Assembly (NCBI RefSeq): GCF_002104995.1
Contig: NW_024468263.1
Coordinates: 372,001-436,000 of the forward strand
Direction of reading: 5' to 3'
DNA: 64,000 nucleotides
Source of the DNA: Linderina pennispora
Taxonomy: Eukaryota; Kickxellomycota; Kickxellomycetes; Kickxellales; Kickxellaceae
A program made the position numbers and the translations under genes. The notes below the pieces were generated by a model. That model was not told the DNA's origin and made no database searches. It saw nothing but the letters and a program-made list of their open reading frames with translations. Positions 1 through 64,000 of the stretch are shown one piece after another. The stretch's first letter is position 1, and each line of letters starts with the position of its first letter.

Positions 1-491
1 AGGTGATGACGACAGGAGCGACTCGTAGTGCATTCTGTAATCCAGGCATCGGCTAGGTCAGCAATCTTCTTCATGGAAGAGCCCGATAGTAACACAGACT
101 CCTTACAGACACTCTCCCCAGATGCGTGGCTGACTGCGCTGTCCATAGCTGCATTAACTGCAATTGAAGCTGATGTCGATGCCCCTTCTTCTGCTGTTGC
201 TGTTGCTTCGGTATCCATTTCTTCTGCTGTTTTTGCTACTGCTACTGGTTCGGAGGTTCTAATGGTGTCCTCGGCTCCAACGGCTGACCCTGGCTCCTCC
301 CACAGCTCCTGAGTAGCTGCTGAATCCATTGGTGCGTCGAGTACCTCTTTTCTGCATTTTGGCTTATACTGTGGGCAGTGCAGTGGACAACTATGCGTAC
401 ACTGTAGGTGGCATATGTCACCATCTTCACTGAGCGCTGTGTATATGCGGTGCAGTTCATCAACTATGCAGGAGAGAGAGCGGGGCAAAGC
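1..491 (-). CDS. Partial hypothetical protein running off the left edge
   Basis: The minus strand is open in one frame from base 491 to base 1, about 163 codons, after a TAA at 494-492. The first half is Cys/His-rich, with several Cys pairs before the first in-frame ATG at 329. The second half is acidic and rich in Ala, Thr, Ser and Glu. There is no ATG before 329, so either translation starts there or the upstream part is an exon entered by splicing. I recognise no domain. The opposite-strand frame at 28-312 looks like a low-complexity shadow. The neighbouring SINE-like repeat and broken transposon-type gene make a mobile-element origin possible. The gene continues outside the window. Confidence 0.33.
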
Positions 492-630
492 TTAGTTTTG
501 ATGTTTAAAGCGCTGTATACCCAGAAGTCATTGAGCTTTCTTTCTCCTACCTGGTCCTGCCAGGAGTCGAAATACCAGTGCACTGCAGGGAACACCATCA
601 CCAACATCCTCTATGGGTGATGGGTTGAAA

Positions 631-958
631 TCTTTATCTTTATCTTTATCTTTACCTTTACACAAGATTTTATAGTCCAAAAAGTGTCCGACCGTCCGCT
701 AGAACCTTTTAAATTGGTTAAAAGATAAAACTCGTAAACCTCAAAGCGAGTTTGAGTGACTTGTTCCGTAAACTCCTTTTTGATCTTGTGCGGCATCTGG
801 CCTCATCGGTGAAACCAGGGTGACAAGCTGCTATTGTAGTGGTCACAGGTCTCCACTGGATATCTCCATTGGTTCAGCGCAAGAGCTGCTCTCATTGTCG
901 GTCGACCTGATAACTTCCATGGCGTCATCATGGTGGTCATCACCAGCTGCGCAACACT
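631..958 (-). repeat. SINE-like dispersed repeat, copy 1
   Basis: Bases about 785-956 match bases about 23168-23342. The match includes an uninterrupted 43-base identity (864-906 against 23250-23292) flanked by diverged but alignable sequence. On the minus strand this copy ends in a simple GATAAA-type tandem repeat (about 631-655 on the plus strand). The second copy ends in poly(A). Tails of this kind are usual for short non-LTR retroelements. No coding capacity is visible. I could not find a convincing tRNA-type A/B box, so the SINE class is inference. Confidence 0.5.
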
Positions 959-1263
959 CTTAGGATATTTATTTATGAGCACTTATTGAATAAGGCCATA
1001 TAGCTCTTCTAGCGGTCATGCAATATTTGTAGGTTTATTTTATAAATTAATTTGTCTTATGAACATGCGTAAGCAGTAGCATTTGGGCCACAATGGACCC
1101 AGTCTGTATAGACTGATTCAAGAGACTGTATCAGTGCCAAGAGCCCCAAGAACCATGCAAGCCAGATCATTTTTAATAAAGAGTTCTTAATGCTATGCAT
1201 ACGCAATACAGCAAAACTGAACAGCATCATTTCTCTTCTTACTTTGCCTACCGAATTTCTCAA

Positions 1264-2241
1264 ATGAATATTACCCGCAGCATTACTGTCATAAAGACAT
1301 CACTTGGTGGTATTGGCTTCCGTGATTCTATGTTGCCCCGCCTAGAGCAATTTGTACACAGTGTCAATATCATCAAAGAGCATACATACATGCTTGCACG
1401 ATGGATACTACTCCATCAGCTAGCTGACGATGATGCATTTGCCTTCAGATTGTGATATATAAATAAATAAATAAAATGAAAGAATCCCTTTTTCACAAAT
1501 GTTGCAGGGTCAAAGACAGCCATATCTGCCGAGGATTTCGTCAACCGGAAGGACAAGTCAGAACTGTTAAGCGCAGATTTCGGTGATGTAGTTAGATACC
1601 ATATTTATGATTATCTATTGCATAATGGCGACATCGAGCTACATGGCATACGCGACATGAATCAGGTAGCGACATACGTGGACACCAAGCTGATGACAGC
1701 ATACAAGAACAAGAATATGTTGCACTATGGTACTTGCCTACAGCGGATTCTGGCCAAATTGATTGATATTCACAGCCACAAAAACACACTGCACAATACA
1801 ATGGGCAATATGTCCAAGGCTGAGTTCAATAGTGCATGTCAAGTGTGTATTTATACACCTGCACAGAAGCTCCGCCAGGCAGTTGCCTCTAGGTACCCTG
1901 ATCTCAGTGTGCTCACCCCACCGATGCTTGCAATCTACAACAAGCTGGCACCAGTCCTTAATGCCTATGATGCCAAGTACAGGCGGGCATATTCGTCCCG
2001 GCTCTTGAACCGCGATCTCGCAGCAGTTCTAAACTTCAGGCTCATTTTCCAGTCACTCTGTGATTCAGGCAGTATTCCTGAACGGTTCCGTCGCTTTACG
2101 GCCATTGCTGCCGATACTTCTGGCACCACCCCTGCAACAAAGAACCCGCGCAAGAGGCGTGCAGCAGCAGGCGGTTCTGTTGCCAGCAGCAGCGAGCCAG
2201 CGCTGAAGCGCCTACGCAGAACAGGCCATCAAGACAGGTGA
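1264..2241 (+). pseudogene. Broken transposon-type protein (possible TnpB/Fanzor-associated N-terminal region)
   Basis: Two coding blocks are visible: 1264-1451 (from an ATG) and 1508-2241, separated by a candidate 56-base intron ending in TTGCAG. Joined, the blocks would give about 300 residues. The first has a 'GGIGFR..LPRLEQFV' type segment. The second has a 'KLMTAYKNxxxxHYGTCL' segment and ends in a Lys/Arg-rich, nuclear-localisation-like tail. From memory this resembles the N-terminal half of transposon proteins common in zygomycetous fungi, which I associate with eukaryotic TnpB-like elements; I cannot verify that here. No RuvC or zinc-ribbon part follows. No acceptor keeps the reading frame, so the copy is probably decayed. 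A functional host gene with an undetected splice is the alternative. Confidence 0.35.
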
Positions 2242-3262
2242 TGTCCATGACCGCCATTGCACCAACAACCATCCGATACGTTCAAATGACCGGTTCGCCG
2301 TGATGCTTTTATCGACGTGTCAACCCATGCTGACTAGCAGCCGAGCTCGCATCGCGAGCAGAGTATTTCTAGTAAGAAGAATCAAGAAAAATATGACGAT
2401 GGCAAAAACACAACCACCAACGCCAGACTCGATGAGAGGTAAAAGAAAAAGTGCAAATATAAAGCGCAACAACGAATAAAGAATTTGGTAGAAAGAACCC
2501 TTATTGTTGGACCGACCATGGGTCGCTGCACTAGTGTGTGTGCGATACATAATACCAATGTGTATATTATAGCCTGTGAAGCGAAGAAGAGAGAGGTCGG
2601 GGGAGAGCTTTAGCCAGGATGCTAAACTACCCCTTTTGACAAGTCTTGGAATCTAATATCCCTGATGTTCTTTGCCCATCAACACGGAACGCTGCAGAAA
2701 AATGGACAATTTTTGTGATGAATGACCCAGGGTTGTCAAACTGCAAAGAGCTACTTTCACTACTTTCTTTGGCATGGGCGGACTCGAGACTCAACCTCAT
2801 CTGAATATTGGCATGAGGTTGTTTTTCTTGCAAAACAATGGATAAGCCCGAGTCACAGCCCTGCTCAGACAAGACGCCTGTGTGGTATGTCTGTACATCG
2901 TTTACGTTGTTAGATATGCTTCATTACAACAAAACAGGCGACCCACATAAACAAAGCCATGATCTGACCGGATTCCCATGGCATCGCTGCTTGTAGAGTG
3001 CAGGTACATAAAAGACACTGTTGTCAGGGACAATATGATGTTAGTTATATGAACACAGCTCACGACTATAGTTCGGCAAAGTGTGCTGCTAACACACTAT
3101 CTCTTGGTTGCATGTGCAAGGCGACAGTGCGATGTTGATTAGCCAATACGTGATCAGGTGTTGGGCTGAATAATATACAGAATTTATTGAATCATATATG
3201 TATCAACATTGCTGGCGTTGTTTACAGCTTTATGTACAGCTCGCCTCCTATTCAGCACTAGA
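2242..3262. other. Intergenic, no gene seen
   Basis: AT-rich sequence between the transposon-type relic and BRF1. Short frames here start at non-ATG codons or lack any recognisable composition. I see no repeat shared with the rest of the window. Confidence 0.5.
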
Positions 3263-4939
3263 ATGTTTAAGCCACACCCACCGAAACGCAGGCCAAAACC
3301 ACAGGAACCAGCATCTTGTGAAAGCAAACGACAGCGGACCAACAGGCAGTCCCCAGTATTAGAGGAAGCCACCCAGACTCGAAACCTACTCGCCTGCAGC
3401 GAATGCGGATCAGAAGAAATCATCGATAACGACAGCGAAACATACTGTGGAGAGTGCGGCACAGTAATAGATGACCTGCTGCTGACTGCTGACTACTCGT
3501 ATGAAGCTACCGGCGAGCAGATCAGTCGAGGAAATTATGTATTTCTTCCGCGAGTCATTGGCGATAGCGGTGAAGCCAAAGACCGACTGAGCAAGTATAT
3601 CAACAAGGTCAACATGTCGTTAGTGCGCGGACGCATTGCCCAATTGTCAGCACTGCTCGGCTTGCCTGGTCTGGAGGACCGTGCCAAGCATCTGTTTGAG
3701 GATACAGCGGCCATTCTGGCGAACAGGGCGGAGAGCAGGATATTTGGGAAATTCGGCCATGTTTATGCAGCAGCATGTGTGTATATTGCGGGCGTAGAAG
3801 ACGGCCGGCCGTTGACGCTAGTTGATTTGGCAGCCCATGCACACCTGAGCGTTTATGTGATCGGCCGGGCAGTGAAGCAAGTGTGTACGATGCTAAAGCT
3901 AGCACTGAGTTTGAAAGACCCGCTGCTGCTGATTGAGCGAACGGCCAATCGGCTGTTTGGCCAAGTCATTCACTCTGGTGCCAATCCCGACACCCTGCGC
4001 ACTCTCGAGGCACAGATTTCTGTCAACTACAAGGTGGCCAAGGAGTTTCCTCGCGCTATAGTGGAATTCCTTTCCACACACGGGCAGCTGCGACCCAAGA
4101 TTATCGAGATATCGGGCCAGGTCATGAATTTTGCTCGATCATGTTCGCTGGATACGGGATGCAACCCAGCAGCTATTGCTAGTGCTGCGGTAGTGATCGG
4201 TGTTGAGCATGCGTACCTGACGGACGATGAAACTGAGGTACCAGATTTGAAACGTGCCCAGCGCGACGTAATCAGCAAGCTGCTGGCAGCTACCAGCGGA
4301 GGCAGCCACCACACAACTAGCAAGCATGTCCTAGCCATTCAGCGGTCGCTAGTCCCGGCCAGCCAAACGGTGCCATGGTTGGGCGACCTGAAAATTACTA
4401 CCGATACAGCTGCACTGCATGTTGCCGACATCGTGTCATGCTTCCAGAGAGCACAGGCGTGGGTGTTTTCTACAGCCAATGTAAACGGAGATGAGCGACA
4501 AGATTTTTCACTGGTCGCTGCAGATATGAGGCCAGCGACCAACGCTGGAGATGAAAGCGACGATAGCAGGCGTCTATCAGGGCCACCACTCGAGTTGGAT
4601 AAATTAATCGCCGAAATGCGAAAGGCGCCTTCATTTAAACGTGCCGAGCAAACGCGCAATAAACGCGAAGCAGTGCTGGGTGCCCTGGGCGATAATGCTG
4701 AACTTCCAGGCAGCATTTCTGCTGAGGACTTTGCCATTGCTAGTCTTGCTAGGCAAGGAATTAATCGTGAAGCACTGCTGTCATTGCCTTTGTCCACATT
4801 GGAGTTGCTATCGTCCTCGATTCAGCGACAGGCAGATATTGGTGGGCAGGCACTCGATTCTGTGGATGTTGGGCCGAACGATATGCCCGATGAAGAGCTG
4901 TGCCTATATCTAAAATCCCACGATAAGGAGCAGCCGTAG
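3263..4939 (+). CDS. BRF1: TFIIIB subunit BRF1-like (TFIIB-related factor)
   Basis: A 558-residue protein with a TFIIB-type zinc ribbon near the N-terminus (CxxC pairs at residues 45/48 and 62/65), followed by two cyclin-fold repeats (about 100-290). Near the C-terminus an acidic 'DEELxLYL' block resembles the 'D-E-I/L-x-x-YL' segment that follows the cyclin folds in BRF1. BRF1 recruits RNA polymerase III to tRNA and 5S genes with TBP and BDP1. The ATG at 3263 is used because the longer open frame upstream starts only at TTG. Oddity: the protein stops just after that block, so the long C-terminal TBP-binding part of yeast or human BRF1 is not seen. An unseen 3' exon, a truncated paralogue, or another TFIIB-family factor are the alternatives. 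Confidence 0.75.
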   Translation: MFKPHPPKRRPKPQEPASCESKRQRTNRQSPVLEEATQTRNLLACSECGSEEIIDNDSETYCGECGTVIDDLLLTADYSYEATGEQISRGNYVFLPRVIGDSGEAKDRLSKYINKVNMSLVRGRIAQLSALLGLPGLEDRAKHLFEDTAAILANRAESRIFGKFGHVYAAACVYIAGVEDGRPLTLVDLAAHAHLSVYVIGRAVKQVCTMLKLALSLKDPLLLIERTANRLFGQVIHSGANPDTLRTLEAQISVNYKVAKEFPRAIVEFLSTHGQLRPKIIEISGQVMNFARSCSLDTGCNPAAIASAAVVIGVEHAYLTDDETEVPDLKRAQRDVISKLLAATSGGSHHTTSKHVLAIQRSLVPASQTVPWLGDLKITTDTAALHVADIVSCFQRAQAWVFSTANVNGDERQDFSLVAADMRPATNAGDESDDSRRLSGPPLELDKLIAEMRKAPSFKRAEQTRNKREAVLGALGDNAELPGSISAEDFAIASLARQGINREALLSLPLSTLELLSSSIQRQADIGGQALDSVDVGPNDMPDEELCLYLKSHDKEQP

Positions 4940-5333
4940 ACATTGGTAAATCGCTTCGTGCACTTTTCAGCAGCCATATTGATACTACGTTTTCCAAACC
5001 CTTGATGCTTGTCGCTCATATATAGGCGTAGGCTGGATTAATTGAGGTGAAACAACCTCAACTACTTCACCCAAGGATAGTGGCCCCATTGATTTGTGTA
5101 TTGGACCTTGCACAGTGAAATGAATTCTCAATAGCACAGTCACAAACGAACAAATATATATAACTCTATTCAGCATGTAATCACAGTCGAGTGGTGGTCA
5201 TTGTAGCAGCTTTTCATAGCAACGGTACTGTAATATAAAGCCAGCAACCACCCTAGCAACAGTGACCATATTAACTGACTCCTTCATCAATCTCTGCTTC
5301 CACCAGCACTCTGCCATACGCAGTACATTCCAA
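4940..5333. other. Intergenic, promoter of the small secreted protein
   Basis: About 390 bases. A TATA-like 'TAATATAAAG' stretch lies near 5230-5240, roughly 95 bases before the ATG at 5334. No other structure was seen. Confidence 0.4.
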
Positions 5334-5606
5334 ATGAGATTCCCAGTCTACTTCTTCTTCGTTGCCGTTGCATTCTTTGGCGTTGTCGCTCAGGCCATAC
5401 CAGCCACTCCTAGTGCCCTGCCGCCATCACAGAGTCGGGCCAGGGTTACTATCGGGCAGGTCGTATCGGAGTTTGTCATTGGTATGGCACAGGTCCTGGA
5501 AGCGACTATTGAAGATTATTTGCCTCCTTTTCTAGTCAACATGTTCGACCCAGGATATTATGGACCAGCACAGCCGACAACCCTCGCTGCTCCATCTCCT
5601 CATTAA
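5334..5606 (+). CDS. Small secreted hypothetical protein
   Basis: A 90-residue protein that starts with a clear signal peptide (hydrophobic residues about 4-20, ending Ala-Gln-Ala). A Pro/Ser-rich stretch and an amphipathic middle follow, and it ends in a Pro/Thr/Ala tail. It has no cysteine in the mature part and no recognised domain. The ATG at 5334 is preferred over the upstream in-frame ATG at 5262 because it places the signal peptide at the very N-terminus. It lies between BRF1 and ZW10 on the same strand. Function unknown. Confidence 0.6.
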   Translation: MRFPVYFFFVAVAFFGVVAQAIPATPSALPPSQSRARVTIGQVVSEFVIGMAQVLEATIEDYLPPFLVNMFDPGYYGPAQPTTLAAPSPH

Positions 5607-5835
5607 AACCACTAAACTCTAGATACCGGGTGACAGCGAGGGTGCAAGTGGGGGCGCTTAGGCTACTTCCATGTCGAAGCAGACAGCGATATGTGATCAA
5701 GAAAAGCAGCTCGGCTCATCGAGAAAACGAGGGTGGCACTTGATGAGCTGGCACGCTCAGTTTCGTTTTTGCACTCTCTTCGCTTCGAGCTTTCTCTTCC
5801 TGCCTCATAAAATACACTTCTTGCCAACCACTTCA

Positions 5836-8205
5836 ATGGACGCATTTGTCGCGCATCTAGTACATAATGGCGAGCAGACGAGCGGCACGGACCAGCAGCT
5901 GCTGGCAGGAGCTATAAGTCTAGAAACGGCACAGCAGCTAGCCAAGACCCTGTCGTCGCGGTTGGATTCGGGCAAAGAGAAAATTCGTGCGCATTTGCAC
6001 CAAAATTACGACACATACCTGAAGACAGTCACTGAAGCTAGTGAGACGCAAGCAAAGGTCTCTGAGCTGCTCTGCGGCATCGATGAGCTGGAACTAAGCT
6101 TTGGCGACGAGGAAACTGGAATCCGTACGCGCCTGCTCGGGGCCATCGACAAGCAGACACGGGCTGAGCAGCAGCTCAACGAGAACCAGACAGTGCTGGA
6201 GTGCCTGCGCGCATTGGCAAGCATCAATGGGCATGTACACATACTGGACTCGCTGATAAAAAGCAACGACTATCTGGAGGCAGCCCGGGTAATTAAGGAG
6301 ATTGGACATATGCTGGACGAGACAGAGGCCATAGAAGGGACAAGGATCAAGAATGCGCTGTTGGAGAGGGTGGAGCTAGCGCAGCTTAATGTCAGAGAAA
6401 ATGCGTTTAAGGCTGCACGCAAACTGTTGGAGATCAGCGTCGACAAAGAAAGTGCTGCGATTCGGGTCTCTGGAATCGACGGACGGGAACCCGGAGACCT
6501 AGTGAAGGGTTTGTTTGGTGCTTTGGAGATATTAGATGCAGCTAGCGAGCTGCGTGAAGCTATCGGAGAACACTTTATCAAGTCATTTGTGCGGCCAGTT
6601 CTTTCGGTGCAGTCGGCATCGGTAGCAGACAGCAGCCACAGCGAGCTGCCAGAAGCAGCCTTTGTCGCTGACCTCGATGACACAGGCAAAAAGAGTTCGA
6701 CAGCAGCGGAGCTCTGTGGTGTAGTGACCGGAGCGATATCTTTCATCAACAAGGCATTCGGGGTCGACAGTAACCTGGCACTGTGGGACAACCAGTGCGG
6801 CATCGATATCTGCAGCCTTGTGATTGAGCGGTGCTTCCTCAATACCATTCCTACCAAGCGGTGTGACTTGGCACAGTTCAGCACTGTCACCGACTCGTTG
6901 GTAGGATCTGAGAAGCAGCTTGCTGAGCTGAGACTGCTGGGTGACGAAAGCCGCCCGATATCTTTGGCAGTGGGCCGGCTTGATGAGATATATGCAACTC
7001 GGCGCTGCGGCGCGGCGCTAGAGCTGGCACGGACTCTGGCAGAGAGTTCCAAATTCGCCATCCACGAGCTGAGCCAGCACGAGATTTGGTCTGCAGACTT
7101 TGTCCAGGCGCTAGTCGATGATTCTGACTGCGAAGTTGCACCGCGGCTTGCTGATGCGGCAGGCAAGATTGGCTCTGGGCATGTGTTCCCAAAGTGCACA
7201 ATCTCTCAGACCATGAGCCAGCTGGTTGCAGAGGCCTACAGGCTTGTGAACGAGGCAGCCCAGACCCGGCCAATGGCTGACGCAGCTGTAGTGCAGTACT
7301 GTTTGGCAGCCTGCAACCTATTCGATCTGTATCGCCTGCTCTACCCTGTCCTTCATCGGGCTGAGCTATCGAAGATCCCCTCATTGGCGTGGCAGTTTTT
7401 CAGCGACTGCATGTACGCGTCGCACCACGCGCGGATCCTACAGCGCTTTACAAAAGAGCTGTTCGGTGATAGTGTCGGTGATGTGCTGCCGCTGTGGCAG
7501 ACTACGTCCACCCTGTACTTTGACGTCGGCAACGCGCAGATTTCGGCGCTAGTGCAGCGTGAGACAAAGGAGATCCGGTCGATGGTGGATGCCAACAAAG
7601 ACGGGTTCTTGAATGCCTCGGATGAGCTGCAGAAAGGAAAACTCGAGAGAATGGCTAAGCAGGTCAGGCTAGTCGTCACACAGCTTGCCAAGGGCATGCG
7701 GCCGCCAGTGACCACGCCTCACATATTCTACAGCACACTTGGCCGTTTTGTTGATGCTGCTTTTGGCGAGATTATCGACAACATTGTCGATATTCGTGAT
7801 ATCGGAGTCGACGACTCGCAGGTGCTCAGCGACCATTGCCGCACAATCTATGCTCTGACAGGCCTGTTCCAGCTTGATTCCACGGTCCTGAGCCAGTATG
7901 CCGACATTGCTAAATCCGAGGCGCCAGCAGAGCATGACGAGCTGCTTGATTCTGACGATGAGGCGGACGATCCGGTGGACGGCAGCTCGAGCAGCGCCAA
8001 GATTGCGCTAGAGCACTGCATGCTGGGCAACAAACTGCTGCAGCTAGCAGATATTCTGCTTATCTCGCGCGCTGACATTCTCGCGCGGCGGCGAGCCGGG
8101 CTGCTGGCGCAGTTCGCCGTTGACGACCTGGTGAATCTGATCCGCGCCCTGTTTTCGGAAACGCCCGAGCGCGCCCAGGATATCGAGGCCATCAGGAACA
8201 TGTAG
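5836..8205 (+). CDS. ZW10: ZW10-like tethering/kinetochore protein
   Basis: A 789-residue protein from the ATG at 5836; an upstream in-frame ATG would add 55 residues with no family resemblance. The N-terminal third is predicted coiled coil, with Glu/Gln/Leu-rich helices around residues 30-150. The last 30 residues carry the 'LIRALFxxTxxR' type ending typical of ZW10. Length fits ZW10 (about 780). The protein belongs to the Dsl1/NRZ complex that tethers Golgi-derived vesicles at the ER; in animals it also acts in the kinetochore RZZ complex. A Ser/Asp/Glu-rich acidic insert lies near residues 695-720. The gene has no intron. It converges on the BAR-domain gene with 80 bases between stop codons. 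Confidence 0.85.
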   Translation: MDAFVAHLVHNGEQTSGTDQQLLAGAISLETAQQLAKTLSSRLDSGKEKIRAHLHQNYDTYLKTVTEASETQAKVSELLCGIDELELSFGDEETGIRTRLLGAIDKQTRAEQQLNENQTVLECLRALASINGHVHILDSLIKSNDYLEAARVIKEIGHMLDETEAIEGTRIKNALLERVELAQLNVRENAFKAARKLLEISVDKESAAIRVSGIDGREPGDLVKGLFGALEILDAASELREAIGEHFIKSFVRPVLSVQSASVADSSHSELPEAAFVADLDDTGKKSSTAAELCGVVTGAISFINKAFGVDSNLALWDNQCGIDICSLVIERCFLNTIPTKRCDLAQFSTVTDSLVGSEKQLAELRLLGDESRPISLAVGRLDEIYATRRCGAALELARTLAESSKFAIHELSQHEIWSADFVQALVDDSDCEVAPRLADAAGKIGSGHVFPKCTISQTMSQLVAEAYRLVNEAAQTRPMADAAVVQYCLAACNLFDLYRLLYPVLHRAELSKIPSLAWQFFSDCMYASHHARILQRFTKELFGDSVGDVLPLWQTTSTLYFDVGNAQISALVQRETKEIRSMVDANKDGFLNASDELQKGKLERMAKQVRLVVTQLAKGMRPPVTTPHIFYSTLGRFVDAAFGEIIDNIVDIRDIGVDDSQVLSDHCRTIYALTGLFQLDSTVLSQYADIAKSEAPAEHDELLDSDDEADDPVDGSSSSAKIALEHCMLGNKLLQLADILLISRADILARRRAGLLAQFAVDDLVNLIRALFSETPERAQDIEAIRNM

Positions 8206-8285
8206 AAGGTATCGATAGAGATTGAATTACGTACGAAACAAATCGAGGCATAAGCAAGCTAGTGTGTGGTTGAGATAAAGTATGT

Positions 8286-9405
8286 TTACTTGTTCTCGTG
8301 GCGATAGAGCGCCTCCTGGGTGACCTGGATCTCGTCAATCTCGGGCGCCAGGTCGCTGAGCAGCGAGGCTGCGGCCTTGTGGTACTCCAGCTGCGCGTTC
8401 ACCAGTTCCGACAGGTAGCGCAGGGGCTCAGGCGACCCGACCACCGCCCGCATCAGGTTCATGGCTTCCTCAACGATGGTCACGAAGCGGTCCTCGGCGG
8501 ATTCGACATCTCTGCGAGCCTACTCAAGTGCACACGTGGTTGATATGAGTACGCAGCTCAAGCATGGCGGGAAACGGCACAATACACCAGGACATGCTAC
8601 TTACCGCATCAGCCCGGCTAGGCACGGAGTTCTTGAACGTCGATTTTGCAGCGTCCAGAGTCAGGCGGGCAGCCTGCACCTCCTTGCGCGCGTTCTACAT
8701 AAAATGATGAGGAAAAACATAAGCATATGACGAAGCCTACAGCAGCACGAGACCTCATCACTGGACCACAAACTCACCTGCGCCAAGGCAATGCTCGACT
8801 CGATAGTGGCCATCATAGGCGCAACAAACTTGTCCTGGATCGTCTTGTCCTGGGCCAGCTTCCCGTCGCCAACCTTCTCTTCAATCGAGCCGAACTTGAA
8901 CAGCGCTGCGCCCAGAGGCTCCTCCAGACCAACCTTCTCCGACACCTCCAGGGCCGTGCGCGCCATCGCATGCTGGTGCGTGTTGGGCGTCTGGTCCTCC
9001 TTCTTTGCCGCCGCCGCCGCTACGCTCTCAGCGTCATTCTTGGCGCCAATCTTCACAGTCAGGTTCGCCAGCTGGTTCTGCAGAGTCTGCACGTCGTAGT
9101 GCGTGGGCGCGGCAGTGTAGGATTTGGCCAGCTTTACGAGCGACTGCGTCGCATGGCGCACAGCCTCGTAGCGCTGCTCCAGCTGGACATAGTCGTTGGG
9201 CAGGCTGGTGACCTCGGCGTTGTTGGCCAGCTTCTCAGTCGCAAGCTACAGAGGGGTGTTTAGCCACAGGCGTGAGGACCGTTGCTGGGCCTGGGGGTCT
9301 ACCGGAACTTACCTGCTTGTACTGCGTGAAGCTCTTGCCAACCTTGTCGGCGAACGGCGTCCAGTTGGTGCTGACCGACTGCGTGAACTTGTTGAACGAC
9401 TCCAT
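8286..9405 (-). CDS. BAR-domain protein, Gvp36-like, four exons
   Basis: Four exons can be joined in phase: 9313-9405, 8778-9245, 8605-8694 and 8286-8519. The introns are 67, 83 and 85 bases and each has GT..AG ends (GTAAGT, GTGAGT, GTAAGT donors). The product is about 294 residues, almost entirely helical and charged, starting 'MESFNKF'. It carries the Gln/Glu/Lys heptads of a BAR domain and no SH3 domain. It resembles the Gvp36-type BAR family of membrane-curving proteins at the Golgi and endosomes. The short 5' exon follows a start codon 239 bases from the divergent HSK3 gene, which suggests a shared promoter. This is the most intron-rich gene I could resolve here. The exact BAR subfamily is less certain than the fold. 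Confidence 0.8.
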
Positions 9406-9644
9406 TGTGCTGGAAATTGATTTGAAGTAATTGCTGAGGAAAAGAGTGGAGAATGGCCAAGATTGCTCGCAAGCTTTGACAATAAGCTGAAGAATTATGC
9501 AGTCGACATCACTGCCTCACTTCTGTGCAACGTGGAATGGTGCCATAACCACCGACTGGCATTGAAAAACGCCTGCGGCTCGCAGTCGAGGGACCGGCTT
9601 TTGTGAGCCGGCTCTCCATATACCGCTTATTTTTATTCCCAAGA

Positions 9645-9869
9645 ATGGACTCACAGAACGAACAGCGCCGCGAGTTCCTGTACAGCAACCTGAGCAAGCA
9701 GCTGGCCCGACTCAACACAAACTTTGAGGCGCTGAACAAGAACATCTCGACCATGCGCAACCAGGCAGAGCTGACGCAGCGGCTGACCGTTTCTCAGGCG
9801 GCGATGTTCATGGGCGCCAAAGATGTATTTATCCAGGCACCTGCGAGCAGCTCCCCCGAGAACCAGTGA
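9645..9869 (+). CDS. HSK3: DASH/Dam1 complex subunit Hsk3
   Basis: A 74-residue protein. The first 55 residues form one heptad-rich helix with repeated Leu/Asn/Gln ('QLARLNTNFEALNKNI'), followed by a Gly/Ala/Phe-containing end ('FMGAAK-like'). Length and layout match Hsk3, one of the smallest subunits of the ten-protein DASH/Dam1 ring that couples kinetochores to microtubule plus ends in fungi. The ATG at 9645 is chosen because the 14 residues added by the longer frame are hydrophobic and not family-like. It is transcribed divergently from the BAR-domain gene. A generic short coiled-coil protein is the main alternative. Confidence 0.72.
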   Translation: MDSQNEQRREFLYSNLSKQLARLNTNFEALNKNISTMRNQAELTQRLTVSQAAMFMGAKDVFIQAPASSSPENQ

Positions 9870-10580
9870 GCTTAGCCACTCATATATGTATCTGTTAATA
9901 TATCCCTTCCATTCTTGAACCGCCCACTGCAGTTGGGCATTAGGGCTCTGCTGCTGTGGATCGCAGAAACGGAATGGCCAGTAGCAGGAGCCCCAAGGGG
10001 ACCTACTGGGTGTTGGCCATGGCCCCAGATTTGGCCATGGAGCCGTAAGCGCTACTGCGCCAAAGAGTGTCTGGGGGATTAAGGTTATTTGAATCAACTA
10101 ATTGTCCACTGGCGCGCCACGGCTGGAACCAGGCAAGGGCAGTGACTCGATGCCATTGGCTGCAATTGTTTACGCAAAACAGCCAGCATTGATCTCTTCC
10201 ATGGCTACCCAAGGGCTGATCAATGGCCTTTGGGCACTCGAGCCAAGCGGTTCCGTAAACAAGGCATCGGAGGTGGCTCATGTCTGTCTCGTAGCCTGGA
10301 CTTTTCCTCCCTCCCTTCCTCTCCCTCTCTGTGCTCTCTATCCTTTTATCCCCACTCCCAGCTACTCTCAATTCAGCAGAAAAATATTTCCTTTGGGTCT
10401 TTTCAATTTACATGCTCGATTTGCCTCTTTCCAGCTAGTCTCTCTTGTCTCTTCCTTATTGTTTCTTGTTTACTTCTAGCCTAGACTTCCCGACATACTG
10501 GCGTGTGGGGTGCACGTTTGAAATTTGCTTAAATCACATTATTATTATCTTCACACACATACATCGCATCGTTCGCACCA
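9870..10580. other. Intergenic, long pyrimidine-rich leader of cyclin B
   Basis: About 710 bases without a credible gene. Bases about 10300-10480 are strongly C/T-rich, a pattern also seen upstream of other genes here and typical of fungal transcription start regions or leaders. Confidence 0.45.
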
Positions 10581-12807
10581 ATGTTCCAAAACAAGGTATG
10601 TCTATTTCCAAGCTAATAGTTTGGATTCTACGCGGAAATCGGCCCACGGAAACTAGCAAATTTGCGTAATTGCGTGCAACACTAACCATTGACCTAACAA
10701 TACCCACTATCATAGAGCTCGACGATGTCGCTGCGTTCGCGCATCCCGACCCGCCGGGCAGCAGCTGGCGCCGGCAACGAGAACAGACTTGCTGGCGGCA
10801 TGTCTGCGGCGCACGCTACAGGTAAGCACACCGAGGCGACCAAGGCGAGCTTGCGGCCCCGTGCGGCGTCAACAATCGGCGCTGCATCGGGAAAGAGCCT
10901 GCATGCAGCTCAGGCCAAACCTCTCAACGGAAAACCGACGGCGAGTGGCGCGCTCGTTCGCTCGCGTAGCGCTCTTGGAGAAGTTAGCAGCAGTGCAAAG
11001 GTATGTGTTTACTTTTTTCCTTGCCCACCGTGCCTGCTACTACGCGCATCATAACAGCAGTACCTTTTCGTGTACATGTGGGAGGGCCATTTTATCGTAA
11101 ACAGATGGTCTATGCCTGCGGCTGATTTCTTAATATTTTTCTGATGCTGTATATTCCTTGGTAGGCCCTTGATAACACCACGACAAAGATTGTGAAGCCT
11201 GGAGAAATTGCTGCCCGCCTGCATACCCTGCGCACATCTACCCGGCTGGCTCGTCCCCGGACAGTCTAGCCTGCCCAAGCCGCCACTGGGCAACGGTCCG
11301 CGTGTGCGGCAGGGTGGTGGCCCCATGCGGCCCTCGACTGCTGCCCCGCGGCCCTCGTCGATTGTGGGGGCGCGCCCAATAAGCAAGCCTGTCGGAACAT
11401 CCAACTCGCGGCGGCTGCGCACCACCAGCTCATCGTCACTTGATGACGGACTGCCCAGCAAGCGGGTCAAGACTGATGAGGCTACACGGAACCTGGTGCC
11501 ATCGGCGAGTTCTCTCTTGGGCAAGCATGGTCGCAGTGGAGTGCGCACTACCGGTCATCATGTTGCAGCAGCGACCAAGTTGATCGAGCGGGCACATTCA
11601 GAGACATATGAGGAAATTGAGGAGCTCGAGCTGGAGCCGGAGCGCGCGCGCAAAATCGGTAACTACGGTCAGCAGTACCACCGCCGCACGTACTCGTCGG
11701 ATGCAGAGATGGAGTCGGTGGCTACGACTGTTAACAGCAGCTCAGCGAGCCACTCGGATGTGGAGACGTCCAGCGTCCAGAGCGCTGCGACCAAGACAGC
11801 CTCGCCGGCAGGTCGATGCCTAGCCTGACGGATCTCAAGTTTGTCGATGAAGACGCTATCGACTATGCGCTGGTGCACACGGGTGAGCTGAACGAGCAGC
11901 CGATAACAATGGAGGAGATCAATGGGTTTGAGGCTGATGTCGATCCGCATGACACCTCGCTGATTCCCGAGTACGGCGACGACATCTTCGGATATATGCG
12001 CGAGCTCGAGGTCAAGCTGATGCCCGACCCCAACTACATGGACCGCCAGCACGCGCTGTCGTGGTCGATGCGCTCGATTCTCATCGACTGGCTGGTGCAG
12101 GTGCACGAGCGCTTCAATCTGCTGCCCGAGTCCCTCTGTCTGAGCATCAACCTCATCGACCGCTTCCTGTCTACCAAGGAGGTGACGGTCAACCGCCTGC
12201 AGCTGGTTGGCGCCGTGAGCCTTTTGCTGGCTGCCAAGTATGAGGAGACGCGGGTGCCGAGCATCTCCGACATTATATTTATGGTCGAGAATACCTACTC
12301 GGCAGATGAGATTAAGAAGGCCGAGCGCTACCTTCTGCGCACCCTCAACTTTGACCTCGGATGGCCTGGTCCTCTGTCGTACCTGCGGCGCATCTCCAAG
12401 GCTAACGACTACGACGCGGCTACGCGCACTCTGGCCAAGTACCTGGTCGAGGTTACACTGATTGACGAGCGGTTCATCGGGGTCCCGTCTTCAAAGGTTG
12501 CCGCTGTTGCGCACTACCTGTCCATGCGCTTCCTGGGCCAAACGGACTGGTCGCGGGCGCACGTCTTTTTACGCGGGCTACTTCGAGTCCGAGCTGCTGC
12601 CGCTGGCGCAGATCCTGGTCGACCTTCCTAATGCACCCGCGGCGACACAGGTCGATTTATGAAAAGTACAGCGAGCGGCGGTATATGCACGCGTCGTCGT
12701 TCGTGTACCAGTGGTTCACACTGCACGAGCCCGACACGCTGCTCGTGCCACTGAGGACTGACCTCAAGCCTTCGAAGCCCCAGCCTGGGGACAAGAAGTC
12801 CAAGTGA
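10581..12807 (+). CDS. G2/mitotic B-type cyclin, with several frame breaks
   Basis: Exon 1 (10581-10595) encodes five residues. Introns at 10596-10715 and 11001-11164 are clean GT..AG. A destruction box of the RxxLGxVS type sits near residue 88. After a Ser/Pro-rich linker and an acidic hinge, both cyclin boxes are clear (MRAILIDWL-like 'MRSILIDWLVQVHERF', 'LLAAKYEE'). The mitotic cyclin partners and targets Cdk1. The frame shifts at about 11210-11270, near 11800, at a T5 run near 12570 and near 12627. Removing one base at each of the last two restores family sequence. The C-terminal part then runs to the TGA at 12805-12807. Sequence error is likelier than decay, since a B cyclin is normally essential. 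A true pseudogene cannot be excluded. Confidence 0.82.
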
Positions 12808-13109
12808 GGTCATGCGCCCGGACACGCCGCAGCCCTAAAAAGGCAGCGACAGCCTCGCTTTGTAACTATTCTTTTCTTTCTTTTGCTTCAAAATTCCATT
12901 CACTTTTAAATCTCCCTCCGCAAATACTCGTATTGGCAGCAACACAAAAAACCGAAAATACAACTGCCTTCATTAGAGACAGCGATGTGTATATCATAAC
13001 ACGCTTGTTGTGTAGTCAGCTGCTTCAGCTGATCAGTCCTTTATCGGGTAGGTTCAATTTCCACTCTCATAGCTGGGTTGATGTATAAAAGAACCAATTT
13101 AAGCACTCT

Positions 13110-13939
13110 TCACATAAAAGCTTTAGTTATCACAATACTGGGCATATCTACTAGTGGTGGTGGCTTGTAATCGTGATGGCCATGATGTCCGTGGCCATGA
13201 GTGCGAGTAGGGGTAGGAGTGGGAGTGGGCTCAACAGACTCGACCGAATCCATCGACCATCCATCAACATTCTGGGAAATAGTACAGGTGGCCATTACGT
13301 GCAGCAACATCATCGATGCCAGCCCTATAAATGATATTGTTAAACAAAGGCGAAGGCAGCGCAGTGACCAAGGCATCAACAAGCGGCTTGTTATATGTCT
13401 CCGTAATCGCTGTCCCATGGATAACCGAGGTAACCCTTTTGTAAATAGAGGGAGCACCCGCTTGGAGAAGAGGCATGTCTTCGTTTACAATACTAGTCAC
13501 CGCCGGCCAGTGCTCAGAGATTTCTGAATACGCCTCAGGGGCATCAATGATAGGCGTAGGGAGCCACACAAAGCTTGATTGCGCACTGCTTTTCATCGGG
13601 AGTGCCAGTAGGCGTGTTCTGTGGGAAGTTGTGGTTGGAGACTGTGACGCCTGAGACGCCGGCACGGGTCAGGACATTGTTCATCATGGCGTCGGGCATG
13701 GACATAGGCAATCGCCATGACAAAGGTAGGCTCGTACGTCTGAGTGATCGCTGGGCCACGGAAGATGCGATGTCAGGCGGGCATAGATTGATGGCTGGCC
13801 AGCTTGGAGGATTGGCATGTCGCCATTGATAACACTGGTGTAGCCGTTCCAGTGAGACGAGACTGAATTCAATGCGTCTAGCTCAGCAGCCAGCGAGCGT
13901 AGCCAGGGCAGCGACGATGGAGGCAGAGACGAATTTCAT
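13110..13939 (-). CDS. ISxHW-family secreted protein with two domain copies, frame-broken
   Basis: The ATG at 13939 opens a signal peptide. The frame then breaks near 13888 but continues in other frames as two successive copies of a roughly 85-residue domain (about 13620-13885 and 13285-13550). Each has 'ISxHW' or 'VSSHW', a 'MPxLQAGxPSIY' segment, an 'AITxTY' segment and an 'NNxxxRAG' segment. A Pro/Thr and His/Gly-rich tail follows and ends at 13110. At least four frame changes are needed. The same domain occurs once each at 15.4, 45.2 and 47.2 kb. A TATA-like TATAAAT lies near 14062-14068 on this strand. Either a pseudogene or a locus with sequence errors; function unknown, cell surface inferred. 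Confidence 0.6.
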
Positions 13940-15350
13940 GGCTGTTCTTATGGTGCGTTGAGAGGTAACTCTAGTGAAGCAGACAAAGTAGGATTATTCT
14001 TGGTGTCTTGAGTTGTGGATAGTAGAATAAACCAGCCGTGTATGGCTGAGTATCCTGGCTATTTATATGCACACCCACAGTGTGGCACTGTCTTTCACTG
14101 GCATGTGTATTAACGGAGAATGAGCTTCAACAATCGGATTTGTTCCTTTTTCACACGTTGCCTGGCCATTTTTTTTGGATTATCACACGTTCCGTGCTGA
14201 ATGTTCGAACTCGGAGTCCCGCAGCACTGGCTGGCTATGTCCTTGAGGAAACTGAAAGCTGATCTCCAATCACTCATGCACAACAGGAAATCAAGACAGG
14301 TACTGGCACTACACCTGGCCACATTTCATTCTCATCTCTTTTAGCAAAGTTTTGGCATACATAACTGCCACACCAATCAGCACGAATTTCACTCGCGGGA
14401 TTCAGCAAACATCTAGTAGTTGGATTATCGGCAGAGATGCAGTATGTCTGGCATTCTGCAGCGTCTGTCTTGGCGCAGATTCGAGATATAATCCTGAATA
14501 ATGCTTGTTTCTGGCCAGAAGGGCATGCTAAGTTTCAACCGACACCATATCAAACCCTGGTTAGTTGGAAGCAGACCGTTGCTGCAGCCCAGGTAGAAAG
14601 GCAGTGTGTTGGGCAGGACAGCAGTAGAGTTATACATGTTTCCAAAGACCTTCAAATGGCTTGCTAGTGGTAGCAAGCGGTATGCAGTTCTTGGTTCACA
14701 CACACCAGCGATGGCTATTGCTCATGGTCATGCTGCCAAGCTTGCAGGATTTTCAATCAAGTGTGGCAATGAGGAAATCAATGCATGAATTGACAGCCAC
14801 ATAGCTCGTGATAAGTGCCCGAATAATTTGTGAAGAGCAACATCTTGGCGTATGCGCATATCGTATCATTGCCAAGAAACCAGCATATCTCTGGGCGTGA
14901 AGCCACTTCGCTGGTTTCCAGAAAAGCGAGTGAATTTATTCCACAACTCGCTCTGCTTTGGCGTAAAATCAACAGCTGTCTCTAGAACGCTACATTATCA
15001 CGCACCTTTTCCATGGCTTGTTCTTGACAACTAGTTCTTGGCAATGATGATCACGGATATCCGAAATGGGGGACACGGCATATATACAGGCCAAGAAATG
15101 CAAATGTGGCGATGAATTAACAAGGATTATTACAAAGGGGTAGGCATGGGAAAGGCACGTGGTCCTTGTCGGGTTCGAAACCACAGCTGCCTTCAGTAAA
15201 GCGACAGGTGCGCCTAATTGCGAGTGGCTACATTGACTGTGTTTTGTGTGTTGTATTCGAGTCAGACACGGAAATACGGACTGGTCATTAACTAATGGAT
15301 TCGGCGTTAAAGGTCGTTAAATAATGTCCACTTTGCCACGCAAAACTCAC
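13940..15350. other. Intergenic, no gene seen
   Basis: About 1.4 kb, AT-richer than the flanks. Short frames in all six phases have no family-like composition. A GGTTCGAAACC string near 15173 resembles a tRNA B box, but no cloverleaf can be folded around it. Confidence 0.45.
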
Positions 15351-15803
15351 TCACTGCATGATTGCGGTCGGTGTGGCAGTCGGTGTAGCAGCCGGCGTGG
15401 CAGTCGGTGCAGAGCTAGTGGGACCAGGCGTAGGGGTCGGCACAGATGCAGGTGCAGACGAGGGTGCCATTGTAGGCGAGCCTCCAACAAAGCTGTGGTT
15501 GCTGACGGTGACGCCAGTGATTTGCGCACGCATCAGCATATTGTTAATCAGTGGGTCGGGCATCGCGTTGGCCATCTGCACAACCACAGTCTCCGCGTAC
15601 GTCGGCGGAATCGTGGTTGCATGGAAAATCTGCGTCAGACTGCTGTAGATGGTTGGCCTTGGGGCGTTGCTGAGCCAGGGCATGGCGTTGTTGACTACGC
15701 TTGCAAAGTCGTTCCAGTGGGCAGAGATAGAGTTCAGCGCATCCTGTTGCGCAGTGGCGGTGAGGGCGAGTGTGGTGAGGGCGAAGGCAGATGTGAACTT
15801 CAT
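15351..15803 (-). CDS. ISxHW-family secreted protein
   Basis: A 150-residue protein from the ATG at 15803: signal peptide (about 1-18), then one copy of the ISxHW domain (about 20-105), ending 'MRAQITGVTVSNH'. The rest is a low-complexity Pro/Thr/Ala/Ser tail with PT repeats, the usual look of an O-glycosylated cell-wall stalk. No hydrophobic GPI tail follows before the stop. A GTGAGT donor overlaps the stop codon, so a spliced 3' exon supplying one is possible. It is closest to the two domains at 13.1-13.9 kb and thus a local tandem paralogue. Role in the wall is inferred; the family is unknown to me and only loosely recalls the SRP1/TIP1 layout. Confidence 0.7.
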   Translation of the reverse strand: MKFTSAFALTTLALTATAQQDALNSISAHWNDFASVVNNAMPWLSNAPRPTIYSSLTQIFHATTIPPTYAETVVVQMANAMPDPLINNMLMRAQITGVTVSNHSFVGGSPTMAPSSAPASVPTPTPGPTSSAPTATPAATPTATPTAIMQ

Positions 15804-16534
15804 GATTTCTAATAGGTCGTTATGCAAAGAGGAAGATGCTGATCGAGAGGAATGGATGAGAGAAAGGAGAGTTGGCGGACGCTGGAGCTGAGCGCGTTGG
15901 AGCGAACCCCCCTGCTTATAGCGGCATTTTTGTGTGTTCTGATCTTCGCTCTCGCCGTTTAAAGGGAAGCAAAAATGGGCTACAGTGGAGACCGCTATAG
16001 GATGCTGGCGGTTTATTGACGGTCCCGACTCCGCTCTTTAATCCATAAATAGCGGCTATAAATAATCTTGCACGAATCCTCGTGCATGAAGTGACGTCTG
16101 CAAAGAGATTTTTTATAGTCGTCGCCAGAAAGCCAAACAAACAATCCTGCACCTGGACTCCCAGCAGAGCGCCTTGGCAGAGAAAAGAATGCTCACCTCA
16201 GCACCCCTTTTGCGACGAGCGGTATAGGTAAACTACAGACGGAACTGTATTGGCAGGTGGCCACATGCACGCCTCTGTGCTCCATACCATAAAAAGCCAG
16301 GGAAGCGGCAGCAGCTATGCCAGATCACAGGCTTGATTGCAGGCAGTTGGGCTCAGTGCTGCCGGATTATAGCAGCCAATAGGTGCACACCAGCACACTG
16401 CCACGTGATGTGGTATTGGACCATCACATCTAGCACAGGTGCGCTAGCGTCAACTGCCGCCTACCACTTCTTCCTTTCTGGCTATTGCATTTCTTGCTCA
16501 GCTACTCTTGTACTTTTTCTCTTTCATTTACCAA
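15804..16534. other. Divergent intergenic region
   Basis: About 730 bases between the divergent ISxHW gene and YOS9. A 'CTATAAG' TATA-like string near 15914-15920 serves the minus-strand gene. No gene seen. Confidence 0.4.
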
Positions 16535-17943
16535 ATGGGCAGGCTTGTGGCATTGTCTTTCGCCGTTCTAGCGGTGCATGGTGTCGGCGGCATGGGCGGC
16601 CCGTCGTCGTTCAACCCGGGGTTTCTCATGGAAGACCTGCTGTCATACCCGCAGTACGAAATAAACTTTTTGGAAGACCTGTTGCCTGCGTCACAGCTGC
16701 AAAACGCCATCGATAGGACGCGGCAAAATAACGAACGGTTGAAGGGCCCCCATGCAAACGATGTCGCTGACAAGGCGCCTGACACGGACATAATCTACGA
16801 GCCGATCGTGCTGAAGGCAACCAAGAAATGGAAGTTCCTGTGTCGGGTCCCACAGGTGGATTCAGAGAAGGTGCGGATGGAGGAGCGGGAGCGCGAGGAT
16901 ACAGCTGTGCCTACAGGCGTTGATGCGCGGGAAGTTGAGCGACAATCGATTGAACGCGGATTGCAGCTGCTGGAGCCAATGAAGCCTGGGTGTCTGACAT
17001 ACGTCGAGGGTTGGTGGACATTCGAGTACTGCCATGATCGGTCGGTCAGCCAGTTCCATCGGATCGAGCAGGCGGAGCCAGACGAGTACGAGTTGATCAA
17101 GTATCGGCTGGGCGATCCGAGCCAGCGCAAGCCATTGGGGCTGCCTGAGGTGCCAAATGGGCAGACACTGGACGGCGAGACCGAGGATACGCGGACAACG
17201 CAAGTGAAAGCGAGTGGGGCGGAAACAGTTCTTGACGCAGACATGGGGCGGAGGCAGTGTTTGCGAGATTACGAGACGGCCCAGGGAAATTGAGGTGCAG
17301 TTCCACTGCGATCCGAACATGCCTGAGCGCATTTCGCACATTAAGGAGACATCGACGTGCCAGTACTTCATGGTGGTGACGACGCCGCGGCTGTGCGAGG
17401 ATGCGAGCTTTTTTGACCCGGCAGGCATCGACAGTATATAACATCACTTGCCAGCAGGTCGTAGGCGACAAGGAGTACCACGAGATCATTGCTCAGAAGG
17501 CATCGCTGCCTGAGGCGGTCGAGGAGCAGCAGCACCCGGTAGAACAGGCACCCAAGGACCCGGAACACGGCTCAAAGGAGAGTGCAGGGGAGAAGGAGGA
17601 GAGTGGTCCCGCCACAGCTGACGCCAAAGCCACGGCCAAGCCAAAGAAAATGCGGAAGAAGACTGCGAAGAAAGCAGCAGCGGAGCCAGAACTCATCACG
17701 ATCGACCTGTCTGACCCCGAACAAGTGCAGCTGATGAGGGAGCGCGATGAGGAAGTCCGCCAAATCCTGGCGCAGCTGCTTGGGGACGAGACTCTGCAGA
17801 AGCTTCTGCCCAAGACATTTGAAGAATCATCCAACCGAAAGCAGCTGACACAGGATCTGGAGAAGGACGCGGACGCAGACGAGGGCGGAATTCCACAACA
17901 GAAGCGGGCGCCTGAGGCTGTGCGCAGGCACGACGAATTGTAG
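16535..17943 (+). CDS. YOS9: YOS9/OS-9-type ERAD lectin, two frame breaks
   Basis: Signal peptide at residues 1-20, then an MRH (mannose-6-phosphate receptor homology) domain: the 'EGWWTFEYCH' core is near residues 158-167. Further on come 'TQTWGGGSVCE', 'PREIEVQFHC' and 'ITCQQ', all typical of OS-9. The C-terminal part is Lys/Glu-rich and charged. YOS9 reads trimmed N-glycans on misfolded proteins in the ER lumen and hands them to the Hrd1 ligase. The frame shifts twice: near a G4 run at about 17214, and at an AT-repeat near 17435. One extra base at each explains both. Conserved sequence continues across both breaks, which argues for sequence error. The ATG at 16535 is preferred because it puts the signal peptide at the N-terminus. 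Confidence 0.82.
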
Positions 17944-18219
17944 GGCAATCCTTGTCAACTGTGGTCAGATTTTCTAATGCGAATATTCGTGGTTTCCAAA
18001 TTTGGCCGGTGTCACTTTCCGCGTTGCTGGAGTGCTGATTTCCTGTTGAAAAATATTGCAATAATTGCCCAAACGAAGCGATTTGTGTGCCCCAGCCGCG
18101 GCTCTGGGGCAGGCTTAAAAGACGGTGTAGCTTGAACTCTTCTCGAAAGCCGAGAAACCCGTCTAACCCTCGCTTCATTTATATTTTTCTTCTAGATATC
18201 TTTTTCTACACAGGAAACT

Positions 18220-19293
18220 ATGCGTAAGCTATTTTTACTCCTTGCCCTTATCTGCCTTCTTCTGACCACTGCTCAAGCCAAGGGCGGAGGTGGTGGTGGA
18301 AAGGGCGGTGGCGGAGGTGGTGGTGGAAAGGGTGGTGGCGGCGGTGGTAGCAAGGGCGGTGGTAGCAGTAGTGGTAGCAAGGGCAGTGGTGGTAGCTCTA
18401 GCAGCAGTAAAGGCATCGCCGGTGGCGGTGGCTCCTCCGGCAAGGGCTCTGGCGCATATGGTGACAAACCACCCAGCTACGCGTCTCTCTACCCAAATGC
18501 TCCGCCCGGCTACAGTGCCGGCGGACGTGGAATCGGTGCTGGCGACGCATCCCGGCCGTATACTCCTCCGCCATCGTATGCAGCCTCAGCCAACTATGCT
18601 TCAGTGAACCGCGGTCAGACAGTCCAGCCACAGTCCATCAAGGGTGGCGCGCCGTCAGTGTACTATGCGGCGGCGTCCAGGAGCTCGTATCCGGGAGCAT
18701 GGGGATACGGCTATTATCCTATCTATCCCTACCCGTGGTGGGCATACGGTGCCGGTGGGTTTATTGGCGCATCGTATGTGAGCCACTCTTACAACCACGG
18801 TGTGCACAACTACAAGAGCGAGTTCCGCAACATGACCGTGGTCAATGCCACAAACACGCCTTTGGTTGGCGACCAGGACATCTTCAACAACGGCCACAAC
18901 ATTACGTTCGTGGACTTCAACAACGGCACCATCAGCATTGCTCCTTGCGGCAATTCCTCGAGCACATCACTCGATGTTTCTTCCTCGGACTGCGACGTGA
19001 TCCTGCTGGACCTACGGAATGGAACGGTACTGCGCGGCAATGCAAAGACCAGCGTGGAGAAGGACATTACGTTCTTTACGCTGAACCTCGGCAGCAAAAG
19101 CACTGTGCTGCGGACGCAGACGATTTCGAGCACGCAAAAGAAGAGCCGCGGCGGTGTCATTGCCGGCATCGTCATTGGATCCATTGCGGGATTTGCGCTT
19201 ATCGTCGGCCTCGTGTGGTGGGCTGTCAGGCGGAACAAGAAGAAGAAGGCTGCTGCGGCTGTTGCTGCCAACCTGGGCACTGTTCAATATTAA
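18220..19293 (+). CDS. Gly-rich single-pass membrane glycoprotein
   Basis: A 357-residue protein: signal peptide (1-20), a Gly/Lys/Ser repeat region (about 21-90, runs of GGG-K), and a Tyr/Pro/Gly-rich section with 'YYPIYPYPWW'. A compact ectodomain with six N-glycosylation sequons (NMT, NAT, NIT, NGT, NSS, NGT) follows. One membrane helix (about 314-336) and a basic tail with KKKK complete it, giving type I topology. No enzymatic motif was found. A role as a wall or plasma-membrane sensor or adhesin is inferred from layout only. Composition-driven shadows (poly-Pro, poly-Val) fill the other frames here. Confidence 0.72.
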   Translation: MRKLFLLLALICLLLTTAQAKGGGGGGKGGGGGGGGKGGGGGGSKGGGSSSGSKGSGGSSSSSKGIAGGGGSSGKGSGAYGDKPPSYASLYPNAPPGYSAGGRGIGAGDASRPYTPPPSYAASANYASVNRGQTVQPQSIKGGAPSVYYAAASRSSYPGAWGYGYYPIYPYPWWAYGAGGFIGASYVSHSYNHGVHNYKSEFRNMTVVNATNTPLVGDQDIFNNGHNITFVDFNNGTISIAPCGNSSSTSLDVSSSDCDVILLDLRNGTVLRGNAKTSVEKDITFFTLNLGSKSTVLRTQTISSTQKKSRGGVIAGIVIGSIAGFALIVGLVWWAVRRNKKKKAAAAVAANLGTVQY

Positions 19294-19351
19294 TATTTCT
19301 CTATTCCATTTATTATTTGCGATTCTGTTAATGTATTCCCAACTATCTATC

Positions 19352-20005
19352 TCAGAACGAAATCACCAGGTGGTCGCCCCTGTCCTCAATCCTGACGTTT
19401 GCAAAGTCCTGGATCACATACTTCGCACCGGCGTCCTTCAGTGCCTGCTCAGGCGTCGACGTCAGCACTCCCACGACTGTAGCGCCTGCGGCATGCCCGG
19501 CCTTGGTGCCATTAACGGCGTCCTCAAACACCAATGCCTCGCTCGGCTCAATGCCCAGTACCCTGGCGCCCATCTGGTAGCATTGCGGATTGGGCTTTCC
19601 CCTGGCGACGTTCTTTGCAGAGACCATCTCGGCAGGCACAGGCAAGTCCACCTGTCCCAATCGGCACAGCGCCAGGTCCTCGGTGGCAGCGGTCACAATG
19701 GTCCATTTCTTCGGGTCCAGAGATGCTAGCAGCTGAGGAACCCCCGGCACAGCGAAAACACCGTCGGCGTCGTGCATGATCTCCGATTCAAAGAGCCTGG
19801 CGCCCTCGGGGTTGTGGAACTCTGCAGGGAACCAGGTCTTGAGAACATCTAGAGTAGGGAAGCCATGAATGCGGCTCAAAAGCTCGTCGGCGTTGATGTT
19901 GTATTGGACGGCCTTGCGGCGCCAAAAGCGCTCGACGCAGTCAATGGTGTTGACCAGCGTGCCATCCATGTCGAACAGGATGCCCTTTGCGATGATTTCG
20001 ACCAT
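19352..20005 (-). CDS. HAD-family sugar/glycerol phosphatase 1
   Basis: A 217-residue HAD phosphatase with motif I 'FDMDGT' (Asp12 nucleophile, Asp14 general acid/base), a 'VTAA' motif II, a 'KPNP' motif III lysine and 'FEDAVNG' motif IV. The small helical cap and overall layout fit the Gpp1/Dog1 group, which dephosphorylates glycerol-3-phosphate or 2-deoxyglucose-6-phosphate in the cytosol. Substrate cannot be read from the sequence. It is followed upstream by a second, divergent copy on the same strand (20215-20877). It faces the 3' end of the membrane glycoprotein gene, with 58 bases between. Confidence 0.85.
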   Translation of the reverse strand: MVEIIAKGILFDMDGTLVNTIDCVERFWRRKAVQYNINADELLSRIHGFPTLDVLKTWFPAEFHNPEGARLFESEIMHDADGVFAVPGVPQLLASLDPKKWTIVTAATEDLALCRLGQVDLPVPAEMVSAKNVARGKPNPQCYQMGARVLGIEPSEALVFEDAVNGTKAGHAAGATVVGVLTSTPEQALKDAGAKYVIQDFANVRIEDRGDHLVISF

Positions 20006-20214
20006 GATGAGCTATAGTTAAGTGTGTATTGCTTGACGTAAAGAAGAGAGAAAGGTGGGCTCGAGGATCGTGGCCCAGCCGCATCTGAATTATATCGCGA
20101 GTGTTTCCGGAGTGGGGACAAAAACAGCAACCAGGAGCTGCTGTGCTACGCGGCATTCAGCTGAGAGAAGATCGCCTGAGCTCGTGCTGAAATTTGTCAG
20201 CATACGTGGCACTT

Positions 20215-20877
20215 TCATTCCCTGAGAACAATGGACAAATGCGTTGTGTGATCTGTGATGTCTACTTTCGTAAAATCATCGACGATGTGCTGGGCGCCGG
20301 CCTCCGCCAGCCTCTCTCGTGTCGTCGATGTTGTCAGCGCAATCACCGTGGCACCCGCTGCAAGCGCTGCCTTGACGCCATTGACAGCATCCTCAAACAC
20401 CACAACGTCCTTTCCCTCCAGCCCCAGCGCTTTGGAACCGGCCAGGTACCCCTCGGGGTGGGGCTTCCCCTTGGTTACATCATCAGCAGCTATCAGAAGC
20501 TTGGGTTCTGGCAGACCGACCTGCCCCAGGCGCGCCAGTGCCCACATGCGCGAGGCTGCAGTCACCACAGCCCACCGCTCCGGCGATACAGCAGTGACAG
20601 CAGGGTGGACACCTGGCACTGGATAGACGCCCTCGGTAATGTTGACGAACTCGTTCTCAAAGTTGTCAGCAAACTGTTTGCTATGGCACTCGGGCGGGAA
20701 GAATGTGCGCAGCGTGTCGAGGCATGTGCGCCCATGCATATGCTTGATCAGCTCATCACCGTCTACGCCGTACTTGGCCGCCTTCTGCTTCCATGCGTTC
20801 TCGACGCACTCAGTAGTGTCGACGAGCGTGCCGTCCATGTCGTAGAGAATACCCTTGGCTGTTAGAAGTGTTGGCAT
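20215..20877 (-). CDS. HAD-family sugar/glycerol phosphatase 2
   Basis: A 220-residue paralogue of the downstream gene. Motif I is 'YDMDGT', motif II 'VTAAS', motif III 'KPHPE' and motif IV 'FEDAVNG'. The two proteins share the whole layout ('GLGQVGLPEP' and 'RLGQVDLPVP' align) but differ widely, so the tandem duplication is not recent. Same Gpp1/Dog1-like group, acting on phosphorylated sugars or glycerol-3-phosphate. Each gene has its own intergenic space of about 200 bases or more, so no co-transcription is implied. Confidence 0.85.
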   Translation of the reverse strand: MPTLLTAKGILYDMDGTLVDTTECVENAWKQKAAKYGVDGDELIKHMHGRTCLDTLRTFFPPECHSKQFADNFENEFVNITEGVYPVPGVHPAVTAVSPERWAVVTAASRMWALARLGQVGLPEPKLLIAADDVTKGKPHPEGYLAGSKALGLEGKDVVVFEDAVNGVKAALAAGATVIALTTSTTRERLAEAGAQHIVDDFTKVDITDHTTHLSIVLRE

Positions 20878-21217
20878 ATTGGCGAGTCAGTATACGGAAG
20901 GTGAGGGTCAGTAGGACTGATATGCTGGTTGAGGAGCTGCGCAGATAGTGAGTCAAAATGCGTTCTCTTTAAGCATTTCCCAGAGACGCATCCCCTCGCC
21001 CTGTGTCTGAGCCAATGCAACCACAATGTGGAGTAGAAGCACCAAATAGGAATCGAGCAACTGCGGTTGCGTGTGCGGATTCGGTAGGGCCGAAGCCCGA
21101 AAAATTGGCCAGGATTACCCCGCATCCTAAAAATACAATCGAATGGTTTTTTTACTCCTTATTCGTAGAAAGATGAATTTAACCTGGTGATAAACAGCCG
21201 ATGCCTACGCCATCTCT
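20878..21217. other. Intergenic, no gene seen
   Basis: About 340 bases holding the promoter of HAD phosphatase 2 and the 3' flank of the GPI-type gene. Nothing else visible. Confidence 0.35.
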
Positions 21218-21535
21218 CTACATCAGCGAGCAGCTAGCCAATAGCGCCACAACCAGTGCCAGCACAGACGCTGCAGGTGCCGCCACGCCTGACGTCTTTG
21301 TGTCCTTTGTGTGTGTAGAGTGCGAGCGCGACTCGGTGTCTGACTTGCTCGTTGTGGTTTCGTGTGTGGCTCTGGGGGTCTTGGAATTGACGGTTGCTTC
21401 AGGACCAGACACGGTGGTGTGTGGCGCAGATACCTCGTTGCTGAAGCGGATCGGCGTCAGAGATCCGACAGTCGGGGCCTGTGCGTGGCTGGTGGCCAGA
21501 AGTGCGAGCAGAGGGATGTACTTGAACGAGTGCAT
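21218..21535 (-). CDS. Small Ser/Thr-rich GPI-type surface protein
   Basis: A 105-residue protein from the ATG at 21535: signal peptide (about 1-19, ending Ala-Gln-Ala), a Ser/Thr/His-rich middle, and a hydrophobic C-terminus ('VLALVVALLASCSLM') preceded by small residues. This is the layout of a GPI-anchored wall protein. A TATAAAAG box (21625-21632, minus strand) lies about 90 bases upstream of the ATG. It does not contain the ISxHW domain. Function unknown. Confidence 0.65.
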   Translation of the reverse strand: MHSFKYIPLLALLATSHAQAPTVGSLTPIRFSNEVSAPHTTVSGPEATVNSKTPRATHETTTSKSDTESRSHSTHTKDTKTSGVAAPAASVLALVVALLASCSLM

Positions 21536-21938
21536 GATTTTCAGATGCAAATCGAAAGTGCCCAATGGATGACAGAACGAAACTCTGCGAAATGCGGTGC
21601 TGCTGGGCTGCTTTTGGCAGTGTGCTTTTATATGTGCTTGTCCAGCGTACAAGCTAGCCCCCATGGCCACATATTTTTTTTATCAAAGCAACGATGCATT
21701 TCTGCATGAGGCAAAAATGACCTCACCACAAAAATAGGCATTGTTCCCTATACGTAACTGCTGCGAAATTGCGTGCAAATGCCTGGCTCTACTTGTTTCC
21801 TGGCAAGATGCATCCTGGCCAAGAAACAGCACTGCGCATGACATCATAGACACATTACACCCGAACTGGACATGTAATCGAGAGAACAACGGTACTTTGT
21901 GTATTCTGAAGATAGATAACTTGACTAGAGTGCCTGCA
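21536..21938. other. Intergenic
   Basis: Contains the TATAAAAG box of the GPI-type gene. No gene or repeat seen in the rest. Confidence 0.35.
21625..21632 (-). promoter_or_regulatory. TATA box of the GPI-type gene
   Basis: TATAAAAG on the minus strand, about 90 bases upstream of the ATG at 21535. Confidence 0.5.
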
Positions 21939-22931
21939 CTAGTGCGCCAGGCCTGGATAATCGTCGTGGTCGTTTGCTGTCAGCTGGAAGTAGAGGACAC
22001 TGTTCTCGCAGTCACGACTTTCGCCATTGGCGCCGCAAAACTTTGTTCCGCCCGATGGCTGATACCATACCTCCTGGCTGTGATGCTTGTAGTCGATAGT
22101 GGTAAGAAGAAGGCGGGGAACCAAGTCGCGGTGGTACACAACGCGATAGATCGGGAACTCCTTGTTTTGGATCCAGCTCGCAAATGCGCCGTTACCAGTC
22201 CGCGGCTGGCCGTATGTGTACAGCTGCACGCGATTAGTCAGAGTTGGGAACATAGTCACAAAATCGGCAGCATTGATGGCAGCCAGCGAGCCACCGAGCG
22301 AATGACCGGTAAACACGATGTTGTATGCTGGGTACTTGTCTGCCAGAGTCAGAATTGCGTTATTTACGGCAGATGCGGTCGCTTGGTAGGCCTTTATGAA
22401 CCCTGTATGCACCTCGGAGCCGGACACATTCGATGGCCATCTAGACCTGGCGAAATTGAGATTCGTCATCCAGTCAAAGAATGAGTGGCTGCCGCGGTAC
22501 CCAACAACGATCTCCTTGTTGTTGTCGTTATATGCGACGTACCCTATGCTGGCTTTGACCACATTCTCCCAGCGGTAATAAATAATTGTGCCGGCGGTTG
22601 CTGCTGTCTGGCAAGCTATCGCACATGTCCACAAGTTGCTGTTCACATTATAGGCGGCAGCAGCATAGTTTGCATACTTGACAAGGTTAGCTGAAGAGGT
22701 GGTAGACAGAACCTGGGCTCGCAACAATGCGCCGTTCTTGCTTGCAGTACCTTTCGTGGCATTGTACTTTGCTGCCATTTGGTGGAACAATGCGTCCAGC
22801 TGAGGGACCATGGTCGAATTAACTAGCCGATTGCTGTCGATGGTAGCACCAGGCTCTTCCTCAGCAGGAAGTGCAGAGGTATATGCAGCAAAAATGCTGA
22901 GAGCAAAATGGATGGCTGGTTTGAGCAGCAT
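21939..22931 (-). CDS. Secreted class 3 lipase (alpha/beta hydrolase)
   Basis: A 330-residue protein with a signal peptide (about 1-20), a propeptide-like acidic stretch, and a Rhizomucor-type lipase fold. The nucleophile elbow is GHSLGG (Ser211). The acid is Asp269 in 'YHRDLVPRL' and the base His322 in 'NDHDDY'. Cys pairs around 103/107 and 299/308 could form disulfides. Two N-glycosylation sequons occur near the N-terminus. The family hydrolyses triacylglycerols outside the cell. The order of the catalytic triad and the length match the family. The gene has no intron. Confidence 0.9.
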   Translation of the reverse strand: MLLKPAIHFALSIFAAYTSALPAEEEPGATIDSNRLVNSTMVPQLDALFHQMAAKYNATKGTASKNGALLRAQVLSTTSSANLVKYANYAAAAYNVNSNLWTCAIACQTAATAGTIIYYRWENVVKASIGYVAYNDNNKEIVVGYRGSHSFFDWMTNLNFARSRWPSNVSGSEVHTGFIKAYQATASAVNNAILTLADKYPAYNIVFTGHSLGGSLAAINAADFVTMFPTLTNRVQLYTYGQPRTGNGAFASWIQNKEFPIYRVVYHRDLVPRLLLTTIDYKHHSQEVWYQPSGGTKFCGANGESRDCENSVLYFQLTANDHDDYPGLAH

Positions 22932-23621
22932 TATTTAAGAGCGGCTTCTATCGGCAATAAATGAGTAAAATAGGCAAAGTTCAAATGATTTAAAGCAGGT
23001 AGGAAGCGAAAGGTGTGGGGCTGGCTGGTGCACGCTATTTATTATGAATTAACGATAGTATATTCTACGTGTTCTGGCCCTTTCAACAGGATAATGACCT
23101 GAAGCTCGTGGTTTTTCAGTTTGCTAAAGCCGCGCGCTGCCCTTTTTTTTTTTTTTTTTAATATTTCGCTTCTGTGCGGTATCTGAGTGCACCAGCGAAA
23201 CTAGGGCAACAAACGGTGACTGTAGTGGTCACTGGGCTCTGCTGGATGCCTCCATTGGTTCAGCGCAAGAGCTGCTCTCATTGTCGGTCGACTTGATGAT
23301 TTCCATGGAATCATCATGATGGCCATCATCGGCCACGCAACAGCATGATGTGACACATGTTGTTGGACACTAGTCGATGGACTACACAGTTAGTCCTAAA
23401 TCGGCAAGTCACTGTGAGGAAAATCCTGACTAGACAGCCCACCAACTATGTGACGTTGAGTTTCTCTCTAAAAGAAGTTTTCTTTTTCTTTCTTCTTTAT
23501 CGGTTTAGCCGCTTAGTATTTTCTCATTTCTTATTTATAAAACTTTGCGTATAACGCCTCAGTTTACATTACATGTGCATATATTTTATTCAGCTATTTA
23601 TATATTCAAAACGAGTGGCTT
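22932..23621. other. Intergenic with SINE-like copy
   Basis: About 690 bases between the lipase promoter and the 3' end of the MFS gene. The middle is occupied by the second SINE-like copy; the rest shows no gene. Confidence 0.4.
23143..23342 (-). repeat. SINE-like dispersed repeat, copy 2 with poly(A) tail
   Basis: Homologous to 785-956 (see copy 1). On the minus strand it runs from about 23342 to about 23168, then continues to a tail of 17 A's (T17 at 23143-23159 on the plus strand). The poly(A) end suggests retrotransposition by a LINE-type machinery. It is inserted between the lipase gene and the MFS gene. Confidence 0.55.
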
Positions 23622-25202
23622 CTACAACGCATCCTTGCTGATGAGCTTGTGCTTAATTAGCAGCGACAGCGGGACGGCAGCGCAAGCGAATATGACACCG
23701 GCAATGAACGTCGAGTGCATCGCCTGCACATTAGCATGGATAACTGCATCGCGCACGGTCGCTGAAATCTCTGGCAGCCTGATGACCTGGATATTGTCAG
23801 CCGACATCAGGATGTACTTGCTATAGATGACATGCTGCAGTGCGACGGTTGCCAGCTTGGCAATCAGAACGGCTTCGTTGATAATGCTATACAGGGCAAT
23901 GCCAATTGCCGCGCCAAAGAACTGGAATAAAAACAGCGATGACGTAGCAGCTGCCATGTCGGCCGTATCCATAGCCGACTGGATGCAGGTGACATGGGTG
24001 GGCATGGTGAAGCCGGCACCAATGCCCAGGATGATCAGGAACCCGATCTGCGCACCATTGGAAATACTCTCCTTGTATTCCAGCATTAGCCCATTGCCGA
24101 CCGTCAGCAATACAGCAGAGACGGCAATCTGGAACTTGTACTCTCCGGTAAAGCTCGTGCTGACTCCGGACGCAATAGAGGTGGCCATGGCGGCCAGCAT
24201 AAACGCAATGAGGTGCGATCCAGCAGTTGCGGGCGACTCGTTTTTAACGATTTCTGACCACTTGGCGACATAAAATACCGGGCAGTAAACGGCAATACCA
24301 ATGAACGGCTGCATAGCAACAATAATACGTGCATTAGTAGACCGAAGCAGGCCGGCGGGGAAGATCGGGTCCTTGGCGAATTTTGCCTCATAATAGCCAA
24401 AGGCACCGAAGAGGACCGCAGCAAGGATCAAAAGCGCAATGACCACGCCCGAGGACCACGCGTAGAGGTCGCCGCCGTAGTTCAGTGCCAGGACCAAAGC
24501 CGTCACACAGCCGGCCATCAGAACCATGCCGACATAATCCACATGCCACAGATTCGCTGACCTAGCCGGCGTCGCTGCCCCCATTGCCAGGTAGGCAAGA
24601 GCCAGGGCGAATACAAGAATAAAAGCATTCATGTAGAACAACCAGCGCCAATTGTGGCGTAAAAGGTTCCCAGCAACCGCAGGGCCAGCGCCTATTCCCA
24701 GCGCCCACGCAGCCCCGAGCACACCGAGAAGTCGCGTGCGCTGCCGCGGCCTGGCAAGGTCAGAGGCAATAATGACAGTGAGGGTGAATAGTCCGCCGCC
24801 ACCGATCCCCGCCACCGCGCGACCTGCCAGCATGGTGTTCATTTTGCCAGCAGCTCCGCAGATGATCGAGCCAACAAGGAACAGCGTGCTGAATCCGGCC
24901 AGCGGCCAGCGGCGCCCGAATACGTCCGAGAGCTTTCCGACCGACGGAATGATTGCCGTGAATGCCACCAGGTAGGTCGTGGTGATCCAAGAGTCAAGAC
25001 TTTGGTTGTGGAGCTTGTAGCCGAGCTTGGCTGTGATTGAGGTGACTGATGTCAGCGACAGACTGCTGAGGAACATCAGCATTGCCAGTGCGCTGAGAAC
25101 CGCAAGCTTCCGCGGCACAGTCTGCTGGGCGCTGTGGGGAGGCGGATCCAGGGATTTCGCTATGGGTCTGACATCGCTTGAGGAGCTTGCAGAGGTGTCC
25201 AT
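23622..25202 (-). CDS. MFS drug:H+ antiporter, DHA2 type
   Basis: A 526-residue integral membrane protein with about 14 hydrophobic segments. Loop motif A 'GKLSDVFGRRWPL' follows the second helix. A 'GRAVAGIGGGG' segment is in helix 4, and the antiporter motif C region 'LGIGAGPAVAG' is in helix 5. The N-terminal 45 residues are cytosolic and Ser/Pro-rich. DHA2 proteins export drugs or other small molecules across the plasma or vacuolar membrane; the substrate is not readable. The ATG at 25202 is close to a TATATATATA run. Transcribed divergently from URB2. No intron. Confidence 0.85.
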   Translation of the reverse strand: MDTSASSSSDVRPIAKSLDPPPHSAQQTVPRKLAVLSALAMLMFLSSLSLTSVTSITAKLGYKLHNQSLDSWITTTYLVAFTAIIPSVGKLSDVFGRRWPLAGFSTLFLVGSIICGAAGKMNTMLAGRAVAGIGGGGLFTLTVIIASDLARPRQRTRLLGVLGAAWALGIGAGPAVAGNLLRHNWRWLFYMNAFILVFALALAYLAMGAATPARSANLWHVDYVGMVLMAGCVTALVLALNYGGDLYAWSSGVVIALLILAAVLFGAFGYYEAKFAKDPIFPAGLLRSTNARIIVAMQPFIGIAVYCPVFYVAKWSEIVKNESPATAGSHLIAFMLAAMATSIASGVSTSFTGEYKFQIAVSAVLLTVGNGLMLEYKESISNGAQIGFLIILGIGAGFTMPTHVTCIQSAMDTADMAAATSSLFLFQFFGAAIGIALYSIINEAVLIAKLATVALQHVIYSKYILMSADNIQVIRLPEISATVRDAVIHANVQAMHSTFIAGVIFACAAVPLSLLIKHKLISKDAL

Positions 25203-25638
25203 GCTTATATATATATGTAGTATTGCCAGCAGAGATAGGGGAGGGGAGAGACGTTTGACTGCTATTTCTTAGGGTCCGTAGATGGAAGGGGCGGAGGACC
25301 CAGCACTATATACGCGTCTACCTGGCTTTATTTCCCATGGCTTGACACCGTTTCCCTTCCGAATGGCACACCTGCAACTGTCCAAAACGGCAAATGCATG
25401 GCTGTGGCGACGACCATTGTCATTACCTCACTCACTGCCCAGGAGGTTGCGCGCTTTTTTTTGCTCCGAACCTGGACCCGCCCTGGCCAGGATTAGATCG
25501 CGTGGTGATCACGATCACTGGAGGAGGAGAAAAATAAAACTCGACAAAAGCCGACAGTTTCACTTCTTCGCTCTTGGACTTTTAGCGCCAGCTCTTCCAC
25601 CCACTTTGCCATTTATTCAAGCATACATTACAAATAGA
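25203..25638. promoter_or_regulatory. Divergent promoter of the MFS transporter and URB2
   Basis: 436 bases between start codons. A TA repeat lies at 25205-25216 next to the MFS start. The plus-strand frame is open through here, but no URB2-like sequence is recognisable before the ATG at 25639. Confidence 0.4.
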
Positions 25639-28600
25639 ATGAGCTCGAGCTTGCCCAGCATCGACGCAGTGCTGGCCCGGACAGAGATCGGATCGACAGA
25701 GGACCTGACACGGGCACTGCGCGGGACCTTGCCTCTGCAGCACCGGCTAGCTTTAGCGTGGGCGATATTCGATGATAGCAGCAAAGCTTTGCAGCGGGTC
25801 AGCTCGGTGCTTGTACGGCGCAACGAGCTGCTGGCAGACTGGCTTTTTTCAACAATGCTTCGGGAGCTGAAGGCAAAGGGCAAGGACCAGTACAGAATAT
25901 GTGGAGATGTGGCCGCGATCCGGCTTTTGCTTGGCGTGCTGGAGCGCATCAACAAGACGATGCCCGGAGACATGAAACTGGAAACGCGCACGGTCTTGCC
26001 GGGCCCTCTGATGCCCCTGTTTGCTGCGTCATTGGCGGGACAGCTGGGGAAGGAGCAGGAGGCGCAGGTGGAGGCAGTTGCGGATCTGTGGCAGTATATC
26101 GTCGGATCGACTATGGACGGCGCAGAGGCACTGGCAGCACAGCCCGATCAGCTCGCGCAGCTGCTGAAATCTCTGACAGAGCACTGCCTAAATACAGAGA
26201 GCGAGAAGCTGCGGGGAGAGCTTTTGCGGCTCATGGAATCTGCAGCCGGAGTTCTGCGGAGCGTGTGCGAAACGACAACGAATGCGCGCAAAATGTTCTC
26301 AATGTTCGACCAGGGCCTGCTGGTGCCGCTATTGCAGCTAGTGGGCGGACTGGGAGAGTCATCGGCCAAACAGTGTTTGCTGGACCTGCTCCAGGTGTCG
26401 CTGTTTCACGCCGACTGCATGGGGGAGTTTGCGACAGCGCTGCAGGAGCACGCGGAAAAAGGAGCCATGGGCAGTCGCAGCTATGTCAAGCAGTTCTTCG
26501 ACCTGGTGGCCTCCCCTGAGTGCATGGATGCGCTGCCCGATCTCTTTACGCGCTACCTCCGTGCGTCGGCGCTGGTGTGCCCGGAGACCCGCAGCATGGC
26601 CAATACGACACTGGGACTGGCAGCAGTATCAGCGAGCCCATTGAGCATGACGCAGGAAGCGGCCAGCAGCGCATGCATACAGATGTTCACATACGTTTAC
26701 CATGTGTGTTTGCCGAGGCGATCGGAGGTGCGTGGCATGGGGGCGACTAACCGGCTGATCAACGCCTATTACAGCGACCGGTGCTTTGGTACAGCCAACA
26801 ACGCCAGCATAGTCAGCCGCGACGTGTTCCGCAAACAGATCGAGATGCTTGAGGCATGGCTGGCTGAGGTGGTGACGCCGATTCTCGCCCGCCCGCCCAG
26901 CGACCCGGAGATGACACGGCTGGCCCTGGACGCCATCGACATTGCACTAGACGCGGCCCCAGATTCTGTGCAGGAGCATAGCAGCCAGATCGTGGCGGCG
27001 TTTGCGCGTGTGCCGCCGGCTATCGAGGATGCAGCGAATAATGTTCTGGACCACATGGTGACGACATTCACCAAGGCGCGGCAGCTGGATGTGCTGGTCC
27101 AGCGAATTGCCGGTACTGAGTTCCACGAGAGTTCCGACTGCCACAATATGCTAGTCTCGGAGCCGTTCATCAAGTCGTTGAATCTGGCAGTATCCCGGTC
27201 GATGCCGTTTGCGCAGGCACACGAGTGCCTGGCGGTGCTAGTGGACGCGGTTTCGCAGGCAGCCAAGACAAAGGAGAGCGCAAAGAGCACGAAGCGGCGA
27301 CGCACCAGCAAGGGTGCTACAGAATCCAGCAGCCCAAACATCTACCAGACACAGGTGGTATGTGTTGTAGCTGCCAACTTCCTGCTTGCCAGTGTGTCAT
27401 CGGTCAATACCGAGCACCAGCGCGGGTTGTTGCGCGAAGCGCTGGCCAAGCATTACGCAGCTGTCTCAGAGTCCCTGGCAGGTCGTGGTGAGTTGGTGTG
27501 CGAATATTTGGTTATGCACTATGCGTTTATGGAAGCAGCTTCGCGGATCGACGGCATGGAGAGGTGGATGGAGGTCAGCATGGATCCAGGCCATGTGTCC
27601 GCCATGCTGCCCAGCGACATGACAGGCGCCCGTGTCCGTGCCCTGGCGATGCTGGTTGTTCTGCAGGCGGCTGCCCACTGGTCGGTGTTCATGTCGTCGC
27701 TGAGCGCCGGGATTGTGCCGGGCGATGTTGCTGCCCAGATTGATACTGAAGAGGGGTCCAAGGCCGTGTCCAGCATGATTGCAAGAATCTTCGCTAGCGC
27801 CGAGTTTGGCACTGGCAACGCAGGCCAGTGGGACCGGCAGCCGCACACGATCACCGAGGCGAACAGCGGCACCGTGCAGTGGTACCTGCTGGTGGACTGG
27901 CTGGAGCTGGTCTGCCAGCTCGCCGACCAGGCAGTCATTCAGCGCATTACATCGCGGATCATCGCCGAGATTGCGTTGCCAGCCGAAACCAATTGCTCAA
28001 AGGCGCTGCTCAGTTCGGCAGCGTTTTTCGAAGCGCACGAGATCCGCAGCTGCTTTGTGCCTGCGTTGGCCGAGTTCGTAGCCGAGCAGTTCCCCAAGCA
28101 GCCAAGTGAGCTGAAGTCGCTGCTGGTGACTCTTGCCGGAAATATCGGAACCAAGTCTAAATGCGCACAGACCGCCAGCGACATTATATCGGCCGCCAGC
28201 AACTCCCGTGCCAAGAGGAGTGAGGAGTCGGCAGAGGTGTGGGTCGAGCTTGTTCGCTCCCTGCTGCGCTTCCCAGACGCCTACTGGTTTGCCGATAAAA
28301 CTCCGGCCTTGTTTGCAGTGCTGCTGGCCATTGACCAGGGTGTGGCGTGCGAAGCTGCCACGGTGGAACTGCGGGTCCTGTGCAGGGCGCTGCTCGAGCG
28401 ACTCATTCGGACGTCGTCAGGCCTGGTGCCGCTTCTCACGCAGCATGCAGCTGGCTTGGTGAGCCTGTGGGTGGCAGAGGAGCAAACGTCTGAGGAACTG
28501 CTGGTCGCGTCGCGTCGCTTGCTGTTTGTTGCCATGGGGTCTCTGGCCCAGGCTGCGTTTGGCCAGGCGAATCTGGCCGCCAACAAGGCCTGTGTGAGTA

Positions 28601-30294
28601 TCGCCAAGACTCTGCTTGGTGAATCGGGCTCTCTGGCTGCCGAGGGCGTGCGTGCCATTGCAGCCTGCGCAAAGCAATATGCGAAGAAGCTACAGAAATG
28701 TGAAGTCGCCGAGAAGTGGGCCCATGTTTCAGCCAAGTGCATCAAGAAGCAGTCCAAGGCTGTTCTCAAGGGTCTCGCTGGCATCGACAAGGCCGACGAT
28801 ACTGAGATGACAGCTGCGCTCGGCCGGCTTGCGGCGGCGCAGATAATCAGCGAGTCGGCAACCGGCGAGGCTGCAGACCGGGCTGCACTTGTCGCGGCAA
28901 CGCTCGATTCGCTGAGCCGCCTATCGGCAGCCACTGCCAGCGAATTTGCGCTAGCGCTAGTCTTCTATGCTTGCCATACGTCAGCTGTGCCCAACGCCGA
29001 CACACTCCGCCTGCTTGCATCCATGACCCACCGGCTCGCCCACACCAAAGACCATCCCCTGTCGCTGATGCAGCAGTCGTTCATTGCGCTAATCTCTGAG
29101 GCCGATGGTTTGCTTGCAATCTCGCTGTCTGATGCCGTAGCGCAGTATGCTGTTGAGCCGCTGCTCCGACAGATCAGCTCTGCGGCATTCGAGCAGTCCC
29201 TTGTCGCCTTTTTGAAGATTGCACAGCAGCCGAATAGCGGCGCTGCGGTGCGCAAGGTCCTGGTGGCCTTTATCCGCACGGCCTACAGGCAGTCTGGAAA
29301 CGAGTCGGTCGAGAAGCGCAAGGCGGTGCAGCGCCGGCTCGGCAGCATTCTGTCAATCATCAGCAGTGGCGTTGGCTCGGATGCCGCGTCGGTCATTGCG
29401 TCGTTGAGTGTGGTCAGCGAGCTTGTGCTGGAGCCGTTCATGCGCTTCACCATGTTTGACATCAGCGAGTGCCTGGCGTTTGTTTCCTCGGTCGTGTCTG
29501 TGCCACTGGTGATGGCCAATACGCAGGCCGAGGACCTGTTCCGGCTGGTGTGCCGGGTGCTGGGCGGAATCATCCGCCACCACACGAACCAGGTCCTGGA
29601 CGGAATCTCGCTGCTGGTGAACATCCTGCGGTCGCTCCTGCATGCGTTCGTCGCCCCTGTATTGCCGCGGTCGCAGCAGCCGATTGGCGTTGACTCTGCC
29701 CTGACGCCGTGGATCATCGCCTATGCGCCATTCCCCGCCGAAAGCGCCGATTCATATGCCCGCCTGATCTCCGAGCTAGTCCGCGCCCGCCGGTTCTCCA
29801 GCGACAGTGGGTCGCAGGCCAAGGAGCTTGTGAAGCTAACCCGTGGCACCAACACCTCTGGTGTGATCTCGACTTTGTCGTCCTTTGCGCCCTACATCCT
29901 GGCCGAATACTGCGTGATCCAGGGCGGCGACAGCATGTCGTCCATGTCCCGCGGGTCCGATGATTCCGCTCTGCATTCGTTCCAGGGCCTGTGCTGGCAG
30001 CCGCTGCCTGTGCTTGGCATAGGCAGCCATGAGAAGAGCCGCGGAATCATCGCTAATCCGGCGGTTAGGGAGATGCTGGTGCCGGCGTGGCATGCATTAT
30101 TGGATGTCATGCGGGTTGCTGATAGAGAGTCACTGCTGAGTGTTCTGGCGGGTACGTCTAGGGATGCCAAGCATTCAGGAGGCGCCGGGTGGTCGTCGAT
30201 CTTTGGACCCGATCGGTATGGTGGGGCGAATGAAGTGCTGAAGGCATTGTACCAGAGCTATTTGGCATTCTACAAGTACACGGGCGAGGTCTAG
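25639..30294 (+). CDS. URB2: URB2/NPA2-like ribosome biogenesis protein
   Basis: A 1551-residue, all-helical, Ala/Leu-rich protein from the ATG at 25639. The open frame reaches back to 25282 but the extra 119 residues look non-coding. The C-terminal 200 residues match the Urb2/Npa2 C-terminal domain in style, ending 'LYQSYLAFYKYTGEV'. A Lys/Arg patch near residue 552 ('KRRRTSKG') may be a nuclear signal. URB2 works with NPA1 in the earliest 60S pre-ribosome in the nucleolus (27S pre-rRNA processing). Length is nearer human URB2 (about 1520) than yeast (about 1170). This is the longest uninterrupted gene in the window and shows no frame break. Confidence 0.75.
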   Translation: MSSSLPSIDAVLARTEIGSTEDLTRALRGTLPLQHRLALAWAIFDDSSKALQRVSSVLVRRNELLADWLFSTMLRELKAKGKDQYRICGDVAAIRLLLGVLERINKTMPGDMKLETRTVLPGPLMPLFAASLAGQLGKEQEAQVEAVADLWQYIVGSTMDGAEALAAQPDQLAQLLKSLTEHCLNTESEKLRGELLRLMESAAGVLRSVCETTTNARKMFSMFDQGLLVPLLQLVGGLGESSAKQCLLDLLQVSLFHADCMGEFATALQEHAEKGAMGSRSYVKQFFDLVASPECMDALPDLFTRYLRASALVCPETRSMANTTLGLAAVSASPLSMTQEAASSACIQMFTYVYHVCLPRRSEVRGMGATNRLINAYYSDRCFGTANNASIVSRDVFRKQIEMLEAWLAEVVTPILARPPSDPEMTRLALDAIDIALDAAPDSVQEHSSQIVAAFARVPPAIEDAANNVLDHMVTTFTKARQLDVLVQRIAGTEFHESSDCHNMLVSEPFIKSLNLAVSRSMPFAQAHECLAVLVDAVSQAAKTKESAKSTKRRRTSKGATESSSPNIYQTQVVCVVAANFLLASVSSVNTEHQRGLLREALAKHYAAVSESLAGRGELVCEYLVMHYAFMEAASRIDGMERWMEVSMDPGHVSAMLPSDMTGARVRALAMLVVLQAAAHWSVFMSSLSAGIVPGDVAAQIDTEEGSKAVSSMIARIFASAEFGTGNAGQWDRQPHTITEANSGTVQWYLLVDWLELVCQLADQAVIQRITSRIIAEIALPAETNCSKALLSSAAFFEAHEIRSCFVPALAEFVAEQFPKQPSELKSLLVTLAGNIGTKSKCAQTASDIISAASNSRAKRSEESAEVWVELVRSLLRFPDAYWFADKTPALFAVLLAIDQGVACEAATVELRVLCRALLERLIRTSSGLVPLLTQHAAGLVSLWVAEEQTSEELLVASRRLLFVAMGSLAQAAFGQANLAANKACVSIAKTLLGESGSLAAEGVRAIAACAKQYAKKLQKCEVAEKWAHVSAKCIKKQSKAVLKGLAGIDKADDTEMTAALGRLAAAQIISESATGEAADRAALVAATLDSLSRLSAATASEFALALVFYACHTSAVPNADTLRLLASMTHRLAHTKDHPLSLMQQSFIALISEADGLLAISLSDAVAQYAVEPLLRQISSAAFEQSLVAFLKIAQQPNSGAAVRKVLVAFIRTAYRQSGNESVEKRKAVQRRLGSILSIISSGVGSDAASVIASLSVVSELVLEPFMRFTMFDISECLAFVSSVVSVPLVMANTQAEDLFRLVCRVLGGIIRHHTNQVLDGISLLVNILRSLLHAFVAPVLPRSQQPIGVDSALTPWIIAYAPFPAESADSYARLISELVRARRFSSDSGSQAKELVKLTRGTNTSGVISTLSSFAPYILAEYCVIQGGDSMSSMSRGSDDSALHSFQGLCWQPLPVLGIGSHEKSRGIIANPAVREMLVPAWHALLDVMRVADRESLLSVLAGTSRDAKHSGGAGWSSIFGPDRYGGANEVLKALYQSYLAFYKYTGEV

Positions 30295-30457
30295 AAGCAT
30301 TTTCCCAGTGCGCTATTATGATATACATGAGCACGCTGGCTGAGCGTACATTTTGGTCAGTACAAACGTGCTTGAGGCTACCGCTTGGGCATAAGTGATT
30401 GGAATATATTCATTTTGAACTATGCTACATAGACTAGTGATGTGCCGATATTCCCGC

Positions 30458-31174
30458 CTACTTCTTGAGGTGGATGTACTTGAAAGAGCTCTTGGGAACA
30501 GTCCGCGTGCCGTACTGGTGGCGCTTGTAGTTGTACTCCTCAATCGTGACGCTGTTGCCCGAGACCTTGGCCACCCACACCACATGTCCGAACTTGCTGC
30601 CGCTGTCCGTCTGGCCCACAGCTCCCGGCTTCGGCGTGTTGTCCACAGTGACGCCGGAGGCACGCGCCGCGTCGTCCCACTGGTTGGCGTTACCCCATGC
30701 CTTGCCCTTGTAGCGGTTGTGGAAGTTGATGCCCAGGCGCGAGTTGACGCGCCAGGCGACGAAGCTGACGCACTGGCACGAGTAGTACCGCCACTTGTCG
30801 ACGATGTCGCACCTTCCCTTGTACGGGTAGTCGTCCTTCATCGGACCCGCGCCGCCAGTGCTCGGCTTGTCGTCGGGCTTTGGCTTGCTGGGCGCAGGGC
30901 ACTTCTTGGCCACATAGCCGTTGCCTGTGTCGACGTAGTAGTCGCTCACGTAGCAGCCGTGCTGCGTCTTGTCCCAGAGCTCGTTGCCGTTGACCTTTGT
31001 GCCTGGCGTCTGGCACGAGAGCGTCACTTGAGCTCCTTTCTTGTATGTGCGCACGACATTGCTGGAGGTTCCCGGACCCGAACGGCAGTTGACCGTGTCG
31101 CCCTTGATGGCGTAGCCGGAGACGAGCTGCGAAGTAGTGGCGAGTAGAAGAGCGGCAATTGCGACAAATTTCAT
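30458..31174 (-). CDS. Secreted SH3b-CHAP cell-wall hydrolase (bacterial type)
   Basis: A 238-residue protein from the ATG at 31174. Signal peptide at 1-20, a bacterial-type SH3b domain at about 21-93 ('VNCRSGPGTSSNVV'), a Pro/Lys-rich linker at 94-115, and a CHAP domain at about 118-238. CHAP catalytic Cys135 lies in 'CQCVSF' and His197 in 'FGHVVWV', with Glu213/Asn215 downstream. CHAP enzymes cleave peptide or amide bonds in peptidoglycan; SH3b binds the wall. Fungi have no peptidoglycan, so an extracellular antibacterial or nutritional role is inferred. The N-terminal 93 residues differ from the divergent lysozyme gene by one residue (Lys2 to Arg). Codon use is C-rich, like the host's. A TATATAAA box lies about 80 bases upstream. 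Confidence 0.85.
   Translation of the reverse strand: MKFVAIAALLLATTSQLVSGYAIKGDTVNCRSGPGTSSNVVRTYKKGAQVTLSCQTPGTKVNGNELWDKTQHGCYVSDYYVDTGNGYVAKKCPAPSKPKPDDKPSTGGAGPMKDDYPYKGRCDIVDKWRYYSCQCVSFVAWRVNSRLGINFHNRYKGKAWGNANQWDDAARASGVTVDNTPKPGAVGQTDSGSKFGHVVWVAKVSGNSVTIEEYNYKRHQYGTRTVPKSSFKYIHLKK
30896..31174 (-). repeat. Inverted duplicate arm 1 (signal peptide + SH3b)
   Basis: 279 bases encoding residues 1-93. Only a handful of differences from 32128-32406, mostly within codons 2-4 and at synonymous sites, so the copy is recent or kept alike by conversion. Homology ends at the linker and at the start codon. Confidence 0.8.
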
Positions 31175-31252
31175 TTTTAAGAGTATAGGATGTTGTTTTC
31201 TTTGGTTGCGATATGGTTTGAATAGGGAGGGCCGAGCAAGATATCTGGTGTG

Positions 31253-31260
31253 TTTATATA
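31253..31260 (-). promoter_or_regulatory. TATA box of the SH3b-CHAP gene
   Basis: TATATAAA on the minus strand, about 80 bases upstream of the ATG at 31174. Confidence 0.5.
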
Positions 31261-32020
31261 CAAATCTCCAGCCTATACTTGAACCTATTTTTAGTGAAAT
31301 TCTTGTTTGCAGCGATAGTTTGTTTGGCAACCAAGCACACATAACGTAACTATTGTCGTCGATATGCAGCACTGCAGTTCAGTCCGTTCTGATGATTTTC
31401 ACGACCACTATCTCTTGAGCTAATAGCTAGTTTGAAGGTTCGTAAAGCTATTTGCAGATCCTGTAGTATTTTCCAGAACATCTATTTTTGGCGGACACGC
31501 AAAACACGTACCAGACTTGCTGTTTAAAACATAACATCAAGGCAAAGCTTCTCACGACATTGAAAACCTCAGCCGGCTCCAATTTTTATTTTTAGGTCGT
31601 GCAGACCAACATACCGGCGCATGATTACATGCCACTCAACATACCATCCCCACTATGTCAAAATGTAGTAGCTGAATCTATTTTTAGGTGCTATATGTCT
31701 GCATATCCATGCACGCTTACATGAGATCTTCCTAGAATTTCCAGAATATTGGTTTTGCTTGTCAGTTTATTTATAGACGCCTGCCCAAACAGATTCCTGG
31801 ATGGTGGTATGGCTTCGTAGGCCAACTATCGAAATCTTCTAGACAAATGCGTATTTTCAGCAGAACATGTGGTGCGTTGATGTCTGCGTGGTGGTAGCTA
31901 AACCCTTCAGCAAACAAACTGGACAAGATGTAAACAACATATAGCCGTGCTAAACTTAGCAGCGATACAAGTTGTACAAGTTACCGTATATGTTAAGACA
32001 ATGTCAGCTCATCGTCGATG

Positions 32021-32028
32021 TATAAAAG
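32021..32028 (+). promoter_or_regulatory. TATA box of the SH3b-lysozyme gene
   Basis: TATAAAAG, 107 bases upstream of the ATG at 32128. Confidence 0.5.
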
Positions 32029-32127
32029 ATTGTGTTTCTGTTCATTTCCATCTGTTCATTTCCATCAAAAACAGTAAATTCACTACTCTTCACACTAACA
32101 AACAACAAAAGCATAGTTTGAAAAAGA

Positions 32128-32406
32128 ATGAGGTTCGTTGCAATTGCCGCTCTTCTACTCGCCACTACTTCGCAGCTCGTCTCCGGCTACGCCATCAAGG
32201 GCGACACGGTCAACTGCCGTTCGGGTCCGGGAACCTCCAGCAATGTCGTCCGCACATACAAGAAAGGAGCTCAAGTGACGCTCTCGTGCCAGACGCCAGG
32301 CACAAAGGTCAACGGCAACGAGCTCTGGGACAAGACGCAGCACGGCTGCTACGTGAGCGACTACTACGTCGACACAGGTAACGGCTATGTGGCCAAGAAG
32401 TGCCCC
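32128..32406 (+). repeat. Inverted duplicate arm 2 (signal peptide + SH3b)
   Basis: Partner of 30896-31174, in opposite orientation, with 953 bases between the two arms. Confidence 0.8.
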
Positions 32407-32937
32407 AAGGGAACCGGTGGCAAGCCTGGCGGCTCCTCGAGCGGGTACTGCAAGAGCGTCAACGCCGCCTCGCTCAACCTGATCAAGGAGTTCGAAGGTT
32501 TCGTCAAGAGCCCGGCTCCCGATCCCATTGGTCTGCCCACTGTCGGCTACGGCCACCTGTGCCAGTCCAAGGGCTGCAAGGAGGTCAAATACAAGTTTCC
32601 GCTGAGCAAGTCCACCGCCGAGGCTCTGCTCAAGGACGATATCCCCAAGTACACGTGCCTGGGCAAGTACCTGAACGGCAAGGTCAAGCTCAACCAGAAC
32701 CAGTGGGGTGCGCTGGTGTCGTGGGTGTTCAACATGGGCTGTGGCGCGGCCCAGTCTTCGTCGCTGGTCAAGCGCCTGAATGCCGGTGAGAACCCAGGCA
32801 AGGTCATTGCTGCTGAGCTGCCCCAGTGGAAGCATGCTGGTGGCCGTGTTCTGCCTGGTCTTGAGCGTCGCCGTAAGGCTGAGGTCAAGCTTGCCCAGGC
32901 GCCTTCGAACAAGCAGGCTTTCCCCAAATGCGATTAA
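32128..32937 (+). CDS. Secreted SH3b-GH24 phage-type lysozyme
   Basis: A 269-residue protein: signal peptide (1-20), SH3b (about 21-93), Gly/Ser/Lys linker (94-107), then a T4-type (GH24) lysozyme domain (about 108-262). The catalytic triad is Glu123 in 'KEFEGF', Asp132 and Thr138 in 'PTVGYGH'. The spacing, 9 and then 6 residues, equals T4 lysozyme's Glu11-Asp20-Thr26. GH24 enzymes hydrolyse the glycan strands of peptidoglycan. With the divergent CHAP gene, the pair would cut both glycan and peptide parts of a bacterial wall. GH24 genes in fungi are generally attributed to transfer from bacteria or phages. Here signal peptide, TATA box and codon use look native, so transfer was not recent. 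Confidence 0.88.
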   Translation: MRFVAIAALLLATTSQLVSGYAIKGDTVNCRSGPGTSSNVVRTYKKGAQVTLSCQTPGTKVNGNELWDKTQHGCYVSDYYVDTGNGYVAKKCPKGTGGKPGGSSSGYCKSVNAASLNLIKEFEGFVKSPAPDPIGLPTVGYGHLCQSKGCKEVKYKFPLSKSTAEALLKDDIPKYTCLGKYLNGKVKLNQNQWGALVSWVFNMGCGAAQSSSLVKRLNAGENPGKVIAAELPQWKHAGGRVLPGLERRRKAEVKLAQAPSNKQAFPKCD

Positions 32938-33338
32938 GCGCAAAATCGTATGTAAAATATGCTTGGTGTTTTAAATAAAGGAAAGGAAAGGATTGAGCGC
33001 GCCGCTGTTGCTGTTATATATATATCCTCGGCTGCACTCTCGGTAGTATTTGCCTGGGCGGTGATGGGCTCAACTGTCTACGCCCATGTACCCGGAGGTC
33101 ACAACCTGTGTAAGATCCTCGTTGGCTACAGGGCTTGGTCGCTCTGAACTGACTGGCAGGTAATAGTCGACAGCGGGCAGCTTGACAGCACAAAAAGAAG
33201 GCCCTTGTAACATTGGGCACTGGACACAAGTCGTAGCCCGTTATTTCTGCCTACCCTCACAAATGCTTAAATCTTGGTGGGGTCATGGTTAATGTACCTC
33301 TTTTGTGGGTAAACAGGATCAATACGAGTAGATAGAAA
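32938..33338. other. Intergenic, no gene seen
   Basis: About 400 bases between convergent lysozyme and catalase genes, with a TA repeat near 33015-33025. Nothing else visible. Confidence 0.35.
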
Positions 33339-34826
33339 CTAGATGTCTGAGCCCAGCTTCTTGAGGGCAGCCTCGACGCGTGCACCGTAGTCATTGTCGA
33401 TGCGGTAGAGGTGAGTCAGGGTCCGCTTCTGGATGACCACCGGCGTCACCACAAGGGTTCCAGCGATATTGTTGATCAGGTCAGTCCGCTCGCTCTCGCT
33501 CAGCAGGTTGTACAGCGCCCTGGGCTGCTCAAAGTCGGCATCCGTCAGCTGGTACTGGTGGCGCGCAACATTTCCTGACACCGCGGAGTTGCTGGCAATC
33601 TCGACAGCGCCAGCGCTCTGCGAGGGTCCGCCGAACGAGTTGGGCTCGTAGTTCGGGGCACTGCCGAAATTGTAGAAGGCCATGGGGCCGTCGCGCTGGT
33701 GGTGGTTCACATGGTTCTTTGGGCGGTTGATCGGCAGCTGCAGGTAGTTGGCGCCCAGGCGATGGCGGTGGGTGTCTGGGTAGCTGAACAGACGGCCCTG
33801 CAGCATGCGGTCGGGCGTGGGCGCAATTCCGGGGACCATGTGCGACGGCGAGAAGGCGGCCTGCTCGACCTCCGCAAAGTAGTTCTCGGGGTTGCGGTTC
33901 AGCACCATGCGGCCGACCTCCTGCAGCGGGAAGTCCTTCTGGCTGATGATCTTGGTGACATCAAACACGTCGTACTTGTAGTTGTGGGCCTCCTCCTCGG
34001 TCAGCACCTGGAGGTAGACGGTCCACGACGGGTGGTCACCCTTCTCGATGGCGCTGAACAGGTCCTCGGTAGCATAGTCGGGGTTGGTGCCGGCCAGCTT
34101 CTCGGCCTCGGCTGCCGACAGATTCTTGACGCCCTGGTCGGTGCGGAAGTGCCACTTGACGTAGTGGGAAGAGCCGTCCTCAGCGACCAGTCGCAGGGTG
34201 TGGCTCGAGTAGCCGTGCATGTGGCGGAAGCCGTCGGGTGTGCCGCGGTTGGACATCAGGATGGTGACCTGATGCAGCGACTCGGGCACCAGCGACCAAA
34301 AGTCCCACATCATTGTGGGGCTCTTCAGATGGGTCTGCGGGTCGCGCTTCTGGGTGTGGATGAAGTCGGGGAACTTGAGCGGGTCGCGGATGAAGAAGAT
34401 CGGGGTGTTGTTGCCGACCATGTCCCAGTTGCCCTCCTCGGTGTAGAACTTGACGGCAAAGCCGCGGGGATCGCGCGCAGTGTCGGCCGAGCCCAGCTCG
34501 CCGCCGACAGTCGAGAAGCGGGTGAAGATTGGCGTGCGCTTGCCGACCCCGCTCAGGAACTTGGCGCAGGTCAGATGTGAGAGGTCCTTGGTCAGCTCGA
34601 AGTACCCGTGGGCACCCGCGCCCTTGGCGTGCACAACGCGCTCGGGGATGCGCTCGCGGTCAAAGTGCGCAAGCTTGTCAATCAGATGGAAGTCCTGCAG
34701 CAGCGCCGGCCCGTAGAAGCCGGCGGTCTGAGTAGTCTGGTTGTTGGTGACGGGGTTGCCGTTGCCCGTAGTAAGCGTGCCGCGGTCCTCCCCCAGGGTG
34801 GTGTTGGTTGTTGTGGTGTTGACCAT
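33339..34826 (-). CDS. Monofunctional haem catalase (small-subunit type)
   Basis: A 495-residue catalase. The distal His66 is in '[11 protein letters not shown]', the distal Asn (139 or 140) in '[12 protein letters not shown]', and the proximal Tyr in '[17 protein letters not shown]', with the usual NADPH-binding-type small-subunit length. It converts hydrogen peroxide to water and oxygen. The N-terminus is an Asn/Thr-rich stretch. The C-terminus ends Ser-Asp-Ile, not a canonical SKL-type peroxisomal signal, so a cytosolic location is likely. The promoter has a TATATAAA and G-rich tracts on the coding strand (see findings). Strong codon bias suggests high expression. A shadow frame of almost 300 codons lies opposite. 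Confidence 0.95.
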
Positions 34827-35955
34827 GGCAGCGGGATGGAGATTGAGATAGTGGAGAGACTGGAGATAATCTTTTATTCACGAAGGACAGGTTTGGAGGA
34901 AAATGCAATGGCGGCTCGGCGCTGCTGTTTATATATGTGCTCGTGTGGGCAGAATGGCCCCCCCTTCCCCCCCCCCGCCAGAAATTTTTGCGAACACCGA
35001 GGCGCACATGGCCGGCTGTTTCCGTTACTATTTCGGCATCCAAGGCCAGACTTGCTCTGGATGAGGGCTCTATGTGAAGACAGCTGCAAAAAGAGTGATG
35101 CAACGGGCTGCAGCGCCCCTGCACGGCCACATTTGTGCTTGCTATTCCGTCCTGCACGTGACCATTAGTAATGCCCACGGGCAAATAAGTTCGCACTTAC
35201 TGCTGTCAGACGAGCACTCGCTGTACATGTACCGGATGCTTTGCCAGTCAGAACACAGAGGTCCACAAGTCATTTGTAATCTGGATCGGTTTTGCGGATA
35301 ATTATATTGGTGGTTACGTCACTTGCTCTGCGTTCCAACATTGCAGTGTAACACCGGTGCCATATATTGGGAAGGCGGGGCTCTCGGGCACTTTTCTGCT
35401 TACAATTGCACAGCTAAGCCATGCTTTCCACGGTACTGCTTGCCCCATGTATAACACCGGAGAGCCCGCCGAAAAGCCAAGAGTCTACGATAATGACACA
35501 AAGGTATGCAAGCTACCCTGGAGAAAAGACATAGATGTACAAACCACTTTACCTGATCTAGATCGATTGCCTTCGGCCTCCTAGCCATCCCGCCATTTCC
35601 CTCACCCGAGCCGAGACGCCTGTATTTTGCACCTTGACTAGCCACGGATCTGTCTAGAACGGAATATTCCCTACGGCCTCAAACACATCCTACATGCCAC
35701 GTGTCGAACAGCAACATGGCTACTCTCTGGTGGCAGGATCAAATTACGCGTATAGAGCACAGCAAAGGGATACGCAAAAGCTTGTCTGGATAGCGCTGTG
35801 TAGGTCTGCCTGCAAGCGAAGCTTCACCGCTAAAAGACTGATATCGTACACCAGTACCGGAATGTATTCGAATTGGACAACATTAGAGTGAGCGGTGCAT
35901 GCATATGAACCAGGCACATCAATTGCCTTAGCGTGGTTTGGATGAATTTTGTACA
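34827..35955. other. Intergenic, catalase promoter and empty stretch
   Basis: About 1.1 kb. The catalase-proximal part holds the TATA box and C runs. The rest has no ATG-started frame with coding character. A secretory-looking frame at 35357-35584 begins only at GTG and was not accepted. Confidence 0.4.
34928..34976 (-). promoter_or_regulatory. Catalase promoter: TATA box and G-runs
   Basis: TATATAAA (34928-34935 on the plus-strand map, read on the minus strand) is about 100 bases upstream of the ATG. Just upstream of it on the coding strand are a G10 run, AA, and a G7 run (34958-34976). They contain AGGGG, the core of the fungal stress element. Confidence 0.45.
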
Positions 35956-36837
35956 TTAATGGTATTGCAGTAGCTCGCCTTCTTGCGCCATGTCTGCTTC
36001 CCCTTGCATTGCCTGCTCTTCTGTCTCCATCGACAACAAGAACGGATGCCGCCGCAGCTCGTGCCACAGCATCCTCTTTGCCGGGTCCCGCTGCAGCAAC
36101 CCCTCAAGAAACTCCTTCAGCTGTGCTGGGATCCGCTTCGGCCAAACAATGTCCTCCTCCATGATGTTTTGCTTCAGGTCAGCCAGGCTGGTGGTCCGGA
36201 ACGGCGTCTTTCCCACAAACAGCTCATACAGCACAACTCCGAGCGACCACAGATCCGCCTTGTTCGTATACCGCTCCCTGCGCAGCATCTCCGGCGCCAT
36301 ATATAGAGGCGTCCCCTTGAGTGTGTGCACGTATATGGGCTTGCCGTCTCGCGTCAGCTGCGTCGCCAGCCCGAGATCGCATAGCTTTACCCGGCCATCG
36401 CACCCGATCAGCGCGTTCTGCGGCTTAATGTCATGGTGCACCACCCCCAGCGTGTGCAGGTACTTTAGCGCTGCTACAAGCTGCAGCCCGATCTCCCGCA
36501 CCTCCTCCATTTTCAGGAACCCTCCCTTGCGCTTCAAGTACACCGACAGGTCACACTTGCAGTACTCCAGCACGATATAGATATCTGTGTCCGTCTCAAA
36601 GTATTCGATTAGGCGGATGATGTGCGGGTGGTTCAGGTGCTGCAGCAGGCGCATCTCCTCGCGATATGTCTCGATGTCGAGTCGCTTGCGGTTCACCTTG
36701 CTGATGATTTTTAGGGCCACCACCAGTCCTCGGCTGCGGTGCACTGCCTTGTACACCTTTCCGTACTGGCCTTCGCCCACCAGCTGTATCAGAATGTACT
36801 TGTCAATGAGCTGCTGTGTCTCTGCAGTTGTCGCCAT
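35956..36837 (-). CDS. Fused/STK36-like Ser/Thr kinase
   Basis: A 293-residue protein, nearly all kinase domain (about 14-270). Gly loop GEGQYGKV at 21-28, catalytic Lys43. The catalytic loop is HHDIKPQN, not HRD, and the metal-binding motif is DLG, not DFG. Then come 'GTPLYMAPEM' and 'ADLWSLGVVLYELFVGKTPF'. The last two, with 'WP..I...L..FL.GLL..DP..R..W..L..HPF', closely follow metazoan Fused (STK36). Fused kinases act in cilium and Hedgehog biology, cytokinesis in plants and chemotaxis in Dictyostelium. No long C-terminal regulatory region is present. Other kinases of the ULK/NEK type remain possible. All residues needed for catalysis are present. Confidence 0.72.
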   Translation of the reverse strand: MATTAETQQLIDKYILIQLVGEGQYGKVYKAVHRSRGLVVALKIISKVNRKRLDIETYREEMRLLQHLNHPHIIRLIEYFETDTDIYIVLEYCKCDLSVYLKRKGGFLKMEEVREIGLQLVAALKYLHTLGVVHHDIKPQNALIGCDGRVKLCDLGLATQLTRDGKPIYVHTLKGTPLYMAPEMLRRERYTNKADLWSLGVVLYELFVGKTPFRTTSLADLKQNIMEEDIVWPKRIPAQLKEFLEGLLQRDPAKRMLWHELRRHPFLLSMETEEQAMQGEADMAQEGELLQYH

Positions 36838-36981
36838 TGTCCGAATAAGCTGAAATGAGGGTAGTAGAATAGAAATTCGTGAAAGCTGAGCAAGTAGCGA
36901 CGCAAAAGTTTGCCATTGTGAGACCTTCAGGGAGGTGTTAACAAAAGATATTATGAGACTACCTAGTGAGCCGAGTCGCGA

Positions 36982-37592
36982 CTAGAACAGAGCTGCTACC
37001 GCTCCAGCAATGACAACACCCAAGAGGACGGCACCACTGACGCTTCTTGCCCCGCTGCTATCGCCTGCGGTGTCTGAAGATGTGTCGGTGTCGGTATCTG
37101 GCCTGTCGCCAGTATTAGGGCCGGTCTCAGATGTAGCTCCAGAGCCCGTCCCTGATCTAGTTCCAGAGCCAGTTTCGGTGTCCGCTTTAGTACCAGTGTC
37201 AGACGAAGACTGAAATTTGGTGTGCCATCCATCAATGTCACAGATTTCATAATCAGAAGCCGGTGTGCTCGGTGCAAGAGCAGAACCATTGCCAGACCTA
37301 CTACCCTGTTCGGAGTTTGTTGCGGTCACGGCTGGAGTAGTGTTCGGTACAGAACAACCACCAAAGACATCACACAGCTCTGAGATCGCCTGGGTCGAGA
37401 ATGTGGTCGCAGTCGTAGTAGAGTCAGATGTAATTGGCATATTGTCGAACTGGACTGGACATCAGATGGAGTTTAGTCCTGCTGGGGCACATATGTTGCT
37501 GGTCGGATAGTACCTGATTGCCCACAGATTTTTGCTCTAGCAAGTCTGGTGTGTAAGATCATCACCACTATTAATGCACTCTGCAGCACCAT
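36982..37592 (-). CDS. GPI-type Ser/Thr-rich surface protein, two exons
   Basis: Exon 1 (37514-37592) encodes a signal peptide, 'MVLQSALIVVMILHT', and ends 'CGQS'. A 59-base intron (37455-37513) with GTACTA donor and GTCCAG acceptor restores the frame. Exon 2 (36982-37454) holds a short Cys-containing segment ('LCDVFGGC'), a Ser/Thr/Gly/Asp repeat region and a hydrophobic tail ('LLGVVIAGAVAALF') fit for GPI attachment. The product is about 183 residues. The single-exon reading from 37440 lacks a signal peptide, so the two-exon model is preferred. No relation to the ISxHW family was seen. Confidence 0.62.
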
Positions 37593-38088
37593 GGGAGCTC
37601 TCTTGGCTAAAGGAAGTCTGAGCGAGGAATGCTAGAGCGTGAATGCTGGCGAAACGAAGCATTTAAATAAAACTATCGAAAATCGAAAACGACGGCAATA
37701 AGGGAAAGCGCGATTCAAGGGTTACTGGCGGGTGGCCTTGTCCTTGACAGCATAGACGATGCTATATAAACATCTAGCCAGGCTTTCTAGAAACCTGGTG
37801 TTCCCTCTCTTTCCGCAAAAAAAATATTGGGTAGCTAGCACTGTGCCTGTATGGCGTCTGTTCCATGGATATGGAGTTTCAAACTTCCTAGTGAATCGAA
37901 AGTAGACGGCGGTTTCATCCAAGACTTGTGGAGAAACAGCTCACCGATCCCAAAGGCCATAAACCACGCCAATCGCAAAACAGGGATTTAAGAAAGAGCC
38001 GAAATTTCAGAAAGCGTTGTCCATTTGGAACTCTCCAGCTATATCCACCAAGCTCTACTCTACACAAAAAGAAAATACACCACCGCCG
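37593..38088. other. Divergent intergenic region
   Basis: About 500 bases between the GPI-type gene and SSL1. No TATA of the TATAAAAG kind; nothing else visible. Confidence 0.35.
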
Positions 38089-39297
38089 ATGGCAAAAGAA
38101 GTTGAAGACGAAGACTACATCGATATCGACGATACCGGACCTGAGGGTCTGAAGGGTGCCGATGGCGGGTACGCCTGGGAAGAGGAATACAAGCGCTCCT
38201 GGGATGTAATCCAAGAAGACGAGTCAGGCAGTCTACAAAGTGCAGTCCAGGGGATCCAAGAGCAGCTGAAGCGAAAGCGGCGTTTGCGCGACACCACAGC
38301 AATCCAGCGCGGCATCATCCGGCACGTAATCCTGGTAATTGACGGGTCAGAAAACATGGGCACTCGCGACATGCGGCCGACACGGATCGCCGCAACCCTG
38401 CAAATTCTCGAGTCCTTTGTCAACGAGTACTTCGACCAGAATCCAATTTCACAGCTGGCAATTATCTCGACCAAGGATGGGCTGGCAGAAAAGCTGACGG
38501 ACCTGAGCGGCAACCCGCTTGACCATGTTAACGCGCTGCGCGATAAGAGCAACAAGGATTTGGCAGGCGAGCCGTCGTTGCAGAATGCCCTTGAGTTGGC
38601 CATGCATACGCTGCGGAGAGCACCTACCCATGGGTCACGCGAGATTGTGTGCATTTTTGGGTCGCTCACTACATGCGATCCGGGTGATATCAAGCAGACG
38701 CAGGCGGCACTGAAGCATGCCGAGGTGCGCGTGTCGATGGTGCAGCTGGCAGCCGAAGTTCAGGTGTTTAAGCGCATTTGCCAAGAAACCAACGGGCTGT
38801 TCGCAGTCGCCGACGACGAAATCCATTTGAAGGATATGCTGTTTGAGTGCATTCCGCCGCCACCTGTTGTCAGCGCCAAGGCTACGTCTGATATGATCCA
38901 GATGGGCTTCCCGATCCGTGCCAGCAATGCGCAAGTGCCGACCCCCTGCGTCTGCCACCATGAGCTGTCGTTCTCTGGCTACATCTGCCCGCGGTGTCGC
39001 TCCAAAGTGTGTTCGTTGCCCACTGACTGCGATGTGTGCGGGCTACCACTCGTGTCAGCGCCGCATCTGGCACGCTCGTACCACCACCTGTTCCCAGAGG
39101 AAAATTACAGGGAGATTGACGTGGAGGTACATAGTGGTGCGGAGCATTCAGGGGCAGGGCTTGTATGCTTTGGCTGCGAGGGAGAGGTGAAGGGCGCTGC
39201 TGCGCGGTATCAGTGCCCCAGGTGCAGAAAGGAATTTTGTCTGGAGTGCGATGTTTTCATTCATGAGACGCTTCATAATTGCCCCGGGTGCGTATAG
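38089..39297 (+). CDS. SSL1: TFIIH core subunit SSL1/p44
   Basis: A 402-residue protein from the ATG at 38089 ('MAKEVEDEDYIDIDD'); an in-frame upstream start at 38017 would add 24 residues. A vWA-type domain starts 'HVILVIDGSENM' (about residue 82) and carries 'RPTRIAATL'. After it come a C4 zinc finger ('GYICPRCRSKVC') and a RING-like C-terminal finger ('CPRCRKEFCLECDVFIHETLHNCPGC'). SSL1/p44 stimulates the XPD helicase and works in RNA polymerase II initiation and nucleotide-excision repair. Length matches human p44 (395). The zinc-binding residues look intact. Confidence 0.9.
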   Translation: MAKEVEDEDYIDIDDTGPEGLKGADGGYAWEEEYKRSWDVIQEDESGSLQSAVQGIQEQLKRKRRLRDTTAIQRGIIRHVILVIDGSENMGTRDMRPTRIAATLQILESFVNEYFDQNPISQLAIISTKDGLAEKLTDLSGNPLDHVNALRDKSNKDLAGEPSLQNALELAMHTLRRAPTHGSREIVCIFGSLTTCDPGDIKQTQAALKHAEVRVSMVQLAAEVQVFKRICQETNGLFAVADDEIHLKDMLFECIPPPPVVSAKATSDMIQMGFPIRASNAQVPTPCVCHHELSFSGYICPRCRSKVCSLPTDCDVCGLPLVSAPHLARSYHHLFPEENYREIDVEVHSGAEHSGAGLVCFGCEGEVKGAAARYQCPRCRKEFCLECDVFIHETLHNCPGCV

Positions 39298-39629
39298 GAG
39301 TGAGAAAACAGCTATTATCCAATATATGCGTGGGAAATATCGACTATATTGGCTATGTGGGGAAGAGGACAGGGAAATGTGCACTTGGCAGCGGTAACCG
39401 CCGGCTGGAGAATGGCGCGGTTTCAGCATATTCGCAGGTATAAAGTCAGCAATGTCTGGGAAGCATTCCATCACCAAAATGCCTCACATCCTCACATCCC
39501 CCTGCATTCTGCATTTAAGCATCTCTCATCCACTCCCCTTTTTCATCAACTTTTCGGTTTCTCCTTGACTCACTCCAGCCCAGGAAATTTCCACATTAGC
39601 CCCTCCTTCATATACCAGCATTATAGAAA
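39298..39629. other. Intergenic, promoter of the Cys-rich secreted protein
   Basis: 332 bases, C/T-rich near the downstream ATG (39500-39610). No gene seen. Confidence 0.35.
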
Positions 39630-40070
39630 ATGGCCCGCACCTTCTTCAACATCAGCGCCATCGTGTTCATCGCCAGTGTAGTCGTGGCCACAGACGCCCC
39701 CAAGCCTGCATCCACTGCCCCGCAAGGCCAGTTCGGCATGATGCTGTTCGATTGCGGCGGCAATGCCTACGACTGCTGCGGCTTCGGCGACGAGGACTGC
39801 ACATGCAAATGCAAGTGCCGCCAGCCCGAGATCACAGTGCATGTTATCCAGCCTCCACCCACGTACATTTACGATGTCACCCAGACCGCCCGCTACTACG
39901 AGCACTGTGATTGCTGTGGACGCAGGTTCGTGTGTGGACCGACGTGCATTCCGCAAGGCGAGGTGCTGGCGCCGGCTAACACTGGCCGCAATGTGGCTAT
40001 TGCTGCTGCGTCGCCGGTTGCGCAAAAAGCTGGGCATGCCAAGAAGCACACCACCCATGATGACAACTAA
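39630..40070 (+). CDS. Cys-rich small secreted protein
   Basis: A 146-residue protein: signal peptide (about 1-20), then about 13 cysteines clustered in two blocks. Block 1 is 'FDCGGNAYDCCGFGDEDC' with a 'CKCKC' run; block 2 is 'EHCDCCGRRFVCGPTC'. The C-terminal third is basic and Cys-free. The Cys pattern is effector-like but matches no family I know. It lies between SSL1 and PLK4, convergent with PLK4. Secreted and disulfide-rich by inference; function unknown. Confidence 0.68.
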   Translation: MARTFFNISAIVFIASVVVATDAPKPASTAPQGQFGMMLFDCGGNAYDCCGFGDEDCTCKCKCRQPEITVHVIQPPPTYIYDVTQTARYYEHCDCCGRRFVCGPTCIPQGEVLAPANTGRNVAIAAASPVAQKAGHAKKHTTHDDN

Positions 40071-40260
40071 ACAAAAATTGACTTGCGCGCACATTTACCT
40101 CCCACTCCTCGTGTTAGTTTATTTTATCGTACCGCCCTAATGCCTCGTTAGTTACTTTCTCTAATGCTGCCGATATAGATGTCGGCAATAACATCCTTTA
40201 ATGCCTGCAAGTTCTTGCTGAAGCAAAGCTATATTCTGGAATCTACACACAGCCCGCAGC

Positions 40261-43050
40261 CTAAATCTCAAACCCCAAGGCAATCAGGAACTTGGGCAGC
40301 CATTTGATTCTCTCTCTGACTCGTGGTGGAATCGACTCGTCAATCGGTAGCCCTTCATAGACGACATCGCCAAACCTGTAGGAGATGGTCTGCTCGCGCT
40401 GGCGTACCAGTAGACGGCACCCATCGCAAAACAGCATGGTGAATACAAGGTCATCGTCACCATCGCTGCGCCCGCTATTAGCCACAAGACACCATCCGAG
40501 GTCATCGATGAACCCAGCGTCGTCGAACAGCTGCTGCGAGATCCCGTCGATGTTTCTCCGGAATCGGTTCGCTGGTGTGCGCAGACATCCAGGCGTCGTC
40601 AAGAACCGGTACGGGTCTTGCAGGTTGGGGGTCCGGGTTGGCGAAGTGTAGTCAGTCACCAGCTGCGTCAGCGGACCCATGTTGACACGTCGTGTTGGCG
40701 TATCATCTATCACCCGCCTGTCAACCATATTCGTGTCCCAGTGCGGTGGTTTGCGCGGTTCGGGCGACAGGCCAGAGTATGCAGGCGGTGGGCGCTGTCT
40801 GACTGGCGGTATACGGCTGCGGCTGTGATGACGTGACAGAATCTGGCGCACCGCACCGCTGCCCCCATTGACGGCCGTTGACGAGCCTGCCGTCTGCGTT
40901 GTAGTGGTAGCTGTCCGGTCGACTGTGGGCCGTGTTGAGGAGCGGCGCACAAGTCCAGGCGGCACAAAGTCTAGGTTGCCAGCATCTTGATCCCACCCCA
41001 GCTTTACCGGATACTGGATCTCGCCGCGGTACTGCGCCCGCACGCTGCTGTCATCCTCAAACACACGCACCAGCGAATCAAATCCAAGCACCTTGCGCAG
41101 TGCCTCCATGGCATGGCTCAGGATCCCCCGCGCCCTGGCTGGGACCCGCGTGTGCCTGTTGATATCCAGAGCGCTCAGGTCCAGAGACAAGTCATCGGAG
41201 CTCCGGCGGTGGTCGGGTGGCGATGCAGCAAGCGGAATCTTCAGTATCTCGTTGGGAAGATCCTGCTGAGACGGAATTTCGACGGTGGCAAGGGCAGTCT
41301 GGCGCGACACTGTGACCTTGATGCCGTTGAAGAAAGCGAATGCAAAATCAGCCTGCGGGTCGTTCTCGAAAAGCGTGCCTTCGCCTTGCGGTGTTGTGAT
41401 CTGGATGCGCTTCTGCTGCGACAGAAGAAAGCTGACACAACGGCATGCAATCCGTACGCCCCTTGCCACACGCTCTGGCAGCGCTTGCATATCCCAGGCA
41501 TATACACGATGTGCTGTCTCGGGCGACAGAAGCTGCAATTGCGCTGGCCGCTTGAACTCGCTTATCTGCTTTGCTCTGTCGTCCATGGCAATCACCGACG
41601 GCAGCGTGCTGAGGTCCAGCACCAACAGTCGGTCCTCGCGGATGTACACTTTGCCGTTCTTCATTGCACGCTTCATTTCTGGTAGCCGCCGTATCGAGAA
41701 CGCCTGCAAATCCACATGTTTCGCTGATGCTGTCCCGGTGTCACCGCTGTTGTGTACCCGTGAATACGACACATCGGCAGAGCGGGGTCGGCGGTGATGG
41801 TGATCTGAAGGCTGTTGTTGCTGGCTGTAATCTCTGGACCGCCGGTAAACGTGGCCGACGGCACTATCGTGCTCTCTTGATACTGCTGGCCGGCCATCGA
41901 GGGGCGGTGCTGCTAGAGCCAAATCCCCGTCGTCATGCCGCCGCCGATTGAGGATATTTCCTGGCTGCCGCGGCGGCAAGACATTGGGCCCGCCATGGTT
42001 ATGAGACGTATGGGCTGAGCGAAAACGCCGTTGCTGGAACGGCTCCTGCTGCTGTCTTTGCTGCTGCCTAGCGAGTTCCTCGACTGGCACCAGCCTGTGC
42101 TCGGGCAGATGCGATGCAAAGAATGGGTGCTCCAGCAGCCTCTGGGTAGTAATCCGCTGCCGCGGATCAATACGCAGCATTGCACGCACCAGGTTCCTTG
42201 CCTCATGCGAGAGGTCGTACGGCAGCCGGATCTGTCTCACCGCATCCTCTGTAATCCGCGACACATTGCGAAACGGCTGCGCTCCGGTCAACAGCGTAAC
42301 AAACAGGCACCCGAGCGCCCACACATCCGACTCGACGCCGTAGGGCTGGCGGGCCAGGATCTCAGGCGAAATGTAGCTCGGGGTGCCACACATGGTGGTG
42401 GTCTCTGTGCGGTCGTTGCGGAGCCATGTGGCCAGGCCGAAGTCGCCAATCCGGACATCCAGGGTTTCTGTCAGCAAGATGTTGGCCAGCTTCAGATCGC
42501 GGTGCAGGATTTGGCGCCCATGCAGGTATGCAATGCCCCGGCACACCTGCTGCATCACATGGCGGGCCTCAGCTTCGCTTAATGGCGCCAACTCTGTGGT
42601 CAGGGACTTGTCGAGCTTGCCCCGATTGCGCAAGTACCGCCATATGTCGCCATGCGAGCACAGCTCCATGACTATGTAGACATACTGTGAGTCCTCGAAC
42701 GAGTCGTACAACCGCACAATGTGTGTGTGGCCCAGCGTCTCGTGGATCGCGACCTCTGCTGCCAGCCGCTGCTCCGCCGCGCGGCTCTTTAGCGCTGCCT
42801 TGTCGATTTTCTTTATTGCCACCTCACCGCCTGAACTCCTCGCTAGTGGCAAGTGCCGCGCATTGCGGGTCAGCACAGCTCGGTAGACTTTGCCAAACCC
42901 ACCGCGCCCAATGCGCTCCATGAATGTGAAATCGTGCGCTGTCAGCTCGTCCGCATTGCCGTCCCTGTGGTTCTGCGAGACGCCCTGCCTGTGCAGTTTA
43001 GCGAAATCCGTCGAGAGCGGCCGATACACCGGGTGCTGTCGAGCGTACAT
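40261..43050 (-). CDS. PLK4: Polo-like kinase 4 (SAK) with all three polo boxes
   Basis: 929 residues, no intron. Kinase domain about 41-311: Gly loop GRGGFGKV (48-55), Lys80, HRDLKLANILL (183-193), DFG at 203-205, T-loop 'MCGTPSYISPEI'. A Gln/Arg-rich linker follows. A cryptic polo box begins about residue 448 ('FSIRRLPEMKRAMKNGKVYI') and includes the 'ENDPQADFAFAFFNGIKV' segment characteristic of PLK4. A C-terminal third polo box (about 855-925) carries 'LFCDGCRLLVRQ..TISY..G'. PLK4 is the master kinase of centriole duplication, so its presence next to a non-flagellate gene set is notable. PLK1 is excluded by the polo-box arrangement. Confidence 0.82.
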   Translation of the reverse strand: MYARQHPVYRPLSTDFAKLHRQGVSQNHRDGNADELTAHDFTFMERIGRGGFGKVYRAVLTRNARHLPLARSSGGEVAIKKIDKAALKSRAAEQRLAAEVAIHETLGHTHIVRLYDSFEDSQYVYIVMELCSHGDIWRYLRNRGKLDKSLTTELAPLSEAEARHVMQQVCRGIAYLHGRQILHRDLKLANILLTETLDVRIGDFGLATWLRNDRTETTTMCGTPSYISPEILARQPYGVESDVWALGCLFVTLLTGAQPFRNVSRITEDAVRQIRLPYDLSHEARNLVRAMLRIDPRQRITTQRLLEHPFFASHLPEHRLVPVEELARQQQRQQQEPFQQRRFRSAHTSHNHGGPNVLPPRQPGNILNRRRHDDGDLALAAPPLDGRPAVSREHDSAVGHVYRRSRDYSQQQQPSDHHHRRPRSADVSYSRVHNSGDTGTASAKHVDLQAFSIRRLPEMKRAMKNGKVYIREDRLLVLDLSTLPSVIAMDDRAKQISEFKRPAQLQLLSPETAHRVYAWDMQALPERVARGVRIACRCVSFLLSQQKRIQITTPQGEGTLFENDPQADFAFAFFNGIKVTVSRQTALATVEIPSQQDLPNEILKIPLAASPPDHRRSSDDLSLDLSALDINRHTRVPARARGILSHAMEALRKVLGFDSLVRVFEDDSSVRAQYRGEIQYPVKLGWDQDAGNLDFVPPGLVRRSSTRPTVDRTATTTTQTAGSSTAVNGGSGAVRQILSRHHSRSRIPPVRQRPPPAYSGLSPEPRKPPHWDTNMVDRRVIDDTPTRRVNMGPLTQLVTDYTSPTRTPNLQDPYRFLTTPGCLRTPANRFRRNIDGISQQLFDDAGFIDDLGWCLVANSGRSDGDDDLVFTMLFCDGCRLLVRQREQTISYRFGDVVYEGLPIDESIPPRVRERIKWLPKFLIALGFEI

Positions 43051-43224
43051 TTTGCAGAAATGCAGTGAAAAATAGAAATGAGTATAAGCAGGATAGCGCT
43101 TTGAGACTCAAGGAGCGAAGAAAACCGCCGCTTGCTTTCAGCTAGCCACACTAAATTTTTTTTGGAGTAAACAAACTCGCCCTCCCACTTGCTGCGAGGG
43201 GCTAGATTTATTCTCTATCCAGAT

Positions 43225-44418
43225 TTACTTCTTGGCCCTGCCCATGCCCGAGCGGAAGTACACGACATCACCGTCCTCGCACACAGCGTCCTTGCCGCGG
43301 ATGTACAGCTTGCCCTGCGCCTTGAGGTCGGGCTCGGAGCCGGCAGCCTTGAGCTCGTCAAACTTCATCACGTCGACCTGGATCAGCGAATCGGCGATCT
43401 CGTTATGGATCGAGCGCGCAGCCTCAGTCATCTTGGCGCCCTTGCGGCAGGTCCACGCACGCACCTCAGTGCCATGGCCGGCGGTGAAGAAGTGCTGCAG
43501 GTCCAGCGAGTGGTAGCCAGTGGTGATGATCTTGGGGAACGCCGACGCACCCTTGGTCTCGGCCAGGTACGCGTCACGGTCCGCACCCTCCATGGCCTGC
43601 AGCGTCGTCTCGAACACACCCGAGAACGGAATCAGCATGTCTCCAGGGTTGTTCTCGTCAATCCACGCCTTGATCTTGGGCAGGAACTTGTTCTTGCGCC
43701 GCACATAGTCCTTCTCGCTCACATTCGCCAGGTAGATCACCGGCTTCGCCGTCAGCAGCATCTGCTGGTTGATCACGTAGATTTCCTTGTTCGTCCAGTC
43801 GCCCTTGCGCACGTCCTTGCCCGACTTCAGGAACTCCAGCACCTTCTCCAGCGTCCCAAACTCCTCCTTCTTCTTCTTGTCGTCCGCGTTACCGCCGTTG
43901 CCCAGCCGCGCAATGTTCTTCGCCTGCTCGTCAATCGTCTTGCTCAGGAACGCAATGTCCTTCATGCGCAGCTCGCTGTGGATGATATCCAGATCACGTC
44001 CCGGATCAACCTCGCCCTCGACGTGCACGACGTCGGGGTCGTTGAACGCACGCACAACGTGGAAGATACCGTCCACCGCACGCACGTGCGACAGGAACGC
44101 ATTGCCCAGGCCAGCTCCCTCCGACGCGCCCTTCACCAGACCTGCAATGTCGATGATCGTCAGGTACGCAGGCACCTTCGACGAGGGCTTGTAGTGCTCG
44201 CACAGCCAGTCAAACCGCTCGTCCGGGACTGCAACACGCGACTCCTCGGGGTCAATCGTGCAGAACGGGTAGTTCTCAGCTGCGACTGCCGAGCTGGTGA
44301 TGGCATTGAAGAACGTCGATTTGCCCACATTCGGCAGACCAACAACACCAATCTTCAGATTGTTGCCGGGCCGTCCCAGCCGGGCCTTATCCTCAGTCGC
44401 TTGCTTCTTGGGAGGCAT
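43225..44418 (-). CDS. OLA1: Obg-like ATPase 1 (OLA1/YchF)
   Basis: 397 residues. P-loop 'GLPNVGKST' (27-35), 'DIAGLV' switch, and 'NVSE' in place of the GTP-specific NKxD, as expected for the ATP-preferring YchF subfamily. The protein ends in a TGS domain with 'GDVVYFRSGMGRAKK'. Length equals human OLA1 (396). OLA1 is a cytosolic, ribosome-associated ATPase in translation and stress control. The ATG at 44418 is the family start. An in-frame ATG at 44535 would add 39 Arg/Ser-rich residues (see findings). Codon use is strongly biased, consistent with high expression. Confidence 0.95.
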   Translation of the reverse strand: MPPKKQATEDKARLGRPGNNLKIGVVGLPNVGKSTFFNAITSSAVAAENYPFCTIDPEESRVAVPDERFDWLCEHYKPSSKVPAYLTIIDIAGLVKGASEGAGLGNAFLSHVRAVDGIFHVVRAFNDPDVVHVEGEVDPGRDLDIIHSELRMKDIAFLSKTIDEQAKNIARLGNGGNADDKKKKEEFGTLEKVLEFLKSGKDVRKGDWTNKEIYVINQQMLLTAKPVIYLANVSEKDYVRRKNKFLPKIKAWIDENNPGDMLIPFSGVFETTLQAMEGADRDAYLAETKGASAFPKIITTGYHSLDLQHFFTAGHGTEVRAWTCRKGAKMTEAARSIHNEIADSLIQVDVMKFDELKAAGSEPDLKAQGKLYIRGKDAVCEDGDVVYFRSGMGRAKK

Positions 44419-44895
44419 TTTCTTTTTCAAAGATACCGCAGTCGTGGAAAATGCTAGGCGCGAAGTGTATATAACCAAAGGTGTTTTGGAAAGAGTCAAG
44501 AGACGAGTCGCAACGAAGCTGGGCTGGAACAACATAATGTGTTATTTTTTTCTTCGGGTTGGAGAGCACAGGCGTGGGTGGCTTCTATGATACGGTCTCA
44601 GCAAAGCGAACCTGTGCCTTCCCCCAAAATCCAGGATCAGCGCAAAAAATTTTGCTTCTGACGTAGCTGATTATCGCGGTGATTGGATGCTTCGCATCAC
44701 GTGAACACACCGTTTGCTGCGTCCGGTGGTCCGGCATACTAGAAACTTCCTGCTTGCGCCGGCGACTTTTCTGGGCTGCAACCACAATGGATGACTGGCC
44801 CGACATACCAGACATGCTTATCGATGTCGCAATGTATATGATGCGGTTTTAAAGCACAGATTCATAGTGGTTTGTTTGTGATCTCCATTTGTACC
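44419..44895. other. Intergenic, OLA1 promoter
   Basis: About 480 bases. A 21-codon plus-strand frame near 44787 ('MDDWPDIPDM') is too short to accept. No other feature seen. Confidence 0.35.
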
Positions 44896-45492
44896 TTAGA
44901 AGAGTGCTACAGCAACAGCAATGGCGACTGCAGTGCCGAATGAGCCAGTCAGGACATTGGTGGCGCCACTGGTACTTTTTGAAGCCACTGAGGTGGATGA
45001 CTTGGCAGTACCTGAAGCTGACGAGCCTGATGATGGAGATTTACCTGTTGGCGAGGCACTTGTTGGCGAAGCAGAGGCAGATAGAGTCAGCCTGGATGGG
45101 GCAATTGTCATGGATTTGCTGGCACCAGACGTTGTCGATGCATCTGATGGAGATGAGGTTGCAGATGAAGTTTCACTTCCACCTGTAGGTATGGGCTTGC
45201 CGTTGGCAGTGAACCCAGTAATGCCAGCACGCGACAAGATGTTGTTCACAATCTCTGGCGGAAATGCAGTTGCGACCTGCTGGACAAGATCACTGTCGAA
45301 GGCTTGGGTGATCTTGGTACCACCGATGACTGAAGTGGCAACCGCATACAGTTTCGGATCTGCTGCCTGAAGCATAGGCAGGCTGTCGTCGATGAGATCC
45401 CCTAGATCATCCCAGTGAGCAGAGATCTCAGCGAGCGGGTCGACGGTGGCCAAAGCAACAGAAACCAGGGCAGTAACAGCAGCAATCTTCAT
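44896..45492 (-). CDS. ISxHW-family GPI-type protein
   Basis: 198 residues from the ATG at 45492: signal peptide (1-17), ISxHW domain (about 18-105) with 'DPLAEISAHW', 'LPMLQAADPKLY', 'GTKITQAF', 'LVQQVATAFPPEIVNN' and 'RAGITG'. A long Ser/Thr/Ala stalk and a hydrophobic tail ('GTAVAIAVAVALF') follow, as in a GPI anchor. It is intact in one frame, so it shows the complete family layout. Its closest relative here is the 46.7-47.4 kb gene. TATATAAA is 119 bases upstream. Role at the wall inferred. Confidence 0.75.
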   Translation of the reverse strand: MKIAAVTALVSVALATVDPLAEISAHWDDLGDLIDDSLPMLQAADPKLYAVATSVIGGTKITQAFDSDLVQQVATAFPPEIVNNILSRAGITGFTANGKPIPTGGSETSSATSSPSDASTTSGASKSMTIAPSRLTLSASASPTSASPTGKSPSSGSSASGTAKSSTSVASKSTSGATNVLTGSFGTAVAIAVAVALF

Positions 45493-46722
45493 GGTTGATG
45501 GAGTGAAAGGAAACCTAAAGACCTTGGAAGAGATGTGGTTGGCGGAACGCAGTGGTTTATTAGGCGTGAAGGTGTAGCAAATCCCCAGAACAATGCGTAG
45601 CTGCGCTCGGTTTATATACTGGCAGAAACATCTTGTCCACGACGGAACGAAATCAATCCACTTCCAATAACCCCGCTCTGGAAACGACAGAGTGTGAATG
45701 GTAAAGCTGACCACGGTTATTTTTACATTGTCAATACGCCACCCACTATGCTATTTCTATAACCTGTACATGTAGTTGTTTCCAGAGATATCATTCAATG
45801 GCCTGGGGTACTTTTGTAGCTCTACAAAGACACTGCACTTTTCTTTTGTGATGCTGCTGGACAGATCTGTCGGCTGGGGGTGCATAGCCGTCGATCAAGT
45901 TTCCTGATGTCTAAAACAGGTCTCTGGGCTTTCCATTTTCAATATGTACGAATCACATGTGCTCATAAGGGGTTGTGGACAGCAGCATTACATACTCGGC
46001 TGACTCGGCTCGACACAATTTGGTGCGGCTCGCTCACGGACAAATGAGATTATCTTCGAGGTGTGTGGAAGATTATCAGGCAAATGTGCCAATCGTTTCT
46101 CGGTGTGATGCGCTTACTTTTTCTGCACCGCACATTGCACAATTCCACTTGCTGGCACCGTTTCTTTCCCAATGGCCGGCAGTAAGTGGGATTCTGGGAA
46201 TAGTCTTGTGGTACTGGATGGGGCTGCCACTGCCCGGGGCTGAATGCGTCCTGGCGCGCCTCGTTCCACGGCAAATAATACACGGGGACAGGCTACCAAA
46301 AATAGGCGTCTATAGTGGGAAGAGCAGAGGTGCCCGTGAGCACAAGACCACCACCAGCTGTCATCTATGTACTAAATTGCTCAACGTGTGAACGTGAAAC
46401 TCGACTGGGATGCGCGAATGACGTACCTCCCTGCTGATGCAATTGAGCTGCGGCCGGATGGAATCCACTTTACGGAATGCAAACCTGCTGCAACTGAGCG
46501 TGCGCAGGAACAATGTGTAGTTGGATGTGCTGCTCCCCGAATTCCACCCTGCCCCCAAACTAGCATGTCCGGACGCGTTCCAGGTACAAACAATGAATGC
46601 CAGCTAATGCCCTCAATGGAAATAGTCATTCGACATGTATGCGGGAAGCTTGTGTTTTTTGTAAGGTTTATCGGATATCAGGTGGAAACAAACGCAAATT
46701 AGGAAATAAGACTCATGCGGGC
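45493..46722. other. Intergenic between two ISxHW genes
   Basis: About 1.2 kb, no credible gene. Contains the TATATAAA of the upstream ISxHW gene (45611-45618) and nothing else I can name. Confidence 0.4.
45611..45618 (-). promoter_or_regulatory. TATA box of ISxHW gene (45 kb)
   Basis: TATATAAA on the minus strand, about 119 bases from the ATG at 45492. Confidence 0.45.
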
Positions 46723-47405
46723 TTAGAAGAAGGCAGCGGCGGCAACAATGGCGGCACCGAACGAGCCAGCCAGGACCTTGGCGGCGCCGTTGCTCTCGGT
46801 CTTCTTGTCAGTAGCCGACGACTTGTCAGCACCCGACTTGTCAGCACCCGACGAGGACTTGGGGGCAGTCGACGGCTTGGCACCCGAAGCAGCGGACTCC
46901 TCATCAGCCTCAGAGCCGAGCTCCGAGGTGTGAGAAGCGGACGGCTTGGGAGCCGAGGTGGGGGCAGCCGACGGCTTGTCCTCAGCCGACGAGGACGGGG
47001 CGGAAGTGGGGGCGGCCGACGGCTTATCCTCAGCCGACGAGGACTGGGCGGCGGTGGGCTCGGGGCTCGACTCGGCGGCGGTGGGCTTGGAGTCACCAGT
47101 GGGCAGGGGCTTGCCATCGGCGGTGACGCCGGTGATGCCAGCCTTCTCGAACAGGTTGTTCAGGATGGCGGGGGGATGGCGGTGGCGACCTGCTGGACGA
47201 GATCCGTGTTGAAGGCCTGGGTGATCTTGGTGCCGCCGATGATCGAGGTAGCAGCGGCGTACAGCTTCGCGTCGGCTACCTGGAGAATGGGCAGGTCCTC
47301 CTCAATAAGGCTGGTCAGCTGATCCCAGTGCTCAGAGATGGCGGCGAACGGGTCGACGGCGGCGGCGGCGACGGCGGCAAGAGCGGCGATGGCGGCAATC
47401 TTCAT
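46723..47405 (-). CDS. ISxHW-family GPI-type protein, one frame break
   Basis: The ATG at 47405 opens a signal peptide and an ISxHW domain ('DPFAAISEHW', 'LPILQVADAKLY', 'GTKITQAF', 'LVQQVATAIP'). At a G6 run (47170-47175) the frame is lost; a seventh G would give 'AIPPAILNNLF.KAGITGVT' and a continuous frame of about 227 residues to the TAA at 46723. The rest is a Ser/Ala/Lys/Asp repeat stalk ('SAEDKPSAAPTSAP' type) and a hydrophobic GPI-type end. The repair by one base in a homopolymer, while everything else is intact, argues for sequence error. TATAAAAC is about 155 bases upstream. Confidence 0.72.
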
Positions 47406-47557
47406 TTTGAATGTGCTGTGTTTGTTCGTAAAACGAAAGAGGGTATTAGATGTGCGGACGAGATATCCTAACGGTACAAAAGGGAGAGAGGGAAAGAAAA
47501 AGATTCTTAGGGCAGTGGAACTTGGTGCATCTGGCAGTGGCCTGCTTCCCGGTTCTG

Positions 47558-47565
47558 TTTTATAC
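47558..47565 (-). promoter_or_regulatory. TATA box of ISxHW gene (47 kb)
   Basis: TATAAAAC on the minus strand, about 155 bases upstream of the ATG at 47405. Confidence 0.4.
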
Positions 47566-50500
47566 TGCTGTCGGCCCGACATGCCAACAAGGGGCGAATC
47601 TGCCCTTAGTGTACGAGACTGAGGGATGAGGCGGCTCCAGACAGCAGCAGTCATTTCTGCCAATAAAGAGGGACGAGGGGGGTGTTGCGAACCTCAATGT
47701 CGTCTTCACTTGCACTGGTGGCAAAGGAGAAGAGAAAGGAGGGATTTTCAATATGCCCAATCACATTCGTAGCAAATCTGCAAACATTATCGCAATTTCT
47801 GTTGTTGACGCGGCGCTCCCATTGTGCAGCCAGCATTTTCCACTAAAACCGTGGGTGTTTGCGGCCCACAGCCGCCTGTCTGGCAATGGCGTGGAGTGTC
47901 AGCAAAAGCATTGGTTTGCGCCCTGTCGCCGCTGTCAAAATGCCGTTTTTCCGTGGGCATATTGGCCAGTTGGCTGTCATATTGAACACAATTGGCCTAG
48001 GAGCTGACTAGGACAGGAGCAAAACACACGCCTCTCACTGCCGGCCCTTCTAGGGACACAGGACGGGCAGGGCCAGCAGACGGGGATTGGGCAGAATTTA
48101 CGGGATCATCTTTAGCCTGAAGCTGGTCGCTTCGCTCAATCCACATTTCCGAGTGGGTTCTCAGTGTATCGCATGCTGCCCGTCGTTGACGCCCAAGGGA
48201 TGGGACCACTGGCCAGGGCGAATTGCACTGCTAATCATATGTGGCTGCAGAAGGCGTAGAATGGGTTGTCTCTGAAAAATGGACTGCTCCACACGCCGCA
48301 GCCTTCCAATCTAAACAGACGCTGCTGTCCGACACGGCATAAGTTTTTTATGTTTTTGGCCATCCCCACACAGCCTGTAGCAAACCGCCATTTACCAGCA
48401 ACTCGCTGCGAAAGAGGATTTGGGCATTCCGCTTGTGCGACGTACAGTGGTAGTGAGCAGCAATTCTGGCTGTTTTCTGTGTTGCTAGCAAATGGCCAGT
48501 CCGCAAGAATGGTCCCACCAGCTGTATTTTTTCCTGCGCAGACCGCCTGGAGGCGGAAGCCACGCGCCCTTTACAGCCAGCCCGCAGGCAGGCGGGCCCA
48601 ACCGTTTGCGTCGTGCATGCCGAATGGTCCGCACATTCATTGGAAGGGGCAGTCGTAGAAGGGCCTCGCTTTTTGCTGGTCAGCAGCCAGCTCGGCTGCA
48701 GGATGGAGGGAAATGGACAGAGACAGAGAGCACGGGATTTGCCGCCTTGACGGGTATCTACAAGGATTCTTTCATATGCCAGTGTCAGGCTGCTTCGCTT
48801 ATTCCGCTCTGTCCTTCTGGCCGAGCCAGATGGAAACCGGTTGTCATTTCAGAGGAAATGCGTCTCATTATTTTATTGCAGCGAGTGTTTGCCAGCATGT
48901 AAAGGGCTCGTGATGGTGCAGACGAGCAAAAGGAGCAACCGCTGCTTCCCAACTGGTTCTCAGACTCTGCGCCCCGCCGATTACTTTGTACAATCACTCA
49001 GCGATCTCCCTACGCAAGAGCGTCCGTGCATCGCCAGCTTCTTTTTTGGCCCGCATCGGCAAATCCATGGTATGTTTCGTTTTTGCCTGTTTTGGCGGAA
49101 AATGGGGATTATGCTGTATGGAACCTGGCTCCAAGCAGAACGCAAGTGGTGTATGCACCTGCCATGTATAATCATTTTCCCAGAGCCTGGTGGGGAGCTG
49201 GTTTGGGGATCCAAAGTGGTCCACTTGCTCCACGCAGTAACCCCGGGTACGTTGGGAGGAGGCAGACTGACAGCCAGCCAGACTACTCATGTCAGGATAG
49301 CAGCTCAGCACCAGACATTTTTTGGGGAGGAGGGCTGAGGGACGAGAGGGAGGCAAGGCTACTGCTGTCCGGCAATCAGGTGATACGATTGTGTTGGAGC
49401 CGGTGACGACGTGTTGGGCATGGTATGCACCCGCTGGGATTGCAAGCACACCATGCCGCTGAGCGTGAATGCAGCAGTCCCGGACCGGCATCGTGGAGGA
49501 ACAGATCGAGATAGACGCTGCGGTGTGCTCGGCGCACTTGTAGCCTCCGATGTCTTGGCTTTCCACATGTCGCTGGCCACAGTTATGCGCACCGCCATCG
49601 ATGTGTGTCCTGCAGATATGCAAATGCACGAGGAGAGCCAGATGAGATCCACATGGAGCGATGCCCTCACATGTATCTGCTTGGCGCAATGGCTTGCAGC
49701 GCGCAGAAGGCAAAGCGTATGGTGATTCGGTGATTGGAGCGAAAATGTTGCACAGGGAAGGCCAAGGGGTGGTGGCACCCCACTGGTGACCACCCCCTCA
49801 CTTTTTTCCATTCGACTAGCTGCAGCGGCTGCCGCTTGCTGCCGCAGCGTGCTGAGGGAATGCGGAAAAGGGAAAGGGGTGGCCAAAAGTAGTGTGGATC
49901 CCACTCTTGGTGTATTCTTGGACTTGGACATCCATGAAGCGTTCGGGACAAGCGAATCTGCTGTGCAAGTAACGTGCAATTCATCCTCAATCTCCACTGA
50001 GCCGAGCTAGGCAGCGCAGAGTGGGAATGCAAAAGGGGGCAGTGGGAAACTGCTGTATTACGAGCGATCGTCGAAAGAGTACATTCACCCACGATGTATT
50101 TGGGCCTCCCCACCCGGCACGCAAACAAAAACGTAAGTTTGCAGTAGGACGCTGGACCAGGGGGAGGGGCTAATGTGGTGCCAGGCGAGCTGCCTGGCTG
50201 GCTCATCGCTACATCATGATGGACCGCATCGCAGCGATAAAAACCGATAGTCGGGACCACGCTAGGCGGTCCACTCACCCTGTCTCTCATTGCTCTTGCA
50301 TAGATTTTTCTCCCCTCTTTTCTGCTGCTCATACTCGTGTCATCTGCTAGTCTATTGCCGCCCACTGACGTATATTTTCACCCGCGCCCAGCATACTGCG
50401 TCGTCACGAGCCAATATCTCTTTTTGTTACAAACGACCCACGCGCTCCTCGCCGCCTACCGAAATAAGACTCGAAACACCACAAGGTACGTGCAAAAGCA

Positions 50501-51157
50501 GCTTCCGTGGTTGCCCAGAGCGCATAAAGACCCATTTTGGTCACTGAATCACGTTCATGGAAGGAATTTCTTACCCGATCCACCTTGACAGCATATTTCA
50601 CATGCTATATGTGCCTCCGCGTGGGGAGAAGAGGGGAGCTGTGCTTTTCTGTCCTACGGCCGTGTGATCGACTTTGCCACCAAATATGCCGAGACTGCTT
50701 GTGCTGCTGTGTATGCCTGGACATGTGCCAAAGTGTGTGCGGGCGGAGAAGGACCTGCCAGTGAAGTCGAGTGTCTAGTGACCGCAAGGTGTGTCCGTGT
50801 GTGCGCCCCTAAATCTGGACAAAAATGCGCAAAGGACATGGGTCGGAAAGCGATTGACAGTGCTCGGCACACCAAGCAGCGGTCGGTCACTGCTCCCCGA
50901 CCTCTTGCCCCCACCTCCACCGGTTGCCCAAAACTCCTGGGTTCTACTGCCGCCTGCAATCTTTTTGGTCGGTTGGCGGAAAATCGCCTTGCAAAATTTG
51001 TTGGAGATGCAGTAGAAGAAAAAATGGCGATTCCTCTGGTGACCAATGCTATGCAGGCTGACTTTCTCCCAACCTTTCCCTTCCCGCCTGCGCAACCTGT
51101 ATGCCCACCTCCTGTCGCCGTGCTCAGGGGCAAGAGCGTCCGTGGGGCATGATCACA

Positions 51158-51165
51158 TATATAAG
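51158..51165 (+). promoter_or_regulatory. TATA box of the 51 kb MFS gene
   Basis: TATATAAG, followed by a C/T-rich leader up to the ATG at 51372. Confidence 0.4.
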
Positions 51166-51371
51166 AACACAATCCCTCTCGTCCGTCCATCTCCAAAGTG
51201 GCTCATTGTCAAAAAAATTTCCCTTCGCTTTTTTGTTGCAGACTATCCTAAAGGCGGGTTCCTCTTCTCCTTTCCTTTCCAGTTTGCTCCATTATCTCAG
51301 ATATTTTTGACACCTTTATTGACCTCCCTATTTCGCTCTCCTTAACGTTTACTTAGACGAACTCTTCTGCC

Positions 51372-53744
51372 ATGTCGGACTCTCCGCAGCGCTCCGTTGA
51401 GGCCGCTCAGTCGACGGACGAGAAGAACCTGGGCATTGTCGAGTACGACGTGTCGCGCGTCTCCCGTCCCAAGCTCATTCTCTTTGCCATTGGGTAAGTT
51501 GCATAGAATTTTCGGCTCATATTGCGCTGCGACTAAGCCATCCTGCCTACTGCTTCGTGATTGTGGCGCCTCCAGATTCTGCTGGAGGAGTGCGCACACG
51601 ACAAGGGACAGCTGCAGTGAGGGCCTTGCATGTGGCGCTGGGGTGTCTATGACAGCTGGTTTCTGGGTTCGGGCAGTAGCTCTACGGCCCGCCCGCCCAT
51701 CTTGTTTACTGCTGCTCGGGATCGCAGGGCGGCATCTGGGATGTGCCTGCCGCCCTCCCCAGGACCGGCAGCACCGATGCACTGCAAAAAGAACCACTGC
51801 TCCTTCCCATTTGCGGACCATCCATCCGTCTGCCTGTTAAAATTGCCACAAGGCGGTTTGGGACCTTTGACTGGGGTCTCATTTCCATATTTGCCTCGCA
51901 GCCTTTTGGTTTTCTTTTTGGGTTCTGGCAGAATGTCGCTATGCCTCTTGGTTCCTAGATTGTATCACCTCAGTCCCAACAACTCTGGCAGCGTCCTGTT
52001 CGGCATCTGGGGAGGTGCCACCACAGAAAGAATAAAGCACGGTGGAAACGCCGATGGCGAGGGCCAGGAGGATGATCCCCGCTTTATTTTGGTCATCAAC
52101 AGATCACCGCACATCTCCCATCAATTGGCCTACTCGCCCCCACATGTGAAGGTGCATATGCTGCAGCGCAAACCTTGTTTACACTTCGATAGAACATTCG
52201 CATCATTCCACCTCGCATCTGCCAGCTAATCCGGATAACCATTGTGTAGTGCATTCGTCGCCGTGTTTGCAGCCAGCTACTCGGCCGTGGTGCCGGCGTC
52301 GTTCTTTGTGCAGGCCGCCATCCCGTGGGGTGTGTCAGTTAGCTCCCTGTGGATGATTGCAGCGTACCTCATCGGCTATCTGAGCTTCATTCTGCCAGCG
52401 TCCCGGATTTCCGAGTATACCGGCCGCCTGGCGGCATTCTGGTTCGGTCTGATCATGTTTACTGTGTTTGCGGGCGTCGCGGGCCATGCCAGCACCGCGC
52501 GCACTTTTGATATTTTGCGCGCATTCCAGGGTGTCGGTGCCGGTTTCATGACGTCCATCAGCCATCTGGTGCTTGCCAGCAACACGTCGGCCAAGAGCCG
52601 CTCCATGTTCATTGGCGGTTTGGTTGCCGCGCAGCTGTTCGGCGCTGGCTCCGCTCACATGATCGGCGGTGCCCTTGCTGCTGAGGGCAAGTTCCGCTGG
52701 GGAATCTACCTCGGAGCTCCTCTGATGGCCGCTCCGGCGCTGCTGTGCACGCCGGCGCTGATTGCTGACAAGAAGCCCACGCGCACTGAGACCGTGGCCA
52801 ACCGCGTTATCCACTACGACTACATTGGCACATTCATCCTCATCGGCACCGTTGTGATGCTGACCCTGGGCACTGTGTTTGGTGGCAACGAGCATCCGTG
52901 GGGCTCGGCCATGGTCATCTGCCTGCTTGTGTTTGGAGCCGTCGGCATTGCCGTGTTCCTGGTGTACGAGAAGCTTATGGCCAAGCGCCCGCTGATGGAC
53001 AACCAGTGGCTGCACGTGCGTAATCTGCAGATCTCGATCATCGGCATTCTGTTCATCTCGATGACTGTGTATGCGCTGGCTGTCTATGTCCCGATCATGT
53101 ACATGACTGTGCGCCAGCTGCCGACCAACAAGGCTGGCCGCATGTCGGCGCCGTACTGGGGCACTAGCATGGGAGCTGCGCTGCTGTCTGGTCTTGTTCT
53201 CCGCTACCAGCCCAAGGCCGCGCGCCCGCTGATCTGGGTCGGCCTCACCATCGGCACCATCTTCGCTGGCCTGTACTACACCTTCACGGTCCATGGCGAC
53301 ATCACCAAGGAGCGCGCGTTCCTGGCTCTGGCTGGCGCCGGTGTCGGTCTTGCCTTCCCCGCCATCACCTACATTGCCCAGATCTGTGTTGCTGCTGACG
53401 AGGCTGGCTTCGCCGCCGTCATGGGCCACTTCCTGTCGATCATCGGCGGTATGCTTGGCCTGATCCTGTACCAGGCTGGGCTGAAGAGCCAGCTGATCAA
53501 GAACCTGCAGCCCATCTTCGTGGCCGATCCGCTGCTTTCCGTGTTCAATGTGCCCAAGATGGATATTGCTGCGCTGGAGGTGGCTGCGCCCAAGATGGTC
53601 GCGTTCGTGACCAAGAAGAAGGCTGACCTCATTGCCGACCACATGATGCACTCGCTGCACATCACCTTCATCCTCTCGGTGCCGTTCCTGGGCGCCGCCC
53701 TGCTGATCACGCTGCTATACAAGCACCACCACCCCCAGCACTAA
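51372..53744 (+). CDS. MFS transporter, DHA2-like, with a long first intron
   Basis: Exon 1 (51372-51493) encodes a 40-residue cytosolic N-terminus and the start of helix 1 ('KLILFAIG'). A GTAAGT..GTGTAG intron of 756 bases (51494-52249) follows, and exon 2 (52250-53744) continues in phase ('AFVAVFAASY'). The product is about 538 residues with 13-14 hydrophobic segments, a 'RISEYTGRLAAFW' loop, 'RAFQGVGAGFM', and a 'KKKADLIADHMMHSLHITFIL' end. It is a sugar-porter-unlike, DHA2-like permease; substrate unknown. Codon use is strongly C/G-ending, suggesting high expression. The intron is many times longer than other introns here. No frame break in 1.5 kb of exon 2. Confidence 0.85.
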
Positions 53745-54542
53745 TTATAATCTTGTCATTATCGTACATTCTCCTCTTTACTTGTCACAGTTAACTAATC
53801 TTCCCGACTTTTTTTCTCCACTCCTCCCCCTCCCGCCCATCCGTTGACGTGCAGAGCATTCTCCCACCGCCCATACTCCCCCTTCGCCCTTATCACGACC
53901 CGCTTTCTCTTTTCTGTGTTTAACGAAAATGACATTCGCCCCCACCTTGGCCCCTTCAGGATCACTATCTGGTAATTTAATCTTCAATCTGAGGGTATTT
54001 GTCATCTCGGCGAATAGAACGCCGAGCCATCGGTGCGAATCTCCTCCCTAGTAGCTGGCTGCAATCAGGTCCTGAGTCCATTGGCTCCTCGGGACGTGTC
54101 TGTTGTGGCAGGGGATCTGCTGGGTTCCGTCATTGATGTCCTGTTTTGAAAGGTTTGCCGTTCTCTGCAAGCTGGCGTGGAGGGAGTTTGTGGCAAGACC
54201 CAATCGACGGGTTTTAGGCATGTGCCTGAAACAGCGTTTTAAGCTAGCATGCACACTATGAAGCGCTGCAGCAGTTGTTCCTTCGTCTGCGTCAAGCAAG
54301 GGCCAGCCGGTCCCCCACTGTTGAGGATTGCAAGTCACAAAAATAAAAGTTTTCATGCTCGGTTGACTTGATTCACGAGACAGGTATAAAAGACCAGGAA
54401 GCCCCGCCAGTATCCACCAGAACCCGCTAGCTGCTTTTTTTTACCACCAGGCTCCATTGGTTTTTCTCCTTGTTCCTGCATTAACTCAGTCTACATTCCC
54501 CATTCATTACAAAGCTCACTAGCTCTGAGAAATACGCTCGCC
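53745..54542. other. Intergenic with TATA promoter
   Basis: About 800 bases, C/T-rich in parts (53800-53900). TATAAAAG at 54385-54392 precedes the small gene at 54543. Confidence 0.45.
54385..54392 (+). promoter_or_regulatory. TATA box of small gene at 54.5 kb
   Basis: TATAAAAG, about 150 bases upstream of the ATG at 54543, followed by a C/T-rich leader. Confidence 0.5.
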
Positions 54543-54768
54543 ATGTCGCCGACTTCCTTCCATCAAGAGCACATCGTCCTCGATCACCGTCCAGTTCTTC
54601 ACGCAGTCTGTTGCTGAGCCGCAGATCAGCCGCCGCGTTATTGCCCGGAGCCACCAGCAGGCTGGAATTGGCGGATACAGGAACATCCACAAGCCGTCGC
54701 ATATTGGCGGGCCCACGAGCCGGCGGTACCAGGACAGCGGGATGGGCAAGACTTGCCACAAGCACTAG
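54543..54768 (+). CDS. Small basic protein, GIGGY family, one frame break
   Basis: The ATG at 54543 starts 'MSPTSF'; one extra base in a CC near 54564 explains the shift into the frame that ends at 54768. The product is about 74 residues: Ser/Thr-rich N-terminus, then 'AGIGGYRNI', 'IGG', 'RRYQDSGMGKTC'. The same motif series recurs at 55738-56086. The Gly-Gly-x-Asn look recalls fungal DUF3602-type mini-proteins, but that link is weak. No signal peptide is seen. Strong TATAAAAG promoter. Function unknown. Confidence 0.55.
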
Positions 54769-55737
54769 CTTCTTTCCAGTGTTCTCTCTTCTGTATCATT
54801 AAAAGTTCGAGTTTCCATCGTAATGGTTCCGAATTATTTTTTTTTTGCAAGTCACAAAAGCGCCTACGTACTTTTCAGAGTGCTCGTAGTCAGTCAACTG
54901 ATAGAAAGGTGCTAGTTTCTGCTGGTTGTTTGTTGCATTGGTTGCGGATTTCCATCTTGATAGCCCGAGCAGTTGTCCCCTGGATCGGAGTGCAATGTGG
55001 CGGAAGTGATAGCGAGCCAGATGTTGTGTCTGCGGCAAAAGGCCCGCAATAGCCAGGCTCCGGATTACATGGCACGGTATACCGGCGCGAGGTCCACCTC
55101 AGACAGCCATCCCCCACACGACCCCTTAGATAGGCAGCGATTACAGAAACACCATTCCGGCGCAGCGGATACAGCCCTTGATCAGGAGGTTTGCCGTTTG
55201 ATTAGGGAGTGGTCGAACTGGCCTCCATCTCCACATCGACCTCGCGTGGACCGTTCCTTCCTCGCCCCAAAATCCACCAGAGGTCTTGCTGCTGCCGTCT
55301 TATCGATCGGGAGACCGAATAGGCAACACTCCAGCAACAACAGTGAACCGGTCATGCAATTGCGCTGTTCCGTGTAATAAACAGGCTGCTATTTCCAGCC
55401 ACCTGGTGCTACCAAGACAAGGCAGCATTTGGCCACAGAGAGAATGCTTGAGAAACCCACCATGACGAGGGACCGTGTCCCTTTAGAGGCGATAGTGACT
55501 GCTTCTGCGATCCACTTGGCGGACCTCGCTCTGAAACATGGTCGCAAGATGCAGGAAAGCCGCGTCAAAAGGAGACTGCGTCAAACCTCGAGTCTCCTCA
55601 GGAATCCTCCAACAAGGGGACGGCGTCTAGATATAAAAGGGAGCAGGTGCGGGATGCTCTGACCTTCCTGGCCATCCCACTCATTTCTGTCACATCAATA
55701 CCACTGTTTACAGGTATAACATATAGTCCTACTGATA
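54769..55737. other. Intergenic between GIGGY paralogues
   Basis: About 970 bases without a credible gene. TATAAAAG at 55632-55639 serves the downstream paralogue. Confidence 0.4.
55632..55639 (+). promoter_or_regulatory. TATA box of small gene at 55.7 kb
   Basis: TATAAAAG, about 100 bases upstream of the ATG at 55738. Confidence 0.5.
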
Positions 55738-56086
55738 ATGTCGACTGCGGCCGCTCCCATTGTTATTCCTTCGTCCGACTCTGTCCACTTCAGTGCCATC
55801 TTCTAGTCTTGTGATCCGCTACACCACGCCCCAGCCCATGCCATCCTCCCACCGCCGCAGCAGCAGCAACATCGTCATGCCCACTGTGCGCAGTGCCGGC
55901 ATCGGCGGCTACAAGAACGTCCAAATTGACTCCATGATTGGTGGACACATCCGCGAACGCCGCGATTCCGGTATGGGCAAGCTCTGCATGCCGCACCAGT
56001 CGCCTAGGTCTGAGCGTCGGTTCTCTTTCAAGCGCGTCATGTCGTTCAGCAAGCTGCGCCGGGCGTCGGCTCCCGAAACCAACTAA
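55738..56086 (+). CDS. Small basic protein, GIGGY family paralogue, one frame break
   Basis: The ATG at 55738 opens 'MSTAAAPIVIPSSDS'. The frame then stops, and the +1 frame continues to the TAA at 56084-56086. A single base too many around 55775-55795 would give about 115 residues. The second half carries 'SAGIGGYKNV', 'MIGGHIRERRDSGMGKLC' and a basic 'RRFSFKRVMSFSKLRRAS' tail. It is the longer paralogue of 54543-54768. It converges with the BRAP2/ETP1 gene, 36 bases between stops. No membrane segment; function unknown. Confidence 0.55.
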
Positions 56087-56122
56087 AAAAACTTGTAATT
56101 CTGTACTAATAAATCGCGCTTT

Positions 56123-58159
56123 CTATTTCCTCGGTATCCGCCGCTTGCCCTTGCTCTTGGCTGGCGCCTCGGCCACGCCCACCACCGATGCGCCCTGCAG
56201 CGAGCTGCCCGATGCGCTGATTTTCTCCTGCGCAGACACAAAAGAACTGCAGATCCCGCACCTGCTCCTTCAGGTCATCCATGCTGTGGTTCATCTGCGC
56301 GATAGTCTCGTTGAGCTTCGCCTGGTTGGCTATCAGATGCTGCGACAGCGCCTTTTCTTCGGCCAGCAGCCGCGCATCGTCAGTCGACTTCTTTATCCAC
56401 TTGGCCACACTGGACCTCAAGCCGCTTCCGCTCCTCAGCCCACTCGCGGCGCTCAGACTCGGCCCGATCGCGCTGCTTCCCAAGATCCCTCCGGAACTGG
56501 ATCCTCGTGCTCAGGTCCTGCGCCGCTGCCAGTCCTGTGTACTTTGTCTCAAGCTCGGCAAATTTGCGCTCGAGGTCAGCGTACTGCTTTGGCCACCGCG
56601 CATTCTGGTGCTGCTGGCGGGCGAGCTGGATCTCGTAGTGCTCGCGCTGCGACTCGAGCTGCGAGGTAAGCAGGATCTCATACTCTTCGGTCACTGCATC
56701 CAGCTTTTCACGCGCCTCAAAGTACACATCCGAGGGGCAACTTGGCACCTGCTGGCTTGTCTTGGAGTCCGGCGGAGTGCTGCGATTAAGCCGCGATGTG
56801 CCGGCTTGCGGCACGGCCATTCTTGTGTGTGCTGGCGCCGACAGCTCAACTAGCTTGCCGTCAGCCTTGTTCTGTAGCAGCCGGTGCACATATCCATCCC
56901 CGACGTAGTCCCAAACGCGCTGCGATTCGAGCTCCATCGAATACGGGTGCTGTGTCTGGCTGAAGTGGTCTTTGGCATGGCCGTTGACATACCGCCCACA
57001 CCCGATCGTACCGCAGATAAGACATATCCACAGGTCGCCACCCCCCTGGACATACACTGCACCGGTTATCGCTCGAACGCTCAGTGTTTCCCTGGCGCAT
57101 CTAGTTCCGACTCCTGGTGTGTGGGAGCGATCAGCCAACCGGATCTGTGGGAAGCTGCCCACGGCTTGCTGGAACCGTTCCTGGTCAACGAACGGCGACG
57201 TCTGGCTGTAGCGACACACGGGGCAGTTGCCATCGCCCCATTTGGCCAGACACCGGCAATGGAACGTGTGCTGGCACATAATCGTCAGCAGCCCCTGACG
57301 CTGAGCTGTCCAGTCGCTCCAGACATACCGGGCACGTCGGTAGTTCGTTGATGTCATCCACATCCCATTTGGGGTGCATAAACAGATTGCTCTGCAGCTG
57401 CCTTTACTCGTCCGTCGCCCTCGATATCATCGACCGCAATCTCAGCATACTCACACTCGACCTGGCTGATATAGACGACATGGCAGTTCTCGGGCTCCAG
57501 CGGGCTGAATGTCTTGCCATTGTAATACATGTAGAACTCGTCGGCATCCGCCGCTGCAGTAAGCCGTATCAGTATCATGTAGTGGTTGGGTGAGCGGTCG
57601 CGCAGCACACGGAGGTGCTCGATCCTGCTCTGAAACGGCGCCACGAACGACAAAAAGTCCGTCGGCGTCATGTACCCAGGCACTGCCAGAACTGCCAGCA
57701 CGCGCGGCCGATTCGCTCGGGTGCTCACAGGTGTGCTGCTGCCATGCGACGACGACCCTGAGGCCTCTGCTGAACTATTCAGAGGCTGTGGCTCTGCTAT
57801 CTGTTGATTGCTGCGAAACAGCCTGAGAATCCCGACTTCGCACTCTGCCGACAGCTCCTGGCATTACCTCGAACACTGCACTCAGCCCAGTCTGCACACC
57901 CTGCATGCTGCTGTCTTTCTGGATTCTAAACCACTCGAGCTGGATACGTCCAAACCGATAGTCTACTGCGGTATGCAGGAAGTTTGCCAATTGCTGCGTC
58001 TGCTGTGTGAATTCGCGGACCTGGCCGTCTGTGCTTCTTTAGTGTCGACAAGTGCTGGAGATCACCGGCCAGGCTCTGCTGGAATATGTTGATACGCTTT
58101 GTCTTTGGCTGTGCTGTGACGACGTTTGTGAGGCCCACGTAGAGCTTGTAAACGTACAT
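56123..58159 (-). CDS. ETP1/BRAP2-type RING + UBP zinc-finger protein, many frame breaks
   Basis: Order of blocks from the ATG at 58159: a poorly conserved N-terminus; an RRM-like BRAP2 domain ('PGYMTPTDFLSFVAPF', 'ADEFYMYYNGKTF'); a RING ('CPVCLERLD' .. 'MCQHTFHCRCLAKW' .. 'CPVC'); a UBP zinc finger ('DLWICLICGTIGCGRY', 'HFSQTQHPYSMEL', 'VWDYVGDGYVHRLL'); then a long coiled coil. BRAP2 is a ubiquitin ligase that binds ubiquitin and modulates Ras signalling in animals; yeast ETP1 works in ethanol tolerance. Frame changes occur in the N-terminus, at a G4 run in the RING, before and at a G6 run at the UBP finger, after 'RLEVQ', and near a T4 run at the end. Consensus error is likelier than decay. 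The gene shares a 255-base divergent promoter with the I78 gene. Confidence 0.8.
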
Positions 58160-58284
58160 TTAAAAGTTGATTTTGAATTTGACAGAGAGCGGGGAAGGAG
58201 AAGGTCCAGGAATAAAAACGCGTTGCGCAAGCTTGTGCACCCAGCTGTTGACGTCACATGTCTTGGCACGCTGCGGCTCTCGAG

Positions 58285-58292
58285 TATAAAAG
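58285..58292 (+). promoter_or_regulatory. TATA box of the I78 inhibitor gene
   Basis: TATAAAAG, 130 bases upstream of the ATG at 58415, inside the divergent promoter shared with the BRAP2-type gene. Confidence 0.5.
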
Positions 58293-58414
58293 GCCGGCCA
58301 GGGTCCAGGCGACCCGGCGGACAGACCTGTCCTATTTGCCCAATGCTTTTGTCTGCGCTCGATTTATTCACTTACCTTTTGAATTTCTCGCTCTTGGCAA
58401 TTCTCGTATTCGCA

Positions 58415-58708
58415 ATGTCTAACCAAAACACGCCGCCCGCCTTTCACATGCCCTCGGCCGAGGAGATCCAGGCCAAAGTCGACGAGTGGACGCCCAAGCT
58501 GGTCGGCAAGTACATCCACGACGACGTGCGCCAGGAGCCCAACGACCTGTCCAGCATCGCCGCCGACATGGTCGTCAAGGTCTCGGAGCTACCTGCACCC
58601 GTACGCGTGATCCGGCCTGGGATGCCGGTGACCAGGGACTTCCGCCCGTCGCGACTCAACGTCAGCGTCGACGGCTCGGGGCTCATCAAGGCGGTCACCT
58701 TCCACTAG
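58415..58708 (+). CDS. I78-family peptidase inhibitor
   Basis: 97 residues from the ATG at 58415. The C-terminal half has the I78 signature: 'VRVIRPGMPVTRDFRPSRLNVSVDGSG'. The N-terminus is helical and charged. No signal peptide precedes it, so the protein is cytosolic (or leaves by another route). I78 inhibitors, first known from fungi, block serine proteases through the exposed loop around 'IRPGMPVT'. The open frame continues upstream without family sequence. It sits 228 bases before the BamE/BLIP-like mini-gene. Confidence 0.85.
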   Translation: MSNQNTPPAFHMPSAEEIQAKVDEWTPKLVGKYIHDDVRQEPNDLSSIAADMVVKVSELPAPVRVIRPGMPVTRDFRPSRLNVSVDGSGLIKAVTFH

Positions 58709-58847
58709 TCGAGCATTTTGATAACCCCTAAACCTAGATGCTTTTCGTTTGTAAATGGGATGTGCGGCTGCATTTTCGAGTCAGGAGTTGAGAATGATGG
58801 TGTGCGAGGTGCGTTCTATTCCTGGGCAGAGCTGGCCGGCCGTGGCA

Positions 58848-58855
58848 TATAAAAG
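58848..58855 (+). promoter_or_regulatory. TATA box of the 73-residue gene
   Basis: TATAAAAG, about 89 bases upstream of the ATG at 58937. Confidence 0.5.
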
Positions 58856-58936
58856 GACTGGCTGTGTGGTCTTGCTGATTGACTATTCCTATCTAATCTC
58901 TTGTCTCCACTATTTCTCCACTAAATACACGCCGCC

Positions 58937-59158
58937 ATGTCCTCTAGCCCCGCCCACAGCGCTCTCAAGCAAAAGGTCGACTCTATCAGCGCCGGCGACT
59001 CTGAGGCTTCCGTCATCAGCCTGCTGGGCCAGCCGTCGTCCCGCGAGGCCTCTGGCGACTCCACCAAGCTCGTCTGGAGCTGCCCTGGCCACGCCTCCAG
59101 CTACATCTATGTCTATATCAAGGACGGGAGCGTCACCCAGTCCGGATGGAGCGAGTAG
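58937..59158 (+). CDS. BamE/BLIP-like mini-protein
   Basis: 73 residues, no signal peptide, intact. Helix-loop followed by 'SVISLLGQPSS', then 'KLVWSCPG' and 'YIYVYIKDGSVTQSGW'. This order (short helix with an L-L-G-x-P turn, then strands with a W-x-C/Y and a D-G-x-V turn) is that of the bacterial BamE/SmpA or BLIP (beta-lactamase inhibitory protein) fold. The similarity is at motif level and unverified. It lies directly downstream of the I78 inhibitor, each with its own TATAAAAG box. An unrelated small cytosolic protein is the alternative. Confidence 0.5.
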   Translation: MSSSPAHSALKQKVDSISAGDSEASVISLLGQPSSREASGDSTKLVWSCPGHASSYIYVYIKDGSVTQSGWSE

Positions 59159-62056
59159 AAAGCGATAATAGCCCTGCAAATAAATATCGTTTCGACCAGC
59201 AGACATGTGCTGGCGGGTTTTAAGAATATTGGTATTGGCAACACTGCACGAATGTATAGGGATATCACCTGCTGCTACCGAAGGTCATCTACTAATAGCA
59301 GCAAGGGTGAGGCTGTGCATCACGTGTAGCTCTGTTCAACCATTGGCCGTGTGACGAGCCCCAAATACTGGTCCCAGGTCTAACCAGTTAACCACATATT
59401 GGGTTTCTGGATGCTCAAAGGGATTTATCCTCTTAAATCTCACCGCAGAAATGTGTGGCTCGCCTTGCAAGCACGCTGTTGTGGAGCCAAGTCTATGGCA
59501 GAAAGCCCAGGCGAGTCAGTGGAGCAGCAAGCTGTCACTCAGGCTCCAAGCATGCAGTCTACCACTGCGTTCACTACTGATGGAAGCTCTAGCTTCTCGA
59601 GTCATTTCCATCTTTTATATTACTTAGATATCATCTTACTGCACAGCGCCCTGGACCAGATATGTGGCAATTTGCAGTCTGACTCCACTATAAATACTGG
59701 GCAGTTTGACTCAGATGTTTGAGTCTGACAATAGCCTTTCCTTGCTATGGGCATCGCTTCCATCAAACTGGTACCGCAGTATTGGGCAAGATAAGGCTAT
59801 GTGCCTAACGCCTGCCATATTCCCTTCCCTTCCCTTCTCCTTAATATTCTCCGTGTCTTTCTTCGTTCTCTCTACCACTCTGTTCACTTTTTCTTACGAG
59901 CTCTTGACGAATACAGAACTGCCAAGTACCTGCGTTTATTAACCCCCTTCCATTGCATGATAAAGCAACTTGTACCAGCCCCACATTCCAGCTTTTCTTC
60001 TGCAAGTTCAAGACTCGGAATCTACTTTGTAAAGGAAACCACATCCAAAGGAAAACACTAATTTTGGCATATGACTGAGTGGTAACCATTCCTGTCTCTC
60101 GCTATAACATCTATTGCTTGGATAAGAGTTGACTTCTTCCCTGACTGGGCATTGGGTTCAGGCGGTAGGCTCAGCTGTTTAGTATCTGGTTAGCCCGATC
60201 CCAATGATGGCTATGCTCATTTCCTCCTCCATTATACATGTTGGTTAATCGATTAATATCATTCAGTTACTCAAATGAAAGTTATCCTCTACCCCAACTA
60301 TACTATAGATTCAGCTAGCTACCCCAGCTGCCAAGTGGTGGACATTTTACTTGTTGCCGTTGATCGATCTCTGATGAAAAGTGCAAATGATGACATTAAA
60401 AAAAGAGAGAGATCTGACCATTTGGTTATTGTGAGCTGGACTCACCACTCTGTTCAAATAAGTTTTTCCCTATCCTTGCTTCATCAAACAGTAGGTCAAA
60501 TGGATTTCTCTCTACTCATACATGCCAAGAATGCCTCAGTGGCTGGGATGGTTATTGCCGTATGTACGCTGCATTGTTCTCATCCCGGCCCGACATGGCT
60601 GGATGCAAGAAAGGGAGAATGCCTTCGTTCACAGCTAAGCCAATGCCATCAGATGACAGCAGATTGTAGAAAGCGTACAGTCCTTCTACAGCAGTGTAGA
60701 ATGTTCGGAGATCAAAACACTGCCTGACAATGTAGGAAGGAGGTGTAAACCGGATATCAGAATGCACACGGACAAGTGGTGTTTTATGAGGATGGCACCG
60801 TACACCGAGACCAGGTTTGCATCATGCTGTGGCAGAAAGAGAAACGGGTGATTGGAAGGGCAGACATTCCACGCCTCTCATGCCATACGTTTCAAGAGCA
60901 AGACATGTTTGGTGGTTCCATCTGCAGACAAGCTTGCTTGTGAAACAAAACTGACAACCCCCACATGCACACACACCTCAATTTTCACAATTGTGCAATA
61001 AGGATGTGTTCTCCCTGAGTCTTGTGAAATAAGGAATCGCCAGTTGCTGTGCGTGCCGCTGTATTTTTAGGATGGCAAGTGCTGCAACAGCCAGCTGAAT
61101 GGCGGGTGGGTGGAAGGGCGGAAGGGCGGACAGGGTGCTCCACATAGGCGCGAGCAATCCGATTCCCCCCACAACATTGAGCCTGCTACCCTGTCCTGGA
61201 AATCGTTCTTAATGATTACCACGGCTCCAGCTTTCAGGATCCTCTTGCTCTTTAACATTGAATTAAATACAGGCCCAGTATTACATAGGCAATGCTGGGT
61301 TCATTCTGGAGCTACACGCCATGAAAACTCGTTGCGCTTATCAGAATATTTGTGTACGCTCTGTAGACATAGCAGTTGAAACAAGTGCCCAAGGAAAGAG
61401 GTGACCTCGTGAGTAAACAGCCGCATATCCTGGCTAGCAGAACAGGATAACTGCTACCCATCCTCACTGCCCTTATGACATCCACATGTCAGAAGTTACA
61501 AGCGATACAAATAAAATTGTAGAGCGGGCTGGAACACCCGAAGATAGATATATTGGGAAAGTGTGAGAGAGTGCAGAAAGGCACTAAGCAAGTAGAAAAA
61601 TATAGAAGAAAGACAAGAAGGATCCGGTCCAGTATTGGACTTGGTAGCAAAATATAAAGAGAAAATAGAACAATGAAATGAGGAAAATCTAATTCTGATA
61701 CCATATGCATGTCCTGGCCAGGTGAACAGCATACAGGCAATTGTGCGTGCTGTTTTCAAGCAAGATGCCGACTCTCGTCAATTTGCAACCAAGGCATATC
61801 CGGCAGATGATGGCTATTCTGTCGACCACTCATTCGTTGGTGGGAGGAGTAGGCAGGGAACTACACGCAGGCTTTGCTTGTTATTTTGCAGGAAACTGGG
61901 GTTGCGACTGGCGTGAAATAGGTGGTGTTCAAGACACGCCAGGGTACTGGCCGTCTTTTAAACCCCTAGGTGGACAACTCCCAACGACAGCTGCACATTC
62001 TCTCTCTACCACCACTACTCATAAATAACACTAGCTTACACTTGACACTCCTTATC
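59159..62056. other. 2.9 kb AT-richer stretch with no intact gene
   Basis: No intact gene. A coding relic is described separately at 60552-60957. A TATA-like TTTTAAACC lies near 61950, before the gene at 62057. Other frames are short and start without family-like composition. Confidence 0.4.
60552..60957 (-). pseudogene. Decayed coding relic, family unclear
   Basis: Two minus-strand frames continue one another: about 60957-60740 (interrupted by a TGA) and about 60825-60552, ending 'GRDENNAAYIRQ'. Translations are protein-like ('LLLKRM', 'VSVYGAILIKHH', 'FYTAVEGLYAFYNLL'), in contrast to the surroundings. A distant resemblance to a fungal-type kinase (FunK1) segment crossed my mind but is not firm. 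The stop and the frame change say it is dead. Confidence 0.3.
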
Positions 62057-63778
62057 ATGTCTACATATGCAGACAAGAGGTATTCTGAATCACCATACCT
62101 TTGGTATAGTCTGTTCAACACAAAATTTGTCGTTTTGAATGGTTCTGACTCTGATACCATGAAGAGACGGAGGCTATATATCGCCTGCAAGAGAGCCCAG
62201 CATGAGACGTCGACTCTGACTGACTACCTGCCATTTGCTGACGCCTACAAGAACCGCCCTTGGCTAAGTTTATATCAACCCGAGTTCATGACGAAAGCCC
62301 CGCTCATACTGGAGTGCCAGGTCGAGTGCTCATGTACTGACAGCAGCTGCAAGAAGAGGCATGGGCGCGTTTGGAAGAGCAACGTCAAAGAGCTGAAAGA
62401 TTGTGGTCTGCTGCCCTCGGTGAGCGAACTTTGCATAATCCTGTATAAGGACTGTCCGAAGGATCTCCATCTCGACGAGGCTATCCAAGAGCTCGGTATT
62501 CCCAGTGGCGCGATTGCCAACACGAGGCTTACCAAGTTCCTAGGACCTGGTTTGTCCCTTGCTGGCAAGGACCAAGGTCCAGAAAACGCGAAAATGGAGA
62601 TGGAACGGGTTGTCAAGTGTATCCTCGAGCACTGCCCGCATGTCGAGGAACCGTGGTTCCATCCAGAGCGCGTTTGGGGCCCAAACGAGGGAATTCTTTG
62701 TGAAATATCTGGTGTCGGAACGGAGATGATGACGATGCTTTGCAGTATGCTCCACCCGCGCCTAACGATGATGCAGGTCACACGGCCGTTCGCAGCCTAT
62801 ACCGACCAGCAATTCTCGCCAAGTCTCGAGTATCTCGCACTGGACCTGAAGCTTGTTTCGGAGCTCGTGCACTTGCCGCTTATCCCAACCGCCAATATTC
62901 GTCATCTCGAACTAATCGGAATCTCAAACAGCATCAACTGAGGCATTCTCAAAATGGGGGCAGATGGAAGTGTGCATTTCCCAAATCTCCAGACGCCTGT
63001 GTTGTGGTTCAAGACGCCAGCGATAGGCACTGTGCATTCTTCGCTGGACATATCCAGAGTTGTGATACCAGCGACCGTTGATGTCGAGGTTAATGGGATA
63101 AACAATAGCAAAGGCACCATCTGGAAATACTTCACAAAGGGATGCCACCAGCTGTCACCCATTGAATATCCGTCGGTGCTTAGAGATATTGAGGTCTACA
63201 ACCTCCAGCGCTCTAGACATTTCAAGCTCAGGTTGATCCCGGAAGAGGGTGATCACAGCAAGCCTCTCCCGCTTGTGGGGATGAGAAAGTTCTTTGGCCA
63301 CAGGAACTGCGAAATCCGCAAAATGTCGGTGACTGGCATCAAGCTCATGGTACCTCCGACCGTGAATTTGCACAACGTGGGGGACCTTCATCTGTCTCTA
63401 GGAATCGCAGACAGCAACACCATTCTCAACCTGGCACACCGGCTGACGAGGCTGAGGATTCCGCGCATCCGCTGCTTCTCGATGTACCGCAAGGATTTGG
63501 ACAATCCTGGGTGCAGGGTTCACTTTGTAAACAAGGATCATGAACTGGATATCATTGCTTTGCATGCAAGGAAGGTCCCGATGGTAGCCAGAAAGAGCCT
63601 GGTCTGCCTGCACCTGTACCCACGCATGGGGATTGATCCAAACGGGTTCATCGAGCTGGTGACTTGGTTCCCAAACATGGCCGAGATACATGTTAATGGC
63701 GAGATAGCCGAGTATGTGGACCGGGCTTTTAATCCTCTTCCTGTCATAACCAGCGCGATTGACCCAAGCACGGTGTAG
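62057..63778 (+). pseudogene. Unknown 574-codon protein gene split by one in-frame TGA
   Basis: The frame from the ATG at 62057 runs 294 codons to a TGA (62939-62941), then continues open in the same frame to the TAG at 63776-63778. Conserved-looking sequence lies on both sides. The N-terminal part has a Cys/Lys cluster ('CQVECSCTDSSCKKRHGR') and a motif 'LYKDCPKD'. The second half has Leu-rich stretches ('HLELIGISN', 'VGDLHLSLGI', 'LARLTRLRIPRIRCF'-like) of leucine-rich-repeat style, as in F-box/LRR proteins. I recognise no family for certain. A TGG-to-TGA or CGA-to-TGA change, a sequence error, or stop read-through would explain the split. Two separate genes is unlikely as the second half has no promoter space. 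Confidence 0.5.
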
Positions 63779-64000
63779 TTCAGTTTTTCATCCGATTCCT
63801 TCTTTCACCTTTTATATCCGTACCTATCCGTATAAATGGTATCTGTGAACGAGCTACAGCGAAAATGAAGCATCGGCTAGAAGCGAACATACAGAGCGCT
63901 GCAAAGAGCCCATTGCTGAAAGGGCAGCTGTTATACGACTAGTCACGGGTAGCATAACCCGCTACATTTCCTGGATCACTAGCGTGCATCACATTGCGTA

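What the first reader, a model, noticed from the sequence alone, without database searches (positions are those of the whole stretch)
30458..32937. Divergent SH3b-CHAP and SH3b-GH24 lysozyme pair: an antibacterial module with a copied N-terminal half
Two secreted proteins share the same signal peptide and SH3b domain (92 of 93 residues) but end in two unrelated, complementary wall-cleaving enzymes: a CHAP peptidase/amidase and a T4-type lysozyme with correct triad spacing. Fungi lack peptidoglycan, so the target is bacterial. The arms are also nearly identical at synonymous sites, while leader and tail regions differ. This indicates recent domain swap or gene conversion. The combination could be a fungal bactericidal system.
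Basis: partly seen in the sequence, partly recalled or inferred. Interest (0 to 1): 0.9.

Follow-up and report, generated by a model that had tools for sequence, protein, structure and literature searches.

The report
Fungal bacteria-dissolving enzyme gene pair
A fungus carries back-to-back genes for two enzymes predicted to cut different bonds of bacterial walls; the part that should grip the wall has been copied from one gene to the other, similar sharing appears in some other fungi, and most genes of this family in this fungus carry the same unexpected control-site sequence.

Summary
The window is Linderina pennispora (Kickxellales). A divergent gene pair encodes SH3b-CHAP (30458-31174, -) and SH3b-GH24 (32128-32937, +). 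Signal peptide plus SH3b agree in 92 of 93 residues and 272 of 279 bases. The enzymes are of known kinds; a solved fungal SH3b-GH24 (8b2s) is an active muramidase. The pair is one of ten head-to-head GH24/CHAP pairs here (about eight distinct, four intact), among about 25 GH24 and 25 CHAP places. Three things look new. (1) The SH3b arms move repeatedly between the enzymes: four interior sites agree within each haplotype and differ between haplotypes, and arm trees reject separate GH24 and CHAP arm lineages here and over 16 linked pairs of fungi; four sister pairs show no such matching. (2) The linkage recurs in Ascomycota. (3) Most of these genes have upstream CTAWWWWTAG, the Rlm1/MEF2 consensus: 39 of 535 genomic sites lie in 0.15% of the genome (expected 0.79), and both sites of this window lie in this intergenic region. 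Likeliest reading: a co-regulated, two-bond bacteriolytic module with a shared wall-targeting part. Killing, binding and regulation are untested; digesting dead bacteria is a serious rival.

The parts
30458..31174 (-). SH3b-CHAP gene, 238 aa, uninterrupted
31115..31174 (-). signal peptide of the CHAP protein, aa 1-20 (by eye)
   Evidence: solved SH3b chains match from residue 21
30899..31114 (-). SH3b domain of the CHAP protein, aa 21-92, cysteines C30 C54 C74 C92
30530..30796 (-). CHAP catalytic domain, aa 127-215; C135 (codon first base 30772), H197 (30586), E213 (30538), N215 (30532)
30897..31178 (-). left copy of the inverted repeat (start codon to end of SH3b)
31175..32127 (.). 953-nt intergenic region between the two start codons, presumed shared promoter region
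   Evidence: 774-1023 nt in the ten pairs (starts of degraded copies approximate)
31285..31294 (.). CTATTTTTAG, Rlm1/MEF2-type site 1, 111 nt before the CHAP ATG
31678..31687 (.). CTATTTTTAG, Rlm1/MEF2-type site 2
31253..31260 (-). TATA-like element before the CHAP gene (by eye)
32021..32027 (+). TATA-like element before the GH24 gene (by eye)
32124..32405 (+). right copy of the inverted repeat
32128..32937 (+). SH3b-GH24 gene, 269 aa, uninterrupted
32128..32187 (+). signal peptide of the GH24 protein, aa 1-20 (by eye)
   Evidence: solved relatives match from residue 21-22
32188..32403 (+). SH3b domain of the GH24 protein, aa 21-92
32485..32883 (+). GH24 (phage-lysozyme) catalytic domain, aa 120-252; E123 (codon first base 32494), D132 (32521), T138 (32539)

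Best explanation
The pair is a two-enzyme bacteriolytic module of Linderina pennispora. Both proteins are secreted, dock on bacterial peptidoglycan through the same SH3b wall-binding domain, and cut different bonds: GH24 the MurNAc-GlcNAc glycan backbone, CHAP an amide or peptide bond of the stem or bridge. The genes share one divergent control region with candidate sites for a MEF2/Rlm1-type MADS factor, so they are likely switched on together, possibly by the cell-wall-integrity pathway. The SH3b arms are passed between the two genes by recurrent gene conversion, which keeps the targeting domain matched at this locus while the catalytic domains stay different. Shown: gene layout, domains, conserved catalytic residues, arm copying at DNA level in this genome, motif enrichment. 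Inferred: secretion, enzyme activities (from relatives), shared wall target, Rlm1 control, antibacterial role, and selection (not mere chance) behind the copying.
For: Domains and catalytic residues. Relatives: TsGH24 is active, activity drops when the SH3-like domain is removed, and that domain binds Micrococcus cells (PMC10394673 sections 3.1-3.2). Copying: arms differ at 7 of 279 nt; at sites 40, 54, 93 and 138 both arms of the window haplotype agree and differ from both arms of haplotype C163, while the three sites of paralogue pattern (5, 6, 279) lie at the arm edges; chance overlap of at least 4 sites is 1.7e-5 over 279 sites or 0.0013 over 93 third positions. C163 is collinear with the window at 97-98% in the two stretches tested. 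Arm tree in this genome, 30 of 46 full arms: 7 label changes, 5 forced, AU p 6e-121 against one GH24-arm clade. 16 linked pairs of fungi: 12 changes, 6 forced, AU p 4.6e-6; within-pair identity reached by 0 of 20,000 re-pairings. Linkage: ten divergent pairs here, same-contig or neighbouring-tag partners in 15 other cases. Motif: 39 of 535 genomic CTAWWWWTAG sites lie in 38,849 nt upstream of 49 SH3b starts, expected 0.79, in at most 14 clusters with unlike flanks; 13 in eight distinct paired intergenics, 1,000 shuffles mean 0.21, max 3; background 2 in 159,535 nt. A MADS gene with MEF2-like sequence exists (likeness judged by eye).
Against: No activity, binding, expression or TF-binding data for these genes. 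Four sister pairs (L. macrospora, three Coemansia) have unlike arms (56-59%), and re-pairing these four makes no difference (7,380 of 20,000), so matched arms are not required there. Only 4 of 16 pairs have within-pair identity above both best same-enzyme arms. In a larger tree of 210 arms only 6 of 39 label changes are forced, and labels are still clustered by enzyme. DNA-level evidence of copying exists for L. pennispora only; elsewhere only proteins were seen, so convergent change is not excluded. The L. pennispora arm tree joins two long branches, which its tool flags as unreliable. Four of eight distinct pairs look degraded, and the C163 GH24 allele stops after 108 aa (read without introns). 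One intact pair (C190:831k) and 10 of 30 solo rows have no motif, three of the ten with under 540 nt of upstream DNA. Contig-length matches, five of them on contigs over 1 Mb, show linkage at best, not adjacency.
Confidence: 0.6

Rival explanations
1. Nutritional module: the enzymes digest walls of dead bacteria, with no role in killing; the shared SH3b only raises local enzyme concentration.
For: The authors of the SH3-GH24 structure favour feeding on dead bacteria (PMC10394673 section 4). Large copy number (about 25 GH24 and 25 CHAP places) fits a saprotroph.
Against: An Rlm1-type (wall-stress) site upstream of most of these genes is not an obvious nutrient signal; of the Coprinopsis GH24 genes tabled in PMC4704728 some respond to live B. 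subtilis or E. coli and some to a nematode (passages). Neither excludes this rival.
Confidence: 0.3
2. The arm identity is neutral gene conversion helped by close inverted repeats, with no selection for matched targeting.
For: Close inverted paralogous stretches can convert each other as a matter of course (general knowledge). Sister pairs live with unlike arms. Near-identity is confined to this locus and its allele among the ten pairs.
Against: Exchange recurs in far lineages and also between genes on different contigs (L. pennispora P0006/P0131 94%, Coemansia RSA 552 P0019/P0144 96%), which proximity alone does not predict; draft contigs do not exclude proximity in the Coemansia case.
Confidence: 0.45
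3. Fresh fusion: the CHAP gene was recently built by joining a copy of the GH24 arm to a CHAP domain (single event, no ongoing exchange).
For: Near-identical arms with unlike flanks.
Against: SH3b-CHAP proteins are widespread in fungi (238 hits, best 120 listed); sister CHAP genes carry other arms; the haplotype pattern calls for copying after the haplotypes split.
Confidence: 0.06
4. Assembly artefact: arms were collapsed or copied in assembly.
For: None found; raw reads are not available here.
Against: Both haplotype contigs show the layout, with private differences in each arm; a public L. pennispora protein on a contig of C163's length carries the GH24-side arm (P0004).
Confidence: 0.02
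5. The motif is a general secreted-protein or AT-rich promoter feature, not a regulon signal.
For: The intergenics are AT-rich (GC 0.39-0.47), and the motif is over-represented genome-wide (535 against 232 for the reversed pattern). Upstream regions of unrelated secreted enzymes were not tested.
Against: Six control patterns (five composition-matched palindromes and CCW6GG) give 1 hit in the same 9,179 nt against 18; dinucleotide shuffles give 0.21 on average.
Confidence: 0.2

Closest known systems
Trichophaea saccata CWBD-GH24 muramidase (PDB 8b2s; PMC10394673)
   Same: Same architecture and order (SH3-like wall-binding domain, then GH24); match over aa 22-268 at E 3.7e-95; four cysteines in the SH3b at nearly the same spacing.
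   Different: Described as a single enzyme; no CHAP partner, pairing, arm exchange or regulation in the parts read.
Fungal SH3-like CWBD enzymes with other catalytic domains (GH184, GH73, C40, M23, amidase; PMC10394673 Fig. 5 legend)
   Same: The same SH3-like domain joined to different peptidoglycan-active domains.
   Different: The word CHAP does not occur in the main text, though an 'amidase' is listed; exchange between genes within a genome is not discussed in the parts read.
Bacterial and phage CHAP enzymes (2k3a, 2lrj, PcsB, Ly7917)
   Same: CHAP fold and Cys-His residues; PDB matches.
   Different: The fungal protein joins CHAP to the fungal-type SH3b; among the 20 of 562 phage records listed the highest identity was 41%, and the one prokaryote genome locus found was 55% (Erysipelotrichaceae MAG).
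Fungal GH24/GH25 lysozymes proposed as antibacterial (PMC4704728, PMC6272156)
   Same: GH24 genes in fungi, some induced by bacteria (passages).
   Different: No linked second enzyme in the passages seen; PMC4704728 says antibacterial activity still has to be shown.
Rlm1/MEF2 cell-wall-integrity regulon (PMC12776503, preprint, passages)
   Same: Binding consensus CTA[T/A]4TAG.
   Different: That passage speaks of cell-wall-stress genes; use for bacterial-wall enzymes was not found, but only one search carried the term Rlm1.

Membership tests
Fungal SH3-like CWBD muramidases (GH24) | N-terminal SH3-like domain with four cysteines, then GH24 | tested here: met
Fungal SH3-like CWBD muramidases (GH24) | Glu-Asp-Thr catalytic residues with T4-lysozyme spacing (T4 spacing recalled) | tested here: met
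   E123, D132, T138 invariant in 16 rows
Fungal SH3-like CWBD muramidases (GH24) | Muramidase activity and wall binding | not testable with these tools
   Known for relatives only
CHAP amidase/peptidase | CHAP domain above Pfam cut-off with Cys and His | tested here: met
   64.3 bits against 26; C135 and H197 invariant in 16 rows
CHAP amidase/peptidase | Bond cleaved (amidase or endopeptidase) | not testable with these tools
   The CHAP fold does not tell which bond
SH3_3 (Pfam PF08239) | Score above the curated cut-off | tested here: not met
   26.5 and 26.3 against 27 bits; membership of the fungal SH3-like CWBD rests on solved relatives instead
Concerted evolution by gene conversion | Paralogous stretches alike within a copy and differing between copies | tested here: met
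   L. pennispora haplotypes; trees. Not seen in four sister pairs
Rlm1 regulon | Rlm1 binds and activates the promoters | not testable with these tools
   Motif enrichment only
Phage endolysin cassette or recent bacterial transfer | Close bacterial or phage relative of the whole gene | tested here: inconclusive
   None found, but the scans are limited: genome contigs by two peptide patterns gave 1 locus, catalytic part only, 55%; viral contigs gave no close GH24 relative and one CHAP-like match over 77 residues; phages, CHAP domain only, 562 of 562 records under 60%

The most novel reading that the evidence does not exclude
Fungi run a wall-stress-triggered antibacterial arm: a MEF2/Rlm1-controlled set of paired muramidase and CHAP lysins whose wall-targeting SH3b domain is kept matched between the two enzymes by recurrent gene conversion, so that both enzymes follow the same bacterial target as it changes.
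Probability: 0.3. Interest if true: 0.82.

Novelty: new variant of a known kind. Interest (0 to 1): 0.62.

Why it matters
It would turn a set of separately annotated fungal lysozyme-like genes into one co-regulated, two-bond bacteriolytic system with a testable switch (cell-wall-integrity signalling) and a natural example of evolution re-using one targeting domain across enzymes. It makes an open question testable: whether fungal phage-type lysozymes serve attack, defence or feeding. The natural pairs are also ready-made matched enzyme combinations for lysin research on laboratory bacteria.

Tried and rejected
Bacterial or phage origin of the CHAP gene: the viral-contig scans gave no close GH24 relative and one CHAP-like match over 77 residues (L079); the phage search gave 562 of 562 records under 60% identity, 41% the highest among the 20 listed; the prokaryote scan, by two peptide patterns, gave one Erysipelotrichaceae locus. 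A donor was not settled. A follow-up search in that family failed on a handle error and was left.

Structure prediction of the CHAP protein gave only medium confidence (mean pLDDT 65.9, 16-row alignment); the fold search agrees with SH3-like plus CHAP but adds little to sequence evidence.

Single recent fusion and assembly error were considered and judged unlikely (see rivals). A larger arm tree (210 of 262 full arms, thinned at 90% identity within each enzyme) showed 39 label changes, only 6 forced by well-supported branches, and labels are still clustered (shuffled mean 68): arms are partly enzyme-specific. A regression on species divergence gave an intercept above most within-pair values (3 of 10 ascomycete pairs and 6 of 16 of all lie above it) and is not used as support; only the re-pairing result is used.

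Paper searches for a described fungal GH24-CHAP pair, for arm exchange or for Rlm1 control of lysins returned none that I recognised as such from the listings; some searches listed only part of what they found (20 of 63, 20 of 34, 20 of 80, 15 of 1,360), and the library lacks most subscription journals.
Full report
What the window is. Five contigs of the window's genome (3,302,357; 1,001,952; 707,623; 1,346,905; 63,151 bases) have exactly the lengths of the longest contigs behind proteins named Linderina pennispora (P0122, P0132, P0240, P0025, P0004), so the host is that fungus, order Kickxellales. The genome has 26.17 Mb in 222 contigs.

The observation. Two uninterrupted ORFs lie head to head, 953 nt apart: SH3b-CHAP at 31174..30458 and SH3b-GH24 at 32128..32937. 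The 93 N-terminal residues differ once (K2R), and their DNA differs at 7 of 279 bases. The inverted repeat runs from 4 nt before each ATG to the end of the SH3b. The large ORF on the left has an Urb2/Npa2 domain and the one on the right is a catalase: ordinary fungal genes.

What the proteins are. GH24: E 6.3e-38, with E123, D132 and T138 invariant in 16 aligned rows, window included. The closest solved protein is the Trichophaea saccata SH3-GH24 muramidase 8b2s, E 3.7e-95 over aa 22-268. For that enzyme, activity falls when the SH3-like domain is removed, and the domain binds Micrococcus cells (PMC10394673, section 3 part 1 read). CHAP: 64.3 bits; C135, H197, E213 and N215 invariant in 16 rows. 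The bond it cuts cannot be told from sequence. Pfam's SH3_3 model scores just under its cut-off for both proteins.

A family, not a lone pair. In the same genome there are 26 CHAP rows, 29 GH24 rows and 51 SH3b rows; after merging rows that are pieces of one gene I count about 25 GH24 and 25 CHAP places, haplotype copies included. Ten head-to-head GH24/CHAP pairs were mapped: C57:402-405k (the window), C163, C57:133-135k, C130, C112, C168, C35, C2, C190:184-187k and C190:830-833k. C163 is the second haplotype of the window region: stretches about 20 kb to the left and 10 kb to the right of the pair match it at 98% and 97% in order. C130 is probably the second haplotype of C57:133k (arms 95-96% alike; not tested further). 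That leaves about eight distinct pairs. Both genes are intact in four (window, C57:133k, C190:184k, C190:830k); the other four have stops or lost frames when read without introns (C35 CHAP arm). The C163 GH24 allele stops after 108 aa, just behind SH3b and linker.

Exchange of the SH3b arm in this genome. Between the window and its haplotype C163, four interior arm sites (40, 54, 93, 138) have one state in both arms of one haplotype and another state in both arms of the other; the only sites with the paralogue pattern are 5, 6 and 279, at the edges. Without copying after the haplotypes split, four parallel changes would be needed; the chance of at least four shared sites is 1.7e-5 over 279 sites, or 0.0013 if only 93 third positions could change. 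On a tree of 30 arms (16 of 46 full arms were left out before the count: near-identical array or haplotype copies and the two non-enzyme arms; C163 and C130 were kept) the GH24/CHAP label changes 7 times, 5 of them forced by starred branches, and one GH24 clade is rejected (AU p 5.8e-121); the tool flags one join of two long branches in that tree. The catalytic trees place the window GH24 with C163 and then C168 (support 94) and the window CHAP with C163, C57:133k and C130 (support 91). The paired CHAP genes carry an arm of GH24 type, and the window and C163 GH24 arms nest among those CHAP arms (bootstraps 80-94, SH-aLRT 75-90). I read this as an early GH24-to-CHAP copy and a later CHAP-to-GH24 copy; the direction is only moderately supported. 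A further case links genes on different contigs: the CHAP genes of C1:2844k and kin carry an arm 91% identical at DNA level to the GH24 arm of C190:74k. Among the ten pairs, near-identical arms are seen only at the window locus and C163.

Exchange in other fungi. From the 120 listed of 610, 238 and 571 hits I picked by eye, by matching contig lengths or neighbouring locus tags, 15 further GH24/CHAP partners. Four have consecutive tags (L. macrospora, Coemansia furcata, Thermocarpiscus, Monosporascus) and Humicola is two tags apart; the other ten rest on contig length alone, five of them on contigs over 1 Mb, and in two (C. thaxteri; Coemansia RSA 1358/C. spiralis) the names shown for the two proteins are of different strains. 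The SH3b arms of the 16 pairs (window included) give a tree with 12 label changes, 6 forced, and reject one GH24 clade (AU p 4.6e-6). Sister arms within one organism: window (identical), Corynascus (97/89), Humicola (100/98), Monosporascus (98/84), Chaetomidium (89/90). Random re-pairing never reached the within-pair identity (0 of 20,000) for the ten ascomycete pairs or for all 16; for the four Kickxellales pairs other than the window it made no difference (7,380 of 20,000). Only 4 of 16 pairs exceed both best same-enzyme arms. Of 277 proteins 262 had a full arm, and 43 of these have their nearest arm in the other enzyme. I had looked at nine of these pairs and one later dropped for lying on two contigs before building the test; six more were added by contig match. 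Only proteins were available outside L. pennispora.

A shared upstream signal. The window intergenic holds CTATTTTTAG twice, the only CTAWWWWTAG sites in 64 kb. The ten paired intergenics hold 18 sites in 9,179 nt, against 1 for six control patterns together; nine of the ten have at least one, C190:830k has none. Of 30 solo SH3b rows (near copies included) 20 have a site within 1 kb; three of the ten misses had under 540 nt of upstream DNA. The rest of the fetched DNA has 2 in 159,535 nt, one in each haplotype, just behind the 3' end of an SH3b gene with a GPI-like tail. Leaving out C163 and C130, eight intergenics hold 13 sites; 1,000 dinucleotide shuffles average 0.21, maximum 3. Genome-wide there are 535 sites (reversed control 232), of which 39 lie in the 38,849 nt upstream of 49 SH3b starts, expected 0.79. 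The 39 fall into 14 clusters by ungapped flank likeness; at least one singleton (C168:1127426) is by eye a shifted member of another cluster, so 14 is an upper bound, but they are plainly not all copies of one site. CTA[T/A]4TAG is the binding consensus of yeast Rlm1, a MEF2-type MADS factor downstream of the MAP kinase Slt2 (PMC12776503, preprint, passages). The genome has MADS-box matches at five places (about three distinct genes by sequence); the one at C190:385523 reads like MEF2/Rlm1 (judged by eye). Binding and regulation are not shown.

Most likely working. Both enzymes are secreted, bind peptidoglycan through the same SH3b and cut different bonds, which should weaken a wall faster than either alone. 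A common upstream region with Rlm1-type sites suggests joint induction. Whether live competitors are killed or dead cells digested is open: PMC10394673 suggests feeding (section 4), while some Coprinopsis GH24 genes respond to live bacteria and others to a nematode (PMC4704728 passages).

Known and new. SH3b-GH24 is known; the highest GH24 abundance among the fungi compared in PMC8778642 includes L. pennispora (passages); and the SH3-like domain is known with several catalytic domains (Fig. 5 legend). I did not find in print the SH3b-CHAP partner, the divergent pairs, arm exchange, or the upstream signal (searches, listings only). I file it as a new variant of a known kind.

Noticed in passing
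G000 C190:81-88k, 168-178k, 229-237k (loci L001-L007, L009, L012, L013, L044, L046, L047, L064, L065, L067-L070): A cassette of one GH24 gene plus three or four tandem SH3b-CHAP genes is present three times, in both orientations, with many arms 99-100% identical between the copies.
   Followed up: partly
C163, C130, C194, C59, C162, C92/C38: Small contigs look like second copies of stretches elsewhere in the assembly; C163 was tested (97-98% and collinear in two stretches). The assembly is probably of a heterozygous strain.
   Followed up: partly
L042 / C163:35472 onward: The GH24 allele of the second haplotype has a stop after 108 aa, which would leave a secreted SH3b domain with linker and no enzyme.
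   Followed up: no
L076:671-1360 (-) and its second copy in L077: An SH3b domain of the same family on a Ser/Thr-rich stalk with a GPI-anchor-like tail (by eye): a possible surface-displayed bacterial-wall binder. A CTATTTTTAG site lies just behind its stop codon.
   Followed up: no
L080:82-2553: Erysipelotrichaceae MAG protein with an N-terminal CHAP domain 55% identical to the fungal one, followed by repeats; a possible pointer to a bacterial source of the fungal CHAP domain.
   Followed up: no
L079:2506-3234: IMG/VR contig with a protein that looks membrane-anchored with a coiled coil (by eye) and whose CHAP-like end is 58% identical over 77 residues to the window CHAP.
   Followed up: no
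whole genome: CTAWWWWTAG is more than twice as common as its reversed control (535 against 232), which hints at a wider MEF2/Rlm1-type regulon in this fungus.
   Followed up: no
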